Below, piece after piece: positions 1 through 64,000 of a DNA stretch of 64,000 bases (the first letter of the stretch is position 1; the number at the start of each line of letters is the position of its first letter). Location of the stretch: assembly GCA_016220085.1 (NCBI GenBank), contig JACRIN010000084.1:1-64000 (forward strand), given 5' to 3'. The notes under the pieces are model-generated. The model was not told where the DNA came from. It did not search any database and saw nothing but the letters and a program-made list of their open reading frames with translations. The position numbers and the translations under genes are program-made. Source of the DNA: Planctomycetota bacterium. Lineage in GTDB: Bacteria > Planctomycetota > UBA1135 > GCA-002686595.

Positions 1-297
1 ATAAGCCGGGACATCTTCTGGAACCTGGGGAAGATCCTCCTTGCCCTCTGCCTCCTCTGGTTCTACTTCTGGTGGGCCGACTTCCTCACCTTCTGGTATG
101 GCCGCCTCCCCAACGAGGAGAACATCCTCCAACTTCTCATGTTCGGTCCCTACCGCACTGCCTTCATCCTCTCCTTCATCCTCAACTTCCTGTTCGAGTC
201 GCCCGGCGTCGGGACGTTCGTGGACCCGGTGACGGGCATCCGCTTCCGCAGCACGCCGCCGTCGGTTCGGAACGCGCGGGCTCAGCTCAGCGGCTGA
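1..297 (+). CDS. NrfD/PsrC-like membrane subunit, 3' fragment
   Basis: The reading frame is open from base 1 to a TGA at 295-297 (98 residues, 5' end missing). Residues 1-65 are very hydrophobic and contain a Gly-Lys-rich turn, a Trp-rich helix and a WYGRLPNEE motif. This resembles the quinol-interacting NrfD/PsrC/ActC/ActF membrane subunits, which have WYxNLPEE after a WxYF helix. Such subunits sit in the inner membrane of alternative complex III or polysulfide reductase-type complexes. In those families more helices normally follow the motif; here a 33-residue polar tail follows and the gene ends. Codon choice also changes near base 195: Ala is GCC and Pro CCC before it, GCG/CCG-type codons after. 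The end overlaps the convergent speA by 16 bp. The family call is fair; whether the 3' end is natural is doubtful. Confidence 0.55.
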   Translation: MSRDIFWNLGKILLALCLLWFYFWWADFLTFWYGRLPNEENILQLLMFGPYRTAFILSFILNFLFESPGVGTFVDPVTGIRFRSTPPSVRNARAQLSG

Positions 298-2291
298 GGT
301 TGCGGTTGGATCTCGACCTGCGGCAGCGGTGCGCCGTTGGTCATGCCCGGGCCGGGCGTCGTCGGATCGACGGTGTCCTTCTCGCGGGCGAGGTACGTGT
401 AGTTCTGCAGGCCGGCTTCGTAGCAGCGTTGCAGGCGCGCGGACTCCTCGAAAGTCATGCGGCCTTCTTCGAGCGAGCGCTCGATGTGCCGACGCAGACG
501 GGTGAGGACGTCCTGCTCGAAGTACTCGACGTAGGAGAGCACTTCCTCGGTGCGGTCGCCGCGCACGACGTGCGTCAGCCGCGGACGGCCTTGCTCGTCG
601 ACGTCGACGTGCACGATGTTCGGGTCGCCGAACAGGTTGTGCATGTCGCCGAGGATCTCCTGGTACGCGCCGACGAGGAAGAACCCGACGTAGTAGGGCT
701 CGTTCGCGCGCAGCGGATGGAGCTCGAGCGTGCGCTTGACGTCGCGCAGGTCGATGAAGCGGTCGACCTTGCCGTCGGAGTCGCACGTGATGTCCGCGAG
801 CACCGCGTGGCGTGTCGGTTGCTCGTTCAAGCGGTGCAGCGGCAGCACCGGGAAGAGCTGGTGGATCGCCCACGCGTCCGGCAGCGACTGGAACACCGAG
901 AAGTTGAGGAAGTACGTGTCCGCCATGTCGCGTTCGAGGTTCGCGAGGTCGTCGGGCACGTACGGCTGCTCGCGCGCGATGCGCAGGATCTTCTGGCAAG
1001 TCCGCCAGAAGAACTCCTCGACGCGAGCGCGCTCTCGCAGCGTGATCTGGCCGACGTTGAAGAGCACCATCGCCTCGTCGCGCAGCTGAAGCGCGTCGTG
1101 GTAGCTCTCCTGGAAGTTCTTGGCGCTGACGCCCTCGCAGACCGCTTGGGCGTTCTTCAGGATCTCCTTGTCGTCCTCTTCTTCGTTCAGCGGGATCGGG
1201 TTGGCGGACGTCGCGTTGTCGCTGACGCCGAGGACCTCGGCGACGAGCACGGCGTGGTGCGCGGTCAGCGCGCGGCCGGATTCGGTGACGATCGCGGGCT
1301 CGGGGATGTCGGCCTCGCGGCACGCTTCGGAGATGTGGTAGACGACGTCGCGCGCGTATTCGGCGAGCGAGTAGTTCATCGACGACTCGAAGTTCGTCGA
1401 CGAGCCGTCGTAGTCGATGCCGAGACCGCCGCCGACGTCGAGGAACTTGATGCGGCAACCCATCTCGGTCAGGTCGATCAGCGTCCGCGTCGCTTCGCGC
1501 AGCGCGTTCTTGATCGCGCGGATGTCGGTCACCTGGCTGCCGACGTGGAAGTGGAGGAGCTCGAGGCACGACAGCTTGTTCTGGCGATCGAGCGTCTCGA
1601 CGACGTCGACGATCTGACGCGTGGTCAGGCCGAACTTCGACCGGTCGCCTCCCGACTCGCTCCAACGGCCGGAGCCGCGGCCGCCGAGCTTGGTGCGCAC
1701 GCCGATCGTTGGGCGGATGCCCAGGCGGTCGGAGACCTTGAGGATCGTCGCGAGCTCGCTGTACTTCTCGACGACGATGATCGGGTAGATCCCGAGCTTC
1801 GAGGAGAGCAGCGCGGTCTCGATGTACTCCTCGTCCTTGTAGCCGTTGCAGAGGAGCAGCGAGCCGCCGTCCGCTTGCAGCGCGACCGCGGCGAGCAGCT
1901 CGGGCTTCGAGCCGACCTCGAGGCCGGTGCCGTGTTTGCGGCCTTCCTCGAGCAGCGACTCGACGACGTGTCGCTGTTGGTTGACCTTGATCGGATAGAC
2001 CCCGCGGTAGGGGCCTTGGTAGTTGAACTCCGCGCGGGCCGCGTTGAACGCGTTGTTGAGCTCGCGCACGCGCGAGCGCAGGATCCCGTCGAAGCGCAGC
2101 AAGAGCGGCGTCTCGATGCCGCGGCGCTGGATCTGACCGATCAGCTTGTGGAGATCGATCCCGATCGGGCCGTTCTGCTGGCTGTCGACGACTGCTTCGA
2201 CGCTGCCTTCGGAGTTGATGCGGAAGTAGCCGCAGCTCCACTTCGCAACGTTGTAGAGGCCTTCGCCATCCAAGTGTGTCCAGGGCGCCAT
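282..2291 (-). CDS. speA: biosynthetic arginine decarboxylase SpeA
   Basis: 669 residues, the normal length for SpeA (fold III PLP decarboxylase, arginine to agmatine, polyamine synthesis, cytoplasm). The PLP lysine lies in YRGVYPIKVNQQRH (Lys102). HFHVGSQVTDIR and DVGGGLGIDYDG form the barrel substrate/PLP loops, ESGRAL follows, and DITCDSDGK carries the active-site cysteine supplied across the dimer. The frame stays open upstream to about 3698, but homology begins at MAPWTHLDGEGLYN. This ATG has an AAAGGAG Shine-Dalgarno 14 nt upstream and a TATACT box about 30 nt upstream, which fixes the start. The next gene upstream is divergent. Agmatine made here could feed an agmatine deiminase, but the only deiminase-like gene in the window (34770-36542) encodes a secreted protein. 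Confidence 0.95.
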   Translation of the reverse strand: MAPWTHLDGEGLYNVAKWSCGYFRINSEGSVEAVVDSQQNGPIGIDLHKLIGQIQRRGIETPLLLRFDGILRSRVRELNNAFNAARAEFNYQGPYRGVYPIKVNQQRHVVESLLEEGRKHGTGLEVGSKPELLAAVALQADGGSLLLCNGYKDEEYIETALLSSKLGIYPIIVVEKYSELATILKVSDRLGIRPTIGVRTKLGGRGSGRWSESGGDRSKFGLTTRQIVDVVETLDRQNKLSCLELLHFHVGSQVTDIRAIKNALREATRTLIDLTEMGCRIKFLDVGGGLGIDYDGSSTNFESSMNYSLAEYARDVVYHISEACREADIPEPAIVTESGRALTAHHAVLVAEVLGVSDNATSANPIPLNEEEDDKEILKNAQAVCEGVSAKNFQESYHDALQLRDEAMVLFNVGQITLRERARVEEFFWRTCQKILRIAREQPYVPDDLANLERDMADTYFLNFSVFQSLPDAWAIHQLFPVLPLHRLNEQPTRHAVLADITCDSDGKVDRFIDLRDVKRTLELHPLRANEPYYVGFFLVGAYQEILGDMHNLFGDPNIVHVDVDEQGRPRLTHVVRGDRTEEVLSYVEYFEQDVLTRLRRHIERSLEEGRMTFEESARLQRCYEAGLQNYTYLAREKDTVDPTTPGPGMTNGAPLPQVEIQPQPQPLS

Positions 2292-2322
2292 CGTCGTCTC
2301 GGGTTCTCCTTTCGAGGCCGGT

Positions 2323-2328
2323 AGTATA
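2323..2328 (-). promoter_or_regulatory. -10 box of speA
   Basis: TATACT read on the minus strand, 32 nt before the speA ATG. A transcript starting about 7 nt downstream would have a leader of roughly 25 nt covering the AAAGGAG site. No good -35 hexamer is visible. The same CTATACT core occurs before the PduS-like gene at 26560. Confidence 0.45.
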
Positions 2329-2390
2329 GGCAGGCCGCGAGCGCGCGACGTACCTCGCTCGTCCACCTTTCTTCGGCAAGCCCAACTTCG

Positions 2391-3377
2391 ATGAGCCCGA
2401 CCAACTTCCTCGAGCGCGTTCGAGTGCGCGACGCCGTGCCGCGCTTGGCCGGAGTCGTCGCGCGCACGCCGCTCACCGCTTTCGAGAGCGAGGACGAGCG
2501 CGTCGAAATGCGTCTGAAGCTCGAGAACTTGCAGGAAACGGGCGCTTTCAAGGCGCGCGGCGCGTGGAACCAGATCGCGCAGCTCTCGCCCTCCGAGCGG
2601 GCCGCCGGGGTGGTGACGACGAGCTCCGGCAACCACGGCAAGGCGCTCGCGTGGGCCGCGGCGCGCGCCGGCGTGCACGCGACGATCGTGATGCCTGGAG
2701 ACGCCTACCCGAACAAGATCCAGGCATGCCGCGACTTCGGCGCGGAGGTAGTGCTCGCGCCGAGCCGCAACGCGTGCGACGAGCTCTGCGCCGAACGCGT
2801 GCGCGCCGGAGCGACGCTGGTGCACCCGTACGACGCGGAACGCACCGCCCAGGGCGCCGGCACGGTCGGTCTCGAGATCGCGGAGGACTGGCCGGAGGTC
2901 GACGTCGTCGTCACGCCGGTCGGCGGCGGGGGCCTGGTGTCCGGCGTCGCGCTCGCGATCCGCCAAGCGCTCGGCGGTCGGCCGGCGATCGTCGGCGTCG
3001 AGCCCGAGGGCTCCGCGACGCTCGCGGCGGGCGTCGCGCGCGGCGAGCCCGTCCAGCTCCCGAACACGAGCAAGGTGCAGGGTCTCTGTCCGCCGTATTC
3101 GGGCGCGTTCAACATCGCGGTCGCGAAGGAGACCGGGCTCGAGCTGCTCGCGCTCTCCGACGCGGAGATCCTCGCCGCCCAGGCGATCCTCGTCCGCGTC
3201 GGCGGTTGGGTGGTCGAGCCCGCGGGCGCCGCCGCATTCGCCGCGGTGCGCGAGCAGCGGCTCCCCGCGCGCCTCTACGTCGGCCGCGACGCGCGCAAGA
3301 AGCTGCGCGTCGCCTGCGTCGTTTCCGGCGGCAATCCCGACCCCGCGCAGCTCGCGGCGGTGCAGCGCGGCACCTGA
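2391..3377 (+). CDS. PLP-dependent serine/threonine dehydratase-like enzyme
   Basis: 328 residues of fold II PLP enzyme (threonine/serine ammonia-lyase, serine racemase group). The Schiff-base lysine is Lys54 in GAFKARGAWN, the substrate loop SSGNHG is at 78-83, and the phosphate-binding glycine loop GGGGL is at 178-182. The expected reaction is deamination of threonine or serine to a 2-oxo acid plus ammonia in the cytoplasm. There is no C-terminal ACT domain, so it is not the isoleucine-feedback form of IlvA; it resembles short TdcB/serine racemase-type enzymes, and substrate cannot be told apart by eye. It starts about 100 bp from speA in the opposite direction, so the gap holds divergent promoters. 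A small membrane-protein gene follows after 47 bp. Confidence 0.85.
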   Translation: MSPTNFLERVRVRDAVPRLAGVVARTPLTAFESEDERVEMRLKLENLQETGAFKARGAWNQIAQLSPSERAAGVVTTSSGNHGKALAWAAARAGVHATIVMPGDAYPNKIQACRDFGAEVVLAPSRNACDELCAERVRAGATLVHPYDAERTAQGAGTVGLEIAEDWPEVDVVVTPVGGGGLVSGVALAIRQALGGRPAIVGVEPEGSATLAAGVARGEPVQLPNTSKVQGLCPPYSGAFNIAVAKETGLELLALSDAEILAAQAILVRVGGWVVEPAGAAAFAAVREQRLPARLYVGRDARKKLRVACVVSGGNPDPAQLAAVQRGT

Positions 3378-3424
3378 GCGCGGACCTCGCGCCGAGAAAC
3401 GCCCGTCGAGAGTCCGATCCCCGC

Positions 3425-3793
3425 ATGCTCGCGATCTTCCCCGCCGTCCAACCGCCGCGCCGTCGTCAGCTCGCGTGGCTCCTGCTCGTCGGCGCGCTGT
3501 GGCTCGCGGTCGGCGCGCTCGCGTGGGCTGTCGCGTTCGCGCGGGTGCTCGGCGACGGCGATCACGAGCTCGCGAGCCGCGGCAACACGCTTCTGTGGTG
3601 CGCGTCGATGTGCTCGGTCGGCCTGGTGCTCGCGACGGCCGCGGGCCTCGGCGGTCGACGGCTGTGGAAGCCCGTCCCGGAGTCGCAGGGTCCTGCATTC
3701 GCGTGGGTCGCTCTCACCGCGCTCGCGGAGCTCGTCACGATCGCGTTCGCGTTCTGGGCGCTGCTGATGGCTGCGCTGATCAACGAGGGTTGA
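3425..3793 (+). CDS. small membrane protein, function unknown
   Basis: 122 residues. After a short Pro/Arg-rich amino end (residues 1-15) there are three hydrophobic segments, at about 16-38, 56-75 and 92-116, with a basic loop GGRRLWKP between the second and third. I do not recognise a family. The ATG is the first one after the dehydratase gene and has no strong Shine-Dalgarno. The window continues with two more small membrane proteins in the same direction, so this may belong to a group of small envelope proteins, but the 203-bp gap after it argues against one tight operon. Confidence 0.55.
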   Translation: MLAIFPAVQPPRRRQLAWLLLVGALWLAVGALAWAVAFARVLGDGDHELASRGNTLLWCASMCSVGLVLATAAGLGGRRLWKPVPESQGPAFAWVALTALAELVTIAFAFWALLMAALINEG

Positions 3794-3996
3794 GCGCGAG
3801 CCTGGGGCGAGTCGACGGCGGCGAGAGCGCACGAGCTCGTCGCGCGCCGGTGCGGCTCGGTCGCAGGGGGGCTTCTCCCGCGGCATGGCGACCCTTCCGC
3901 CGTGTGTCCGGCACGACGAGCACCGACTCGGAGCGCATCGGCATCGTGAGCATCGGCGACCGAGCTGCGACCGTATGATGCGCGCGACGCTCCCCG

Positions 3997-4386
3997 ATGC
4001 TCCGGAACCTCAGTTTCAGGCCGCTGACGGCCGTGTTGCTCGCCGTGGCGGGCTTCGCATGGTTGGTCTCGCTCGCGCGGCTCGCGGCGGCGGCGCCGGC
4101 GTCGTCCGCTCCATCCGCTGACGTCGCGCCGCCCTCGACGGGCCTCGCGGGAGCTGGCCTGCCCGATGGCCTGCTCGGCTACGGCTTCTTCGTGCTCGCG
4201 AGCTTCGGCGGCGCGCTCGCGGTCTGGTGGAGCCACCGGCGCGCGGCGCAACGCGGCGAAAGCGATCCCGGGGTCGACGATCCGAGCGGCGTCTACATCG
4301 GCGCGGCGCTGTTCGGCGGCGCGTCGCTCGCCGGAGCGCTCTTGATGACCTTCAACCGCGAGTTCATGGAGCGCTACTTCGATTGA
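3997..4386 (+). CDS. small membrane protein, function unknown
   Basis: 129 residues with hydrophobic segments near 10-33, 57-78 and 96-114 and a Pro/Ala/Ser-rich loop around 35-50. The last residues are FNREFMERYFD. No family recognised. Its stop codon overlaps a TTG that starts the next small membrane gene, and that gene in turn overlaps the RNA methyltransferase, so the three are probably co-translated. Whether the membrane proteins have any link to RNA modification is not evident. Confidence 0.6.
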   Translation: MLRNLSFRPLTAVLLAVAGFAWLVSLARLAAAAPASSAPSADVAPPSTGLAGAGLPDGLLGYGFFVLASFGGALAVWWSHRRAAQRGESDPGVDDPSGVYIGAALFGGASLAGALLMTFNREFMERYFD

Positions 4387-4682
4387 GCGAGCCCGAGCCC
4401 GAAACCTGGTGGGTGTTGCGGCCCTTCCCGCGCGGCGTGCGGATCGCGCTGTGGGTCGGTGGCAGCGTGCTCGGCGCGAGCTACCTCGCGTTCTCGTTCG
4501 TGCCGGTGACGCGCCGGTTGGTCACCGAAGGCGCGAGCGAGCTCCCGGCGCGCGACTTCGCCGTGTACCTGCTCGGTCTCGCGATCGTCGCCTTCTTCGC
4601 GTTGATCGCGGCGGGCGTGTGGGTGTTCCAGAAGATCCAAGGCGAGTTCCAGAAGCTCCGCGAGGAGGATCGGCAAGCATGA
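4383..4682 (+). CDS. small membrane protein, probable TTG start
   Basis: 99 residues if read from TTG at 4383, which overlaps the upstream TGA (ATTGA). Alternative in-frame starts further upstream would run inside the previous gene. Two hydrophobic segments (about 17-38 and 58-80) are followed by a charged amphipathic tail (KIQGEFQKLREEDRQ) typical of a short membrane protein with a cytoplasmic coil. The 3' end overlaps the methyltransferase ATG by 4 bp (ATGA), a sign of translational coupling. No family recognised. Confidence 0.55.
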   Translation: MSEPEPETWWVLRPFPRGVRIALWVGGSVLGASYLAFSFVPVTRRLVTEGASELPARDFAVYLLGLAIVAFFALIAAGVWVFQKIQGEFQKLREEDRQA

Positions 4683-5479
4683 AGCGGATCGTCCTCGTCC
4701 GACCGACCGGACCGCGCAACGTCGGCGGCGTGATGCGCGCGGTCGCGAACTTCGGGCTCGCGGAGCTCTGGGTGGTCAAGCCCGATCGGCCGTCGATGTT
4801 GATCCACCCGGACTTCGAGCAGATGTCGCACGGCGTCGAGAACGTCCGCGAGCGCATCCGAGTCGTCGATTCACTCGACGAAGCGCTCGCGGAGTGCACA
4901 CTGACGATCGGCTTCACCGCACGGCCGCGCGGCGAGCGTTGGCGCGCCGACTGGCGCAACTTCGTCGATGAGGTCTACCCGGCGGCGAACGCGTCGGAGG
5001 AACGGCTAGGACTCGTGTTCGGCAGCGAATGGAACGGGCTGACCGACGACGAGCTCGATCGTTGTCAACACGCGGTCCGACTGCCGACCGCCGACGAGCA
5101 CACGTCGCTCAACCTCGCGGTCGCGGCGAGCATCGTGCTCTACACCCTCTACGAAGGCCGCGGTTCGAGGCGACACGAAGGCGGGGCGCGGATGCTCTCG
5201 TTCGCCGAGCGCGAGTTCTTGAAGCAGCACCTGATCGCCGTGTTGGCGCGGAAAGTCGCGCGCGGCGAGGCGGCGGCGCGCGATGTCGAAGCGTCGATCG
5301 AACGCGTGTTCTCGCGGGCGCCGCTGGAGAGCCGCGACGCGCGAGCGTGGCACAAGCTGATGCGCGCGCTCGGCAGCGAACTCGCGCCCTCCGACTTCGA
5401 TCTGCGCCCGAACGCGAAGGGCGAGCGCCGGGACGCTGCGCTGGAGCGCAACCGCAAGAAGCGCGACGCATCGGAATGA
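4679..5479 (+). CDS. trmJ: SPOUT-class tRNA/rRNA 2'-O-methyltransferase (TrmJ/TrmH family)
   Basis: 266 residues with the three SpoU motifs in order: motif 1 PTGPRNVGGVMRAVANFG (9-26), motif 2 LGLVFGSEWNGL (110-121) and motif 3 RLPTADEHTSLNLAVAAS (134-151), which form the knotted SAM site. The size, and the position of the domain at the N-terminus with about 100 extra residues after it, fit TrmJ (tRNA Cm32/Um32 2'-O-methylation) better than TrmH or RlmB. The product is cytosolic. ATG overlaps the preceding stop (ATGA). The exact target nucleotide is inference. Confidence 0.8.
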   Translation: MKRIVLVRPTGPRNVGGVMRAVANFGLAELWVVKPDRPSMLIHPDFEQMSHGVENVRERIRVVDSLDEALAECTLTIGFTARPRGERWRADWRNFVDEVYPAANASEERLGLVFGSEWNGLTDDELDRCQHAVRLPTADEHTSLNLAVAASIVLYTLYEGRGSRRHEGGARMLSFAEREFLKQHLIAVLARKVARGEAAARDVEASIERVFSRAPLESRDARAWHKLMRALGSELAPSDFDLRPNAKGERRDAALERNRKKRDASE

Positions 5480-5524
5480 CGAGCGCGTGGCCACCGCACG
5501 GCGGAGCGCCTAGGATTGCGGCCT

Positions 5525-6103
5525 ATGGTTCGCCTCAACCGCATCTACACGAAGTCCGGCGACGACGGCACGACCTCGCTCGGCGACGGGACCCGCACCT
5601 CGAAGCACCACCTGCGGATCCAGACGTACGGCACCGTCGACGAGACGTCGTCGGTGATCGGGCTCGCGCTCGTCCACGGCGTCCTGGAACCGCTCGCCGC
5701 GCGGTTGCGGACGATTCAGAACGATCTCTTCGACGTCGGCGCGGACCTTTGCGTGCCGGGCGCGGCGGGGGAGAAGCTCAGGCTCACCGCGGAGTACACG
5801 GCGCGGCTCGAGCGTTGGATCGACGAGATCAATGGGAAGCTGACGCCTCTCGAATCGTTCGTCCTGCCCGGCGGTCGGCCCGCGGCGGCGTGGCTGCACC
5901 TCGCGCGCACGGTATGCCGGCGCGCCGAGCGGCTGGTCACCGAGCTCTCCGCGCTCGACGCCGAGCACGACCGCGTCAATCCCGAGGTGCTGCGCTACTT
6001 GAACCGGCTCTCGGACCTGCTGTTCGTCTTCGCGCGCGCCGCCAACGACGGCGGAGCCCTCGACGTGCTGTGGAAGCCGGGCGCGGGGCGGAGCGCGACG
6101 TGA
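5525..6103 (+). CDS. PduO-type ATP:cob(I)alamin adenosyltransferase
   Basis: 192 residues. The N-terminal YTKSGDDGTTSLGDG (8-22) is the ATP-binding signature of PduO-type adenosyltransferases, and NPEVLRYLNRLSDLLFVFAR near the C-terminus is the second signature helix. The enzyme transfers the 5'-deoxyadenosyl group of ATP to cob(I)alamin to make coenzyme B12. An in-frame TTG nine bases upstream is possible, but the ATG gives the standard MVRLNRIYTK start. Its end overlaps acylphosphatase by 4 bp. The window also holds a PduS-like gene 21 kb away; PduS is the cobalamin reductase that feeds PduO, so a functional link is possible though not local. Confidence 0.9.
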   Translation: MVRLNRIYTKSGDDGTTSLGDGTRTSKHHLRIQTYGTVDETSSVIGLALVHGVLEPLAARLRTIQNDLFDVGADLCVPGAAGEKLRLTAEYTARLERWIDEINGKLTPLESFVLPGGRPAAAWLHLARTVCRRAERLVTELSALDAEHDRVNPEVLRYLNRLSDLLFVFARAANDGGALDVLWKPGAGRSAT

Positions 6104-6393
6104 GCACGATCGCGCGACGCGTCGTCGTCCGCGGCGTCGTGCAGGGTGTGGGGTTCCGCTACCACACGCTCGATCGCGCGCGCAGCTTCGGTCTGGTCGG
6201 CTGGGTCCGCAACTCGCCCGACGGCACCGTCGAAGCGTGGGTGCAAGGCGACGAAGCGCGCGTCGCCGAGATGCTCGACTGGTTGCGCCACGGTCCGCGC
6301 GCGTCGCGCGTCGAGCGCATCGACATCGACGACGCGGTGCCGGACGAGCTCTCGACCTTCGAGATCCGTCGCGGGCACTTCTCGGCGCACTGA
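6100..6393 (+). CDS. acyP: acylphosphatase
   Basis: 97 residues, the usual size. The phosphate-binding loop RGVVQGVGFRY (11-21) with catalytic Arg20 and the second motif GWVRNSPDGTVEAWVQG with catalytic Asn38 are both intact. It hydrolyses acyl phosphates such as carbamoyl or acetyl phosphate in the cytoplasm. It starts with GTG overlapping the TGA of the adenosyltransferase (GTGA), so the two are coupled. It is convergent with the hybrid kinase gene, 19 bp away. Confidence 0.93.
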   Translation: MSTIARRVVVRGVVQGVGFRYHTLDRARSFGLVGWVRNSPDGTVEAWVQGDEARVAEMLDWLRHGPRASRVERIDIDDAVPDELSTFEIRRGHFSAH

Positions 6394-6398
6394 ACGCC

Positions 6399-6414
6399 GA
6401 GCCCACGCGGGCTC
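6399..6414. terminator. short hairpin between convergent genes
   Basis: GAGCCC-ACGC-GGGCTC, a perfect 6-bp stem with a 4-nt loop exactly between the ends of acyP and the kinase gene. No T-run follows on either strand, so it is only a candidate two-way terminator. Confidence 0.3.
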
Positions 6415-8851
6415 ACGTCTTCGAATCCGGGTCGGGTTCCGCGCGCGACGCGAGTTCGCGCCGCTTCTCCGCGGTCCAGCGCTCCAAGGACTGTGCGAGC
6501 GCCTCCGGATCCACCGGCTTGGAGATGTAGTCGTCCATGCCGGACTTCAGGCACACCTCGCGATCGCCTTGCATCGCGTTCGCCGTCATCGCGATGACCG
6601 GCATGTGGCCGCCGCGTTGGCTCTCCTGCTCGCGCAAGCGCCACGTCGCCTCGAAACCGTCGAGTTCCGGCATCTGGCAGTCCATCAGCACGACGTGGAA
6701 CTCGCCGCGCTCGAGCGCCTCGAGCGCCTCGCGGCCGTTGTTCGCGACCTCGCAGCGGTAGCCGAGCTTCTTCAAGAGCCTGACCGCGACCTTCTGGTTC
6801 ACGATGGTGTCTTCGGCGACCAACACGCGGATGCGATCGCGCTCGGTCATCAAGTCGAGCTTCTCGCGCGTCAAGAGCCCGGTCTTCGCCAGGACTTCGT
6901 GCGGCCTGCCGGTGCCCATCAGCACGGCGATGCAGTCGAAGAGCTGCGATTGCTTGACCGGCTTCGCGAGGCATGCCGAGAAGCCCGCGCTCTTCAGCTT
7001 CGACGCTTCGGCGACGCCCCAGATCGACGACAGGAGCACCAACGGCACTCCGCCGACGTCGGGATCCGCGGTGATCTCGCGCGCGACCATCTCGCCGTCC
7101 ATGTCGGGCATCTGGTAGTCGAGCAGCACGAGGTCGAACGGCCGGCGCTCGTGCTTGCCGTTCTTCAGCACGTCGAGCGCCTTCGGGCCGTAGTCGACCT
7201 CTTCGCTGGTCGCGCCCCACGCGGCGAGCTGCTCGCGCAGGATGCGTCGATTGGTCGCATTGTCGTCGACGATCAGCACGCGCAGTCGGCCGAAGCGACG
7301 CGGGAGCGGCGCCTCGATCGCGTGCACGTTGCGTTGCTTGGTCAACGACAGCGTGAACTCGAACTGCGAGCCCTTGCCGACTTCGCTCTCCGCGATCAGC
7401 CGACCGTGCATGAGCTCGACGAGCTGGCGCGAAATCGCGAGCCCGAGCCCGGTGCCGCCGTACTTGCGCGTGGTCGACGAATCGACTTGCGAGAACGACT
7501 GGAACAGCCTGTGCATGCGATCGGCTGGGATGCCGATGCCGGTGTCCTTGACGACGAAGCGCACGTTCGCGACATCGGGTGTCTGCGACTCGAGCGAGAC
7601 TTCGAGCAGCACCTCGCCGCGCTCCGTGAACTTGACCGCGTTCGACAGCAGGTTGAGCACGATCTGACGCAGCCGTCCGGGGTCGCCCTTCAGCAGCGCA
7701 GGCACGTTCGCGTGCACGATGCACGCCATCTCCAGGTGCTTTTCGGAGACGCGGTGCGCGAGCAGGTCGACCGAGTCCTCGACCATCGCGCGGAGATCGA
7801 AGTCGACGCACTCGATCTCGAGCTTGCCGGCCTCGATCTTCGAGAAGTCGAGGATGTCGTTGATGATCGTCAGCAAGCCTTCCGCCGAGTTCATCACGGT
7901 CTCCGCGAGCTCGCGTTGCTCGTGATTCAGACCGGAGTCGAGCAGGAGCCCGGTCATCCCGATCACGCCGTTCATCGGCGTGCGGATCTCGTGGCTCATG
8001 TTCGCGAGGAACTGCGACTTCGCGACCGCGGCTTGCTTCGCGGCCTCCATCGACACCAGCAACTGGCTGTTGAGCTCGCGTAGCTCGGCGGTGCGCCTGT
8101 CGACTTCCTCCTCGAGGTGTCCGCGGTGGAGCTCGAGCTCGCGATCGCGGGCCTGGATCTGCCCGAGCATGCCGTTGAACGCCGTGACGACCTCGCCGAC
8201 CTCGTCGTCGTCGTGTTTCACAGCGCGCGTCGAGTAGTCACCGTCGAGCGTGATGCGCTTGGCTGTGTCCGCGAGTTCGAGCAGCGGACGCGAGATCACG
8301 TTCTGCAGTCGATTCGCGAGCAAGTACGTGACGAGCAGCGCAATCGAGAGCACGACCACGAGGATCATCCCGTAGCTCGCGAGCCGGTCGGAGAGCCCGC
8401 CGAGGTCCGACTCGAGGTAGACGGTGCCGATGCGCTTGCCGTCGACGATCACCTCGTGGAAGAGTCGCAGCGAGTTCGAGCCGAACGCGTACCCCGTCGG
8501 CGCGGCGGCCTCCGGCAGCGTCGCGTCGAACAAGGGGTCGCCGCGCATCCAGTCGGTGAACTGCTCGCCCTCCGCGTTGAAGATGCGCGCGGCTTGGAGC
8601 TGCGGCTTGGCTTCCAAGCGTTCCAACACGTCGTTCGGGAAGTCGCGGTCGTCGAAATCGAGCGCGGATCGCACGTTGACGCCGACCATGTCGGCCGTGA
8701 CGTCGAGATCCCGCACCAGCGCCGATTTCGCCTGCGTGTAGTCGTACGCGGCGAGCATCGCCGTAGCGAGGATGAGGCCGACCGCACCGGTCAGCATCAT
8801 CATCCGCGTCAGCTTCGTGCGGATCGAGTCGGTGCGTCGAGCGACGCTCAC
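6413..8851 (-). CDS. BarA-like hybrid sensor histidine kinase with two receiver domains
   Basis: 812 residues. TM1 is about 18-37 and TM2 about 158-180, with a periplasmic sensor between them (CHASE8-like in size). A HAMP segment follows (about 180-235), then HisKA with phospho-acceptor His287 in [10 protein letters not shown] and HATPase_c with the N, G1 (DTGIGI) and G2 (GGTGLGL) boxes to about 505. Receiver 1 has DD at 529-530 and Asp578 in LLDYQMP; receiver 2 has Asp724 in LMDCQMP and the conserved KP. There is no Hpt domain, so the signal must leave through another protein. It overlaps the upstream YfiR-like gene by 4 bp (ATGA). YfiR proteins are periplasmic regulators that act on a membrane partner, so the pair probably forms a sensory unit with YfiR binding the periplasmic loop (inference). 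Confidence 0.92.
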
Positions 8852-9528
8852 CTATCGGTCTCCGTGATCGTCCGCTTGGCGAGCTTCAAGAGCTGGGAGC
8901 TGAGTTCGAGCTGAGCGGCCTTCGTCGCGCCGACGTTGATCGTGAACGCGAGCTTCTTCGACTCGAGGTAGAACGAGATCGCCCCGCCGTACTCCTCGAA
9001 CGCGGGGCCTTCGCCGACCAGCAGCACCGGTTTCTTCGCGAGCGCCTTCAACGCGTCGGTGAGGACGTCCTTCTCGGTCCACGAGAGGTAGAGGATGTGG
9101 CACTTCGAAGCGGCCTCGACGGAATCGAAGCGTTGCACCGAGATCGGATGCGTGCCGTGCAGCTTGTCTCGCAGCATCTCGTCGAGCACCTTGCCGAACG
9201 GATCGCGACCGAGCACTCCGACGATCAAAGGCGCCTTCTCGTCCGGCAGCGCTTCCTTCGGCCAGCGCACGTAGTTCGCGAACTTGTAGAGGCACGCCGC
9301 CTTCAGCGCCCATTCGGTCGGGCCCTTGTCCTGCGCGCTCGCGACCGCGGAGTCCTTCGAGTCCTTGCTCGCGCCGAACAGCGTCGGCGGCAGCCACACG
9401 AGCGCGAGCAACGCGCAAGACGTCGCGATCAGCGCTTGCACACGACCGACGCCGCGCGAGCGTGAGCTCGTCGACGTGGATCGGCGCATCGCCGTGGCGA
9501 TGTCCGGTTGGGGCGCGTCGTGGGGCAT
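8848..9528 (-). CDS. YfiR-family (DUF4154) periplasmic protein
   Basis: 226 residues from the first ATG; a second ATG at 9489 (213 residues, MRRSTSTS) is equally possible because neither has a clear Shine-Dalgarno. A signal anchor lies at about 30-50. The mature part has the family features: [17 protein letters not shown], then [15 protein letters not shown], a conserved CHILYLS, and the [19 protein letters not shown] stretch. In Pseudomonas, YfiR represses the diguanylate cyclase YfiN in the periplasm; elsewhere in bacteria YfiR genes often sit before hybrid kinases as here. The stop overlaps the kinase ATG. The role is inferred from family and context. Confidence 0.82.
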
Positions 9529-9707
9529 GGGCGTCGCGGGGCTCGGGGGCCTCCACCGAGGGGAGGTTCGAACCGAATCGGCTATCGGGGCCTCCCGGGT
9601 GAACAGGAGCGCACACCAAACTCCCAGGGGTGACCGGCTCTCCCATCGGTGGGTTGCCCGTGGGCGACCGAACTTCCTTCCGGCCGGGCGCCGACCGCGA
9701 AAAGCTG

Positions 9708-9746
9708 CAGGGCGGCGCCCCGCCCCAGGAGGGGGGCACCGCCCTG
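9708..9746 (-). terminator. intrinsic terminator of the lamin-tail gene
   Basis: Arms 9708-9719 (CAGGGCGGCGCC) and 9735-9746 (GGCACCGCCCTG) pair over 12 bp with one G-T pair, 23 nt after the stop of the lamin-tail gene. On the minus strand the stem is followed by CAGCTTTTCGC, a short T-run. This fits a Rho-independent terminator. Confidence 0.6.
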
Positions 9747-9768
9747 CTCGACTCGATCCGCCTGAGTC

Positions 9769-10839
9769 CTAGGCGCCGATCGTGAACTCCAGCGCGTCCG
9801 ACAGGCTGGTGTTGTTGGGCGGGCTGAAGCCCGGGTCACGCGCCCACCACTGGGCCCAGACCTTGGCGCCTTGGACCAGGTTCGGATCCGTGCCGCCGGC
9901 GATGTGGGTGTTGAAGTCGAGCGAGTAGACACCCGAGCAGTCGTTCGGCGGCGGGTTGCCGGCCGAGTTCTGCACGTTGGTGCGCTTGATCGGCGGCTTG
10001 GTGCAGAGGTGGCCACCTTGGAAGGCGAGGCCGTTCGGTCCGACCGTGCTGTAGAAGAGCAGGCCGTTCTTGTTGTTGATCACGTTGGTGACGGTGACGC
10101 TGAAACCCGAGCCCGCGCTCGCGCTCGGCGTGCCGGTGTAACCGATCGTCGGCGTGCAGCTGACCGAGTTCACCTTCGACGTGCAGTAGACCGTGATGCC
10201 GGAGCCGCCGCCGCAGGTTTGCAGTTGGCCCGGGAACGTGTTGCCTTGGAGCAGCGTGGTCTCGCACACGTCGCCGCAGACGTTGTCCTCGAGCGCGTCG
10301 GGGCCAAAGAACGTCCACTCGGTCGGGATGAACGTCGCCGAAGCGGCGGTCGCGCAACGGAACGCGTGGCTGTCGGTGTATTCCCACGCCGTGCCGATGC
10401 CGTCGACACCGATGACGCCGTAGACGTCGACGATCGCACCCGTGCCGAGGCCGTCGGCGACCTGCAGCGCGACGCAATCGTTGCCGTTGATGCCGGCGAA
10501 GCCGGTGACGAAGTCGGGCGCGGCGCCGTAGACCGTCTGGTAGTTCGTCGTCGTCGTCGCTTCGTACGAGACGATGTAGAAGCCGAGGGGCGCGAGCGTG
10601 CCGGTCAGCGGGTAGAAACCGCTCTTGACCAGGCCGCCGTTGTTGTAGTTGACGATCTCGTACCCGGCGAGGTTGATCGAGGCGGAGGAGCTCGGGTTGT
10701 AGATCTCGACCCACTTCGGCAGACCGCCGGTGAGGGTTCCATCGACGATCTCGGTGATCATCGGGTCTTGGGCCTGAGCGGCGGTGGCCGTCAGAGCGAC
10801 GGCGACGGCGCCCAGAAGTTTGCTGGCGTTCCGGAGCAT
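9769..10839 (-). CDS. secreted lamin-tail-domain protein with planctomycete C-terminal module
   Basis: 356 residues. A signal peptide (MLRNASKLLGAVAVALTATA, cut after AQA near residue 23) is followed by a lamin-tail domain (about 26-190; ITEIV, KWVEIYNPS and INLAGYEIVNYNNGG are typical). The C-terminal 145 residues begin at VYCTSKVNS and contain PTIGYTGTPSASAGSGF, NGLLFYS, GGHLC and the terminal WWARDPG / LSDALEFTI block. I know this last part as a recurring C-terminal module in high-GC planctomycete secreted proteins. A diverged copy ends the deiminase-like protein at 34770. The start is set by AAAAGG nine bases before the ATG. It is probably extracellular or surface-bound; there is no catalytic domain. 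Confidence 0.8.
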   Translation of the reverse strand: MLRNASKLLGAVAVALTATAAQAQDPMITEIVDGTLTGGLPKWVEIYNPSSSASINLAGYEIVNYNNGGLVKSGFYPLTGTLAPLGFYIVSYEATTTTNYQTVYGAAPDFVTGFAGINGNDCVALQVADGLGTGAIVDVYGVIGVDGIGTAWEYTDSHAFRCATAASATFIPTEWTFFGPDALEDNVCGDVCETTLLQGNTFPGQLQTCGGGSGITVYCTSKVNSVSCTPTIGYTGTPSASAGSGFSVTVTNVINNKNGLLFYSTVGPNGLAFQGGHLCTKPPIKRTNVQNSAGNPPPNDCSGVYSLDFNTHIAGGTDPNLVQGAKVWAQWWARDPGFSPPNNTSLSDALEFTIGA

Positions 10840-11110
10840 GAAGCGAATTCCTTTTGAGGGGCGAAGACGTGGCTCGGGGAGCGGCCACGTGGGGTGGAAT
10901 CGACGTCCCGGGATGGGCGCGGAACCGTCCTGTCGGATCCGCTCGGAGCGTCGCGAGCGGAGGATGATAACGGCAACGTCGTGAAGCCGCCGTGAAGGCG
11001 TCGTGAGTTCGGCGAGGTCATTCGACGCGCGCCGCCGACGCGGGCGTTGCCGGCGCCTGGAGCTCGACCTCAAGCCATTGCCGTCCAGGAGCTTAGATCG
11101 TCGCCGTCGC

Positions 11111-12868
11111 TCACGGCAGGCGGCCGCCTCCGCGGCACGTGCGCGCCTTCTCGCCGCGCCATTCGACCTCGAACGTACCCGCGCCGCGCACCAGCCAGCG
11201 CACCTGGATCTTGCCCTCGCCGCGGATGCCGCGCTCCGACAGCAAGCGCGCGGGCTCGCGCTCGGCGAGTTCGATGCGCTCCGGCCGCCAGCGGTCGGTG
11301 CGGAAACCGCCGGCGACGACCTCTAGCTTCTCGCCGCGGATCGAGAACACGTCCGGCGCGCCGAGCTTCACCTGCCGCGCGCGCTCGGTGCGCGTCGGGA
11401 TCAGGTGCTCGTTCGCGAACGTCGCGTCGACCGCGAGGAGTCCGTCGCCGAGCGGCGCGACTTCGAGCTTCTCGAGGACGACCTTCGGCATCTCCGCGGC
11501 GTGCTTCAAGCAGAAGAGCGCGTTGCGGTGCGCCTCCTCTTCGATCATGAAGGACGGCGGGACGCGGCCCCAGTCCTTCTTGAAGCCGCCGACCAGCACC
11601 TCGCCGAAGAACGGGTGCTGTACCGGGTGCCAATCGACGAACGCGTCGCCGCTCATCAGCAGGTCGTTGAAGAGGAAGCGCTGCTTCTGGAACGACGCGC
11701 GATCGAAGTTGTCCCCGCGCGTTTCGGTCGGGAAGAGTCGATCGCTCGACCACATCTCGTTCGTGAACGAGATCACGCCGAGCCCTTCGTAGCCCCACGT
11801 CGCGAACCCGCCCCACACGGTGTACAGGTCCTTCCAGATCACCATGTACTTGTAGAAGGGGAGCATCTTCTCGCCGTCGCGGCCGAGCGCGTCGAAGACG
11901 CGCACGTCCTCGTTCGGATACTCGCCGAAGTCCTTCGCGCCAGGACCGCGCAGGATCATCCCGCCGTTGTTGTGGAACGACTGCAGCGCGGCGACGTTCG
12001 GGTGCTCGATCAAGAAGCGCGCGATCGCGCGGGTCTCCGGCCAGAAGAGCGGGTACGGACCCGCGCCGTTCTGCACGAAGTCCGGCGCCCACATCGACGG
12101 CCACGCGCGGTTCATGTCGTAGCCGCCGGCGTCGTCCTCGTTCGTGCGGCCGTCGCCGTCGTTGTCGAAGCCCTCCTCGCCGACCGACACCCAATCGCCC
12201 TTGACGCCGAATTCGTTCGGCGCGACCGGCTCGAAGATGCGCGGATCGTCGGGATTGCGGCGGTGCGTGCCGTCGCCGGGGAGGTGCTTCCACATCTGCC
12301 CGATGTGGCCGTCGCCGTCGAGATCGTCGGCGCCGTCCTCGTCCGCGACGCCGTCCTGGTCGTCGTCGATCGGGCGGCGGCCGCTGCGCGAAGAGCTCGA
12401 GTCGTGCGCGTCGCGGAACCAGCTCGCGCGGCCGTCGGGGTTGACCATCGGCAGGAAGTAGAACGTCGAGCCGTCGACGAGCTCGGTGACGCGCTCGTTC
12501 GCGCCGTAGTTCTCGAGCAGGTACCACGCGGTGTACACGACGGCCTCGGAGCCCTGCACCTCGTTGCCGTGCACGTTGCCGTCGATCCACATCGCCGGCT
12601 TCTCGGTGTCCTTGCCGGTCGCCGGTTGGTTCAGCGTGTAGACGCGCATTTCGCGATTCTCGACCGAGTGACCGATCACGCGGTGCGAGACGAGCGTCGG
12701 ATGCGCAGCTTCGAGCCGGTCCATCAGCCCGTGGATCCCTTCGTAGTCGTAGAAGCGGTTCCACGGGATCTCGACCTTCGGCGCCTTGCCGGCGGCGGTG
12801 CCCGCGAAGCCCGACGGCGGCTGTTCTTGCGCCGCGAGAGCGGCGAGCACGAGAGCGACTGCGATCAC
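11111..12868 (-). CDS. secreted M14 zinc carboxypeptidase
   Basis: 585 residues with a short signal sequence (1-13). The M14 zinc site is complete: His100 and Glu103 in NVHGNEVQGSE and His299 in SFHNNGG. The substrate-binding Asn-Arg pair is in YDMNRAW (253-254), and a Glu in ISFTNEMW is the likely general base. An insert at about 165-190 and again at 233-245 is rich in DxDxDG repeats (DDDQDGVADEDG, DLDGDGHIG, DNDGDGRTNEDD), which look like type-3 thrombospondin calcium-binding loops. It releases C-terminal residues from peptides, probably in the periplasm or outside. Its ATG overlaps the stop of the upstream, zinc-less homologue by 4 bp, so the two proteins are made together. Confidence 0.88.
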   Translation of the reverse strand: MIAVALVLAALAAQEQPPSGFAGTAAGKAPKVEIPWNRFYDYEGIHGLMDRLEAAHPTLVSHRVIGHSVENREMRVYTLNQPATGKDTEKPAMWIDGNVHGNEVQGSEAVVYTAWYLLENYGANERVTELVDGSTFYFLPMVNPDGRASWFRDAHDSSSSRSGRRPIDDDQDGVADEDGADDLDGDGHIGQMWKHLPGDGTHRRNPDDPRIFEPVAPNEFGVKGDWVSVGEEGFDNDGDGRTNEDDAGGYDMNRAWPSMWAPDFVQNGAGPYPLFWPETRAIARFLIEHPNVAALQSFHNNGGMILRGPGAKDFGEYPNEDVRVFDALGRDGEKMLPFYKYMVIWKDLYTVWGGFATWGYEGLGVISFTNEMWSSDRLFPTETRGDNFDRASFQKQRFLFNDLLMSGDAFVDWHPVQHPFFGEVLVGGFKKDWGRVPPSFMIEEEAHRNALFCLKHAAEMPKVVLEKLEVAPLGDGLLAVDATFANEHLIPTRTERARQVKLGAPDVFSIRGEKLEVVAGGFRTDRWRPERIELAEREPARLLSERGIRGEGKIQVRWLVRGAGTFEVEWRGEKARTCRGGGRLP

Positions 12869-14712
12869 GGTGCGACCTCCACGTTGCGACGAGCGAGTCC
12901 GGCGTTGTCGGTGTCCACTTCGAGGGCGAGCGCACGCGGCTCGCGCGTTCGCACCAACCAGCGCAGTTCACGTCGTCCTCCGGAGCCCGCGAGTTCGCGG
13001 ACGAGCTCCCTGCGCGAGCCCGCGAGCAACGTGTCGCCGTCACCGAGCTCCAACGTCGCGCGCGCAGGACGCATCGCGTCATTGCGGCGCGCCGAAGCGC
13101 TCGACAACGGCAGGAACGCCGGATTCTCGAGCGCGGCGCGCACTTCCCACACGTTCGAGCCGAGGTCCTTCGCGGTGAGCTCCGCGATCGCGACGCGCGG
13201 CAACGCGGCGCCGAGCGAGAGCACGAAGTCGCCATGCTTGCGCGCGAGCTCCGCGCGCTCCTTCGGCGGAGGCTCGACGCGCGCGTAGGGCGCGAAGCCT
13301 CCGATCTCGACCTCGCCGAGCTCCGGGTGCGCGAACTTGCGCCACGCGACGAAGCGCGAGCTCTCGCCGGTCGCGTCGATCCACTTCAAGCGCTTGGCGT
13401 CGTCGCTGGGCTCGCGCGACGGCTCGTCCTGCTTCGCGTCGGGCTTGCGCGCGGTCGCGCCTTTCGCGTCGCCCGGTTCCCCGGCGCCCTGTTCGTCAGA
13501 CTTCTCGCCACGTTGGTCGCCGCGCGTTTCGCCCGGCTTCTCGCCGGACTTCTCGCCGGGTCCGTCGGCGCCGTGCCCGCCGTCCTTGCCCGCGCTTTCG
13601 GCCTTCGGCGGCTCGAGCGGCAGATCCCACGGATTCGCCGCGAGCACCCAGAGCCCGCGGTGGTGGTACGCCCAGCCCTGGAAGCTGCCCGCGTCGCCGC
13701 GCGTGCCCTTCGCCTTGTTCCCGGTGGCATCGCCGTAGCGCTTGCCGAGCTCGGCGAGCAAGTTCGCATCGCCCTCGATCCAACCGGTCGGCAAACCATC
13801 GCCGCCCTTCGCGCGCTTCGGCCCCTCGACGAGGTCGTCGTAGCCGCCGAGCGTCATCACGAGCGCGAGATCGCGGTGCTCGAGCACGAAGTCGCACAAC
13901 GCGCGCGCGCCCGGCTCGTCGGTCGCGAAGAGCCCCGCGTGCGGATCGTGCTCCTTCCAACCGAACGGAAAGTTCGCGTTGAGCCAAGCATCCGCCGGCG
14001 CGTCCTCGGCGACGCGCTCGTCGTGATCGAGGTCGCGACCCTCGACGTACACCTTGTACTTCCCTCGCTCGCCCTTCTCGCGATCCGCCTTCACCAGCGC
14101 GCGCGGATCACTCGGATCCTCGATCCACTCGCCTTCGGGGTCGAGCTCGCGCATCGACGTCACCAGCCCGTCGCCGTCGACGTCCGACGGCGGGTCCTCG
14201 GCCGCGCGACCGTCGCGGTCGTCGTCGACGCCGTGGCCGGACGCGAGCACCTCGACCAGCGGCTTGGCGAAGCGCGCCTCCGCCGCGTCGACGTCGAGCC
14301 GCGGCACGACGTAGAGCGTCGTGTTCGCGAGGAAACCCTTCGCCGCGTCGTCGCTCGCGCTCGCCGCGCGCTCCGCGATCGCGAGCGCGATCGAGCTCGA
14401 GAAGAGCTCGGGCCCCTCGAGGTTCGCGACGACGAGCATTGCGGGCTTCGCGCGCTCCGCGGGCGCCTCGCCGACGCGCAGACACCAGAGGTCGCGGTTC
14501 GCGCGCGAGCGCCCGATCGGCGCGAGCGAGCAACGCTCCGGATGCGCCGCCGCGATCGCTCGCAGTCGAGCGGTGAGCGTGGCGTAGTCGAGCAGCTCGA
14601 CGGTCGCTTGCGCCGCCGGCGCGGGCTCTTGGGCCGCGAGCGGCGGGGACTCTTGCGCCACGAGCGGCGCGCACAGCGCGGCGATCGCGAAGGACAACGT
14701 CAGCGTTCGCAT
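12865..14712 (-). CDS. M14-like pseudo-carboxypeptidase lacking zinc ligands
   Basis: 615 residues, signal peptide 1-19 (cleavage after VAQ). The layout matches the downstream M14 enzyme: a region aligned to the zinc loop, DDDRDGRAAEDPPSDVDGDG calcium-type repeats, the segment before the third ligand, and a similar C-terminal beta domain (ALPRVAIAELTAKDLGSNVWEV). The catalytic residues are changed: NVHGNE has become NLEGPE, so the first His is Glu, and FHNNGG has become TLGGYDD, so the third ligand His is gone. Residues about 375-445 form a low-complexity Lys/Glu/Gly/Asp linker absent from the partner. It should not be an active metallopeptidase. A binding or chaperone role for the coupled active enzyme is inference. 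Confidence 0.72.
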   Translation of the reverse strand: MRTLTLSFAIAALCAPLVAQESPPLAAQEPAPAAQATVELLDYATLTARLRAIAAAHPERCSLAPIGRSRANRDLWCLRVGEAPAERAKPAMLVVANLEGPELFSSSIALAIAERAASASDDAAKGFLANTTLYVVPRLDVDAAEARFAKPLVEVLASGHGVDDDRDGRAAEDPPSDVDGDGLVTSMRELDPEGEWIEDPSDPRALVKADREKGERGKYKVYVEGRDLDHDERVAEDAPADAWLNANFPFGWKEHDPHAGLFATDEPGARALCDFVLEHRDLALVMTLGGYDDLVEGPKRAKGGDGLPTGWIEGDANLLAELGKRYGDATGNKAKGTRGDAGSFQGWAYHHRGLWVLAANPWDLPLEPPKAESAGKDGGHGADGPGEKSGEKPGETRGDQRGEKSDEQGAGEPGDAKGATARKPDAKQDEPSREPSDDAKRLKWIDATGESSRFVAWRKFAHPELGEVEIGGFAPYARVEPPPKERAELARKHGDFVLSLGAALPRVAIAELTAKDLGSNVWEVRAALENPAFLPLSSASARRNDAMRPARATLELGDGDTLLAGSRRELVRELAGSGGRRELRWLVRTREPRALALEVDTDNAGLARRNVEVAP

Positions 14713-14731
14713 GGTGGGAGCCTTCCGGAGG

Positions 14732-14769
14732 GGGCGCGCGAGGTTAGCGCGCTCCACTCGCGCGCGCCC
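14732..14769 (-). terminator. GC-rich inverted repeat after the patatin gene
   Basis: GGGCGCGCGA at 14732-14741 pairs with TCGCGCGCGCCC at 14758-14769 (about 10 bp with a small bulge). It lies between the patatin gene end and the start of the pseudo-carboxypeptidase. No T-run follows, so termination is a guess. Confidence 0.2.
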
Positions 14770-14804
14770 GAACGGGCACCGAAGACTTACCGCCCAGGCG
14801 AGCG

Positions 14805-15992
14805 TCAGATCCGCCAGAAACCGGTCTGCGCGATCGACGGCCGATCCTCGCCCGCGACGAAGGCCTCGATCTCGTCTTTGCGTCTCCACGCGTCCGCTTC
14901 GCCGACTTGGATCAGCGCGCGCATGTAGTCGGGCTGGAACAGCACCATCGACAGCGAATCCGGGCTCTTCGCCTCGCGCGTGCCCATGCCGCGCATCAGG
15001 AATCGGAACATGCCGGGGAGCGCGGGCTCGTGTTGCGACGCGAGCTTGCCGATGTCCTGCGACGGACGCAGCAGCATCAGTCCCGCCGGCCTCAGGCCCT
15101 GGCGCCGCTCGATCGGCACGTCGCGCAGGTAGTCGTTGAGACGCTGCATGTTCATCGCGTCCTGGTCGAGCATGTCGAGGAACACCGACGACAGCAGCAC
15201 GCCGACCACGGTCGCGGGCGGCGGATAGTCCTCGTCGCGCGGCGCGTCCGGCTCCCGCGAGGCACGCACGAAGCGCGTCGAGATCGCGATCAAGCGCTCG
15301 GCGCCGAGATGCAGCGCCGGAGAGAGCGGCGCGGTCAGCCGGATGCCGCCGTCGCCGTGCCAGCCATCGGCCAGCTCGATCGCCGGGAAGAAGATCGGCA
15401 GCGCGCTGGAGGCCATCACGTGGTCGACGGTGATCGGCGCGGCCGCGCTGCGTCGGTTGGAACGATTCCACGGCTGGAAGCCGCTCGATTGGACCCACGT
15501 GACCGATTGGTTGGTCGAGTAGCGGGTCGTCGTGATCGCGAGCGAGCGCAGGCGGCCGCTCTCGATCTTCGCGGCGATGCCGGGCAGCGAGCCGTCGTTC
15601 GTGCCGAGCACCGAGCAGAGGTATTCGCGCAACGGCGACGTGTCGACCATGCCGTGGGTGGTCCTCCCAACCTTCGCGCCGCCGGACACCAGTCGCACGC
15701 CCCAACGCAGTGCGTGGCTCGAGAGCGAGAGCGAGCCAGCGCGAAACACGCGCTCGACCGTCAGGTTCTCCCACGCCGTCGCGAGCTCCTGCACCGCGGT
15801 CCCGAACGGGCCCGAGTGGTTCGCGAGGAACACGGCGCTGATCGCGCCCGCGGAGACGCCGGTCAGGATCGGCGTCTCGAGATGGGGGAACATGCTCCCG
15901 AGCGCGCGCAGGAATCCGACCTGGTACGCCGCGCGCGCACCGCCACCGCCGAGCACGAGCGCGAGATCGCCGGGACCAGGCTTCGCTTGCAC
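14805..15992 (-). CDS. patatin-like phospholipase
   Basis: 395 residues. The oxyanion hole glycine loop GGGGARAAYQVG (15-26), nucleophile Ser47 in GVSAG and catalytic Asp214 in DGG complete the Ser-Asp dyad. ASSALPIFFPAI before the Asp is also typical. The enzyme hydrolyses acyl esters of phospholipids or neutral lipids. No signal peptide is seen, so it is probably cytoplasmic or membrane-associated. Residues after about 260 (LLSSVFLDMLDQDAMNMQRLND onward) fit the DUF3336/Patatin C-terminal part of large bacterial members. It stands alone: 250 bp separate it from the gene upstream and 92 bp from the next. Confidence 0.88.
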   Translation of the reverse strand: MQAKPGPGDLALVLGGGGARAAYQVGFLRALGSMFPHLETPILTGVSAGAISAVFLANHSGPFGTAVQELATAWENLTVERVFRAGSLSLSSHALRWGVRLVSGGAKVGRTTHGMVDTSPLREYLCSVLGTNDGSLPGIAAKIESGRLRSLAITTTRYSTNQSVTWVQSSGFQPWNRSNRRSAAAPITVDHVMASSALPIFFPAIELADGWHGDGGIRLTAPLSPALHLGAERLIAISTRFVRASREPDAPRDEDYPPPATVVGVLLSSVFLDMLDQDAMNMQRLNDYLRDVPIERRQGLRPAGLMLLRPSQDIGKLASQHEPALPGMFRFLMRGMGTREAKSPDSLSMVLFQPDYMRALIQVGEADAWRRKDEIEAFVAGEDRPSIAQTGFWRI

Positions 15993-16242
15993 GCGCTCAC
16001 TCTAGGCAAGCGAAACGCCGAAGACCAAACGCGAGCCCTCCGACGGAGTGCGTGCGTCGCGCGCGTTCGGCGCCGAGCCATCGCGCGCGCGTCGCCGATT
16101 CGACCCTCGCGCGGTCCGCGGCGTGCGGATCGTTTCGCGCGAACGCCGGGTTGGCGGCATCCGGTGCGCTCGGCGCCTTACGCGCCCGGAGCTTCCTCGC
16201 ATCACGCGACCGGCCGAGCGCGAACCGCGGCGCGCGGACGGC

Positions 16243-16674
16243 TCACTTCGCGTCGCGGAGCTTCGAGACGCGCGCCTGCATCAGCTTGAAGCGGCGGCGG
16301 GCTTCCGGCGAATGCTCGACCAGCCATTCGGCGTTGCGGAACGCGGTCGGCGAGCTCTCCTTGCGGAAGCGCTCGAGGTACGGCTTGACCTTCGCGAAGA
16401 GGATCAGACCCTCGGCAGTGCTCTCGGCGAGCATGTCGGCGTGCACCGCGCCGTGGCGCGCGAAGCCGTAGGCCATCTCGAAGTAGCTCGAGACCTGACG
16501 CCACGCCGCGTTGAGGTCGTGCGTCGGCTGCGTGATCGCGAGGAACTCGTCCCAGCTCTTCGGCAGCCACTGCATGATCGCGTTGCGCGACTGGCGCATC
16601 ACCGCTTCGCGGCGCAGGTCGTACAGCTCGAGGATCAGGGACGCGTCGTGGTGAGTCGGCTTCTTCTTGCTCAT
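16243..16674 (-). CDS. conserved hypothetical helical protein
   Basis: 143 residues, soluble and mostly helical, starting MSKKKPTHHDASLILELYDLRREAVM. It is rich in Arg, Glu and aromatic residues (FLAITQPTHDLNAAWRQVSSYFE). I do not know a named domain. Its ATG overlaps the stop of the upstream SAM methyltransferase by 4 bp, so the pair is translated together. The composition and start look like those of a real, expressed protein; the function is unknown. Confidence 0.7.
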   Translation of the reverse strand: MSKKKPTHHDASLILELYDLRREAVMRQSRNAIMQWLPKSWDEFLAITQPTHDLNAAWRQVSSYFEMAYGFARHGAVHADMLAESTAEGLILFAKVKPYLERFRKESSPTAFRNAEWLVEHSPEARRRFKLMQARVSKLRDAK

Positions 16675-17324
16675 GGCTTGGCTCGGACCTGCAGAGACAT
16701 GTGGCGGTCGGTGTCGATCACCACGTCCGCGGTGAGACCGGCCTCTCGCGCCAGCCGACGGAGCTCGTCCGGCTCGAACGCGGCGCAAAGACTAGCGCGG
16801 AACAGCCCGCGTTGATACTCGTCCGCGCCGGCGGCGTGCAGCCGGACGAGCTCGTCCGCGCGCGCGTCGTCGGCCGGTCTGTAAAGATCGCGGATCAAGA
16901 GCACGCCGCCGGGTCGCAAGACGCGCCATGCTTCCGTCAAGAACGGCCGCGGATCGGGGATGTGGTGCAGGATCGTGTTCGAGTAAACGCAGTCGAACTC
17001 GCCGTCCGCGAAACCGAGCCCTTTCGCGTCGGCGAGCCGGAACTCGATCCGATCGGCGAAGCGCGAGGCGAGCCGATGACGCTCGGCGTGCCGCAGCATC
17101 TGCTTCGACAGATCGACGCCGACGACGCGCGCGGTCGCGAGCTTCTCGCAGACGAGCAGCGGGATCTGCCCCGGCCCGGTGCCGATGTCGAGCATCCGTC
17201 CGCGCGCTCCGAGCTCGATCAACCGCGCCACGAAGTTGGCGTTCGGCTCGGAGTGGTCCATCGAGTCGTAGCCGTCGGCCTCCTCGGCCGTGTCCATCAC
17301 TTCGGGTTCGAGCACGCGCTTCAT
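16671..17324 (-). CDS. class I SAM-dependent methyltransferase
   Basis: 217 residues from the second ATG (MKRVLEPEVMDT); a start three codons earlier (MRAMKR) is possible. The Rossmann methyltransferase motifs are in order: motif I MLDIGTGPGQIPLL (about 44-57), VVGVDLSKQML, the motif II-like FDCVYSNTILHHIPD, and LRPGGVLLIRDL. This Methyltransf_11-type domain is used on many small molecules, and the substrate cannot be told. It is coupled to a helical protein of unknown function, which may be its partner or regulator. Confidence 0.85.
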   Translation of the reverse strand: MKRVLEPEVMDTAEEADGYDSMDHSEPNANFVARLIELGARGRMLDIGTGPGQIPLLVCEKLATARVVGVDLSKQMLRHAERHRLASRFADRIEFRLADAKGLGFADGEFDCVYSNTILHHIPDPRPFLTEAWRVLRPGGVLLIRDLYRPADDARADELVRLHAAGADEYQRGLFRASLCAAFEPDELRRLAREAGLTADVVIDTDRHMSLQVRAKP

Positions 17325-17403
17325 GGCGCGCACCTTAGCGTCGCTGCGCGACGCGGCGCTACCCGCGACGCCCGACTGCCGGACGCAAACCGAGCGCGCG
17401 GGC

Positions 17404-19245
17404 TCAGCGGATGCGCTTCAGCGGGAACTCGACCTCGACGGTCCGTTCGCGCACGGCTTCGACGGTCGCGGTCGACGGCTCGTACTCCTCGTCCTCGTCG
17501 CCGGACCAGCACTCGAGTCGGAGCTCGTACGTGCCGGGTTCGTCGAAGCCGAGCTCGACGTCGAGCTCGTGGTGGAACGTGGCGCGTTGGTGACGCGGCT
17601 GGCCGCGCTCGACGGCGCCGACGTAGACCGGGTCGGGCCACGGCACGCGCTTTCCGTCCTGCACGACGAAGCAGCGCACGCGGACGTACGGCGCGTACGC
17701 GATCTCGACCGTGTTGGCGCCGGGCTTCACTCGCGCGGGCTCGAAGCGGAGCGTTTGCTCGGCGTCGGCGAAGCAGAGCACGATCTCTCCGGCCGCCGCG
17801 CGGAAGCAGTAGCCGTCGCGTTCGCGGTCGAACGGCGCGCTCTCCGGCGCGATCCCGCTCGGTTCCGACGGCGGCATGCCGTACCAACTGACGTGCTCGT
17901 CGCGCACGGGCTCGCCGGTGCGTGGGTCGACCAGCTTGACGCACACGTCGGCCGGAGGCGCGATCACCAACGCGAAGTTCGACGCGTTCAGCGGGTCGTA
18001 GTCGAACACCAAGCTGGCGAGGAACGGCCGCAGGAACGCCATGTAGCGTCCGCGCTCGCGCAGGCCGGCGTCCCAGCGCCACACGTTCGGATCGAGCGCG
18101 CTGACCGTCGGTCGGGCGACCCACTCGTACGAGTCGGTGAGTCTCGCGAGCTGGAACGTGAACTCGACGCCGTTCCACTCCGGCGCGAGCGTGATCGTCC
18201 CGAAGAGCGGCATTTCTCCGGCAGCGGGCTCGCGCGGCGTGAGATCGATCGCGAGCTCGGTCGCCTCGCCGGCCGCGACGCGCGCGTCGAGTTCGGCGAC
18301 GAGCTCGTTCGCGCGCTGCGCGTAACGCTCCACGAGCACGCGATAGTCGCCGGGCGCGAGGCTCTCGAAGATCCAAGGCTCGGGCTGCGTCGGCGCCCAC
18401 TGCGAGAGCTGGCTGGTCTCGCCGCCGTGGGACAGTCGCACGCTCAGTCCCTCGCGCGACGTGCCTTCGGCGACGTCGACGATCAACACGCCGGCGGGTT
18501 CGAGCTCGATCGTGCGCTCCCCGCCGAGCGCGAGGTCGACGTCGATCCGTTTCCACGCGTAGCCCGGCGCGCGGGCCCACCACCGTTCGTGCCCGAGCCA
18601 CTGTTCGGGCACGATCCCGCCGGAGGAGAACTGCGGCAACTCCAGCGGCGACGTGCCTCGGACGGAAAGCGCGGCGTTCGGCACGGAAGGCAGGACCGAA
18701 TCCTCGCTCGCGACGAGCTCGACGCCCGCGGTGAACTCGCGTCCGGTGCCGGGCGCGACGACGTGCACCACCGTCGGACGGAGCACGCGCGCTTCGAGGT
18801 GGAGCGCGCCGCGCGGCGGTTGCTCGGCGACGACGCGCTCGCAGCGGGCGGGCACTCCGTCGAGTTCCATCTTCCCGACCGTGTAGTCGTCGAAGCCCGC
18901 CGGCACGTCGAGGAACCATGCGCCGTCGCGTACGGTCGCATTGGTCGGGTCGAAGCCCTCGCCGTGGTTGATGAACAGGTGGAACCAGCCTTCGCGTGGT
19001 GCGCGCGGCGCGCCTCGGGGACCGTCGACGAGCTCGACCGTGCCGTGGAGTCGGACCGAGCCCGGTGCGGGCGGCGGCAACGACGCGAGCAGCGTCTCGA
19101 GCGACGTCGCAGCCGGTGCAGCGACCGGCGCGTCGACTGTTGCCGCGTCCGGCTCAGCGACCGACGCCGGCGCGCCGCGCCGCGAACTGCACGCGGCGGC
19201 AACGAAGGCGAGCACGAGCGAGCCGAGGACGAGCGAGCGAGGCAT
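17404..19245 (-). CDS. large lipoprotein with carboxypeptidase-regulatory-like beta domains
   Basis: 613 residues. The start MPRSLVLGSLVLAFVAAACSS is a clean lipoprotein signal with the lipobox AAC. The remainder is beta-rich with repeated short modules of the kind VRLHGTVELVDG, RTIELEPAGVLIVDV and ESLAPGDYRVLVER, which resemble carboxypeptidase-regulatory-like/SpaA-type Ig folds found in planctomycete surface lipoproteins. Several conserved Cys occur in the last third. No catalytic motif was seen. An AAGGAGG site lies 12 nt before the ATG. It is separated from the glutamine synthetase-like gene by a 65-bp gap with a hairpin. It should be anchored in the outer membrane or cell surface; function unknown. 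Confidence 0.7.
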   Translation of the reverse strand: MPRSLVLGSLVLAFVAAACSSRRGAPASVAEPDAATVDAPVAAPAATSLETLLASLPPPAPGSVRLHGTVELVDGPRGAPRAPREGWFHLFINHGEGFDPTNATVRDGAWFLDVPAGFDDYTVGKMELDGVPARCERVVAEQPPRGALHLEARVLRPTVVHVVAPGTGREFTAGVELVASEDSVLPSVPNAALSVRGTSPLELPQFSSGGIVPEQWLGHERWWARAPGYAWKRIDVDLALGGERTIELEPAGVLIVDVAEGTSREGLSVRLSHGGETSQLSQWAPTQPEPWIFESLAPGDYRVLVERYAQRANELVAELDARVAAGEATELAIDLTPREPAAGEMPLFGTITLAPEWNGVEFTFQLARLTDSYEWVARPTVSALDPNVWRWDAGLRERGRYMAFLRPFLASLVFDYDPLNASNFALVIAPPADVCVKLVDPRTGEPVRDEHVSWYGMPPSEPSGIAPESAPFDRERDGYCFRAAAGEIVLCFADAEQTLRFEPARVKPGANTVEIAYAPYVRVRCFVVQDGKRVPWPDPVYVGAVERGQPRHQRATFHHELDVELGFDEPGTYELRLECWSGDEDEEYEPSTATVEAVRERTVEVEFPLKRIR

Positions 19246-19271
19246 GAGGCGTATGTTCCTCCTTGACGTTA

Positions 19272-19309
19272 GCGCGCGAAGCGCAACACGCGCTCTGCTT
19301 TTCGCGCGC
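19272..19309 (-). terminator. nested hairpin after the glutamine synthetase-like gene
   Basis: GCGCGCGAA (19272-19280) pairs perfectly with TTCGCGCGC (19301-19309), and a smaller AGCGC/GCGCT stem lies inside. It lies directly after the stop of the upstream gene and before the lipoprotein start. There is no T-run, so it could be a processing or attenuation element as well as a terminator. Confidence 0.35.
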
Positions 19310-19310
19310 C

Positions 19311-20729
19311 TCAATCCATCGCCGCGAGCACCTGATCCAGATAGCTCGCCGGGAACACGCCGCCGGCTTCGAGCACGCCGCGTTGGTCGGCGAGCGTCGT
19401 CGCGATGTCCTGTGGCGTCATCGGCAAGCGCGCCGCCGAGCCCGGGTTCGCTCGCACGTTGGCGGCGCGGGTCGCTTCGAGCAACTTGGCGAGCTCCGGC
19501 GTCGCGCGGCCGGAGACGAACGCTTGCGCCACGCCCGCCAACAGCAGATGCGGATGCGCGGACCCGTCCGGCAGCCGGAACTCGATCGTCGGCGCGGAGA
19601 CCTCGCGGCCGTCGCTCGCCCGCGCGGTGATCGGGATGCGAATCAGCGCATGGCGGTCGAACTCGCCCCAGCCGACGGCGGTCGGAGCTTCCTTGCCCTG
19701 CAGCAGCCGGATGAACGAGCCTTCGACGCGGTTGCCGAACGCCATCAGCGCGGCGCCGTGTCGCACGAGCCCGGCGATCAGCCATTGGCCGGTCTCGGAC
19801 ATCCGACCGTTCGCGTCGCGGCGGCCGAGGTGGAGCCCGTCTTGCGTCGGCGAGAAGTGGAAGTGCAGGCCGGAGCCCGCGTGACCCTTGCGCATGATCG
19901 GATCGAAGCTGCAGCGCATGCCGTCGCGGTGCGCGAGGTTGCGCAGGACCCACTGCGTCAACACCACGTGATCGGCGGCGTCGGGAAGCGGCGCGAGCGA
20001 CATCTCGATCTCGTGTTGCTCCCAGATCGTGTCCTCGGCGTCCGACGACGGGATGTAGCCGACTTCGCTGTGGCCGTACTTGATCGGCACGCCGAGCTCG
20101 GCGAGCAGCGTGAGCGCCTGACGCCGCAAGCGCTCGCCGAACACGAACGGCGACGACGCGTGGTAGCCGCGGTCGTCCGCGCCGTACGCGTCGACCTCGC
20201 TCGCGTGCTTGCCGAGGAAGTACTCGACCTCGCCGAGCGCGTGGAGTTCGATGCCGAGCTCCTGCTTCACGCGTGCGAACGCCGCGCGCACGATCGTGTC
20301 GGGCGAGACGCCGAGCGGCGCGCCGTCGCGGCCCGCGTGGCTGCACAAGAGCACCAACGTCGGCTCCGCGGAGAACGGATCGAGGAACGCCGACGCGACG
20401 CGCGGACGCAGCAGGATGTCGGATGCTCCCGCGCGGATGCCGGTGCCGGCGAAGATCGAAGAACCGTCGGCGCGCTCGCCGCCCTCGATCACGTCGCGCA
20501 GGTGCGCGACCGAACGCGGCACGAAATCGAGCGTCTTGAGCCAACCGTCGCTGCCGACGTGCATCAGGCTGACGACGCGGATGCCCTCTTGGCGTACGAA
20601 GGCGACCAGATCGTCGGCGGACCAAGCGTGCGCAGGCTTGCCGAACAGACGTTCGAGCTTGCGGGCCGGAAGCGTCGCGGGGACGACGACACCTAGCGCG
20701 GCGGGGCCGCGCGAACTCTGCGTGGTCAT
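19311..20729 (-). CDS. glutamine synthetase-like ligase
   Basis: 472 residues with both GS domains. The beta-grasp part covers about 40-135 (ADGSSIFAGTGIRAGASDI matches the FDGSSIxG...SDM element of GlnA). The catalytic barrel has the metal residues GEVEYF (Glu167, Glu169) and EQHEIEMS (Glu240, Glu242), the GSGLHFHFS loop (His289) and FGNRVEGSFIRL. The typical adenylylation loop (NLYDLPPEE) is absent, and the sequence departs from classical GlnA in the ammonia-binding region. It may be a real glutamine synthetase of a divergent type or a gamma-glutamyl ligase acting on another amine. The ATG giving MTTQSSRGP was chosen because homology begins about 30 residues later. It is monocistronic by spacing. 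Confidence 0.75.
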   Translation of the reverse strand: MTTQSSRGPAALGVVVPATLPARKLERLFGKPAHAWSADDLVAFVRQEGIRVVSLMHVGSDGWLKTLDFVPRSVAHLRDVIEGGERADGSSIFAGTGIRAGASDILLRPRVASAFLDPFSAEPTLVLLCSHAGRDGAPLGVSPDTIVRAAFARVKQELGIELHALGEVEYFLGKHASEVDAYGADDRGYHASSPFVFGERLRRQALTLLAELGVPIKYGHSEVGYIPSSDAEDTIWEQHEIEMSLAPLPDAADHVVLTQWVLRNLAHRDGMRCSFDPIMRKGHAGSGLHFHFSPTQDGLHLGRRDANGRMSETGQWLIAGLVRHGAALMAFGNRVEGSFIRLLQGKEAPTAVGWGEFDRHALIRIPITARASDGREVSAPTIEFRLPDGSAHPHLLLAGVAQAFVSGRATPELAKLLEATRAANVRANPGSAARLPMTPQDIATTLADQRGVLEAGGVFPASYLDQVLAAMD

Positions 20730-20854
20730 GGTTCCCGGATGTTCGTCCGGCGCCGCGCGGCGCGCGATGCGCCCACGCGCCCGGTTCGGGGGTGCGAAAG
20801 TCGGTAGACCGAGCGCCGGCCGAGCCGCGCGCCGAGTTGGCCGCGTGCTGGGTC

Positions 20855-20940
20855 GGCCGCGCGGCACGTCAGGCACGCGCCACGTCGACCGCGCGGCACG
20901 TCAGCCGTGCGGCAGGTCACTCACACGCCACGTCAGCCGC
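20855..20940. repeat. imperfect 32-bp tandem repeat
   Basis: Blocks starting GCGGCACGTCAGGC and GCGGCACGTCAGCC lie 32 bp apart, each followed by a related GCCACGTC/GGCAGGTC half, and a third partial block ends at 20940. The unit seems built from a CACGTC core repeated every 15-17 bp. It fills the gap between the coiled-coil gene end and the glutamine synthetase-like start. Confidence 0.5.
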
Positions 20941-21958
20941 GAGGCGGCGTGCCGAGCTCGGCCTCGCGCGCTTGCAGCTTCGATTCGAGCGCCCGGATCA
21001 TCGGACGGATCTCGGTCAACGCCGCGAGCGTCGTCGCGACCTGGCCGTCGTGCTTGCGGCGTTCCGCGCGCAAGAGCTCGAGCTGCTCGTTCGCCGAGCG
21101 CCAGGCTTGCTCGAGCTTGCGAACCTCCTGTTGCGACGTCGTGAGCGACTCCGCGGTCTGATCGCGATCGGCGCGCAGCATGCGCAGCTCCTCGCCGAGC
21201 TGACGGTTCTTCGCGTCGCGTTCGCCGAGCGCCGCGTCGCGCAGCGCGAGCTGGGCGCGCGCGGTCTCGAGGTCGGCCGTCAGCGACTCCGTTTCGTGGC
21301 GCGAGCCCTCGAGCGCGTGGCTCTTCGCCTGCAGCGCTGCCTGGAGCTCGGTGACCTTCGCGAGGCCGTCGCGCTCCGACGCGGCGCGGGCGACGCGGGT
21401 CTCCTCGAGCCACTGCTCGAGGCGCGCGACCTGCTGCGCGGCGCGTTCGCGTTCGTCGGCGCTCTGCGTGGCGAGCGCGTCGAGCTCGCGACGACGCTCC
21501 GCGAGCTCGTTTTCGAGCGCACGGATGCGTTCGGAGAGCGAAGTCGCTTCGCTTCCGAGCCGTTCGAGCTCGCCGAGCCGGCGCTCGGACTCCGCCTGCG
21601 ACGCGCGGCGAGCCTCTTCGGTCGCGCGGCACGTCTCGCCGAGCGCGCGGTGGCCGTCCTCCAACGTGCGGTGAGCGCGTTCGAGCACGCCGAGAGCTTC
21701 CCGAAGCGCGCCGAGCTCGCGTTCGCGCTCCGCGACCTCGCGGCGCAGCGGCTCGAGCTCCTCGACGCGCGCCATCAGCTCGACGACGCGCGTGCTCTTC
21801 TGCCAGACCTCGGCGAGTTGGTCGACGCGACGACGCTCGTAGTCACGCTCGAGGTCCCACATCGCCGGGTCCTCGCTGCGGACGGTCGGAGCGCGACGCG
21901 GCGAGAGCGCGGCTTCGGCGGAGTCGGAGGAAACGGACGAGTTCGGTGCTTGATCCAT
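20933..21958 (-). CDS. coiled-coil protein, function unknown
   Basis: 341 residues. After a polar start (MDQAPNSSVSSDS) the sequence from about 35 to 335 is almost continuous heptad coiled coil (RRREVAERERELGALREALG, LENELAERRRELDALAT and similar), very rich in Glu, Arg, Ala and Leu with no Pro. No membrane segment or enzyme motif. It begins 65 bp after the end of the larger, membrane-anchored coiled-coil gene, so the two are likely one operon and may form a filament or scaffold together. The shape recalls bactofilin-independent scaffolds such as crescentin- or FilP-like proteins, but there is no specific signature. Confidence 0.72.
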   Translation of the reverse strand: MDQAPNSSVSSDSAEAALSPRRAPTVRSEDPAMWDLERDYERRRVDQLAEVWQKSTRVVELMARVEELEPLRREVAERERELGALREALGVLERAHRTLEDGHRALGETCRATEEARRASQAESERRLGELERLGSEATSLSERIRALENELAERRRELDALATQSADERERAAQQVARLEQWLEETRVARAASERDGLAKVTELQAALQAKSHALEGSRHETESLTADLETARAQLALRDAALGERDAKNRQLGEELRMLRADRDQTAESLTTSQQEVRKLEQAWRSANEQLELLRAERRKHDGQVATTLAALTEIRPMIRALESKLQAREAELGTPPRG

Positions 21959-22023
21959 GAGCGGGGGCGTTGCGGGTTCGTGGGAGTGCCGGCGGGCGTC
22001 GGGACGGGTGATCGGGCGGCGGC

Positions 22024-22590
22024 TCAGGCGGTCGGGTCGTCGGCGGCTTGGGGAGCGCACGGCGCGTCGCGCGTTTCGTTCGATTCGACGAGCTCGCGTT
22101 GCTCGCCGCCGGTGGCCATCAACGGCGCGACCGTGTTGACGCCGTCGACCGGCGCCGGCGAGCACGGCAACGCCGCGGCCGGCTCGGTCGGCGCGACGCC
22201 GGGCACGACGTCCGTAACGGCGCCGGGCACGATGTCCGTCACGACGTCCGTCACGATGCCGGGCGCGGGCGCGAGCTCGGAGCTCGTGAGCGCGGCTTCC
22301 CACGCATCGCGCGCGCCTTCGGGCGATTCGCGGCCGAGCTCGGCGAGCGCGAGCAGGTCGCCCGCGAGCGATTCGTGCCGCGTGCGCAGGCCGTGCTCGA
22401 TGCGTTGGCCGAGCGCGGCGATGTCGGCTCGCAGTCGCTCGGCGGTCTCGTGCGCGCTGCTCGCCGAGGCGTTCAGGTGCGACTGCAGCGCGTCGATCCG
22501 CGCGCGCAGATCGTCGCCGACCGCGGGCGCGAGACGCTCGAGCTCGGCCGAGAACTCGCGGTGCGCGCGCTCGGTCAGCGCTTCGAAGGA
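22024..22590 (-). pseudogene. 3' part of the membrane coiled-coil gene beyond an in-frame TAG
   Basis: The frame of the coiled-coil gene stays open after TAG 22591-22593 for 188 more codons to a TGA at 22024-22026. The first residues (SFEALTERAHREFSAELERLAPAV) continue the fourth copy of the repeat seen three times before the stop, and a Pro/Val-rich tail with VTDVV/VTDIVPGA repeats follows. This shows the tail once belonged to the same protein. A single CAG to TAG change explains it. Confidence 0.65.
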
Positions 22591-24897
22591 CTACAGGCCC
22601 CCGCGCAGCGCGAGGTCGCCGTGCATGCGATCGGCGGCGAGTCGGCCGGTCAGCTCGCTGAGCACCGCAGCTTGCGTGCCGTCGATGCGGCCGAGGCCTT
22701 GGTCGACGCGCTCGCCGAGCTCCTCCAGCCGCGCACGCAGTCGATTCGCGCCTTCCTCGGCGGCTTGCACCGCTTGCTGCACGCCGCCGTGCAGGACGGC
22801 GACGCGTGCTTCGAGCGCGGTGTCGAGCGCTGTTTCGAGCGCAGGCGCGAGCTGGGCGAGCCCGGCGGAGAACTCGCGGCTCGTTCGGTGGCTCGCTTCG
22901 GTGCACGCGTTGAAACCGCGCTCGAGCTCGGCCTCGGCGTACGCGCGGTCGATCTCCATGCGTTGCACCAGGTTCGCGAGCGACGTGGTCTGCGCGCCGT
23001 CGAGCCGCTCGACCCCTTGGTCGACCCGCGTGCGCAGCGCTTCGAGACCCGCGTGCAGCTCGCGCAACGCTTCGCTCGCGCCGCGCGCCGCCTCGCGCAC
23101 CTCGTCGTGCAGCGCGCTCGCTTCGTCGCGCAGCCGCGCTTCGAGGCTCGGCGCGAGGCGTTCGACGCTCGCGGCGAGCTCGCGCTGCACGCGCTCGGTC
23201 GTCGCGCCGAGTTCCGCCAGCGACTCGCGAAGCTGCGTCTGCTCCGCGCGGCGTTCGGCGGTCAGGCGCTCGTCGAGTTGGCTGAACGCCGCATTCTGGC
23301 GCTCGTCGAGCCGTGCGAGCTCCTCGGAGACGTTGCGACCGAGCTCCGCGAGCTCCGACTGCAGTTCCTTGCGCGCGGAGACGTTGGCGCGGGCCTCGGC
23401 CTCGCGCGCGGCGCGCAGGGCGCCCGCCTCCTCGGCGAGTCGCGCTTCGATGCACGGCGCGACGCTTGCGATCGCGGCGCCGAGCTCGCGGTGCACGCGC
23501 TCCGCGTTCTCTCCGAGGGCGTTGAGCCCTTCGCGCAGCAGCGATTGCTCGTGCTCGTGATCCGTGATCACGCGCTCGCCGAGCTCACCGAGTCGCTCCG
23601 TGAACTCCTCGGTGAGCCGCGCGTCGAGCCGGGCGAATTCGCTTTCGACCTTGCCGCGGAGCTCCGCGAGGCCGCGTTCGAACGCTTCGGTTTGGCGCAC
23701 GGACTCCGCGCGAACGCTCTCGACGAGCTCGCGCGCGCTGCGCTCTTGTTCGCTCGCGACTCGCGCAAGCTGTTCTCCGAATCCGCGTTCGAGTGTGCCG
23801 AGTCGTTCACCGACGCCGCGTTCGAGCGCGCCGAGCTGCGCGTCGATCGCGCGGCCTTGAGCGACGAAGCGACCGTCGACGTGCTCGCGGACGAGCTCCA
23901 AGCCCGCCGCGGCGTCGCGCGCCACGCGTTCGCGGGCTTCCGTCGCCGCCGCGAGGCCGTTGCCGATCGCGACCCGTTGGCTCGCGAGCTCGTGCTCGAC
24001 GTCGTTCAGGCTCTCGAGCGCACTGGCGACGCGCGTGCTCTGATCCTCGGCGGACGCAGCGAGCGCGTCGAGCACGCCCTGCAAGCGCGTATGATGCGCG
24101 GCCAAACGCGACTCGGAGCGCTCGCCGAGCTCGTCGACGCTCGCGCGCAGCTCGCGTTGGTCGCGCGCGACGCTCTCGAACGCGCCGCCGAGCTCCTGAG
24201 CGAGCGCGCGAACGCGTTCGGTCAACGCGACGTCGACGCGCTTTGCGAGCTGATCCTGGCTCGCGGCGAGGTGGAAGATCGACGTCTGGATCTCCGGGTT
24301 CGCGGCGAGGCGCGTCAGCTCCTCCAACCGCGAGTGGATCGCGACGAGCTCGCCTTGCAGCCCCGCGGTCGAGCCCGCGACCGTGCCGACGCCGCGCCGT
24401 AGCTCCTGCCCGTCGCGCGCGAGGTCGTCGATGCGCGCGGTCTCGGCACGGACGTGCGCGACCGCGTGATGGACCGACAACAACGTCCGGCGCACGCGCC
24501 CGAGGCCGAACAGCAGGCTGCCGCCGAGCGCGAGCGCGCCGCCGAGCGAGTATGGATTGCCGAAGTGCGCGAGGAACTCCGCGTTCGCTCCCGGCACGTT
24601 GGCGCCGACGATCAGCGCGACGCCCGTGCATGCGCACAGGACGCCGGTCCAGTCGAGCACGCGAGCGAGCGCGTCGGGCTTCGCCGGCACGAATGCGACG
24701 ACGCGGCCGTGAGGCGCGGGCTCCGATACGCGGTGCGGCGCGGGCGGAGCGCTCGCCATCCGCAGCTCCTTCGCGGCGGCCGAGGGCGTCGGCGATTCGA
24801 CGACGTCGGTGCTTGCCTGGCCCTGGGCGGTCCCATTCGACGGGGCGGCGGCGGGCGAGGTGGCGCTGGGCTTTGCGGCTTCGTCTTGGAGCGGCAT
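22591..24897 (-). CDS. membrane-anchored long coiled-coil repeat protein (cut by TAG)
   Basis: 768 residues up to the TAG. A Ser/Ala/Pro-rich amino end (1-75) is followed by two hydrophobic helices (about 84-103 and 115-133) and then roughly 630 residues of coiled coil. From about residue 420 a repeat of 102-108 residues is visible; its key block is RELxxxxxxLAPxxEARL, seen as ELGAAIASVAPCIEARL, ELAASVERLAPSLEARL and EFSAGLAQLAPALETAL, with a fourth copy broken by the stop. No HAMP, MCP hairpin tip or enzyme domain was found. The protein should sit in the inner membrane with a long rod, possibly cytoplasmic. It is followed by a second coiled-coil gene in the same direction. The TAG may be a real nonsense change, a readthrough site or a base error. 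Confidence 0.75.
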   Translation of the reverse strand: MPLQDEAAKPSATSPAAAPSNGTAQGQASTDVVESPTPSAAAKELRMASAPPAPHRVSEPAPHGRVVAFVPAKPDALARVLDWTGVLCACTGVALIVGANVPGANAEFLAHFGNPYSLGGALALGGSLLFGLGRVRRTLLSVHHAVAHVRAETARIDDLARDGQELRRGVGTVAGSTAGLQGELVAIHSRLEELTRLAANPEIQTSIFHLAASQDQLAKRVDVALTERVRALAQELGGAFESVARDQRELRASVDELGERSESRLAAHHTRLQGVLDALAASAEDQSTRVASALESLNDVEHELASQRVAIGNGLAAATEARERVARDAAAGLELVREHVDGRFVAQGRAIDAQLGALERGVGERLGTLERGFGEQLARVASEQERSARELVESVRAESVRQTEAFERGLAELRGKVESEFARLDARLTEEFTERLGELGERVITDHEHEQSLLREGLNALGENAERVHRELGAAIASVAPCIEARLAEEAGALRAAREAEARANVSARKELQSELAELGRNVSEELARLDERQNAAFSQLDERLTAERRAEQTQLRESLAELGATTERVQRELAASVERLAPSLEARLRDEASALHDEVREAARGASEALRELHAGLEALRTRVDQGVERLDGAQTTSLANLVQRMEIDRAYAEAELERGFNACTEASHRTSREFSAGLAQLAPALETALDTALEARVAVLHGGVQQAVQAAEEGANRLRARLEELGERVDQGLGRIDGTQAAVLSELTGRLAADRMHGDLALRGGL

Positions 24898-25207
24898 CGG
24901 ATGGCTCGGGATCGCTGGAAGGAGCGATCGGCTGCGGTGTGTGTGGACGAGTGGTGGAGCGACGGACGCGCGCGGTGCGACCAGGGTCCGACTGGGTCGC
25001 TCTTCGAAAGTCCGCGCGCCGGGGCTTGAGGCGTTCGCGCGTTCGCGCGGTCGCGACGACCCGCCGGCATCGGCGGCACCTGGACAACGGCGGCGCCGGC
25101 GCGCCGGCGCGGCGCGGCTTCAAAGGCTCGTCCTCGCCGTGTTCCCGGTGCGCGCCCCGCCGAACGCCACCCTGGTAGGTCGAGGGCGCGGGCGTTAGAC
25201 CGTCGGC
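24898..25207. other. divergent intergenic stretch, no gene seen
   Basis: 310 bp between the start of the coiled-coil gene (minus) and the MgtC-like gene (plus), so it must hold both promoters. It contains a GC-only palindromic run near 25090-25115 (GGCGCCGGCGCGCCGGCGC). No clear -10 boxes, ORF with coding bias or RNA structure was recognised. Confidence 0.5.
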
Positions 25208-26512
25208 ATGGTCCAGGTCGTACCACCGCCGCCCGAGGGGCTCGAGGACACCGCGCGGCTGCTCGCAAGCTTCGCCACCGCGCTCTTCATCGGCGCGCTG
25301 ATCGGCATCGACCGCGAGCGCAAGCAGCGCGACTCCCGCGAGGAGGCGATCGGCGGGCTGCGGACGTTCATCGTGCTCGCGTTGCTCGGCGCGATGGCCG
25401 CATGGCTCGCGCGCACGCTCGAGCAGCCGTGGCTCTTCGCGTCGGTCGGCGGCATGGTCGCCGCGCTCGTCGTCGCCGGCTACGTGATGCACGTGCGCGC
25501 GACGCCGGATTCGCCGGGGATCACGACCGAAGTCGCCGCGCTCGCGACGTACGTGCTCGGCGGCATGGCGCTCTACGGGCGCGCGGAGCTCGCCGTCGCG
25601 CTCGCGATCGCGATCACCGCGGCGCTCGCATGGAAGGAGCCGCTGCACGGGCTGGTCGGGCGAATCGAGACGACCGAGCTCTACGCTGGGCTCCAGCTCT
25701 TGATCGCGACCTTCATCGTGCTGCCGATCCTGCCCGATCGGACGCTCGATCCGTGGAACGCGCTCAATCCGTACGAGGTCTGGGTGCTCGCGATCCTGAT
25801 CTCGGCGCTCTCGCTGTCGGGTTACGTCGCGTCGCGCTGGCTCGGACCGCGGCGTGGCACGTTGCTCACAGGGCTGTTCGGCGGGCTCGTGTCGTCGACC
25901 GCGGTGACGCTCGCGTTCTCGCGTCGCAGTCGCGAGGAGCCCGACGCGTCGCTCGGCGCGCTCGCGACCGGACTCGCGATTGCGTGGACGGTGATGTTCG
26001 CGCGGATCGTCGTCGAGACCGCGCTCGTCCACCGGCCGCTGGTCGCGCGCGTCGCCGTCGGCATGCTCGCGATGGGGCTCGCGGCGGGTGTGTGCGCGAC
26101 GGTGAGCTTTCGCGTGCACGCGCGCGAGCCGGCGGGCGGGCACGCCGAGACTTTGAGCCTCGCGAACCCGTTCCGGCTGACCGCGGCGATCCGCTTCGCC
26201 GCGCTGTTCGCCGCGGTGCTCGTCGTCGTCGCGATCGTGCGCGAGAACCTGCCGCCGAGCGGCGTGTACCTCGCCGCCGCGATCGCGGGCCTGACCGACG
26301 TCGACGCGATCACGCTTTCGCTCTCGCGGCAGGCGCGCGAAGGGCTCGATCCGGATCTCGCCGTGCGCGCGATCACGCTCGCCGCGCTCACGAACACGCT
26401 CGTCAAGCTCGGGCTCGTCGTGTTCCTCGGCAGCGCGGCGCTGCGGCGGCGGGTTTCGTGGATCGCGCTCGCGACGCTCGCCGCCGGCGCGGTCGCCGTG
26501 TGGTTCCAGTAG
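25208..26512 (+). CDS. MgtC/SapB + DUF4010 membrane protein
   Basis: 434 residues. The N-terminal third is an MgtC-type membrane domain: LIGIDRERKQRDSREEAIGGLRTF is the family signature (GxERExRxRxAGLRTH). The rest is DUF4010, with many helices and a conserved SRWLGPRRGTLLTGLFGGLVSSTAVTL-type loop. About 11 membrane segments in total. MgtC relatives affect Mg2+ homeostasis and ATP synthase in pathogens; the DUF4010 fusion is widespread in environmental bacteria and its function is not settled. It is probably a transporter or regulator in the inner membrane. The gene stands alone; 97 bp with a separate TATACT box follow before the PduS-like gene. Confidence 0.88.
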   Translation: MVQVVPPPPEGLEDTARLLASFATALFIGALIGIDRERKQRDSREEAIGGLRTFIVLALLGAMAAWLARTLEQPWLFASVGGMVAALVVAGYVMHVRATPDSPGITTEVAALATYVLGGMALYGRAELAVALAIAITAALAWKEPLHGLVGRIETTELYAGLQLLIATFIVLPILPDRTLDPWNALNPYEVWVLAILISALSLSGYVASRWLGPRRGTLLTGLFGGLVSSTAVTLAFSRRSREEPDASLGALATGLAIAWTVMFARIVVETALVHRPLVARVAVGMLAMGLAAGVCATVSFRVHAREPAGGHAETLSLANPFRLTAAIRFAALFAAVLVVVAIVRENLPPSGVYLAAAIAGLTDVDAITLSLSRQAREGLDPDLAVRAITLAALTNTLVKLGLVVFLGSAALRRRVSWIALATLAAGAVAVWFQ

Positions 26513-26559
26513 CCCGCGTCGGACCGCGCGCGGCCGTGGCGGCGTCGATCGATCGCTCC

Positions 26560-26565
26560 TATACT
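26560..26565 (+). promoter_or_regulatory. -10 box before the PduS-like gene
   Basis: TATACT, 44 nt before the ATG, in the context CTATACTTCCGCC, close to the CTATACTACCGGC before speA. No convincing -35. It suggests that the PduS-like/PduT-like pair has its own promoter. Confidence 0.45.
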
Positions 26566-26609
26566 TCCGCCCCCTCGCGACGGGCTCGACGCTCGCCGCG
26601 CGGAACACG

Positions 26610-27914
26610 ATGCTGCTCGAACGATTGCGCGAGAACGGAGTGGTCGGCGCCGGCGGCGCCGGTTTCCCGGCGTACAAGAAGCTCGAGCGCGCCGTCGACA
26701 CCGTGATCATGAACGCGGCCGAGTGCGAGCCCTTGCTCCACAAGGACAAGGAGCTGCTGCGCCGGTTCATGGCGCCGATCCTCGACGGCATGCAGCTCGC
26801 GATGCGTCAAGTCGGCGCGCTCCGCGGCATCGTCGGGATCAAGAACAAGTACAAGGACCTGATCCACGAGCTCGAGCTCGCCTGCGCGCCGCGCGGCCTC
26901 GAAGTGCACGCGCTCGGCGACTTCTATCCCGCGGGCGACGAGTTCATCACCGTCTACGAGACGACGAAGCGCGTCATCCCGCCTGGTGGCTTGCCCGGCG
27001 ACGTCGGGTGCCTCGTGACCAACGTCGAGACGCTCCTCAACGTCGCGCTCGATCGGCCGGTGACGCACAAGTACTTGACGATCGCGGGCGACGTGAAGGA
27101 GCCCGTCACCGTCTGCGCGCCGGTCGGCGCGAGCTTCGGCGACGTGCTGCGCGCGGCGGGCGTCGCGCCGGAGAGCGTCGCGCACGTGCTCGTCGGCGGC
27201 GTGATGATGGGCAAGCTCTCGCGCGGCATGGACGAAGTCGTCACGCGCACGACCGGCGGACTCCTGTGCTTCCCCGCGGAGCACATCCTGCCGCGCCGCT
27301 ATCTCGCCGACGCGCCCGCGCGCGACAAGATCGGCAAGTCGGCGTGCGATCAATGCTCGTTCTGCACCGAGATGTGCCCGCGTTACTTGATCGGGCATCC
27401 GGTCGAGCCGCACATCGCGATGCGGGGGCTCGGCTTCAACATGGTCGGCGAGTCGCTGATCCTCGGCAGCCAGTTCTGCTGCGAGTGCAACCTCTGCTCG
27501 CTCTACGCGTGTCCGGAAGACCTCTTCCCGAAGGACGCGTGCGCGGACAACAAGGTGACGATGCGCGCGAAGAAGCTGCAGCATCCGGACACCGGCAAGA
27601 AGGACGTGCGGCCGCACAGCATGCAGGAGTACCGGCACGTGCCGTTGTCGAGCTTGATCAAGAAGCTCGGGCTCTCCGCGTATCGCAACGTCGGCCCGTT
27701 GGTCGACATCGCGTGGGACCTCGACGAGGTCCGCATCCCGCTCAAGCAGCACGTCGGCGCCCCCGCGGTCGCGTGCGTGCAGGTCGGTCAGCGCGTCGAG
27801 GTCGGTCAGCCGATCGGCCGCGCGCCCGAGGGACTCGGCGTCGCCGTGCACGCGTCGATGCGCGGTTTCGTCGCGAGCGTCGGCGAGAGCATCGTGATCC
27901 GTCGGAACGACTGA
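26610..27914 (+). CDS. pduS: PduS/RnfC-like flavin and 4Fe-4S reductase
   Basis: 434 residues. The amino part is an RnfC/NuoF-type flavin-binding fold: GVVGAGGAGFPAYKKL (10-25), NAAECEPLL (35-43) and CLVTNVETLLNVA (134-146). Two 4Fe-4S cluster motifs follow: Cys246/249/252/256 in CDQCSFCTEMCP and Cys290/293/296/301 in CCECNLCSLYACP. A C-terminal barrel-sandwich domain (VQVGQRVEVGQPIG) ends the protein. This is the order seen in PduS, the cobalamin reductase of propanediol-utilisation microcompartments, and the next real gene is the shell protein PduT, its known neighbour and partner. It should transfer electrons from NADH through flavin to Fe-S clusters. No diol dehydratase, aldehyde dehydrogenase or other shell gene is nearby, so the electron acceptor is open. 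Confidence 0.85.
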   Translation: MLLERLRENGVVGAGGAGFPAYKKLERAVDTVIMNAAECEPLLHKDKELLRRFMAPILDGMQLAMRQVGALRGIVGIKNKYKDLIHELELACAPRGLEVHALGDFYPAGDEFITVYETTKRVIPPGGLPGDVGCLVTNVETLLNVALDRPVTHKYLTIAGDVKEPVTVCAPVGASFGDVLRAAGVAPESVAHVLVGGVMMGKLSRGMDEVVTRTTGGLLCFPAEHILPRRYLADAPARDKIGKSACDQCSFCTEMCPRYLIGHPVEPHIAMRGLGFNMVGESLILGSQFCCECNLCSLYACPEDLFPKDACADNKVTMRAKKLQHPDTGKKDVRPHSMQEYRHVPLSSLIKKLGLSAYRNVGPLVDIAWDLDEVRIPLKQHVGAPAVACVQVGQRVEVGQPIGRAPEGLGVAVHASMRGFVASVGESIVIRRND

Positions 27915-27961
27915 AGGCCCAACGGCAAGCGCCCGTGCGACGCGACGAGCCCCGGAAGGCG

Positions 27962-28030
27962 ATGAACAACGCGATGAACGACGCCACGAACAGCGCGACG
28001 TACAGCGCGATGAGATCGGAGATGCGATGA
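27962..28030 (+). CDS. 22-codon repetitive mini-ORF coupled to pduT
   Basis: ATG at 27962, stop TGA 28028-28030 overlapping the pduT ATG. The peptide MNNAMNDATNSATYSAMRSE-MR is five four-residue units (MNNA, MNDA, TNSA, TYSA, MRSE). A GGAAGG lies close before the ATG. The GGAG used by pduT is inside it, so ribosomes translating it would end at the pduT start. It could be a leader/coupling ORF, or chance in a repetitive spacer. Confidence 0.3.
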   Translation: MNNAMNDATNSATYSAMRSEMR

Positions 28031-28587
28031 AACGGATGGAAGCACTCGGAATGCTCGAGCTCTCGTCGATCGCGGTCGCCTACCGCGTCGAGGACGCGAT
28101 GCTCAAGGCGTCCGAGGTCGACTTGCTCGTCGCGCGCACGATCTGCTCGGGCAAGTACATCGTGATGGTCGGCGGCCAGGTCGCCGCGGTCGAAGCGAGC
28201 GTGCGCGCGGGCCGCGACATCTCGCAGGAAGCGCTGATCGACGAGCTGATCATCCCGAACATCGACCAGCGCGTCTTCCCGGCGATCACTGGCGGCGTTT
28301 CGCTCGAGGAGAGCGACAAGGACGCGCTCGGCGTGCTCGAGGCCTTCTCGGTGACCGCGATCATCGAGGGCGCCGACGCGGCGGTGAAGGCGGCCTCCGT
28401 CAAGCTCTTCCGCATCCACGTCGCGATGGCGATCGGCGGCAAGGGCTTCCTGATGCTGACCGGCGCGGTCGGCGACGTCGAAGCCGCGATCGAAGCGGGG
28501 GCGAGGAAGATCGCCGAGCGCGGGCTCCTGGTCGCGAAGGTCGTGATCCCACGTCCCGACGACCGCATCTACCGCGACATCATCTGA
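28027..28587 (+). CDS. pduT: PduT-like tandem BMC-domain shell protein with Fe-S pore cysteine
   Basis: 186 residues with two BMC domains: domain 1 about 5-90 (ALGMLELSSIAVAYRVEDAM, VGGQVAAVEA) and domain 2 about 97-180 (ALGVLEAFSVTAIIEGADAA, TGAVGDVEAA). Such proteins form pseudo-hexameric trimers in microcompartment facets. Cys40, in RTICSGKYIVMVGG, falls where PduT has its pore cysteine (KTICPGKF) that holds a 4Fe-4S cluster on the three-fold axis. The end RPDDRIYRDII also matches the PduT tail. With the PduS-like gene just upstream, this suggests electron passage through a shell. GGAG lies five bases before the ATG. No other BMC protein occurs in the window. Confidence 0.9.
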   Translation: MKRMEALGMLELSSIAVAYRVEDAMLKASEVDLLVARTICSGKYIVMVGGQVAAVEASVRAGRDISQEALIDELIIPNIDQRVFPAITGGVSLEESDKDALGVLEAFSVTAIIEGADAAVKAASVKLFRIHVAMAIGGKGFLMLTGAVGDVEAAIEAGARKIAERGLLVAKVVIPRPDDRIYRDII

Positions 28588-28849
28588 ATCGCGAGCGCGT
28601 CCGAGCGTGCGCTCGGCCGCGACGTTCGCCGACTTGCCGCGATCGACGCCCGACGCGAACGAGGCAGGTCGCCGCCGCGAGGCCGCATTCGCGTCGTCGC
28701 GCTCCTCTTCGCCGCCGGTTCGGTGCTACCGTCTCTTCCGGTCGGTCCCCGATCGTCGCTCGCAGGCCCCGATTCGCTTCGCGGGCTCGCGTTGCGCGGC
28801 GACGGGCAGTGCCGCCGTTTCGTCCCCTCGATCCCAACGGAGAACCTCG

Positions 28850-28954
28850 ATGTCCAAAGGGCAACAACACGTCAAGCAAGTCAAGAAGCCCAAACTCTCC
28901 ATCAAGGAGAAGCAGGACAAGAAGAAGGCCAAGAACGCCGCCAAGGGCGTTTGA
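28850..28954 (+). CDS. 34-residue Lys-rich basic protein
   Basis: The peptide starts MSKGQQHVKQVKKPKLSIKE, continues KQDKKKAKNAAKGV and stops at TGA 28952-28954. 14 of 34 residues are Lys, with no Arg. GGAGA lies 8 nt before the ATG. The codons are almost all the preferred AAG/AAC/ATC type and the local GC is clearly lower than around it, as expected for a short, well expressed gene. It is likely to bind nucleic acid or ribosomes, by charge alone. Similar tiny Lys-rich proteins occur in other planctomycetes as far as I recall. The 262 bp before it hold no gene I can support. Confidence 0.6.
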   Translation: MSKGQQHVKQVKKPKLSIKEKQDKKKAKNAAKGV

Positions 28955-29117
28955 CCGTTCGAGCGACGCGATCGATCGCGTTTCGCGACCCGGCGGGCCG
29001 TCCTGCTGGGTCGCTTCGTTCGAGGCAGTCCTCGCCCGCGGTTTCGCGCGATGCCGCGCGCTCGCCACGCCGAGCGAGCGAATCGAAGTGCGTGCTAGCC
29101 TGGAGCGCACGCAGCCC

Positions 29118-30695
29118 ATGCTCCCGCGCCTCCGCATTCTCGTGACCCGGTCCGCGACCTGGCTCGCGTCCTGCCTCCTGCTCGTCGGCGCGCCTGCCGC
29201 GGCGCAAGAAGTCCCGCGCGCTCCCGCGAAGCCCAATGTGCTGCTGATCGTCGCCGACGATCTCGGATGGGGCGACGTCGGAGGCTACGGCGGCGAGCGC
29301 TGCAAGATCCCGACGCCGAACCTCGATCGGCTCGCGAGTCAGGGACTGCGCTTCACGGATGCGCACGCCGCCGCGGCGATCTGCGCGCCGTCGCGCTATG
29401 CGCTGCTGACCGGTCGCTACGCGTGGCGCACGCGGTTGCGCGCGGGCAACGTCGAGTCGTGGGGCAAGCCGTTGATCGCGGCCGATCGGCTGACGCTCGC
29501 CGAGCTCGCGCGCCGGCAGGGCTATCGAACCGCGTGCATCGGGAAATGGCACCTCGGTTGGGATTGGCGCATCCCGGCGGGGAAAGAGCCCTTCTTCCGC
29601 GGCCGCGGTGGCGCGCAGGACGAAGCGCGGCTCGCCGTCTGGCGCGAGGTCTTCGGTCGCGCGATCGGCGGCGGTCCGACGACGCGCGGCTTCGACGAGT
29701 ACTTCGGCGTCGACATCCCGAACCATCCGCCGTTCTGCTTCCTCGAGAACGATCGCACCGTCGGCGTGCCGACCGTGCCTCTGCCCGACTCGCAGCTCGG
29801 CGAAAACCTCGCGAGCGTCGGTGGTCCCGCGATCGACGGGTGGAAGCTCGAAGGCGTGCTGCCCGCGCTCGGCGATCGAGCGACGCGCTTCCTCGCGGCG
29901 AGCAAGGGGCGGAAGGAGCCCTTCTTCCTCTATCTCGCGTCGACCGCGCCGCACACGCCGTACGCGGTCAACGAGCCGTGGCGCGGGAAGAGCGGGCTCG
30001 GCGCGTACGCCGACCTCGTGATGGAAACCGACGCGTGGGTCGGGCGAGTGCTCGCCGCGCTCGACGAAGCGGGGCTCGCCGATTCCACGCTCGTGATCTT
30101 CTCGAGCGACAACGGTTGCGCGCCGGTCGCCGGGATCGACGCGTTGCAAGCGCAGGGACATTTCCCGAGCGGTCCGTGGCGCGGCCGCAAGCAAGACGCC
30201 TGGGAGGGCGGCCATCGCGTGCCGCTGATCGTGCGTTGGCCGGGAGTCGTCGCGCCAGGGACGACCTCTGCGCGGCTCGTCGGACTCGTCGACGTGTTCG
30301 CGACGTTCGCGTCGATCCTCGGCGCCGAGCTGCCGGCGAGCGTCGCGGAAGACAGCGTCAGTCTGCTGCCGATCCTGCGCGGCGAGGACGTCGCGGTGCG
30401 CGAAGCGTTGGTGAGCCAGTCGGGCTCCGGCGTGCTCGCGCTGCGCTCCGGCAAGTGGAAGGCGATCTTCGGCCCGGGATCCGGCGCGCCGGACGGCAGC
30501 GGTCCGTCGCTCTTCGACCTCGAGGTCGACCCAAGCGAGACGCGCGACCTCGCCGCCGCGTCGGTCGACGAGGTCCAACGCTTGACCCGCGAGCTCCAGC
30601 GCCTGATCGATCTCGGCCGCAGCACTCCGGGCGAGCCCCAGAAGAACGACGTTTCGGTGGAGCTCCGACAAAGCAAGACGCCGAAGGGCAAGTAG
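29118..30695 (+). CDS. secreted formylglycine-dependent sulfatase
   Basis: 525 residues with a signal peptide (1-29, cleavage after AAAQ). NVLLIVADDLGWGDVGGYGG (40-59) carries the calcium-binding Asp pair, and Cys89 in CAPSRYALLTGRY is the residue oxidised to formylglycine (C-x-P-S-R motif). GKWHLG and SSDNG are the other active-site blocks. It removes sulfate from organic esters, in planctomycetes mostly from algal polysaccharides. The maturase (sulfatase-modifying enzyme) is not in this window. The gene is alone; it converges on the secreted Cys-rich gene with a 34-bp gap. Confidence 0.95.
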   Translation: MLPRLRILVTRSATWLASCLLLVGAPAAAQEVPRAPAKPNVLLIVADDLGWGDVGGYGGERCKIPTPNLDRLASQGLRFTDAHAAAAICAPSRYALLTGRYAWRTRLRAGNVESWGKPLIAADRLTLAELARRQGYRTACIGKWHLGWDWRIPAGKEPFFRGRGGAQDEARLAVWREVFGRAIGGGPTTRGFDEYFGVDIPNHPPFCFLENDRTVGVPTVPLPDSQLGENLASVGGPAIDGWKLEGVLPALGDRATRFLAASKGRKEPFFLYLASTAPHTPYAVNEPWRGKSGLGAYADLVMETDAWVGRVLAALDEAGLADSTLVIFSSDNGCAPVAGIDALQAQGHFPSGPWRGRKQDAWEGGHRVPLIVRWPGVVAPGTTSARLVGLVDVFATFASILGAELPASVAEDSVSLLPILRGEDVAVREALVSQSGSGVLALRSGKWKAIFGPGSGAPDGSGPSLFDLEVDPSETRDLAAASVDEVQRLTRELQRLIDLGRSTPGEPQKNDVSVELRQSKTPKGK

Positions 30696-30729
30696 CCCCT
30701 CGGCGCCGTTCACGGATCGCGAGCGAGCC

Positions 30730-31950
30730 CTACGGCATGTTGAAGTTCAGCAGGTAGTAGACGACGTGCGGCGCGCCGATGAACGTCGTCGGCGCGGTCG
30801 CCGAGAGGTTGGCGCTGCCCATGTCCTCGAACTGACGGCCGAGCTGGACGCCGCTGAACTCGAACGCCGGGAAGCCGCCGATCGTCTCCGCGCCCTCGAA
30901 CCACTCGGAGCTCTGCACGCCGGAGCATCCGTCGGTGTAGTCGAGGTAGCCGAAGTCGAAGAGCAGCGTCTGCATGCCCGGATACACGTTCGGGTTGGTC
31001 CAGCTGCCGAGGCGCTTCTGGTTCAAGTTGCCGATCGGGCTCGGGCTGACCTTGGTGTTGCAGATGCCACCCGCTTGCACGAACGACATGTTGTACTGAC
31101 CGTTGCCGGCCGAGCTGCATTGGCAGAAGTCGGCGATCGGCGCGAACATGCCTTGCGCGGGCTCCTCGAAGTTGCAGATCATCGGCGCGTTCGACCAGTC
31201 GTTGCGGCGCACGGCGCCTTGTTGGATCGGGCCGTTGCTGATCAGCGGGTTGACCGCAGAGACCACGAAGCCCGCGCCCGGCCCGATGAAGTTGAACGAG
31301 CGCGTCGGGTGGTAGCCGGTCGCCGGCGCCGGACGCGCGGTGCCCGGGGCGTGGTGGACGCCGTCGCACTCGTGGTCGAGCATCCACGCGACTTGCCACG
31401 TGTTGGCGATGCAGTCGTACGCGTAGTCGATGTAGCCGGTGAAGTAGACGCCTTGAGTGATCGGCTGACAGGCCGGACGGTACGTCGGGTTGTTCGGCAG
31501 GTTGATCGTCGGGACCATGTCGCCGTTGACGATGAAGCGCCACACCGTCAGGTTCACCGCGCCGGCGACCGACGAAGCTTGCCAGTTGCGCGAGTAAGTC
31601 GCGTTGAGGTTGCCGTTCCAGAGCGTCAGGTTCAGACCGCACTGACGCACGCGCACCTTGATGTCGTAGTTCCCGCACAGGAACGCGCCGCCGAACTGCT
31701 TCGGCGTCGGCGCGCCGATGCCCGCGCAGAGCGAGAGGTTCGCGATCGGTTTGCACTTGTCGAAGCAGACGAAGCGCACCGTCTGGAGGTTCATCGGCGG
31801 AAACGCCGGCAACGTCGGGAACGTCGACACGCAGCACGGGCCGGCGTCGAGCCCGTCGGGCAGACACTGCGCGCGAGCGGGGGAAGCGAGGAACGCTAGA
31901 GCCGCGAGCCACAGGCACGCGAGAGCACGGATCGAGGGACGGGGACGCAT
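30730..31950 (-). CDS. Cys-rich secreted protein, copy 1 of a tandem pair
   Basis: 406 residues, signal peptide 1-27 (cleavage at ARAQ). The mature protein has about 18 Cys and many Asn, Pro and Trp. Blocks shared with copy 2 (32364-33587) run through the whole length: GPCCVSTFPTLP, PTPKQF, RQCGLN, PACQPITQ, HECDGVHH, ARPAPATGYHPTR, GPGAGFVVSA, NPLISNGP, SWTNPNV, LLFDFGYLDY and the end IGAPHVV. No known domain was recognised. The His/Asp-rich HECDGVHH could bind a metal. AGGAG seven bases before the ATG fixes the start. It is expected outside the cell or in the periplasm with disulfides. Confidence 0.75.
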   Translation of the reverse strand: MRPRPSIRALACLWLAALAFLASPARAQCLPDGLDAGPCCVSTFPTLPAFPPMNLQTVRFVCFDKCKPIANLSLCAGIGAPTPKQFGGAFLCGNYDIKVRVRQCGLNLTLWNGNLNATYSRNWQASSVAGAVNLTVWRFIVNGDMVPTINLPNNPTYRPACQPITQGVYFTGYIDYAYDCIANTWQVAWMLDHECDGVHHAPGTARPAPATGYHPTRSFNFIGPGAGFVVSAVNPLISNGPIQQGAVRRNDWSNAPMICNFEEPAQGMFAPIADFCQCSSAGNGQYNMSFVQAGGICNTKVSPSPIGNLNQKRLGSWTNPNVYPGMQTLLFDFGYLDYTDGCSGVQSSEWFEGAETIGGFPAFEFSGVQLGRQFEDMGSANLSATAPTTFIGAPHVVYYLLNFNMP

Positions 31951-32310
31951 CGTTATCTCCTGACTTGGGGACGGGAAGACGGTTGGACGACCGCCAAGTG
32001 ATGCGGGAGCGGGCGGGTGGACAAGTTCTCGCGAATCCACGGGGCGCGGGCCGATCGGCCGGCGTGCGAGTCCGGTCGCGGTCGAGCACCGTGCGATGGA
32101 GGCGGCGAAGTCGCCCGCCGGGGGCTATGCATGCTCGCGGGGAGGCGCCACGGCGCCGACTTCGACCCGTCCGTCGGTCCGCGGCCGCTCCGAGAGCGAT
32201 CGGGCGCGTTCCGACGGCGGATCGACCCACACGCCACCTTCAAGCCGCGTTGCGCGGGTGCCTCGGCGAACGGTTGCCCGCGCTCGGTCGCGGCAGGTCT
32301 TGAAACGACG
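31951..32310. other. leader region between the tandem Cys-rich genes
   Basis: About 360 bp upstream of copy 1. Apart from the hairpin at its upstream end (next entry) I see no gene and no clear promoter. The sequence is less biased than neighbouring coding DNA. Confidence 0.45.
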
Positions 32311-32343
32311 ACTCCTTCCGACGCGCGCTGCGTCGGAAGGAGT
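32311..32343 (-). terminator. perfect 14-bp hairpin after Cys-rich copy 2
   Basis: ACTCCTTCCGACGC at 32311-32324, a 5-nt loop, and its exact complement at 32330-32343, 20 nt after the stop of copy 2. On the minus strand the stem is followed by CGTCGTTTCA, a weak T-run. A Rho-independent terminator separating the two paralogues is the simplest reading. Confidence 0.65.
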
Positions 32344-32363
32344 CGAACTTGCGCTAGGCGAAG

Positions 32364-33587
32364 CTACGGCAGGTTGAAATTGAGGACGTAATCGACGACA
32401 TGCGGCGCGCCGATCAAGGGCGCCGGCGAGCTCGGCGATTTGTTGCAGCTCATCACGTCCTCGAACTGGCGCCCGAACGGAACGCCCGTGAAGTCGACCG
32501 CGGGGAAGCCACCGATGGTTTCGACGCCCTCGAACCATTCGGAGCTCAACGCGCCGTTGCATCCGTCGAAGTAGTCGAGGTAGCCGAAGTCGAAGAGCAG
32601 CGTCTCGACTCCCGGGAAGACGTTCGGGTTGGTCCAGGTGCCGATGCGCTTCTGGTTGAAGTTGCTTAGCGGGCTCGGCGAGACCTGCGAGCCGCACGCA
32701 GCGCCGGCGAACAGCGTTCCCATGTTGTACTGACCGGCCGCCGTGGTGGTGCACATGCAGGTGTCGAACATCGGCGACAGGCTGCCTCCGACGAGCGGTT
32801 CCTCGAACGTGCAGACCATCGGCGCCGCCGCCCAGTCGTTGTGGCGCACCGCGCCTTGCATCACCGGTCCGTTGCTGATCAGCGGATTGCTCGCCGACAC
32901 CACGAAGCCCGCGCCCGGCCCGATCAGGGTGTACGAGCGCGTGGGGTGGTAACCGGTCGCGGGCGCCGGACGAGCGGAACCCGGCACGTGGTGCACGCCG
33001 TCGCACTCGTGGGTGAGCATCCACGCGACTCGCCACGTGTTGGTGTTGCAGTCGAGCGCGTAGTCGATGTAGCCGCTGAAGTAGACCTGCTGCGTGATCG
33101 GTTGGCAGGCGGGCCGGAAGTTCTGGTTGTTCGGCACGTTGCCCGTCGGCGTGAGGTCGCCGTTGACGACGAAACGCCAGACGGTCAGCGCGTTGCCCGC
33201 CGAGGTCACTTCCTCCCAGTTGCGCGAGTAGTCGCCGTTGAGCGTGCCGTTCCAGAGCCCGAAGTTCAGCCCACACTGGCGGATGCGGATCGGGATGTCG
33301 AACTGGCCGCACAGCAGCGCGCCCTGGAACTGCTTCGGCGTCGGCGGGAAGATCCGCGCGCACATCGACACGTTCGCGGCCGGCGCGCAGTTGTTGAAGC
33401 TGACCCAGCGCACGCCGAGGCCCGGCATGTTCGGGAACTGCGGCAAGGTCGGGAACGTGGGGGCACAGCACGGACCTAGATCGAGGCCGTCGGAGACGCA
33501 AACCTGCGCCTCGGCGGGCGCGACGAAGAGCGCGGTGGCGCTAAGCCAAACAGCGCATAAAGCGCGGATCGGAGATTGGAGTCGCAT
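32364..33587 (-). CDS. Cys-rich secreted protein, copy 2 of a tandem pair
   Basis: 407 residues, signal peptide 1-27 (cleavage at AEAQ), homologous end to end to copy 1 at 30730-31950; both start MRxxxxIRAL and both stop in a LNFNxP tail. The Cys positions are largely kept, as is HECDGVHH. The most variable part is the segment after TFEEP/NFEEP (about 280-320). The two genes are separated by a terminator-like hairpin and a 360-bp leader, so they can be regulated separately. Function unknown; presumably extracellular. Confidence 0.75.
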   Translation of the reverse strand: MRLQSPIRALCAVWLSATALFVAPAEAQVCVSDGLDLGPCCAPTFPTLPQFPNMPGLGVRWVSFNNCAPAANVSMCARIFPPTPKQFQGALLCGQFDIPIRIRQCGLNFGLWNGTLNGDYSRNWEEVTSAGNALTVWRFVVNGDLTPTGNVPNNQNFRPACQPITQQVYFSGYIDYALDCNTNTWRVAWMLTHECDGVHHVPGSARPAPATGYHPTRSYTLIGPGAGFVVSASNPLISNGPVMQGAVRHNDWAAAPMVCTFEEPLVGGSLSPMFDTCMCTTTAAGQYNMGTLFAGAACGSQVSPSPLSNFNQKRIGTWTNPNVFPGVETLLFDFGYLDYFDGCNGALSSEWFEGVETIGGFPAVDFTGVPFGRQFEDVMSCNKSPSSPAPLIGAPHVVDYVLNFNLP

Positions 33588-33692
33588 GGGTCGGTTCCTC
33601 AGGGGGGTGGGCGGTGGTCGGGTACACCGGTCAAGTGACGTCCGGGACCGGCGCGGGACATGCGACTCTACGAATTCGTGCGGATTTCGGGG

Positions 33693-34607
33693 TCAACCGA
33701 ATTGGACGGAGCGCCGCGCGAGCGAACCCATCCAGAACCCGGTGACCGGGAAGGCGACTTTCGATTCGTCCGCGGCCGCCCCGAGCGCGACCAGGAGCGG
33801 CACGTAGTGCTCGGTGGTCGGCAGCGCGAGCTTCGCGCTCGGCGCCTTGCGCTCGAAGTCGACCAACGCGTCGAGGTCGCGTCGCGCGAGTGAATCGGCG
33901 GCCCACGCGTCGAATTCGCTCGCCCACTTCGGCGTCGTCGGCGCGTCGCCCCAGTCGACCTGGCGCAGGTTGTGCGTGAGGAAGCCGCTGCCGACGATCA
34001 GCACGCCTTCGTCTCGCAGCGGCGCGAGCGCGCGACCGAGCGCGAGCAGCTCTTCGCCCTCCAGCGACGGCAACGAAACCTGCAGCACCGGCACGTCGGC
34101 CCGCGGGTACATCGCGACCAACGGGACGTACGCGCCGTGGTCGAGCCCTCGCTCCGAGCGCGCGACGTTCGCGGCGCCGAGCAACGCGGCGACGCGCTCG
34201 GCGAGCTCGGGAGCGCCCGGCGCCTCGTACCTCTGTCGGTAGTACTTCTCGGGGAAGCCGGAGAAGTCGTAGACCAACGGCACCGTGCGCGTCGCGCCGA
34301 GCGTCACCGGCCGCGCCTCCCAGTGCGCCGAGACCATCAGGATCGACTTCGGCTTCGGCAGCGCGCGCGCCCACGTCGCGAGCTCGTCGACCCAACTCTG
34401 GATGTCGAGCAACGGCGGTGCGCCGTGCGCGAGGAAGATCGTCGGCATGCGCGTCGGGCGCGCGTCGTCGGACGTCGGCTGCTTCGTCGGATCCTCGGCG
34501 AGCGAGTTCGACGCGGCGAGAGGACGCGAAGCGGCGAGCACGACGCCCGCGGCGAACGTGCCGAAGCTCTCGCGGCGGGAGATCGGAACGGCGGGCTCGG
34601 GCGGCAT
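33693..34607 (-). CDS. Tat-exported DODA-type (YgiD-like) extradiol dioxygenase family protein
   Basis: 304 residues. The start MPPEPAVPISRRESFGTFAA has the twin-arginine pattern (SRRxSF followed by a hydrophobic stretch). The catalytic part begins at MPTIFLAHGAPPLL and has the class III extradiol/LigB metal residues: HGAPP, SAHWE, the HNL site in SGFLTHNL, and TTEHYVPLL. YgiD/DODA enzymes cleave catechols such as DOPA using a metal; E. coli YgiD binds zinc. Export of such an enzyme by Tat is unusual, because the family is normally cytosolic. It is the only gene of its kind here, between unrelated secreted proteins. The start could be upstream, but this ATG gives the Tat signal at the right distance. 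Confidence 0.82.
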   Translation of the reverse strand: MPPEPAVPISRRESFGTFAAGVVLAASRPLAASNSLAEDPTKQPTSDDARPTRMPTIFLAHGAPPLLDIQSWVDELATWARALPKPKSILMVSAHWEARPVTLGATRTVPLVYDFSGFPEKYYRQRYEAPGAPELAERVAALLGAANVARSERGLDHGAYVPLVAMYPRADVPVLQVSLPSLEGEELLALGRALAPLRDEGVLIVGSGFLTHNLRQVDWGDAPTTPKWASEFDAWAADSLARRDLDALVDFERKAPSAKLALPTTEHYVPLLVALGAAADESKVAFPVTGFWMGSLARRSVQFG

Positions 34608-34769
34608 CGCGGCCAGGTTAGTTCCGGATCGTTTCGCGAGCGAGCCCGCGGTCGCCGCTCGCTGACAGCCAGCCGAAGCCGTCACCCGCTCGGTCGCGCT
34701 CGGACGAGCGTGCTCCCCGTCTCGTCCTCGCGCGCTCGGCCTCGCGAGGGCGTTGCTTCCAACGGGCCG

Positions 34770-36542
34770 CTACGGCACGAAAGTCACCTGCAGCGCGTCG
34801 GAGAGATCGAAGCTCGCGCCGTCGCGGAACCACGCTTGGAAGTTCCAGGTGCTGCCCGGCGTGATCAGCGCGCTCGGCGTCGGCGGATCGGTGACGTCCA
34901 GCGCGCGGACGAGCTCGCCAGCGATGCCCGCGTTGGTCGGCGGCCCGAGCCGCGCGAGCGTCGCGGTCGCGCCGACGCAGAGCGTGCCGTTGCCGAACGG
35001 CAACTGCTTCTGCAGATCGCCGTAGAAGAAGATCCCGTTGACGTGCTTCGGCACCGGCAACGCGTGCAGCACGAGCTCGTTGGCCGCGACGCTGTGCGTG
35101 CCCGTCGTCCCGATGTGGGCGCCGTGCGCCCCGCTCGCGCAGTAGCTCGTGCCGACGCTCGGCGCGACGTCGAAGGAGTGGAAGCCCGCGGGCGCGCTGC
35201 GCGGCAGCGTCTCGCTGCGGCCGGAGAGGTCCGCGGCGGCGACGAAGTACTCGACGCGCGCGCCCGGCGCTTGACCCGGGAGATCGACGGCGAACGTGTT
35301 CGCGGCGCCGGTCGGCGCGAGCGCGAGCGAACTCCACGTCGTCGCGCCGGCGAGGCGCCAGTTGACGCTCGGCGAGCCCGGCGCGAGCCCCGCGCCGCTC
35401 TTCGCGTCGACGAACGCTTCGATACGGTGGCCCGAGAGCGCGGGAACGACGACGTCGAGCCTGCGGTGCGTCATCCGCAGCATCTCGCGATCGAACAGCG
35501 CGCGCGTGCGGCAATGCAGCGCGTCGTAGTAGTACCACGAGCTCCACGGGAACCCGATCACCTCGTAGCCGGGCAGCGCCGCGGCGAACGTATCGAGCGC
35601 TCGCGTGTCCCCCGGGATGTTGAACAGCGGCACGAACACCTTGCGATTCAGGATCAGCGAGTTGCAGTACGCCGCGATCTTCGTCGAGTTGTAGTACGGA
35701 CAGTCGATGCGCACGATCCGGTAGGGGCGGCCCCAGTGGTTCTTCAGGCTCGCGAGCACGCCGACGTTCGCCTCGATGCGCGCGTGCTCTTCGTGCCCGA
35801 CCGGAGCACGCTTGACGAGCAGCGTCTCCTCGTCGAGCGGTTTGAACCAGCAGTCGATGTGTTGGATGCCGTTGTTCTCGGTGGCCGCGACGAGCCTGTA
35901 GTCGTCGATGCCGAGCTGTTGTTTCGCCAACGCGAGGAACTCCTGTTCCGTCCAGACCTGGAGGTTCTCGCCGACCATCGTGCAGGTCGAGAACGCCGCG
36001 TCGAAGCCGTCGACGAGCACGTTGCCTCCGGTCAAGTACGCGGGCAGCGAGACCAACGGCGCGCCGAAGTGCGCCGCGACGTACTGATTGACGACATCGT
36101 CGCCCGCGTGGCCACCGGGCGAGTTCACGACGACGTCGCACGTCGGCGCGGTCCACGGATAGCCCTGGAAGATCGGATCGACGATGCTCCAGTTGCCCTG
36201 CGCGTCGAAGATCTGGTGCGGACCCCAATCGCGCGGCCAGTGCGTCTGCACGGGCGCGATGACGTAGTCGACGTGCGTCGGATCGATGCCCCAACCCGCG
36301 AACGCCGCCGCGGCCGCGCTCTGACCGGCGGCGTCCTTGACGATGACGAAGAGATGATCGTCCTCGGCGAGCTCGACGACCAACGAACTCGGGATGCCGA
36401 GCGGCCAGGTGACCATCGTCCCGACCGCCGGCTCCCACTCGGCGATCACGCGCAGCGGTTCCTGCGTACGAGCGCTCGCCGCGAGAGCTCCGGTTGCGAA
36501 GAAGATCTGCGTCCAGCGCCAGGCGAACGACACGCGTGCCAT
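34770..36542 (-). CDS. secreted agmatine/peptidylarginine deiminase (PAD_porph) with C-terminal module
   Basis: 590 residues. A signal peptide (1-26) precedes a guanidino-group-modifying domain to about 380: EWEPAVGTMVTWP, the acidic PRDWGP (Asp105), TGGNVLVDGFDAAF, the catalytic His228 in IQHIDC and the nucleophile Cys344 in DALHCRTR. These are the signatures of agmatine deiminase and of the P. gingivalis PPAD family; export and the extra domains favour PPAD-like use on proteins or peptides. After an Ig-like part (385-455), the last 135 residues (SYCASGAHGAHIGTTGTHSV to LSDALQVTFVP) are a diverged form of the module ending the lamin-tail protein at 9769. Substrate is not proven. Confidence 0.83.
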   Translation of the reverse strand: MARVSFAWRWTQIFFATGALAASARTQEPLRVIAEWEPAVGTMVTWPLGIPSSLVVELAEDDHLFVIVKDAAGQSAAAAAFAGWGIDPTHVDYVIAPVQTHWPRDWGPHQIFDAQGNWSIVDPIFQGYPWTAPTCDVVVNSPGGHAGDDVVNQYVAAHFGAPLVSLPAYLTGGNVLVDGFDAAFSTCTMVGENLQVWTEQEFLALAKQQLGIDDYRLVAATENNGIQHIDCWFKPLDEETLLVKRAPVGHEEHARIEANVGVLASLKNHWGRPYRIVRIDCPYYNSTKIAAYCNSLILNRKVFVPLFNIPGDTRALDTFAAALPGYEVIGFPWSSWYYYDALHCRTRALFDREMLRMTHRRLDVVVPALSGHRIEAFVDAKSGAGLAPGSPSVNWRLAGATTWSSLALAPTGAANTFAVDLPGQAPGARVEYFVAAADLSGRSETLPRSAPAGFHSFDVAPSVGTSYCASGAHGAHIGTTGTHSVAANELVLHALPVPKHVNGIFFYGDLQKQLPFGNGTLCVGATATLARLGPPTNAGIAGELVRALDVTDPPTPSALITPGSTWNFQAWFRDGASFDLSDALQVTFVP

Positions 36543-36693
36543 CGGAACCTCCGGGGAATCGACGAGTCGGCGGTGCGTCCCGCCGTTGCCTCCATCGTCT
36601 CTCGCGACGGAGCGGCCGGCAGCGTCGTCGATGTGCGTACCGACTACGAACGCGAGCTCGCGTCATCGCCCGGCGATCGCTGGACCTCGCTGG

Positions 36694-36921
36694 TCAGTCG
36701 CCGGCTTCGACCGCTTGTCGCGCGCGTTCGAGCCTCGCCGTCCAGTCCGGTTCCAGCGGCTCGACCAACGTGTCCTCGAGCTGTCCCCCGATCCGTTCCA
36801 GCACGCCGCGCTCCGCCGACGAGAGGGCCGGTGCCTGGTCGCCTTCGCCGCGGCACAGTCGGTCGAAGAGCACGAGCGCTTGGTCCTTGGTGATCTCGAT
36901 CGTGACACGCGTCGAGTCCAT
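36694..36921 (-). CDS. small conserved protein (ALVLF family), function unknown
   Basis: 75 residues: VTIEITKDQALVLFDRLCRG near the N-terminus, then an Ala/Glu-rich region and a helical C-terminus (PDWTARLERARQAVEAG). I recall small bacterial proteins with the DQALVLFEWL pattern in planctomycetes and others, with no known role. It is a soluble cytosolic protein by appearance. It lies 23 bp after the end of the large PVC lipoprotein gene in the same direction, so both may share a transcript. AAGGGCGAC precedes the ATG. Confidence 0.6.
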   Translation of the reverse strand: MDSTRVTIEITKDQALVLFDRLCRGEGDQAPALSSAERGVLERIGGQLEDTLVEPLEPDWTARLERARQAVEAGD

Positions 36922-36944
36922 GTCGCCCTTCACGACCGCGCGGC

Positions 36945-39900
36945 TCACTCGACGATCGGCGTCACGCGCACCGTGCGGAACTCGATCTCCGCGCCCTCGG
37001 ATTGCAGGCAGATCTTCCCGGGGAGCTCCGCGCACCAGCGCGCCACGTTCTGCACGACGCCGTTCACTTCGAGCGTCAGGTCGCCTTCGCGCAACGTGAT
37101 CACGTAGCGGTTCCACTCGCCGATCGGCTCCTCGTTGGTCGGGAACTCCTTCGCCGTGCGGCGGCCGCTCGTGCGCTCCTTCGCGGTCTGCATCGGGAAC
37201 TCGTCGATGTTCCAGATGTCGCCGGCGTTCAGGTGCTGGAGTTGCGCCTCGATGCTCTTCGGCCACACCTTGTCCGGACCGTGCATGCGCAACAGGACGC
37301 CCGAGTTGCCCGGCGGCTTGCCGGGGACGAAACGCCATTCGACCTCGAGCACGTAACTCGTGAAGTCGTCGACCGTCCGGATGTACCCGATCGGGTTGCC
37401 CTTGCAGCGCAGGATGCCGTCCTTCACCGACCACACGTCCTCCATGTGCGCGTTCGGCGCGTCGAGGTGGAACGTCCAACCGACGAGGCTCTTGCCGTCG
37501 AAGAGTTCGATCGGCGCGCCGAGCTTCGGCGGCGTGCTCGGATCGTGCTGCAGGAACGCCGCGATGTCGGCGAGCGTGCGCGGCGGCAGACCGAGCGCGA
37601 CGTCGTCGGGCATCAGCGATGTCGCTTGCAGCACCGCGGTCTCGATCTCGTTCTCCGGGATCACTTCGCGCTCGCCGGTGGTGGTCTTGAGCACGACGTT
37701 GCCGGTGCCGCTCGCGCCCGCGCGCACGTCGCCGGCCTGCACGAAGCCCGTGTAGACGAAGCCGTCGACGGTCTCGAGCGTCCACGCTTGGTAGCCGAAC
37801 TCGATCGCCTTGCTCGGCTGCAGGATGTGATCGAAGAGCTCGCGCGGCGAGTACTTGGTGCGGATCGAACTCAGGTCGGGGCCGATCTCGGCGCCGCGAC
37901 CGCGCACGACGTGGCAGCTCGCGCACTTCGCCTCTTCGCCGAAGAACGCGTCCGCGCCGCGGCGGCGATCGCCGTCGAGCGCGGCGAGAGCGACGAGCTC
38001 GTCGAGCGACGCCGTCGTGCGCTTGGGCGCGGCGGTCGAACGGAAACGTCCCGCGGCGAGCGCGCGCACCGCCGGATCGGCGTGGCGCGCGAGCAGCTCG
38101 CCGACGTGGAGCCGCACGTCTTCGCCGAGTCGCTCTTGCTCGGCGAAGTGGACCAGCGCGAGCGCGCCTTCCGAAGTCCTCGCGAGCTCGTCCGCGGCCG
38201 CGCGAGCCGCCTCCACGCCCGCCGCGAGGTCGACGACGGTCGCTAGAGCCGCGGAGTACGCGCTCCGATCCTCCGGCGCGTCGAGCCACACCTGGAACTC
38301 GACGGACGTTTGCGTTCCGGGTTGCTGCGCGCCGCCGTCGTCGGGTCCAAAGCGACCGACCAAGCGCTCGAAGCCGCCGTCCGGCACGCGGAAGACGAGC
38401 GTCGACGCCGCGTGCGTGCCGATGCCGTGCTCGAACGTCGCGCCGTCGATCGCCAACGCGCCGCCGTTGCAGTTGCGGTCGACGTTGACGCTGCCCCAGC
38501 CGGCTTCGGCGCGGATCCAGGCTTCGCGTTCGAGCGCGAGCCCGCAGCCCGGGCCGACGAGCTTGGGCTCGATCCAATCCGCCCAATCGTAGCCGTTGCC
38601 GTTGCCGCCCTCGGTCGCGACGAGGAAGACGTGCGTCGCGCCGCGCACGTCGATGTCGAACGAGCCGAGGCCTTGCGCGACGAGCCCGCTCGACCACGCG
38701 AGGCGCGCGCGGCCGAGGTCCGGATCGCCGAGCGAGCGCCCGAGGCCGTACGCGCTCCAGTCGTTCGTGTCGCGAAAGCGAACCCACCACGCGGCTTGCG
38801 AGCGCACGTCCTCGGGGCCGGCGAGCGCGAGGTCGAGCATCGCCTCGGCCGCATTGCGATCGGGCACGAACGCGACGCCGTCGAGCGCGCGACGCCGTTC
38901 CGCGAGCGGCGCGTTCGACCGCACCACGCCGAGCAACGTCTCCAATGCCGCCGTCGGGTGCAGACGCCACGCGAACGCGAGCTTCTGTTCGGCCCAACGC
39001 GAATTGACCGCTGAGCGCGCGACGAGTTCGCCCCAGAGCTCCGCTTCGACGTCGGTCGCCGCGAGGCCGACGGCTTCGAGCTCGAAGCGATCGGCGGGAT
39101 CCGTGAGCTCGGCGAGCTGAACGACCAGCGTGCGCTTCTCCGCCCACGGCACTTCTCGCAGCGCGACCGCGGCTTCGGCGCGCACCGCGGGCGATGCGTC
39201 GTTCACGAGCACGGCGGCGTAGCGAACGAAGTTGCGACGCGCGGCGCGCACCGCGCGGAACGCGGCGATGCGCAGGTTCGGATCGGGATCGAGCAACGCC
39301 TGCTCGACGGTCTCGACGCCGTCGTCGAGCCGCGCGAGCAGGAACAGCGCGCGAGCGCGCAAGCGAGCGTTGGGATTCGTCGCGAGCGCCTGCAACGCCG
39401 CGTGCGCGCCGGCGCCGCGCGCGGCGAGCTTCTGCCACGCTTGCCACCGCACGCCGACGACCGGGCTGCAGAGTCCCGCGATCTGCTGCTCGAGACTCGC
39501 GAGGTCGTTCCGCAGCAAACCGGAGCGCCGCTCGGGCAACGCGACGCGCAAGATGCGCCCGTAGCCGACCTGATCCGCCATCGCGTGGCCGCCGACGCTC
39601 GGATCGAACCAATCGGCGACGTACGCGGCGCCGTCGGCTCCGATCGCGACGTCGCTCGGCCGGAAGAGGTGCGCTTCGTCGTCGTGGCCCGCGCCGAAGC
39701 GCGCGCGGATCAGGTTGCGTTTTTCGAGCTCGAAGCCCGCGCCGCTGCGCTTCGGCAAGTGCGCGTACACGACATTCGCGCCCGCATCGGCGTCGAGCAC
39801 CGCGCCGACGAGCTCGGCCCCGAGCATGTCGCCTTCGTTGACGACGACGCCGGTTGGCCCGCCGCCTCCGTTGATGCAGCCCATCGGCACGACGCCGGGA

Positions 39901-40910
39901 TCGTCCTGGTGCCAGTGCGCCGCGGCGATCGACTGGCCGGGCCGCTGATCCGCGGACCAGAAGCGCGAGCCGTCGCTCGAGAAGAAGCCGTGGTTCGCGC
40001 CCTCCATGCACCACAGCGTGCGACCGACCGGCGGACCGTCGTCGTTGTCGGACTGGAACATGTTCCCGAACGAGTCGAGCGCGACCTCGTAGTTGTTGCG
40101 GAAGTTGTGCGCGCGCACGGCGAGGTGCGTGCCGTCGGGCTCGATCGAGAGCACGAGCCCGCCGGTCCAGACGCGGCCGTCGTCGCTCTTCATCCGCGGC
40201 CGATTGTCGACGAGCGTCGGACCGCCGTCGTTGTAGATCGAGCCCGAGCGCAGCGTCCAACCGCTCTTGTCGGTGACGACGTGCGGCCCGGCGTTGCCGG
40301 TGTTGAACCAGAGCTTGCCGTCGGGCCCTCCGACGAACGAGTGCAGGCCGTGATCGTGATCGTGGCCGCCGAAGCCGGAGAGCAGGATCTCCTTCGAGTC
40401 CGCGACGTCGTCGCCGTCGGTGTCGGTGTAGACGATCGCGTTCGGCGAGCAGGAGACGATCACGCGCTCGCCGAGCACCGCGATCCCGAGCGGCGCGACC
40501 AAGTCCGTGTCCTGCACGAACACCTTCGACGAATCGCAGACGCCGTCGTGGTTCGTGTCCTCGAGGATCACGATGCGATCACCCTCGGGAAAGCCGAGCC
40601 CGGGATTGCGCCCGTTCCACTTGCGATAGTTGACCGCTTCGGCGACCCAGAGGCGTCCGCGCGCGTCGACGTCGAGCGCGGTCGGGTTGTAGAACTGCGG
40701 CGATTCGGCCCAGAGCGTGACGCCGAGCCCCGGCGCAGTTTCGAAGCGGTCGCCGAGGTCGCGCGCGGCGCTGGCGGGGAGCTCGGGTGGCTGCTCGGCG
40801 TTCGGCGCGTCAGACGCCCGCTGCGCGTCCGGCGCACGGACGACCTCGGGGACCGATTCGGAGCGACAGGCGAGCGAGAGCAGCGACACGACGACGCCAA
40901 GCGACTTCAT
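36945..40910 (-). CDS. PVC-type modular lipoprotein: propeller, HEAT, NPCBM, cytochrome c, DUF1080
   Basis: 1321 residues. MKSLGVVVSLLSLACRS is a lipoprotein signal. About 50-470 is the PVC membrane-bound dehydrogenase-like beta-propeller (GLGVTLWAESP, PTALDVDARGRLWVAE, NNYEVALDSFGN, ADWFDPSVGGH). HEAT-like repeats follow (about 480-700), then an NPCBM-type sugar-binding domain (DWADWIEPKL, FEHGIGTHAASTLVF). A cytochrome c domain has CASCH near 995 and FxGxV-type blocks (TKYSPRELFDHILQPSKAIEF). The end is DUF1080/3-keto-disaccharide hydrolase-like (ELFDGKSLVGWTF, NSGVLLRMHGP, to the end). It should oxidise or cut a carbohydrate at the cell surface and pass electrons to haem. The first 80 codons recur as a broken copy at 44995-45255. 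Confidence 0.88.
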   Translation of the reverse strand: MKSLGVVVSLLSLACRSESVPEVVRAPDAQRASDAPNAEQPPELPASAARDLGDRFETAPGLGVTLWAESPQFYNPTALDVDARGRLWVAEAVNYRKWNGRNPGLGFPEGDRIVILEDTNHDGVCDSSKVFVQDTDLVAPLGIAVLGERVIVSCSPNAIVYTDTDGDDVADSKEILLSGFGGHDHDHGLHSFVGGPDGKLWFNTGNAGPHVVTDKSGWTLRSGSIYNDGGPTLVDNRPRMKSDDGRVWTGGLVLSIEPDGTHLAVRAHNFRNNYEVALDSFGNMFQSDNDDGPPVGRTLWCMEGANHGFFSSDGSRFWSADQRPGQSIAAAHWHQDDPGVVPMGCINGGGGPTGVVVNEGDMLGAELVGAVLDADAGANVVYAHLPKRSGAGFELEKRNLIRARFGAGHDDEAHLFRPSDVAIGADGAAYVADWFDPSVGGHAMADQVGYGRILRVALPERRSGLLRNDLASLEQQIAGLCSPVVGVRWQAWQKLAARGAGAHAALQALATNPNARLRARALFLLARLDDGVETVEQALLDPDPNLRIAAFRAVRAARRNFVRYAAVLVNDASPAVRAEAAVALREVPWAEKRTLVVQLAELTDPADRFELEAVGLAATDVEAELWGELVARSAVNSRWAEQKLAFAWRLHPTAALETLLGVVRSNAPLAERRRALDGVAFVPDRNAAEAMLDLALAGPEDVRSQAAWWVRFRDTNDWSAYGLGRSLGDPDLGRARLAWSSGLVAQGLGSFDIDVRGATHVFLVATEGGNGNGYDWADWIEPKLVGPGCGLALEREAWIRAEAGWGSVNVDRNCNGGALAIDGATFEHGIGTHAASTLVFRVPDGGFERLVGRFGPDDGGAQQPGTQTSVEFQVWLDAPEDRSAYSAALATVVDLAAGVEAARAAADELARTSEGALALVHFAEQERLGEDVRLHVGELLARHADPAVRALAAGRFRSTAAPKRTTASLDELVALAALDGDRRRGADAFFGEEAKCASCHVVRGRGAEIGPDLSSIRTKYSPRELFDHILQPSKAIEFGYQAWTLETVDGFVYTGFVQAGDVRAGASGTGNVVLKTTTGEREVIPENEIETAVLQATSLMPDDVALGLPPRTLADIAAFLQHDPSTPPKLGAPIELFDGKSLVGWTFHLDAPNAHMEDVWSVKDGILRCKGNPIGYIRTVDDFTSYVLEVEWRFVPGKPPGNSGVLLRMHGPDKVWPKSIEAQLQHLNAGDIWNIDEFPMQTAKERTSGRRTAKEFPTNEEPIGEWNRYVITLREGDLTLEVNGVVQNVARWCAELPGKICLQSEGAEIEFRTVRVTPIVE

Positions 40911-40922
40911 GTCGCGGAGTCT

Positions 40923-40949
40923 GACATACCGTGTCGCACCATTCCTTCC
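40923..40949 (-). repeat. 27-bp repeat, inverted copy
   Basis: Read on the minus strand it matches the direct repeats at 41104-41157 in 24 of 27 positions (core GGTGCGACACGGTATGTC). It starts 13 bp upstream of the PVC lipoprotein ATG, where a regulator could act. Confidence 0.6.
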
Positions 40950-41103
40950 GGGCTCTCCCGACGGCGTCCGTGATGCGCGTGGGGGGACCGAGCCCCTTTC
41001 GCACCGACTCCGCCGGGCCCCGCGCGACGCGCGTCGAGACCGCCTTCGCGTGCGGCAGGAGCTGGAAGCACCGGTGCGTCACCGCGGGCTTGCCGCAGAA
41101 CCT

Positions 41104-41157
41104 GGAAGAAGTGGTGAGCCACGGTATGTCGGAAGAAGTGGTGCGGCACGGTATGTC
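41104..41157 (+). repeat. 27-bp direct repeat, two adjacent copies
   Basis: Copies 41104-41130 and 41131-41157 differ at two positions; each starts GGAAGAAGTGGTG and ends CACGGTATGTC. With the inverted copy at 40923 this makes three. They could be operators of the divergent promoters or part of a genome-wide repeat. Confidence 0.65.
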
Positions 41158-41582
41158 CGATCCGACGCGCGGCGGATGGATGCGGCTCGGCGACGACGTC
41201 GATCCGTGAGCGCGCTCGCGGCGCGTCGAAGCCGCCCACGCGTGTGCCGTGATCGACGTTCACGCCCGCCGCGCCGGAGCCGCGTTCAGCGAGCGCCTGC
41301 ATTCGCGTGAGGCGGACGGCTCGGCGTTCTGCCGAGGTGCGGCGGTAGGAATGAAGCGCGGATACCGGTGGTTCGGAGCGATCCACGCTTCGCGCGAATC
41401 CCTGTTTGTCCCGGTCCTGATTCCACATCCAACTTCCGCCCGCCGAATCTTCGAATCGACGGCACTCGCCGACCGACGGATCGCTCCAAGTCGATGAGAG
41501 CGAGACCGGGCGTCGCACACCTTCCCGTGGCGCACCGAATTCGCGACCGCGAGACGCGAGCTCCGTCGGCTCGCGCCGAGGA

Positions 41583-41606
41583 CTCACGGACGTATCCGTT
41601 CGTGAG
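41583..41606. promoter_or_regulatory. palindrome before the hydrolase gene
   Basis: CTCACGGACG-TATC-CGTTCGTGAG: 10-bp arms with one mismatch, 28 bp before the ATG at 41635. It could be an operator or a leader hairpin. Low certainty. Confidence 0.3.
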
Positions 41607-41634
41607 CGAGTTACTCCCAACTCGGGGACGAATC

Positions 41635-44600
41635 ATGCCGTTCGTGCAATGGAAGTCTGCATCGCGTCGAGCACTTCGCGGATTGTCGCGGAGTCAGTGG
41701 TCGAAGCTGCTGGTAGCGACCGTGATCGCCTCGGAGGTGACCGCGCAAAGCGTTCCCCAAGCTCCCGGAATCACCCTGCGCACGCCGCCGATCGTCGAAT
41801 CCGGTGTTCCTTCGTCGGTCGGTATGCGCGACGCGTTCAGTACCGTCGATCTGAGCTCCGCGAACTCCGGGATCTTGCTCGACATCGGCGCGCTGTTCTC
41901 GAAGCACATCATCGAATCGCGGGACGGACTCGACATCTCGCAGGACGCAGGCGTTGGCATGGACGCGTTCGTGGATGCGTTCGGCGACCTTGCGCGCTCG
42001 GAGATCGTACTCGGCTCGAAGTTCCCGCCGATCGACTCGTGGTCCGCCGTCGTGCTCGAGTGGCGTCAGGCGCAGGAAGTGACGCCCATCGCGATCGCCA
42101 TGGTCGGCTACGACCGCATCGATCCAGCGGCATACACGGATGGTCGTCTCGTCTTCGACGGCGTGCACTTCCACGAATCCGTCCCGGGCACGCCTTTCGT
42201 GGAGCACAAGAGCTTCGTCGCGGCCTCGATTCTCGCGCCGACGCTCGTCGGGCCGACCGCGCAGCTCGTGATCCCATCGAATCTGCTCGTCGGAGGGATT
42301 CCCGCGACGGCGTTCTCCAACCTCCAAGTCCAAGTCGCCGGTCAGGCTCCGATCGCGGTGGCGTTCGATCAGCCATTCACCGTGACCAACCTCGTGCCGG
42401 ACACGAGCGGCGTCGTTCGCATCGAACTCCACTTCGACGCGGCGGGCGGCAGTTACTCGGCGGCGACCGCTGCGAAGTACTCCGCGAAGAAGGAGCCCTC
42501 GTACGGCGACAAGGGCTTGATCACCGCCTCGCTGCCGTACCTCGGCGGCTACGGCAAGATGTACGTCCGGCTCTACCCCGCCACGGGTCGGAGCTTGCCA
42601 ATGCAGAAGCCGATCGTCGTCATTGACGGCATCGACGTGATGAACAACCGGTCGTTCGACGAGATCTGGAACGACTTCGGCGACACGCTGCAGAAGTTGC
42701 TCGATCTCGGGTACGACCTCGTCGTTTGCGACTACGAGAACGGCCGGGACTACATCCAGCGCAACGGATTCGCGGTTCGCGAAGTGCTGGCGCGGCTTCC
42801 GAGCTGGCAGGCGCCCGGTCACCAGTTCGAGCCCGCGGCGATCCTGGCCGGGAGCATGGGTACGCAGACGGCGAGATACGCGCTCACGACCGCGGAACGG
42901 GATTTCGAGGACCATCACATCGGGCTCTTCGTCAGCGTCGATGGTCCGTACACCGGCGCGAACATCCCGATCGGTTTGCAGGGGTTCGTCGAGTTCCTGG
43001 CGCCTGAAAAGCAGACGGTCAAGGACTTCCTCACTGGGCTCGACAGTCCGGCGGCGAGTCAGTTGCTGCGGAAGAACCGTTTTTGGGTCGGATGGACCAA
43101 GCACGTCTACGAGCCGCGCCAGGAGTTCATCGACTACTTCGCCGAGGCGAACACCCTCGGTCTTCCGAAGCAGTGCCGCAACGTCGCGATCGCGAGCGGA
43201 AGCGGCGACGGCACGCGAGTGACGACCGCGGGCGTCGTCGAGTACCTTCGCGCGAAGCTGATCGTCACGGTGCAGTGGTGGTGGTGGACGATCGTGAGCG
43301 CCGGCGTCGACATCAAGGTCGATTCGGACCACCAGGGTCAGGTCTTCTATGGATGGATGAAGAAGCCCGGCAGCGACGCGCGTTTGAAGATCTGGTCGCT
43401 GGGGGCCGGTGCGGAGAAGCTCGATCTGGCGCCCGGCGGTCTGCGCGACACCCCAAAGACGATCAAGGACGCGTGGAACAGCTCTTTGTTGTTCAGCCTC
43501 TTCGTGCCGATGAGCTCGCAGCTCGACACGCACTGCTTCATTCCGACGAGCAGCGCGTTGGGGTTCGTGACGAGCGACCTGAACTACGCGCCGAAGTACG
43601 ACGCGCAGTTGCGTCAGCACAGTCCATTCGACGCCGTGCATCTCGGTGATCCGAACACCTATCACGTCTCGGAAACGGCCGCCAACATCGAGTTCATCGC
43701 CGACGAGCTGGAGCGCTTCTTCGGCGTTCGCGAGGAGCACCTCCTGGGAGATCTGTGCGCCGATCCGACGACCGGCGGCGGCGGCACCGGCACGAGTGGC
43801 GTCGGGACGGTCGCCGGAATCGGTAGTGGGTTCACCGCGATGATCGCATCGGCGTCGACTGCCTACGCGGAGCTGGTGAGCGTCAACACCGAACTCGGCC
43901 GTGCGATGATTCAACGGCGCAGCGGCTCGAGCTGGCAGCTCGCGTGGACCAACAACTCGACGGGGTTCATCGGCAGTTGGCACATCTCACCCGGCGATCG
44001 GTACTACCTCGCGGACCTGACCGGCGACGAATACGAGGAGCTGCTGTGCGTGAGCTCGTCGGTGCCCGCGTCGGCGATGATCCAGAAGTTCGACGGTACC
44101 GCGTGGCAGTTCATCTGGCAGACGCTCGACGGCACGCTCGGCGGGACGTGGACCCTGCGTTCGACGGATCGCTTCACGTTCGGTGTGGTCTCATCGACGT
44201 TCGTGACGAAGGACCGACTGCTCGCGGTATATCCCTACCAGACGCACTCGACCGCGCGGATCCTGAGTTTCACCGGGGCGAGTTGGATCTCGGAGTGGAG
44301 CAATGGCGACAGCGACTGGATCGGCGGTTATCCGATTCAGCTCGGTGATCGCTATTCGCTCGCCGACTTGGACGGCAGTGCGCCCGAGGAGTTGATCAGC
44401 GTCAACGCGTGGACGTACCCGGCGGGCTGGGTCGTCGTGCAGCGCTACGACGCCGGCAACCAACTGTGGAACTGGCTCTCGGCGAGTACCGACAAGATCG
44501 GGTTCGGCTGGGTGCGTGGTGCTGGTGACCAGCTCGAGTTCGCGGACACCGACGGCGACGGCAGGGCGGAGCTGCACTGCATCAGCGGCGCGCCGTCGCC

Positions 44601-44913
44601 GTGGGCCGCGGTGCTCGACTACACGCCGGGCACCACCGGTGACTGGACGATGAAGTGGGACAACGGCGGCGATTCGATGCTCGGCCTGTACCAACTGAGT
44701 GCGCCGTACAAGGTGTTCACGAGCGATCACCTCCGTCCGATCGACAAGTTCGTGTGGGGCAGGGCCAGCGACAGTCTCGTCGACAGCGTCTTGGTGCTCG
44801 CGCCCCACACGCAAGGCCCGGCGCGACTGCTGGGATACCAGTTGTCCCCGGCGCAGTGGCTGTCGCAGTGGGGCGGCACCATCACGATCGGCTTCTGGTC
44901 GCTCTACCAGTGA
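41635..44913 (+). CDS. secreted alpha/beta-hydrolase with C-terminal repeat domain
   Basis: 1092 residues. A signal sequence (about 20-38, cut near VTAQ) is followed by a beta-rich N-terminal part to about 310. An alpha/beta-hydrolase core (about 320-700) starts with KPIVVIDGIDVMNN; its nucleophile elbow is AILAGSMGTQTARYAL (Ser407). It lacks the first Gly of GxSxG and the second Gly of SMGG, but the following D-GPYTGANIP block fits a lipase-like family of large secreted hydrolases. A Gly/Thr linker (GGGGTGTSGVG) precedes about 350 residues of FG-GAP/tachylectin-like repeats with units such as LGDRYSLADLDGSAPEELISV and SPGDRYYLADLTGDEYEELL. The codon bias is weaker than in neighbours. Substrate unknown; likely an esterase or lipase outside the cell. 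Confidence 0.72.
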   Translation: MPFVQWKSASRRALRGLSRSQWSKLLVATVIASEVTAQSVPQAPGITLRTPPIVESGVPSSVGMRDAFSTVDLSSANSGILLDIGALFSKHIIESRDGLDISQDAGVGMDAFVDAFGDLARSEIVLGSKFPPIDSWSAVVLEWRQAQEVTPIAIAMVGYDRIDPAAYTDGRLVFDGVHFHESVPGTPFVEHKSFVAASILAPTLVGPTAQLVIPSNLLVGGIPATAFSNLQVQVAGQAPIAVAFDQPFTVTNLVPDTSGVVRIELHFDAAGGSYSAATAAKYSAKKEPSYGDKGLITASLPYLGGYGKMYVRLYPATGRSLPMQKPIVVIDGIDVMNNRSFDEIWNDFGDTLQKLLDLGYDLVVCDYENGRDYIQRNGFAVREVLARLPSWQAPGHQFEPAAILAGSMGTQTARYALTTAERDFEDHHIGLFVSVDGPYTGANIPIGLQGFVEFLAPEKQTVKDFLTGLDSPAASQLLRKNRFWVGWTKHVYEPRQEFIDYFAEANTLGLPKQCRNVAIASGSGDGTRVTTAGVVEYLRAKLIVTVQWWWWTIVSAGVDIKVDSDHQGQVFYGWMKKPGSDARLKIWSLGAGAEKLDLAPGGLRDTPKTIKDAWNSSLLFSLFVPMSSQLDTHCFIPTSSALGFVTSDLNYAPKYDAQLRQHSPFDAVHLGDPNTYHVSETAANIEFIADELERFFGVREEHLLGDLCADPTTGGGGTGTSGVGTVAGIGSGFTAMIASASTAYAELVSVNTELGRAMIQRRSGSSWQLAWTNNSTGFIGSWHISPGDRYYLADLTGDEYEELLCVSSSVPASAMIQKFDGTAWQFIWQTLDGTLGGTWTLRSTDRFTFGVVSSTFVTKDRLLAVYPYQTHSTARILSFTGASWISEWSNGDSDWIGGYPIQLGDRYSLADLDGSAPEELISVNAWTYPAGWVVVQRYDAGNQLWNWLSASTDKIGFGWVRGAGDQLEFADTDGDGRAELHCISGAPSPWAAVLDYTPGTTGDWTMKWDNGGDSMLGLYQLSAPYKVFTSDHLRPIDKFVWGRASDSLVDSVLVLAPHTQGPARLLGYQLSPAQWLSQWGGTITIGFWSLYQ

Positions 44914-44994
44914 CACGTCCACCGCCGACGCAAGCGCGTTGCGGCGGCGGTGGCTTCCCGACGGCGTGGCCTGGAGTGCGCTCGGATGTCGTTC

Positions 44995-45255
44995 GACGCC
45001 GAGCGCGGTCGGGTTGTGGAAGTGCGGCGATTCGGCCCACAGCGTGACGCCGAGCCCCGGCGCAGTTTCGAAGTGGTCGCCGAGGTCCGGCGCCGGCTGC
45101 GCCGGAAGCTCGTGCGCGGACGGAGCTTCCGCGGCACCGGATGCGAGTGGCGTAGTGGGGGCGAGCGGTGTGGCCGGTGCGCGCGCGACGGCGGGCTCGG
45201 ACTCCGAGCGACAAGCGAGCGAGAGCAGCGACACGATGACACCGAGGGACTACAT
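44995..45255 (-). pseudogene. truncated 5' copy of the PVC lipoprotein gene
   Basis: Read from ATG 45253-45255, the second codon is TAG, then SLGVIVSLLSLACRSESEPA and later LGDHFETAPGLGVTLWAESP, FHNPTALGV. This matches residues 1-80 of the 1321-residue lipoprotein at 36945-40910 nearly word for word (its codon 2 is AAG). Homology ends at 44995 and some similarity extends upstream of the ATG, so the copied piece included the promoter side. It is a dead fragment. About 80 bp from 44914 to 44994 and 272 bp from 45256 to 45527 show nothing else. Confidence 0.8.
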
Positions 45256-45527
45256 GGCGCGGCGTGTAGCGGCGCGTGTCCCGGCGCGATGGAATCGCAC
45301 GCGGACGCGCCTCGCTACCTCCCGCAGCTCGCACGAGCTCCGGAGTCGCTCTCTCGCCGTCGGGTTGCGCCTGAAACTCGTGGTCGACGGAGACGGATTC
45401 CAAAACGGTCGATGCCGAGCCCAAGCGCGAGGCCCGGTCGGCACGACGACGCTCGAGCGCGATTGCGAGCCGGGTTCGCGCTCAAGCCGTCGCGGCGGTC
45501 GCCCACGTGAAGCTGACGAGCACCATA

Positions 45528-46376
45528 CTACCCGACATCCCTCATGAAGACGGCCGCCTTCTGGAAGAGCTGTTCGACGGTCGAATGGGAGAGGTGCAAG
45601 TAGCCAAACGCAGGAGTGACCCGAAACGTCGTTGCGTCGAACCGGGAGCCCGCCTCGGTCATGAGTGACACTTCGTCAGCCAAGCTCACGATGATGACGG
45701 CCGGACGATCGCGCATGCTCACGCGCGGCGCGTGATGGGCCTCGATGGCGAACGCCAAGTCATCAGGGAAGCCCCAGTCATGCGCGATCATCGCTCCGAC
45801 TTCCGAATGCGTGAAGCCGAACATCCGTCGTTCTGCCTCGTTGCAGACATTCTCGCTCCGACCGCACTGCATGAGCAGCTCCGCATACACGTCTCGGTAC
45901 TTGGCGAAGAGAACGATCTTTCCGAGATCGTGCAGCAGGCCGCAGGCGTAGGCGTCATCTGGGGCGACATGTTCGGTCGTCGAGGCAGGCGTATAGCCGA
46001 GTGCGATCTCGCGGCAGATCTGGGCTGTGAGGATCGAGTGTCGCCAGACCTTTTCGAGCTCGATCCAGCCACCCGCACGATTGGTGAACTCCGAGAACAG
46101 CTCTACCTGCAGAACCAGATTGTAGATGGCGGAGTGACCCAAGAGGACCACGGCCTGGTGGATCGAGGAGATCTTCGCATACTGACCGAAACACGCACTG
46201 TTGGCGTTCTTCAACATCCTGGCTGCGATCGACGGATCCAGCGCGATGGCGTCCGCAAGTTCCGTGGCGTCGGAACCGGGGTCGAGGCACCGGTCGCGGA
46301 TGCGCAGTGCACTGCGAGGTAGCGTCGGTAGCACGAGATTCGACTTGATTAGTTCCCTGGTCTTGGTGGCAATCAT
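45528..46376 (-). CDS. HDOD-domain signalling protein
   Basis: 282 residues, almost all one HDOD domain: LPTLPRSALRIRDRCLDPGSDATELADAIALDPSIAARMLKNANSACFG-type start, AVVLLGHSAIYNLVLQ, and CGLLHDLGKIVLF, where the HD pair is kept. The last 50 residues include IIVSLADEVSLM. HDOD proteins act in regulation of motility, cell cycle or biofilms, often next to receiver domains, and their catalytic status varies. It lies 47 bp after the REC-CheX-like gene in the same direction, so the two are likely one operon. Codon bias is milder than in most of the window. Confidence 0.88.
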   Translation of the reverse strand: MIATKTRELIKSNLVLPTLPRSALRIRDRCLDPGSDATELADAIALDPSIAARMLKNANSACFGQYAKISSIHQAVVLLGHSAIYNLVLQVELFSEFTNRAGGWIELEKVWRHSILTAQICREIALGYTPASTTEHVAPDDAYACGLLHDLGKIVLFAKYRDVYAELLMQCGRSENVCNEAERRMFGFTHSEVGAMIAHDWGFPDDLAFAIEAHHAPRVSMRDRPAVIIVSLADEVSLMTEAGSRFDATTFRVTPAFGYLHLSHSTVEQLFQKAAVFMRDVG

Positions 46377-46423
46377 GTGGTTTCCTGTCCGCCCGATCGA
46401 GAAGTTCTATTCACTCTGTTCGC

Positions 46424-47697
46424 TCAGATCTCCGGTCCGACTCTCGAGGTCGCACCTGAACCCGGGTTCTCTTGATCCTCGACCAGAGGTCGGACGATCA
46501 CCGCCTCCGTCGGTCGCCCCTGCATGTCGAGTTCATGGAGCTTGTGCACTTGCTGCTGCGTCAGAAGTGTTCCGCGCGGCAAGAGCACCCCGCCGGTACC
46601 GGGCACGCCGATGTCGCGCAGCAAGATGTCCTCAGGCCGAAGCTTGTTGGGCGGAAGCGTGCGAACGTCTCCGACGGTAGGGATGACACACATCTGGATC
46701 TCGACGCCCGCGATGCTCAGCGCGAACGAGGCCAGCGGAGTGGTGTTACTCTGCGCGGACGCATCCGAGGCGCGGAGGCGGACCCTGGGGATCCTCGACG
46801 CCACGACGGTCGTGGTGTTGCACAATCTGTTCTTGATGGAACCCTGCAAGATGTTGAGGAATTCGCCGAGCGAGTCGAACAGATCGTCGAGGGTCTCCTC
46901 GTTCGCCCCCACCATCTCTCTGTAGATCGATTGGAGGTGATCGATGTTGGCGTCGATGCGGACGCTGATGCAGAGGCAGGGGGCATCCACGACGATGGCC
47001 GACACAGCGCAGACTTCCCAATTGCCGTGATGGCTGGTCGAAGTCACACGGGCGCCCGCAAGGCCAAGTCCCGTGAGCGCGCTGGCGATGACGTCCGAAG
47101 TAGCGGCAACGAGCACAGTCGCCATCGGCGACGCGCTCTGGTCCTGTGGCGGAGCGTGGGCAGGCTTCGGATCGTGCTCCGTTACTCGATCCTGTGTTGC
47201 GCTTCTGTTCAATATCACGCGTCCCAGGAGATCATGTCGTCGGCACAGAGCTTCCATGGAGATGAGCTCCGCGCAGACGTGTCGGCGAACGGTCAGAGCG
47301 CGTTCGGCAACAGGGATTCGCGACAGGATTTCTGCGGGAGAAGCGGAGAACTGCGCGTAGGCGTCCACGCCACAGTCAAACGCACGGATGACCGCTTGCT
47401 CTTCAACTGAATTGGAGAGCATCAAGACGTAAGGTCGAGCGCGGGCATCGAACTCGACCAGGAGTTTCTCGACGGCACTTGGCGACGAAACCGTTCCATC
47501 TAGGATCAGCAGAGCGGGGCGCATTCCACCCCGCGAAGTGCGGTCAGAAGTCCGTTGAGCGGGTCGTTCACGAGGGTGCACTCGTATCCCTGACGGCGCA
47601 CCATCCACCCAACGCTGGAAAGCAGGCGCGGGTCGCGCAAGCCGACGACTACTCCGAGCGTTTGATTGGCAGAGATCGGTCGGTCCGTGGCACTCAT
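46424..47697 (-). CDS. receiver-CheX-like signalling protein, frameshifted
   Basis: From ATG 47697 the first 63 codons read MSATDRPISANQTLGVVVGL-type receiver sequence (with LRDP acid pocket) to ALRGVECAP, then run into a TGA at 47506. The continuation ALLILDGTVSS (phospho-acceptor Asp), LMLSNSVEEQAV and GVDAYAQF lies in the neighbouring frame, so one base is missing near 47510-47530. Read alone, the second part could start at ATG 47524 (366 residues). The receiver's usual KP is missing. A CheX-like phosphatase domain follows, with the E-x-x-N residues in SLGEFLNILQGSIKNRL, then a C-terminal segment ending GVLLPRGTLLTQQQVHKLHEL seen in HDOD/HD-GYP proteins. It precedes the HDOD gene. Either a sequencing error or recent decay. 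Confidence 0.65.
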
Positions 47698-48477
47698 GGT
47701 GGGGTGGCTGCAAGAGGGCCCGCACGAAGGGGCCCCCGTCTTCTCCGAAAAGGGTCAGAGTTGGCTCGGCGGGTGGTGGAAGACGTGCGTTCGTGGATCG
47801 GCACCGCCGAGTCCCCCGGGGAGTTTTCGATGCGATGCGCCGAGTCACGCCGGCGGATCCTCGAAGACGCACGGACGCGCCGCAGCATTCGTCTCGCGCG
47901 TCTTCGTCACGTGCTTCGTCTCCGCGCTTCGCGCCGTGCGGCGCGAACCGGTGCAGCGCGTCGCCGGTTCGCAGCCGTCGTTGCGTGGCAGATAGATGCG
48001 CGCGCGCCATGCAACTGCGCAGTGGGATTCGCACGGTCGGGGCCGTTCCACGGACCGGGCTAGCGCAGGTCAGCCCGACGGACGCGCAACGCGAATCGCG
48101 GTGGAGCAGTCGTTTCGCCGCACTGGCCGGCGCGGCAGCCGTCGCGCGTCGAGCGTGCCTCGTCGTCCGGCGGCGGCCTGCCCTCATCCCACTTCGCATG
48201 TTGACTCTCATTGCCCAGAACCTGCATCGGCATGTTCCAGAGAGCAGCGACAAGAATCAACCTGCAGCTCCACGCATTGGGACGTGTCGCGCGACTGGGA
48301 CGCTGCCGTCCCAATATCGCTCCGCGCTGACACGCAGTGGAGCGATGCGGTCCGCACACACGTTTCGTCGCGCCGTCCTGCGAGCCCGACGCGGGTGAAT
48401 CGCTCGGCCGATGCCCGCGCACGCATCTGCGCGAAAGCGAGAGTCCACTCACTATCGAGTGCGCTCGCCTCGGGAGA
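47698..48477. other. 0.8-kb stretch without a recognisable gene
   Basis: Upstream of the REC-CheX gene on minus. The GC content is visibly lower than in flanking coding DNA, and no frame shows the strong third-position GC of this genome. It may hold the promoter of the REC-CheX/HDOD operon. No repeats, RNA or known protein relics were recognised. Confidence 0.5.
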
Positions 48478-48615
48478 TCACTTCAGTTTCGCGAGTGATG
48501 CCGGCCGCGCTCGATCGAACGCATAGAGCTCGGCGACGGTGATCCGCGCTTCGGCGGCGAGCACCGCGCGCACGATCGGCATCGCCGCGGCTTCGTCGAA
48601 GAAGAGCACGTCGAG
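48478..48615 (-). pseudogene. 3' part of the exported protein gene beyond an in-frame TAG
   Basis: After TAG 48616-48618 the frame is open for 45 codons (LDVLFFDEAAAMPIVRAVLA and on to PASLAKLK) and ends at TGA 48478-48480. The first residues look like the natural end of a GxGxxxx(Y)LDxLxFD fold, so the TAG probably replaces a Tyr or similar codon. Confidence 0.55.
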
Positions 48616-49674
48616 CTACTCACGCTCGAAGCCGTCGCCCCAGCCGACGACGGTGCCGGCGCGCGCGGCGGTGAGCTTCGCGTCGAGCTCGTCGACGAGC
48701 TGCTGGCGGAACGCGTTGAGCGCGAGCCCGGCTTCGACATCGAGCGGCGGATGTTCGATCGTGTGTCGAATGCCGAGGAATGCCGCGCCCGCGCCGAGCG
48801 GCGCGAGCTCGTCGACCGTCGACGTGCCGAGATCCAAGTTGTAGTCGGCGATCAGGTCCGGATAGCGCGATGCGCCCGACAACAGGTCGCCGAGCCGCGT
48901 GCCGGCGTCGAACTCGCCGCTCGGCGGGCCGAAGTAGTCCGTGCGGAGTTCGGGTGGCGTCGTCGCGTCGAAGTTCTCCTCGTGCAAGAACTCCGCGAGC
49001 GTTTCGTAGAGCTCGTCGCCCGCGATCACGCCCTCGGCCTCGGGTTCGGGCGCGATTTCGAGCAGCGTGACGACGTGCGGCGTGCACTTCGACATCGCCG
49101 CGCCCATCGCGCTCTCGACGAAGTGCGTCGCGAGCATCGTGCGATCTCCGTCGCGCAGCGCCGGCAACGCGTCGTGCCAGATCGCGAGCGAGAGCTGCGG
49201 CTTCTCGCCGTCCCACTCGCAATACGCGCGGAAGTCGCCGAGCCGCAGTGGCAAGTCGCCGAGCTGTCCGAGCGAACGCGCCGCGTCCCAGGGTGGCCGC
49301 CACGGCGCGCACTCCCAGCCCGCGATCGTCGGCATCGCCGCCGCGAGCTCGCGGCCGAGCAGTTGGCGCGTGCGCGAGTCGCCGGACACGAGTTCGATGC
49401 GCACCGAGCCCTCGACGCTGCCGCGTTCGGCGCCGAACGTCAGGCCGGGCACGAGCGCGTCGAGCCGCTTGCCGAGCTCTTCACCGACCGCTTCGGAGCG
49501 CGCGGCGTCGCCGGAGAGCAGCGCGGCGCGATGCTCGTCCGCGTGCTCGGCGAGCCACGCCCAGAACGCCGTCGCGCGCGCGCGGAACGGCTCGGGGCGC
49601 TCTTGCGCGACCTGTGCGCTCGAACCGAGCGCGAAACCTGCGATGACGAGCGCCGCGAGGGATCCGATCTTCAT
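48616..49674 (-). CDS. exported protein of unknown function (cut by TAG)
   Basis: 352 residues up to the TAG, signal peptide 1-21 (MKIGSLAALVIAGFALGSSA). Beta-alpha mix with RIELVSGDSRTRQLLGRELAA, two regions with paired acids (EIAPEPEAEGV) and the end VVGWGDGFERE. The part IEHPPLDVEAGLALNAFRQQLVDELDAKLTAARAGTVVGWG reminds me of DUF695-like proteins (length and order), but I cannot claim it. The frame goes on for 45 codons past the stop with good coding bias. The gene stands between a gene-free stretch and an HD protein gene; 26 bp separate it from the latter. Confidence 0.55.
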   Translation of the reverse strand: MKIGSLAALVIAGFALGSSAQVAQERPEPFRARATAFWAWLAEHADEHRAALLSGDAARSEAVGEELGKRLDALVPGLTFGAERGSVEGSVRIELVSGDSRTRQLLGRELAAAMPTIAGWECAPWRPPWDAARSLGQLGDLPLRLGDFRAYCEWDGEKPQLSLAIWHDALPALRDGDRTMLATHFVESAMGAAMSKCTPHVVTLLEIAPEPEAEGVIAGDELYETLAEFLHEENFDATTPPELRTDYFGPPSGEFDAGTRLGDLLSGASRYPDLIADYNLDLGTSTVDELAPLGAGAAFLGIRHTIEHPPLDVEAGLALNAFRQQLVDELDAKLTAARAGTVVGWGDGFERE

Positions 49675-49700
49675 CCGACGAGGATAGCGCGCCGCACGAT

Positions 49701-50333
49701 TCACGCATCCAGTGCGCGCGCCAAGTTCTCGCGAGCGCGGGCCTCGAGCCGCGCGTGGAAGCTCTCGGTCGAGTAAATCCGAGGCCGAGCGAGGAACACG
49801 GAGAGGATTTCGCGCCACTTGGTGCGGAAGAGGAAGAGCGGCACCCACGCGTACTCCGCGCGGACCTGCGCTTCGTACTCCTCGAAGCGCTCGCGCGGCG
49901 CGCCGAGGATCGCGAGGTCGACATCGACGAGCAGCCTGGCATCCGCGCTCACGGGTTCGGCGTCGTGTCGCGTCGCCATGACGAGCTCGTGGACGCGTTC
50001 CGCGGCGTCGCGCGCCGCGCCCGCGTCGAGCAGCGCGTCGCGTGCCCAGACCGCGCTGCGCGCTTCGTTGTCGGAGCCGCGCACGTCGTAGATCGCGTCG
50101 TGGAACCACAGCGCGAGCTCGACCTCGGCGGGGCGTTCGGCGAGCGCACGGGCCCGTGCGAACTCCGCGAGGCACTCCTCCAAGTGCTGCAGCGTGTGAT
50201 AGTGCCTCTGCGGCTCTCGATAGCGCGCAACGAGCGTCTCGAGCAAGGCGTCGTCGGCGCGCGCGCCGAGCTCGGCCCAACTCGCTCGCCAAGCCTCGGG
50301 CCAACTCGCTCGCCAAGCCTCGGGCCAACTCAC
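49701..50333 (-). CDS. HD-domain metal-dependent phosphohydrolase
   Basis: 210 residues from GTG 50333. The HD signature set is complete: REPQRHYHTLQHLEECL, ALWFHDAIYDVRGSDNEARSA and VMATRHDAEPVSADARLLVDVDLAILG, as in the family of small predicted metal-dependent HD hydrolases (YHTxxH, WFHDxxY). The substrate is unknown, probably a nucleotide or phosphoester. The N-terminus is odd: the first 20 residues are SWPEAWRA repeats translated from a 24-bp minisatellite, and no ATG exists closer to the domain, so the true start is uncertain. The protein is cytosolic. Confidence 0.8.
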   Translation of the reverse strand: MSWPEAWRASWPEAWRASWAELGARADDALLETLVARYREPQRHYHTLQHLEECLAEFARARALAERPAEVELALWFHDAIYDVRGSDNEARSAVWARDALLDAGAARDAAERVHELVMATRHDAEPVSADARLLVDVDLAILGAPRERFEEYEAQVRAEYAWVPLFLFRTKWREILSVFLARPRIYSTESFHARLEARARENLARALDA

Positions 50334-50519
50334 TCGCGAAGCCTCAGCCCAACCCGCTCGCGAAACCTCGATCCGACTCGCTCGCGAAGCCCCGGCTCAG
50401 CTCGATCGTGAAGCCTCGATCCAATTCGCTTCCGAAGACTCAGTCCAACTCGCACGCGGAGCGTTGGGCCAACTCGCTCGCGAAGCTCAGGCCACCTCAC
50501 TCGCCAAGCCTTGGGCGCT
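50281..50519. repeat. 24-bp tandem repeat (minisatellite), about ten units
   Basis: Units 50281-50304 and 50305-50328 are identical (CTCGCTCGCCAAGCCTCGGG-CCAA); eight more diverging units follow to 50519, one with a 1-bp deletion near 50485. The unit length is a multiple of three, so five frames stay open over most of it. It forms the start of the HD gene on the minus strand. Confidence 0.9.
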
Positions 50520-50642
50520 TCCATGATCGACCGAGGATAGCCGTCGGCCGCGAGCGGTTCGCCGCGCGAGGCCCGACGTTCCGCCGAGCGCCCGGCCGAG
50601 CACCACACCGCTCGCTTCCCGGTCGCCCGCGGGCGACGCTCC

Positions 50643-50769
50643 GCCAGCGGTCGGCGACCGAGTGCACTCGCGGCGTCGCTGGTGGTCGGTGTTCTCGCCG
50701 GCGTGCTGCCCGCTCGGCGCGCGGCGCGACTCGACCCGGTCGAAGCGCTGCGCGCGGACAGCGCGAGGG
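50643..50769 (+). pseudogene. relic of an FtsX/MacB-type permease C-terminus
   Basis: In one plus frame the sequence reads ALAASLVVGVLAGVLPARRA and then ARLDPVEALRAD, the characteristic last helix and PAxxAARLDPVEALR tail of MacB/FtsX ABC permeases. Nothing before 50643 resembles the rest of such a protein, and the frame runs on without a natural stop to 50906. It is a gene remnant of about 40 codons. Confidence 0.6.
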
Positions 50770-50902
50770 TTGTCGGCCTTCACCGCTCGACGGGTCGAGG
50801 GCTCCTCACGTACGCTGGGGGACGAGCATCGGCGCTTCGGAGCCGGCGCCGGGGTGGTCGCTCGACGCCTGGAGAGTCCGAAGCTCGGAGAGTCCCCCGT
50901 CG

Positions 50903-53900
50903 ATGAGCAGCAGCGCCTCGTTCCGGATTCGTCTCGCGGTGTCGTGCAGCGCGGTGGCCGCCGTCGCGGTGCTCGGTTTCAGCGCGTCGAGCGAGCCCGC
51001 GCGCGCCGTCGGCGTGTCCGGTGAACCCAACGGAGCCGCCGCACTCGGCGAGCCGCGCGAGCGCGTCCGCTACGACCGCGACATCCGTCCGATCCTCTCG
51101 GACCGTTGCTTCAAGTGCCACGGCTTCGATCCGAAGTCGCGCAAGGCCGAGCTGAGGCTCGACCAAGTCGACAGCGCGTACGCCGAGCGCGACGGCTCGC
51201 GCGCGCTCGTACCCGGCGACCTCGCCGCGAGCGAGCTCTTCGCGCGGATCACCAGCGACGATCCGAAGTTCCAGATGCCGCCGCCCGACAGCGGCAAGCG
51301 CATGCTGTCGGAGGAAGACGTCGCGCTCTTCCGCCGCTGGATCGAGGAAGGCGCGGAGTACGAGCCGCACTGGTCGTTCGTCGCGCCGCAGCGCGCGCAG
51401 GTGCCCACGACCGCGCGTTCGACTTCCAATCCGATCGACGCCTTCGTCGTCGCGAACCTGGAGAAGCACGGGCTCGCGCCGAGCGCCGCCGCGCCGCGCG
51501 ACGTGCTCTTGCGCAGGCTCTTCCTCGATCTCACCGGCTTGCCGCCGACGCCGGAGGAGCTCGACAGCTTCCTCGCCGACGCGCGACCGGACGCGTACGA
51601 GCGCTGGGTCGACAAGCTGCTCACCGAGCAGCCGTACGTGTCGCGCTACGCGGAGCGCATGGCCGCGCCGTGGCTCGACCAAGCGCGTTACGCGGACACC
51701 AGCGGCATCCACATGGACGCCGGCCGCCAGATCTGGCCGTGGCGCGACTGGGTGCTCGCCGCGTATCGCGACGACAAGCCGTTCGACGCGTTCGTCGTCG
51801 AGCAGCTCGCCGGCGACCTGCTGCCGGACGCGACGCAGGACCAGAAGATCGCGAGCGGCTTCAATCGCAATCACGTCACCACCGACGAGGGTGGCGCGAT
51901 CGACGAGGAGTACAAGGTCGAGTACGCGGCCGATCGCGTCAACACGACCGGCTCGGTGTTCCTCGCGCTGACGCTCGGTTGCGCGCGCTGCCACGAGCAC
52001 AAGTTCGATCCGATCACGCAGGACGAGTACTTCGAGCTCTTCGCGTTCTACAACTCGATCGAGGAGCCCGGACTCTACTCGCAGGTGCCGGACGCGAATC
52101 GCGCGCTCGAGCCGTTCCTACGCGTGCCGTCGAGGGAGCAAGAAGCGGAGCTCGCGCGCCTGGTCGACGAGATCGCGGTCGCGATCGCCGAGCTCGACCG
52201 TCCGGTGCCCGAGGAAGAGTCGCAGCGCGCCGCGTTCCTCGCCGACCTCGCGGCGACCGCGGGCGTGCGCTGGGCAGCGACCAAGTTCCAGCGCGCGACT
52301 TCGGCCGGGGGGGCGACGCTGACGCTCGAGCCCGACGGCTCGGTGCTCGCGTCGGGCACGAACCCGCCGAAGGACGACTTCACGGTGGTGCTCTCGACGC
52401 AAGCGACCGAGCTGCGGCTGGTCGCACTCGAAGCCTTGACCGACGAGCGCTTGCCGAACGGCCGCGTCGGTCGCGCGTACAACGGCAACGCGGTGCTGAC
52501 GGGCTTCGAGGTCGAGGCGGTGTCGCTCGCCGATCGCTCGAAGCGCAAGACGGTGCGCTTCACGTGGGCGCTCGCCGACTTCGAGCAAGCGAACGGCGAC
52601 TTCAAGGTGCTCAACACGCTCGACGCGTCGGACGCGAGCGGTTGGGCGGTCGATGGCCACAATCGGACCGACGGGCGCGCGGCGTTGTTCCTCGCGGACG
52701 AGCCGTTCGGCTTCGCGGGCGGCACCGAGCTCGTGATCGCGCTCCGCCATCAATCGCAGTACTCGGAGCACACGCTCGGCCGCGTGCGCGTCTCGTTCGC
52801 GAGCCTCGCCGAGGACGCGCTCGATCGCTTGCCCGCCGCTTCGAGCGGGTGGTACATGACGGGGCCGTTCGAGGCGCCGCGCGAGCAGCTCTTCGACCAG
52901 GCGTTCGGGCCGGAAGCCGTCGCGTCGCTCGATCTCGCGCAGCAGTTCGACGGCAAGGGCTGGCGGTTCGTCGAGGCGTTCGTCGACGGACGGGTCAACG
53001 GCGAGTTCCCGCAGGGCCAGAACGACGTCTACGTCGCGAAGCGCCTGATCACCCCGAGCGCGCGCAAGCTCGCGATCTCGCTCGGCAGCGACGACGGCGC
53101 GCGCGTGTTCGTCGACGGCAAGGAAGCGTTCTCGAACCGCACCGATCGCGGCGCCGCGGCCGACCAGGACGCGTTCGACCTCGACCTCGCGCCCGGCGCG
53201 CACACGATCGTCTTCAAGGTGGTCAACACCGGCGGCCAAGGCGGCTTCTACTGGCGGCAAGAGGAGCGCGAGCACGAGCTTCCCGGCGAGCTCGTGTGGG
53301 CGCTCGGACCGGAGAGCACGCGCGGCGGTGAACGCGGCGCTCGCTTCGTCCAAGCCTGGCGCGTCGCCGCTTCGCCGTCGTTCCGAGCCGCGCTCGAGCG
53401 CGTGCAGGGCCTGACGATGGCGCGCGCCGAGCTCGAAGCCAAAGTGCCGGTCACGATGGTGATGAAGGAAGCCGCGATGCCGCGCGAGACCTTCGTCCTG
53501 ACCCGCGGCGCGTACGACAAGCCCGACAAGGAGCGCAAGGTCGAGCGCAACGTTCCGCGCGCGCTCGGCGGCCTGCCCGCGGACCTGACGCGCGATCGCC
53601 TCGGGCTCGCGCGTTGGTTGGTGTCGAAGGAGAATCCGTTGGTCGCGCGCGTCGCGGTCAACCGCGTGTGGGAGCTCTTCTTCGGGGCCGGCCTCGTGCG
53701 TTCCAGCGAGGACTTCGGCGCGCAAGGCGAATGGCCGTCGCATCCCGAGCTGCTCGACTGGCTCGCGGTCGACTTCCGCGATGGCGGGTGGGGCGTCAAA
53801 TCGCTCGTGCGCCGGATCGTGACCAGCGAAACGTACCGACAGAGCTCGCGCGTCGATCCCGCCGCGCGCGCGAAGGACCCCGACAACCGCTGGCTCGCGT

Positions 53901-54541
53901 ACTACCCGCGTCGACGGATGGGGGCGGAGCAGATCCGCGATCAAGCGCTCTACGTCGCCGGCTTGCTGGTCGAGAAGTTCGGCGGGTCGTCGGTGAAGCC
54001 GTATCAGCCCGAAGGCCTCTGGCAAGAGGTCGCGATGATCCAATCGAACACCCGCATCTACGAGCGCGGGATGGGCGACGATCTCTGGCGTCGCAGCCTC
54101 TACACGTACTGGAAGCGCGCGTGCCCGCCGCCGTCGTTGATGACGTTCGACGCGCCGACGCGCGAGTTCTGCACGATCCGCCGACCGTCGACGAACACGC
54201 CGTTGCAGGCGTTGGTGCTCTGGAACGACGAGCAGTACGTCGAGGCCGCGCGCGTTTTCGCGGAGCGCACGCTGCGCGAAGCCGGCGACGAGCGTGCGAA
54301 GCTCACGAGCATGTACCGTCGCGCGACGGCGCGCACGCCGAGCGCGGAAGAGCTCACGTTGCTCACCGACACGCTCGCGGCGTTCCGCGCGCGCTACCAA
54401 GCCGCCGCCGACGACGCGAAGAAGCTCGTCGAGCTCGGCGAACGACCGACCGACCCGGAGCTCGACGCCGCGGAGCTCGCCGCGTGGACGATGCTCGCCA
54501 GCGCCCTGCTCGACCTCGACGCCGTCCTCTGCCAGAGCTGA
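50903..54541 (+). CDS. DUF1549/DUF1553 planctomycete cytochrome protein with PA14-like insert
   Basis: 1212 residues. A signal sequence (1-35) and PSCyt1 cytochrome domain (CFKCH near residue 70; MPPPDSGKRMLSEEDVALFRRWIEEGA) are followed by DUF1549 (about 165-370; FLDLTGLPPTPEEL, RYADTSGIHMDAGR, GCARCHEHKFDPI). An insert of about 390 residues with a PA14-type module (LAISLGSDDGARVFVDGKEAF) precedes DUF1553 (about 860-1200; GLARWLVSKENPLVARVAVNRVWE, SETYRQSSR, STNTPLQALVLWND). It is the first gene of a tight five-gene operon and is paired with the DUF1501 gene after 2 bp. The family is exported and may degrade or bind polysaccharide with electron transfer; its reaction is not known. Confidence 0.93.
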   Translation: MSSSASFRIRLAVSCSAVAAVAVLGFSASSEPARAVGVSGEPNGAAALGEPRERVRYDRDIRPILSDRCFKCHGFDPKSRKAELRLDQVDSAYAERDGSRALVPGDLAASELFARITSDDPKFQMPPPDSGKRMLSEEDVALFRRWIEEGAEYEPHWSFVAPQRAQVPTTARSTSNPIDAFVVANLEKHGLAPSAAAPRDVLLRRLFLDLTGLPPTPEELDSFLADARPDAYERWVDKLLTEQPYVSRYAERMAAPWLDQARYADTSGIHMDAGRQIWPWRDWVLAAYRDDKPFDAFVVEQLAGDLLPDATQDQKIASGFNRNHVTTDEGGAIDEEYKVEYAADRVNTTGSVFLALTLGCARCHEHKFDPITQDEYFELFAFYNSIEEPGLYSQVPDANRALEPFLRVPSREQEAELARLVDEIAVAIAELDRPVPEEESQRAAFLADLAATAGVRWAATKFQRATSAGGATLTLEPDGSVLASGTNPPKDDFTVVLSTQATELRLVALEALTDERLPNGRVGRAYNGNAVLTGFEVEAVSLADRSKRKTVRFTWALADFEQANGDFKVLNTLDASDASGWAVDGHNRTDGRAALFLADEPFGFAGGTELVIALRHQSQYSEHTLGRVRVSFASLAEDALDRLPAASSGWYMTGPFEAPREQLFDQAFGPEAVASLDLAQQFDGKGWRFVEAFVDGRVNGEFPQGQNDVYVAKRLITPSARKLAISLGSDDGARVFVDGKEAFSNRTDRGAAADQDAFDLDLAPGAHTIVFKVVNTGGQGGFYWRQEEREHELPGELVWALGPESTRGGERGARFVQAWRVAASPSFRAALERVQGLTMARAELEAKVPVTMVMKEAAMPRETFVLTRGAYDKPDKERKVERNVPRALGGLPADLTRDRLGLARWLVSKENPLVARVAVNRVWELFFGAGLVRSSEDFGAQGEWPSHPELLDWLAVDFRDGGWGVKSLVRRIVTSETYRQSSRVDPAARAKDPDNRWLAYYPRRRMGAEQIRDQALYVAGLLVEKFGGSSVKPYQPEGLWQEVAMIQSNTRIYERGMGDDLWRRSLYTYWKRACPPPSLMTFDAPTREFCTIRRPSTNTPLQALVLWNDEQYVEAARVFAERTLREAGDERAKLTSMYRRATARTPSAEELTLLTDTLAAFRARYQAAADDAKKLVELGERPTDPELDAAELAAWTMLASALLDLDAVLCQS

Positions 54542-54543
54542 CG

Positions 54544-56019
54544 ATGAACCCGATCGAAGAACGACAACTCGGAATCACGCGCCGCCGCTTCTTCGCGCGC
54601 GCGGCGGGCACGCTCGGCGCGGGCTTGGGCTCGATCGCGCTCTCGTCGCTGCTCGGCGAGTCGGCGTTCGCGAGCTCGCGCTCGAACGCAGCGCCGGCCG
54701 CTCGCGCCGCGCGTGGGCCGCACTTCGCGCCGAAGGCGAAGCGCGTGATCTACATGCACATGGAGGGCGCGCCGAGCCAGCTCGACCTCTACGACTACAA
54801 GCCCGGCCTGCGCCGGCGTTTCAATCAGGACCTGCCCGACTCGATTCGACAAGGCCAGCGCCTGACCGGCATGACCAGCGGCCAAGCGCGCTTCCCGATC
54901 GCGCCGTCGATCTTCAAGTTTTCGCGCTACGCGAATCGCCAGGACGGCGTGTGGCTCTCCGAACTCCTGCCGCACACCGCGAGCGTCGCGCACGAGCTCT
55001 GCATCGTGCATTCGATGCACACCGAGGCGATCAATCACGAACCCGGCATCACGTTCTTCCAGACCGGCAATCAACAGCCCGGTCGGCCGTCGTTCGGCGC
55101 GTGGGCGAGCTACGGGCTCGGCAGCATGAACGCGAACCTGCCGACGTTCGTCGTCTTGATCACGCAGGGTCTCGGCAACATGCAGGCGCTCTCCGCGCGC
55201 TTCTGGGGCTCCGGATTCCTCCCGAGCGAGCACCAGGGCTGCAAGCTGCGCAGCGCGGGCGATCCGGTGCTGTACCTAAAGGATCCCGAGGGCGTGACGC
55301 GCGACGATCGGCGACGGATGCTCGATCTCGTCTCGACGCTGAACGAGCGCGAGGCGCAAGCGAGTCTCGATCCCGAGGTGCGCGCGCGCATCGCGCAGCA
55401 CGAGATGGCGTTCCGCATGCAGATGTCGGTGCCGGAGCTGGTCGACTTCTCCGACGAGGACGAGGAGACGATGGCGCTCTACGGCGAGGATGCGAAGAAG
55501 CCCGGCACGTTCGCGGCGAACTGCCTGCTCGCGCGCAGGCTCGCGGAGCGCGGCGTGCGCTTCATCCAGCTCTACATGCGCGGTTGGGACCAACACAACG
55601 GCCTGCCGAACGAGATCCGTCTGCAAGCGAAGGCGGTCGACCAGGGCCAGGCCGCGTTGATCAAGGATCTGCGCCGGCGCGGCTTGCTCGACGACACGCT
55701 GATCCTCTGGGGCGGCGAGTTCGGGCGCACCGCGTACAGCCAAGGCGTGCTGACCGAGAGCGACTACGGCCGCGATCACCACCCGCGCTGCTTCAGCGTC
55801 TGGCTCGCCGGCGGCGGGATCCAGCCGGGCATCACGTACGGCAAGACCGACGACTACAGCTACAACATCGTCGAGAACCCGGTCGACGTTCACGACTTGC
55901 ACGCGACGATGCTGCGCTGCCTCGGGTTCGATCACCTGCAGCTCACCTTCCCGCACCAAGGTCGCGACTTCAGGTTGACCGACGTCGCGGGCAAGGTGAT
56001 CGAGCCTCTGCTCGCCTGA
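54544..56019 (+). CDS. DUF1501 Tat-exported protein (first copy)
   Basis: 491 residues. RRRFFARAAGTLGAGLGSIA is a twin-arginine signal. The sulfatase-like alkaline-phosphatase-superfamily fold shows the DUF1501 marks: RVIYMHMEGAPSQLDLYDYKPGL, HTEAINHEPG, RPSFGAWASYGLG, FWGSGFLPSEHQG, GWDQHNGLP and GGEFGRTAYSQG with DYGRDHHPRCFSVWLAGGG. It starts 2 bp after the DUF1549/1553 stop and ends 8 bp before the second DUF1549/1553 gene. DUF1501 proteins travel with DUF1553 in planctomycetes; the reaction is not established. Confidence 0.95.
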   Translation: MNPIEERQLGITRRRFFARAAGTLGAGLGSIALSSLLGESAFASSRSNAAPAARAARGPHFAPKAKRVIYMHMEGAPSQLDLYDYKPGLRRRFNQDLPDSIRQGQRLTGMTSGQARFPIAPSIFKFSRYANRQDGVWLSELLPHTASVAHELCIVHSMHTEAINHEPGITFFQTGNQQPGRPSFGAWASYGLGSMNANLPTFVVLITQGLGNMQALSARFWGSGFLPSEHQGCKLRSAGDPVLYLKDPEGVTRDDRRRMLDLVSTLNEREAQASLDPEVRARIAQHEMAFRMQMSVPELVDFSDEDEETMALYGEDAKKPGTFAANCLLARRLAERGVRFIQLYMRGWDQHNGLPNEIRLQAKAVDQGQAALIKDLRRRGLLDDTLILWGGEFGRTAYSQGVLTESDYGRDHHPRCFSVWLAGGGIQPGITYGKTDDYSYNIVENPVDVHDLHATMLRCLGFDHLQLTFPHQGRDFRLTDVAGKVIEPLLA

Positions 56020-56027
56020 GCGCGGCG

Positions 56028-59000
56028 ATGGCGTTCGCCTGGTTCGCGCTCGCGGTGCTCGGCGCGGCGTCGTCGGGCGACGCGCGCGCGCCCGAGTTCG
56101 ATCGCCCCGATTTCGATCTGGAGGTCCGACCGATCCTCTCGGACCGCTGCTTCCCGTGCCACGGTCCGGACGCGGGCTCGCGCAAGGCGAAGCTCCGGCT
56201 CGACGTGCGCGACGAAGCGCTCGCGCCCCGCGCCCCCGGCGCGCATGCGCCGCAAGCCGATGACGCGTCCGCGCGGCGCGCCGGTGGCGCGCGTGCAATC
56301 GTTCCGGGCGATCCCGCGGCGAGCGAGCTCGTCGCCCGCATCCACGCGGAGTCGCCCGACGACGTGATGCCGCCGCCGGATTCGGGGCGCAAGCCGCTCA
56401 GCGAAGCGGAGAAAGCGACGCTCGAGCGCTGGATCGCGTCGGGCGCGGACTACGCGCCGCACTGGGCGTTCGTGCCGCCGACGCGCGCCATGCCGCCGGC
56501 GGTCGCGGACGTCGCGTGGTGTCGCGACGAGCTCGATCGCTGGGTGCTCGCCGAGCTCGAACGCCGCGGCGTCGCGCCGGCGCCGGAAGCCGATCGCGAG
56601 ACCTGGCTCCGCCGCGTCGCGTTCGACCTGACCGGCCTGCCGCCGAGCCCGGTCGAGGTCGCGACGTTCGTCGCCGATGCGCGGCCGGAGGCGTACGAGC
56701 TCGTCGTCGATCGCCTGCTCGCGAGCCCGCGCTACGCCGAGCGCATGGCCGCCGACTGGCTCGACCTCGCGCGCTACGCCGACACGTACGGCTACCAAGC
56801 GGATGCCGAGCGCCGCGTGTGGCCGTATCGCGACTGGGTGATCCGCGCGTTCGACCAGGATCTGCCGTACGACCGTTTCGCGACGTGGCAGCTCGCCGGC
56901 GATCTCGTCCGCGACGCCGCGCCCGCCGAGACGCCGCGCGACGCCGAGCTCGCGACCGCGTTCAACCGCTTGCACCGTCAGACCAACGAAGGCGGCTCGA
57001 CCGAAGAGGAGTTCCGCGTCGAGTACGTCGCCGATCGCGTGCACACGTTCGGCACCGCGTTCCTCGGGCTGACGACGGAGTGCGCGCGCTGCCACGACCA
57101 CAAGTACGACCCGTTGCCGCAGCGCGACTACTACGGGCTCTTCGCGTACTTCGACGACGGCGACGAGAGCGGGCTCTACTCGTACTTCACGAGCGCGACG
57201 CCGACGCCGACGTTGCGTTTGACGACACCGGAGCAGGAGACGCGCCTCGCCGAGCTCGCGCGCGAGGTCGCGGGGGCGGAAGCGCGCGTCGCGGGGCTCG
57301 CGAGCGAGCGCGAGAGCGACTTTCAGGCCTGGCTCGCGTCCGGCTCGACGTGGATGCCGCCCGGTCCGATCGCGCGCTATCCGCTCGACGCGTACGCGCC
57401 GGACGGTTCGCTCGCGAACGCGGTCGATCCAACGAAGCCCGGCGCGACGCTCGAGCGCCCGAAGCTCGTCGAAGGCCGCGTCGGCGGCGCGCTGGAGTTC
57501 AGCGGCGACGACAACGCGAGCTTCCCCGGCGTCGCCGAGTTCGAGCACACCGATCCGTTCAGCTTCGCGCTGTGGCTCTGGACGCCGGCTCCGAAGCCGC
57601 GCGCGGTCGTCTTGAAGCGCTCGCGCGCGTGGTCCGACGCGGGTTCGCAGGGTTACGAGCTCCTGCTCGACGACTCGCGCCTCACCTGGTCGCTGATCCA
57701 CTTCTGGCCGGGCAACGCGATCTCGATCCGCACGCGCGAGCGCGTCGAGCCGCAGCGTTGGACGCACGTCGCGGTGACGTACGACGGCTCGGCGCGCGCG
57801 AGCGGGCTCGCGATCCACGTCGACGGCGCGCTCGCCGAGGTCGAAGTCGTCCGCGACGGACTCTGGAAGCCGATCACCGGCGGCGAGCCGGGCGCGTTGA
57901 CGCTCGCGGAGCGCTTTCGCGACGTCGGCTTCGCCGGAGGCCGCGTCGACGAGCTCTGCGTGTTCGACCGATGCCTGACCGCGCTCGAAGTCGCCGCGCT
58001 GGCGATGCGGACGCTCGGGAGCGCGCCGCACTCGTCGAGCGCACCGCGCGCGCCGCGCGGGCTCGGCATCGACGCGTTGCGCGAGACGTGGCTCGCGTGC
58101 GTCGACGAGCCCGCGCGCGCGGCGAGAGAGGCTCTTCGCGCCGCGCGCAAGCGCCAAGCCGACGAGCTCGCGCGCGTCGAGGAGCTCATGACGATGCGCG
58201 ACCGGCCGACGCCGCGCACCGCGTTCGTGCTGAAGCGCGGCCGCTACGATCAACCGGACACGACGCAGCCGGTCGAACCGCACGTGCCGACGGCGCTCGG
58301 CGGCGTGGACGGGCTCCCGCCGAATCGGCTCGGTCTCGCGCGTTGGCTGGTCGCGCCGTCGAATCCGCTGTTCGGCCGCGTCGCGGTCAATCGGATGTGG
58401 GCGCAGTGCTTCGGCGAGGGGCTCGTCGCGACGCGCGAGAACTTCGGGCTGCAGGGCGAGGCTCCGTCGCATCCGGAGCTGCTCGACGCGCTCGCGGTGC
58501 GTTTCGCCGAGGACGGATGGAGCACCAAACGCTTCCTGCGGCGGCTGGTGCTCTCCGCGACGTACCGGCAGTCCTCGCGCGCTCGCGCGGAGCTCGCGAC
58601 GGTCGATCCGGAGAATCGTCTGCTCGCGCGCGGCTCGGTGCGCCGACTGTCGGCCGAAGAGCTGCGCGATCAAGCGTTGTGCGCGTCGGGCTTGCTGGTC
58701 GAGCGCGTCGGCGGGCCGTCGGTCAAGCCGTGGCAACCGCCGGGCATCTGGGAGATCGGTTGGGGCGGCACGTACACGCCCGACACCGGCGAGGGACTGC
58801 ATCGCCGCAGCCTCTACACGTACTGGCGCCGCACCGCGCCGCCGCCGAGCATGCTCCTGTTCGACGCGTCGAAGCGCGAGGTCTGCGTCGCGCGTCGTTC
58901 GACGACCAACACGCCGTTGCAGGCGCTGGTGCTGTTCGACGACCCGCAGTTCGTCGAGTGCGCGCGCTCTCTCGCCGCCGTCGCGCTGCGCGAGTCGACC

Positions 59001-59249
59001 GATTCCGCCGCGCGCGTCGAGCGCGTCTTCCGCGGCCTCGCGACGCGCGCGCCCGAGCCCGCCGAGCGCGCGGCGCTCGCGGAGCTCTTCGAGAGCGAGC
59101 TCGCGAGCTTCCGCGCGGACCCCGCGGCCGCGGAGCGTCTGCTCGCGGGCGCGAGCGACGTCGACGGGCTCGCGCGGGACGAGCTCGCGGCGCTGACGCT
59201 GGTCGCATCCACCGTGCTCGCGTCCGACGCGAGCCAGACGAGGCGCTGA
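56028..59249 (+). CDS. DUF1549/DUF1553 cytochrome protein with LamG-like insert
   Basis: 1073 residues. Signal sequence 1-20, PSCyt1 (CFPCHGPDAGSRKAKLRLD near residue 41), DUF1549 (FDLTGLPPSPVEV, RYADTYGYQADAERRVWPYRD, CARCHDHKYDPL). A concanavalin/LamG-type insert (about 455-680; GGALEFSGDDNASFPG, FSFALWLWTP, RWTHVAVTYDGS, GRVDELCVFDRCLTALEV) is followed by DUF1553 (GLARWLVAPSNPLFGRVAVNRMW, SATYRQSSR, TTNTPLQALVLFDD). It differs from the first copy in the type of central domain, which suggests a different ligand. It is 8 bp from the upstream DUF1501 gene and 2 bp from the next one. Confidence 0.93.
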   Translation: MAFAWFALAVLGAASSGDARAPEFDRPDFDLEVRPILSDRCFPCHGPDAGSRKAKLRLDVRDEALAPRAPGAHAPQADDASARRAGGARAIVPGDPAASELVARIHAESPDDVMPPPDSGRKPLSEAEKATLERWIASGADYAPHWAFVPPTRAMPPAVADVAWCRDELDRWVLAELERRGVAPAPEADRETWLRRVAFDLTGLPPSPVEVATFVADARPEAYELVVDRLLASPRYAERMAADWLDLARYADTYGYQADAERRVWPYRDWVIRAFDQDLPYDRFATWQLAGDLVRDAAPAETPRDAELATAFNRLHRQTNEGGSTEEEFRVEYVADRVHTFGTAFLGLTTECARCHDHKYDPLPQRDYYGLFAYFDDGDESGLYSYFTSATPTPTLRLTTPEQETRLAELAREVAGAEARVAGLASERESDFQAWLASGSTWMPPGPIARYPLDAYAPDGSLANAVDPTKPGATLERPKLVEGRVGGALEFSGDDNASFPGVAEFEHTDPFSFALWLWTPAPKPRAVVLKRSRAWSDAGSQGYELLLDDSRLTWSLIHFWPGNAISIRTRERVEPQRWTHVAVTYDGSARASGLAIHVDGALAEVEVVRDGLWKPITGGEPGALTLAERFRDVGFAGGRVDELCVFDRCLTALEVAALAMRTLGSAPHSSSAPRAPRGLGIDALRETWLACVDEPARAAREALRAARKRQADELARVEELMTMRDRPTPRTAFVLKRGRYDQPDTTQPVEPHVPTALGGVDGLPPNRLGLARWLVAPSNPLFGRVAVNRMWAQCFGEGLVATRENFGLQGEAPSHPELLDALAVRFAEDGWSTKRFLRRLVLSATYRQSSRARAELATVDPENRLLARGSVRRLSAEELRDQALCASGLLVERVGGPSVKPWQPPGIWEIGWGGTYTPDTGEGLHRRSLYTYWRRTAPPPSMLLFDASKREVCVARRSTTNTPLQALVLFDDPQFVECARSLAAVALRESTDSAARVERVFRGLATRAPEPAERAALAELFESELASFRADPAAAERLLAGASDVDGLARDELAALTLVASTVLASDASQTRR

Positions 59250-59251
59250 AC

Positions 59252-60688
59252 GTGTCGCTCGACCCCTCGGCGTTTTCGCGACGACACTTCCTGCGCGGCA
59301 CCGCGGGCTCGCTCGGCGCGCTCGCGATGGCCGAGCTCGCCTCGGCGGAACTCGCCTCCGCCAAGCGCGCGTCGGCCGAACTCGTACCTGCCGCCGCGCC
59401 GCGCCGCGCGAAGGCCCGCCGCGTGATCTACCTCTTCCAATCGGGCGGCCCATCCCAGCTCGAGACGTTCGACTACAAGCCGATCCTGAACGCGCGCAAC
59501 GGCGAGCCGCTACCCGATTCCGTGCGCCAAGGCCAACGCTTGACCGGCATGAGCGGCAATCAGTCGTTGCTGCCGCTCGCGGGCTCGCTGTTCCGCTTCG
59601 CGCAACACGGTTGCTCGCGCCAGTGGGTGAGCGAGCTCTTCCCGCGCACCGCCGGCGTCGTCGACGAGCTCTGTTTCGTCAAGTCGCTGCACACCGAGGC
59701 GATCAACCACGATCCGGCGATCACGTTCCTCTGCACCGGTTCCGAGATCGCCGGCCGACCGTCGATGGGCGCGTGGCTCTCGTACGGACTCGGCAGCCCG
59801 AATCGCAACCTGCCGGCGTTCGTCGTGCTCGTGACCAAGAAGGCCGCCGATCAGCCGCTCTACGCGCGTCTCTGGGGTTCCGGTTTCCTGCCGAGCGAGC
59901 ACCAGGGCGTGCAGTTCCTCGCCGGCAAGGAGCCCGTGCTCTATCTCGCCAATCCCGACGGCGTGTCGATGCAGGCGCGCAGGCGTCAGCTCGACGCGCT
60001 CGGCGAGCTCGCGAAAACGCAGCACGCTCGCGAAGGCGACGACGACATCCTCGCGCGCCTCGCGCAAGCGGAGATGGCGTTTCGGATGCAGACGAGCGTG
60101 CCCGAGGTCACCGATCTCTCCGACGAGCCCGACGACGTCTTCGAGCTCTATGGCGCCGACGCACGGACGCCGGGCACGTACGCGGCGAATTGCCTGCTCG
60201 CGCGGCGGCTCGCGGAACGCGGCGTGCGCTTCGTGCAGCTCTTCCATCCCGGTTGGGATCACCACGGCGATCTGCCGGCGAGCATGCGCAACCTCGCGCG
60301 CGAGACCGACCAAGCGAGCGCGGCGTTGATCGTCGATCTGAAGCGGCGCGGGCTGCTCGACGACACGTTGGTGGTCTGGGGCGGCGAGTTCGGTCGCACC
60401 AACTACTCGCAAGGCAAGCTCACCGCCGACAACTACGGTCGCGACCATCACCCGCGCTGTTTCACCGCGTGGCTCGCCGGCGCCGGCGTGAAGGCGGGCA
60501 CGAGCTTTGGCGAGACCGACGAGTTCGGCTACAACATCGCGCGCGATCCGGTGCACGTGCACGATTTCCACGCGACCTTGCTGCATCTCCTCGGCGTCGA
60601 TCACACGGCGCTGACTCACCGCTACCAGGGCCGCGATTTCCGGTTGACCGACGTCGCCGGACGCGTGGTCCACGAACTCCTGAGCTGA
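59252..60688 (+). CDS. DUF1501 Tat-exported protein (second copy), GTG start
   Basis: 478 residues from GTG, two bases after the preceding stop. SRRHFLRGTAGSLGALAMAE is the Tat signal, followed by a small tandem ELASAELASAKRASAEL repeat. The core matches the first copy along its length: RVIYLFQSGGPSQLETFDYKP, HTEAINHDPAITF, RLWGSGFLPSEHQG, GWDHHGDLP, GGEFGRTNYSQG and NYGRDHHPRCF. Together with the LamG-bearing gene it forms the second DUF1549-DUF1501 pair of the operon. Secreted, function unknown. Confidence 0.94.
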   Translation: MSLDPSAFSRRHFLRGTAGSLGALAMAELASAELASAKRASAELVPAAAPRRAKARRVIYLFQSGGPSQLETFDYKPILNARNGEPLPDSVRQGQRLTGMSGNQSLLPLAGSLFRFAQHGCSRQWVSELFPRTAGVVDELCFVKSLHTEAINHDPAITFLCTGSEIAGRPSMGAWLSYGLGSPNRNLPAFVVLVTKKAADQPLYARLWGSGFLPSEHQGVQFLAGKEPVLYLANPDGVSMQARRRQLDALGELAKTQHAREGDDDILARLAQAEMAFRMQTSVPEVTDLSDEPDDVFELYGADARTPGTYAANCLLARRLAERGVRFVQLFHPGWDHHGDLPASMRNLARETDQASAALIVDLKRRGLLDDTLVVWGGEFGRTNYSQGKLTADNYGRDHHPRCFTAWLAGAGVKAGTSFGETDEFGYNIARDPVHVHDFHATLLHLLGVDHTALTHRYQGRDFRLTDVAGRVVHELLS

Positions 60689-60690
60689 CG

Positions 60691-62400
60691 ATGGCGCCCA
60701 CCTTTCCGTCGTTCGTCCAAGTCCTCGGTCGAGCGCACCCGTTGGTGCTGCACCTGCCGATCGGGCTCTTCGTCGGGCTCGCCGTGGTCGAAGTTCTCGC
60801 GCTGTTCGGTTGGCTCACCGTTTCGCGCAGGCTGGTCGGCGTGTGGGTGTGGCTCGCCGCGCTGTCCGCGCTCGCGAGCACGGGGAGCGGCTGGCTGCTC
60901 GGCCACGAGGACGGCTACGGCGGCGAGACGCTCGAGCGGCACGAGAATCTCGGACTGATCGTCGGTGCGCTCGCGCTGATCGTCGCCGGGCTGCACCAGC
61001 TCTCGCACGAGGGCACGCGCACGCTGACCCTGCGCTTCTACCGCGGCTTCGTGTTCGCGACCGCCGCGTTGCTCGTGCCGACCGGACATCTCGGTGCGAC
61101 GCTGACGCACGGCGACGACTTCCTGCTCGAACCGCTGCGCGAGAAGCCCGCGCCCGCGCCCAAGGACCCGAGCGCGCCGGGTGCGCTTGGCGCGCCCATC
61201 GCGTCGACGTACGCGACCGTGATCGCGCCGCTCTTCGAGACTCGCTGCACGTCGTGCCACGGCGAATCGAAGCACAAGGGCAAGCTCGCGCTGCACACCC
61301 GCGAGGCGATCGAAGCGGGCGGCGAGTCGGGGCCGGTGTTGAACCGCGCGCAGCCCGCCGAGAGCGAGCTGTTGGTGCGGGTGAGGTTCCCGGTCGAGCA
61401 CGACGACCACATGCCGCCCGGCGACAAGCCGCAGCCGTCGACGGAAGAGCTCGCCGCGCTGGAAGCGTGGATCCTCGCAGGCGCGCCGTTCGAAGGCGCC
61501 GTCGCCGCGCCGTCGGCGGATGTCGCGCAGAGCGAGGACCCGGCCGCGAAGTCGGCCGAGTCCACCGCCGCGAAGTCGGCCGAGCCGGCCGCCGCGAAGT
61601 CGGCCGAGCCGGCCGCCGCGAAGTCGGCCGAGCCGGGTGGAAAGTCCGCGAAACCGGCCCCGCCGGAACCGAAACGGCCCGCGGCGGACGCGCTCGCGGC
61701 GCTCGACGCCGAGTTCGCGCACGTCGAGACGCAAGAGCTCGACGGGAACTTGCTCTGGATCGACTTCTCCGCGCTCGCGACGCGCACCGACGACGCGCTG
61801 GTGACCAAGTTGGTCCGGCCGGTCGGCGAGTTCGTCGGCGAACTCTCGCTCGCGCGCTCGCAGGTCGGAGCGGGGACGTTGGAGCTCGCCGCGGGGCTGC
61901 CGAAGCTCCGGCGGCTCGATCTCCGCGGCGCGCCGATCGACGATGCGGCGCTCGCGAAACTCGGCGCGCATCCGACGCTCGCGGAGCTCGTGCTCGCCCA
62001 GACCAAGCTGACCGATGCGTCGCTCGACGCGCTGCTCGCGCTGCCGAAGCTCGAGCGCGTGTTCCTGTGGAAGAGCGGCTTGTCGTCCGACGCGATCGCG
62101 CGACTGCGCAGCGAGCGCCCGAGTCTCCACGTCGACGCAGGCGACGTGCCCGACTCCGCGCCGGCGGACGCCGAGACCGAGATCAAGCTCACGAGCGACG
62201 CGCCGTTGCCCGGCGCGCCGGCGCCCGAGAGCCCCGCCGCGGCGCTCGTGCCGATCAACACGAAGTGCCCGGTGTCCGGCTCGCCGGTCAATCCGAAGTA
62301 CGCGGTCGTCTACGACGGCAAGGTGATCGGCTTCTGCTGTCCGAACTGCCCGAAAGAGTTTTGGGCGAACCCGGAAGCGTGCCTCGCGAAGCTGGAGTGA
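60691..62400 (+). CDS. DUF2231 membrane - cytochrome c - LRR - YHS fusion protein
   Basis: 569 residues. Four membrane helices of DUF2231 (about 15-150; RAHPLVLHLPIGLFVG, GHEDGYGG, PTGHLGATLTHG) carry conserved His. A planctomycete cytochrome c domain follows (CTSCHGESKHKGKLALHTRE near 185, MPPGDKPQ). Then come a linker of KSAEPAAA repeats (about 290-325), a leucine-rich-repeat-like part (LRRLDLRGAPIDDAALAKLG) and a C-terminal YHS/TRASH-like metal domain (NTKCPVSGSPVNPKYAV, FCCPNCPKEFW). It is the last gene of the operon, 2 bp after DUF1501, and could be its membrane electron partner (inference). Confidence 0.9.
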   Translation: MAPTFPSFVQVLGRAHPLVLHLPIGLFVGLAVVEVLALFGWLTVSRRLVGVWVWLAALSALASTGSGWLLGHEDGYGGETLERHENLGLIVGALALIVAGLHQLSHEGTRTLTLRFYRGFVFATAALLVPTGHLGATLTHGDDFLLEPLREKPAPAPKDPSAPGALGAPIASTYATVIAPLFETRCTSCHGESKHKGKLALHTREAIEAGGESGPVLNRAQPAESELLVRVRFPVEHDDHMPPGDKPQPSTEELAALEAWILAGAPFEGAVAAPSADVAQSEDPAAKSAESTAAKSAEPAAAKSAEPAAAKSAEPGGKSAKPAPPEPKRPAADALAALDAEFAHVETQELDGNLLWIDFSALATRTDDALVTKLVRPVGEFVGELSLARSQVGAGTLELAAGLPKLRRLDLRGAPIDDAALAKLGAHPTLAELVLAQTKLTDASLDALLALPKLERVFLWKSGLSSDAIARLRSERPSLHVDAGDVPDSAPADAETEIKLTSDAPLPGAPAPESPAAALVPINTKCPVSGSPVNPKYAVVYDGKVIGFCCPNCPKEFWANPEACLAKLE

Positions 62401-62528
62401 GCGCGCGCGTTCCGCGTGGCGCGTCGGTGAGCTCCGTGCGACGACCCGCGCGCGGTCGCAGTGCGCGCGGCATGCGCTTGTGCCCCTGTCCGCGGCTGCG
62501 CGCGACGCGCTGACGCAGCGAGAGCAAG

Positions 62529-64000
62529 ATGGCGACGCGCGTGCTTCGTGGGCTCGGGATCGCCGCGGTGATCGTCGCCGCGGTCTTCGCGGTGTTCCGT
62601 CCGGCGCTCGACGCCCAACTGCTCAACTGGGACGACATCGACGGCATCGCGAACAACGCGCGCTTCCGCGGGCTCGGCTGGGACGAGCTCCAGTGGATGT
62701 TCACGACCAACCTCTCCGGTCCGTACCAGCCGTTGAGCTGGCTCTCGCTCGCGATCGACCACGCGATCTGGGGCCTCGGTCCGGGGCTCGACGCGCCCGA
62801 AGCGCGCGGGTTCCACTTGACCAACGTGGTGCTCCACGCGGCGGTCGCGTTGCTCGTGTTCGCGTTGGCGCGCGAGGTCTTCGCGCTGCGCTTTGGCGCG
62901 AATCGCGAGCGGCGCGAGCCCTGGCCGACGCTCGCCGCGCTCGGCGCGGCGCTCTTCTTCGCGCTGCATCCGCTGCGCTGCGAGTCAGTCGCGTGGGTGA
63001 CCGAGCGACGCGACGTGCTCTCCGGTCTCTTCGCGGTCGCGGCGGTGTGGGCGTGGCTGCGCTGGGCTCGGCCGCGGTTCGCCTCGGGCTCGCCAAGCGC
63101 GGCGAATGGCCCGGGTGCAACGAGTGGATCGAGCGCTGCGGTTGGCCCGAGCGCTGCGAATCGATCGAGCGCAGCGAATCGATCGGGCACGTCGAATGGA
63201 CCGAGCACGGCGAGCTCCGCCAAACGCTCCGCAGCGGCGCGCGGCCACGCCGCGGGCGTTGCCGCGCTCGCCGCCGACGGATCCGGCGGAAGCTACTCGG
63301 CGAGCGCCTGGGGCGTCGCCGCGTGCGGACTCGCCGTCGCGCTCTTCCATTTCGCCATCGACCGCTCCGCGAGCGATCACCTCGCGTTCGCGGAGCACGG
63401 CGAGCTTCTGATCGCCGTCGCGTTCGCTCTGCTCTTCGCCGTCGCGGCGAGCGTCCACCGCCGCGCGGCGCGCGCCGGCTTCGCGGGCTCGCCTGCATGG
63501 CTCGCGTTCGCGCTGGTCGCGTTCCTGCTCTCGCTGCTCGCGAAGGCGGCGGCGATGGCGTTGCCCGCGGTCTTGGTCGCGATCGAGCTCTGGCTCGCGC
63601 GCGCCGCGTCGCCGAGCGAGCGACCGGAGCGCGGCGGCGCGTGGCGCGCGCTCGGCGCGAGCGTGCTCGAGAAGCTTCCGTTCGTCGCGCTTGGCGTCGC
63701 GTTCGCAAGCCTCGCGATGTGGGGGCAACGCGGCGCCGGCCTGATGGTCGCGTGGTCGGATCACGGGCTTTCCGCGCGGCTCGCGCAAGCCGCGTACGGC
63801 GCGTGGTTCTATCCGCTCGCGACGCTCGCGCCGTGGGAGCTCTCGCCGATCTACGACCTGCCGCGCGGGCTCTCGCTCGCGGAGCCGCGCCATGCGTTCG
63901 CGTTCGCCGGAGCTTGCGCCGTCGCGCTCGTACTCGGGTTTCGACCGCGTCGGCGGGTTCCCGGGCTCGCGTGCGCGGCGCTGTGCTATCTCGTGTCGAT
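62529..64000 (+). CDS. TMTC/PMT-like membrane protein, 3' end outside the window
   Basis: 490 codons up to the window edge, no stop. The beginning has a signal-anchor helix and then LLNWDDIDGIANNARFRGLG, WMFTTNLSGPYQPLSWLSLA, FHLTNVVLHAAVALLVFALA and FALHPLRCESVAWVTERRDVLSG. These are the loops of TMTC-type O-mannosyltransferase-like/tetratricopeptide membrane proteins (GT-C fold; the Asp pair and the HPLxxESVAW motif are conserved). A hexapeptide-repeat insert separates helix pairs. It should use a polyprenyl-phosphate sugar at the membrane. The C-terminal TPR part expected in the family is beyond the window. Confidence 0.82.
   Translation, partial: MATRVLRGLGIAAVIVAAVFAVFRPALDAQLLNWDDIDGIANNARFRGLGWDELQWMFTTNLSGPYQPLSWLSLAIDHAIWGLGPGLDAPEARGFHLTNVVLHAAVALLVFALAREVFALRFGANRERREPWPTLAALGAALFFALHPLRCESVAWVTERRDVLSGLFAVAAVWAWLRWARPRFASGSPSAANGPGATSGSSAAVGPSAANRSSAANRSGTSNGPSTASSAKRSAAARGHAAGVAALAADGSGGSYSASAWGVAACGLAVALFHFAIDRSASDHLAFAEHGELLIAVAFALLFAVAASVHRRAARAGFAGSPAWLAFALVAFLLSLLAKAAAMALPAVLVAIELWLARAASPSERPERGGAWRALGASVLEKLPFVALGVAFASLAMWGQRGAGLMVAWSDHGLSARLAQAAYGAWFYPLATLAPWELSPIYDLPRGLSLAEPRHAFAFAGACAVALVLGFRPRRRVPGLACAALCYLVS
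63099..63206 (+). repeat. 18-bp tandem repeat in the TMTC-like gene
   Basis: Six in-frame 18-bp units (AANGPG, ATSGSS, AAVGPS, AANRSS, AANRSG, TSNGPS) form a Ser/Asn/Gly loop in an otherwise hydrophobic protein. The frame is kept. Confidence 0.75.

Follow-up and report, generated by a model that had tools for sequence, protein, structure and literature searches.

A pduS–pduT gene pair in a planctomycete draft genome as a probable satellite of a microcompartment shell encoded on other contigs

The pduS–pduT pair and its surroundings

The window analyzed here corresponds to positions 1-64,000 of contig JACRIN010000084.1 (hereafter C57; 97,373 bases), which belongs to a 5.55-Mb draft genome that is 86% complete. 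Two adjacent genes resembling pduS and pduT are found in it, together with the following features:

26560-26565, + strand: TATACT, a -10-like promoter element of the pair, kept in relatives
26610-27914, + strand: predicted PduS-like NADH/FMN/2x[4Fe-4S] flavoprotein, 434 aa (Pfam domains, eight invariant Cys)
27959-28013, + strand: 12-bp tandem repeat, 4.6 copies, between pduS and pduT (Tandem Repeats Finder)
28027-28587, + strand: PduT-like tandem BMC-domain shell protein of the trimer-forming class, 186 aa, two PF00936 domains (PDB 3pac/3nwg/3n79)
28144-28146, + strand: codon of the pore Cys40, a predicted [4Fe-4S] ligand, aligned to Cys38 of PduT

The original prediction had read these open reading frames as a PduS-like and a PduT-like protein, an assignment borne out by their Pfam domains, the cluster cysteines and the pore cysteine. 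In the first frame, three of the four domains of the PduS set exceeded their cut-offs (Complex1_51K, E 7.7e-41; Fer4_17, E 3.9e-11; RnfC_N, E 1.5e-13), and the remaining one, SLBB, gave a weak match (E 0.0016) that was under the cut-off but correctly placed. All eight cysteines of its two tetracysteine motifs were invariant in an alignment of 25 sequences, and the nearest solved structures were RnfC subunits. Elsewhere among the relatives, the pduS frame is interrupted by a stop at L072 3310-4602 and split into two pieces at L078 296-1578; each of these could be a pseudogene or an assembly error.

The second frame encodes two BMC domains (PF00936, E 2.8e-41). Its AlphaFold model (pLDDT 92) superimposed on PduT-type structures with TM scores of 0.85-0.92, including 0.92 for 3nwg and 0.86 for 3pac, which is described as 'PduT ... 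with 4Fe-4S cluster binding site'. Because the protein scored 104.8 bits against the NCBIfam eut_PduT model, far below the equivalog cut-off of 250.3, we refer to it as PduT-like and not as PduT. An ungapped alignment placed Cys40 at position 38 of PduT, the residue replaced in the C38S mutant of PDB 3n79, which agrees with the earlier claim that the pore cysteine is kept; binding of a [4Fe-4S] cluster by this residue is predicted. Cys40 was invariant in a 30-sequence alignment and was present in 8/8 pairs from the family. A second PduT copy, lacking about 33 N-terminal residues and with no adjoining PduS, was noticed in isolate SJ533 (L132 10001-10459).

The TATACT element lies 50 bases upstream of the pduS ATG; the + strand of the window has this hexamer nowhere else. 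It was identified by comparing the upstream DNA of relatives and not by a motif scan: 11 of 14 family loci carry TATACT 39-50 bases upstream of pduS, within surrounding DNA that is mostly different. Strict sigma-70 and terminator scans at the pair did not reveal a full promoter. The proposal that the pair has its own promoter-like box is thus upheld as regards the conserved hexamer, and not as regards a complete sigma-70 promoter. The repeat between the two genes is shorter in the sibling genome G002, and in most other family loci there is nearly no gap at this point.

As previously proposed from the window, the pair stands alone: no further BMC-H/T or BMC-P gene was found on the whole 97,373-base contig. 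It is flanked upstream by a gene for an MgtC/DUF4010 membrane protein and downstream by one for a sulfatase-like protein. A comparison of neighbors, which had been suggested as a check, found these flanking genes again within the genus only. Downstream, on the - strand (30730-33587), the window also encodes two tandem paralogous secreted proteins of 436 and 407 aa, and similar secreted proteins occur near the pair in the congeners G001 and G002.

Shell genes on other contigs

A search of the whole genome with the PF00936 and PF03319 profiles, in line with the suggestion to look for BMC-H and BMC-P genes, detected two further places with shell genes, on contigs C91 and C18:

C91 (locus L007), gene order: BMC-H, AldDH, BMC-H, CcmP-like trimer, BMC-P, BMC-P, PduT-like trimer, followed by a 100-aa protein and an ACT-domain protein
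C91, L007 9246-11084: acylating AldDH, 612 aa
C91, L007 11488-12138: CcmP-like trimer, 216 aa (NF053796, E 4.9e-66)
C18 (locus L019): BMC-P triplet, then a class II aldolase

The aldehyde dehydrogenase (AldDH) on C91 matched the acylating family TIGR02518 with 518 bits, which falls short of the equivalog cut-off, and its nearest class is the CoA-acylating, NAD-dependent one. An alcohol dehydrogenase was not observed in this main locus. The class II aldolase on C18 resembles fuculose-phosphate-type aldolases, and no hydroxyacid dehydrogenase was seen beside the shell genes there. The PduL family was not found in this 86% complete genome with searches whose controls matched.

With a BMC-T gene alone on C57 and BMC-H and BMC-P genes on C91, the arrangement is that of a satellite locus, and shell genes at three genomic places with a BMC-P triplet on C18 correspond in layout to the FRAG type. 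The case named beforehand as counting against the prediction, another locus that is complete and includes a PduS/PduT of its own, does not apply, since the PduT-like trimer on C91 has a His in its pore and is not accompanied by PduS. No PduS was found at C91 or C18, and the three other PF01512 matches of the genome lie on C5, C19 and C36. Across the family, the pore residue of the main-locus trimers is His, Gln or Ser, versus Cys in 8/8 satellite trimers.

The order H-AldDH-H-CcmP-P-P-T is kept in six relatives that carry the pair, some of them cut by contig ends, and also in the congener G003, where the pair was not found. Two congeners have assemblies that contain both the pair, with proteins 93-98% identical, and this main locus; we therefore discarded a binning artefact as the source of the arrangement. 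The TATACT box was sought at the main locus and is absent from it. A TACACT box following GATTGCG is instead located upstream of the main BMC locus (L007, about position 8800) and in its nearest relatives (L168, L167 and L174).

Occurrence of the pair in other genomes

Within the family, the pair was present in 8 of 37 genomes, but a BMC-domain match was obtained in 36 of the 37, which indicates that the organelle can do without the pair. From the phylum, 294 genomes were sampled evenly, and 29 tandem trimers were fetched from them. Nine had Cys in the pore, and all nine adjoined PduS; the other 20 had Ser, Thr or Gln, and none of these adjoined PduS (0/20). Mapped onto a tree, the Cys label has to change twice, which is not enough to test for repeated co-gain.

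For a wider view, a search across 84,980 species gave 368 relatives, and the loci of 80 were fetched. According to the record titles, they come from Planctomycetota, Ignavibacteria/Melioribacter, Omnitrophota, Acidobacteriia/Bryobacterales, Wallbacteria, Riflebacteria, Lindowbacteria, Sumerlaeaceae, Abditibacteriales, Chloroflexi, Desulfocapsa and others. PduS was directly upstream in 73 of the 80. Among the 36 loci with 5 kb or more of sequence on each side, 35 had no other shell gene within that range. All 80 loci have the Cys, in part because it is contained in one of the two patterns used for the search (RTICSGKY); the link between Cys and PduS was therefore assessed in the samples from the family and the phylum. 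PduS and PduT distances were correlated (Mantel r 0.925, a value reached in none of 999 permutations). BMC-P was detected in 49 of 50 further genomes with the pair, compared with a base rate of 94/294 that was taken in the phylum of the window only, most of the genomes being drafts.

Proposed role of the pair and alternatives

Experiments on PDU proteins, reviewed in PMC6325248, indicate that PduS binds FMN and two clusters, oxidizes NADH and interacts with PduT, in which a [4Fe-4S] cluster is held by three cysteines of the pore; the same review records the PduS/PduT pair in B12-free loci. The window shares with the PDU systems of Salmonella and Citrobacter the adjacency of both families, the domain order of PduS and an equivalent position of the pore Cys. 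It differs from them in that there is no many-gene operon, PduL was not found, and no B12-dependent dehydratase was detected (a large-subunit search in which no control matched). Adjacent PduS/PduT in B12-free microcompartments are also known from GRM1b and GRM5 (PMC6325248), but there the pair is in the main locus, whereas here it is detached and the genome lacks a PFL-like enzyme.

Axen 2014 (PMC4207490) and Sutter 2021 (PMC8217296) describe satellite loci as well as FRAG microcompartments that include BMC-P triplets, and these resemble the present case in having shell genes spread over several places, a BMC-P triplet, and hosts that include Planctomycetes and Ignavibacteria; unlike here, PduS is unnamed in the main text of Sutter 2021. 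As in ACI and PVM, the BMC-P triplet on C18 is accompanied by a class II aldolase, and as in ACI the AldDH is at a separate place, so that triplet, aldolase and separate AldDH are all present. The hydroxyacid dehydrogenase of ACI was not seen beside the C18 genes. C91 departs from both types in also having two BMC-P, a CcmP-like trimer and a PduT-like trimer, and for PVM the aldolase is matched but PduL is missing. A recurrent cross-phylum pduS–pduT satellite is not described in the main texts of PMC4207490, PMC8217296 or PMC6325248, supplements aside. As far as these texts go, the parts and the satellite/FRAG concept are already known, and the recurrence of the pair across phyla is the new part.

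From gene content and co-occurrence, we conclude that the pair is very probably a satellite of a microcompartment shell encoded on other contigs, and it is likely that it transfers electrons across this shell. Because the AldDH is nearest to the acylating, NAD-dependent class and an alcohol dehydrogenase was not seen alongside it in the main locus, NADH would accumulate in the lumen. The main-locus trimer, with its His/Gln pore, has no cluster ligand, so the satellite would add a redox tile under its own promoter. In the mechanism that we propose, the class II aldolase would form an aldehyde from a sugar phosphate, and the AldDH would oxidize it inside the shell, producing NADH. PduS, docked at the lumen side of the PduT trimer, would pass electrons from NADH through FMN to its two clusters, and from there they could move to a pore [4Fe-4S] cluster held by three Cys40 and on to a cytosolic acceptor, leaving NAD+ regenerated in the lumen. 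An outward flow that regenerates NAD+ is the direction we lean towards, with both direction and partner being deduced. For the whole explanation, a redox satellite that exports electrons from a shell whose components and enzymes are encoded on other contigs, we estimate a probability of roughly 0.6.

Electrons might also run inward, PduS/PduT carrying cytosolic reducing power to the lumen for aldehyde reduction or cofactor protection, for example. PduS is an NADH-linked flavoprotein, a pore cluster is neutral as to direction, and PMC6325248 treats the role of PduS/PduT outside PDU as open; however, the sole luminal redox enzyme seen, the acylating AldDH, makes NADH, and a luminal acceptor was not found, so we regard this direction as unlikely. 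Homology to PduS would also fit a PDU-like corrin reductase serving a B12-dependent dehydratase. This is decidedly improbable, given that the shell genes on C18 adjoin a class II aldolase, an enzyme that does not require B12; the diol/glycerol dehydratase large subunit was detected in 0 of 58 pair-carrying genomes, a weak result in that no control genome matched the model. A supply of electrons for activating a glycyl radical enzyme in the shell, as proposed for GRM loci (PMC6325248), would suit the 11 of 58 pair-carrying genomes with PFL-like genes, but such a gene is absent from the genome of the window, from seven pair-carrying family members and from 39 more, in searches whose controls matched, and we give this role hardly any credence.

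The stand-alone electron conduit that the original prediction offered as the other possibility to a distant shell locus, operating with no microcompartment at all, draws on the isolated location and on two drafts, G330 (L173) and G082, in which the pair is present and BMC-P was not found, through either incompleteness or a real stand-alone pair. The BMC-P count in pair-carrying genomes and the full shell set on C91 and C18 speak for the distant shell and make the conduit very improbable. At least as remote is a decaying remnant of an earlier PDU-like locus: the patchy occurrence in the family and the N-terminally truncated copy in L132 could be seen in this way, but divergent loci have retained the pore Cys, all eight Cys of PduS and the promoter box, and the satellite PduT is conserved at least as well as the main-locus trimer.

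The satellite reading may tentatively be extended to an optional electron-export cassette, inherited as a unit with its own promoter in many phyla, which would fit a redox tile into microcompartments of differing chemistry that possess a non-redox PduT paralogue already. If so, NAD+ recycling through the shell wall would be a detachable function, tied to no one pathway. The passage of electrons across shells and the role of PduS/PduT without B12 are regarded as open questions in the field (PMC6325248), and the family provides a natural with/without comparison, as the pair is present in some members and absent in close relatives that share the main organelle. In addition, His/Gln-pore and Cys-pore paralogues in one genome constitute a built-in control, and a two-gene module apart from all pathway genes might serve other shells as an electron wire.

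Two traits of the main locus were also observed. The CcmP-like protein, of the beta-carboxysome type, is found here within a catabolic microcompartment locus. The acylating AldDH (L007, L167, L168, L169, L172 and L174) contains a long linker of low complexity and, at its C-terminus, a Cys-rich tail that is strongly conserved (CPLGPCKGCGHQ...TGAC); this tail may be an encapsulation peptide carrying a metal or Fe-S site.
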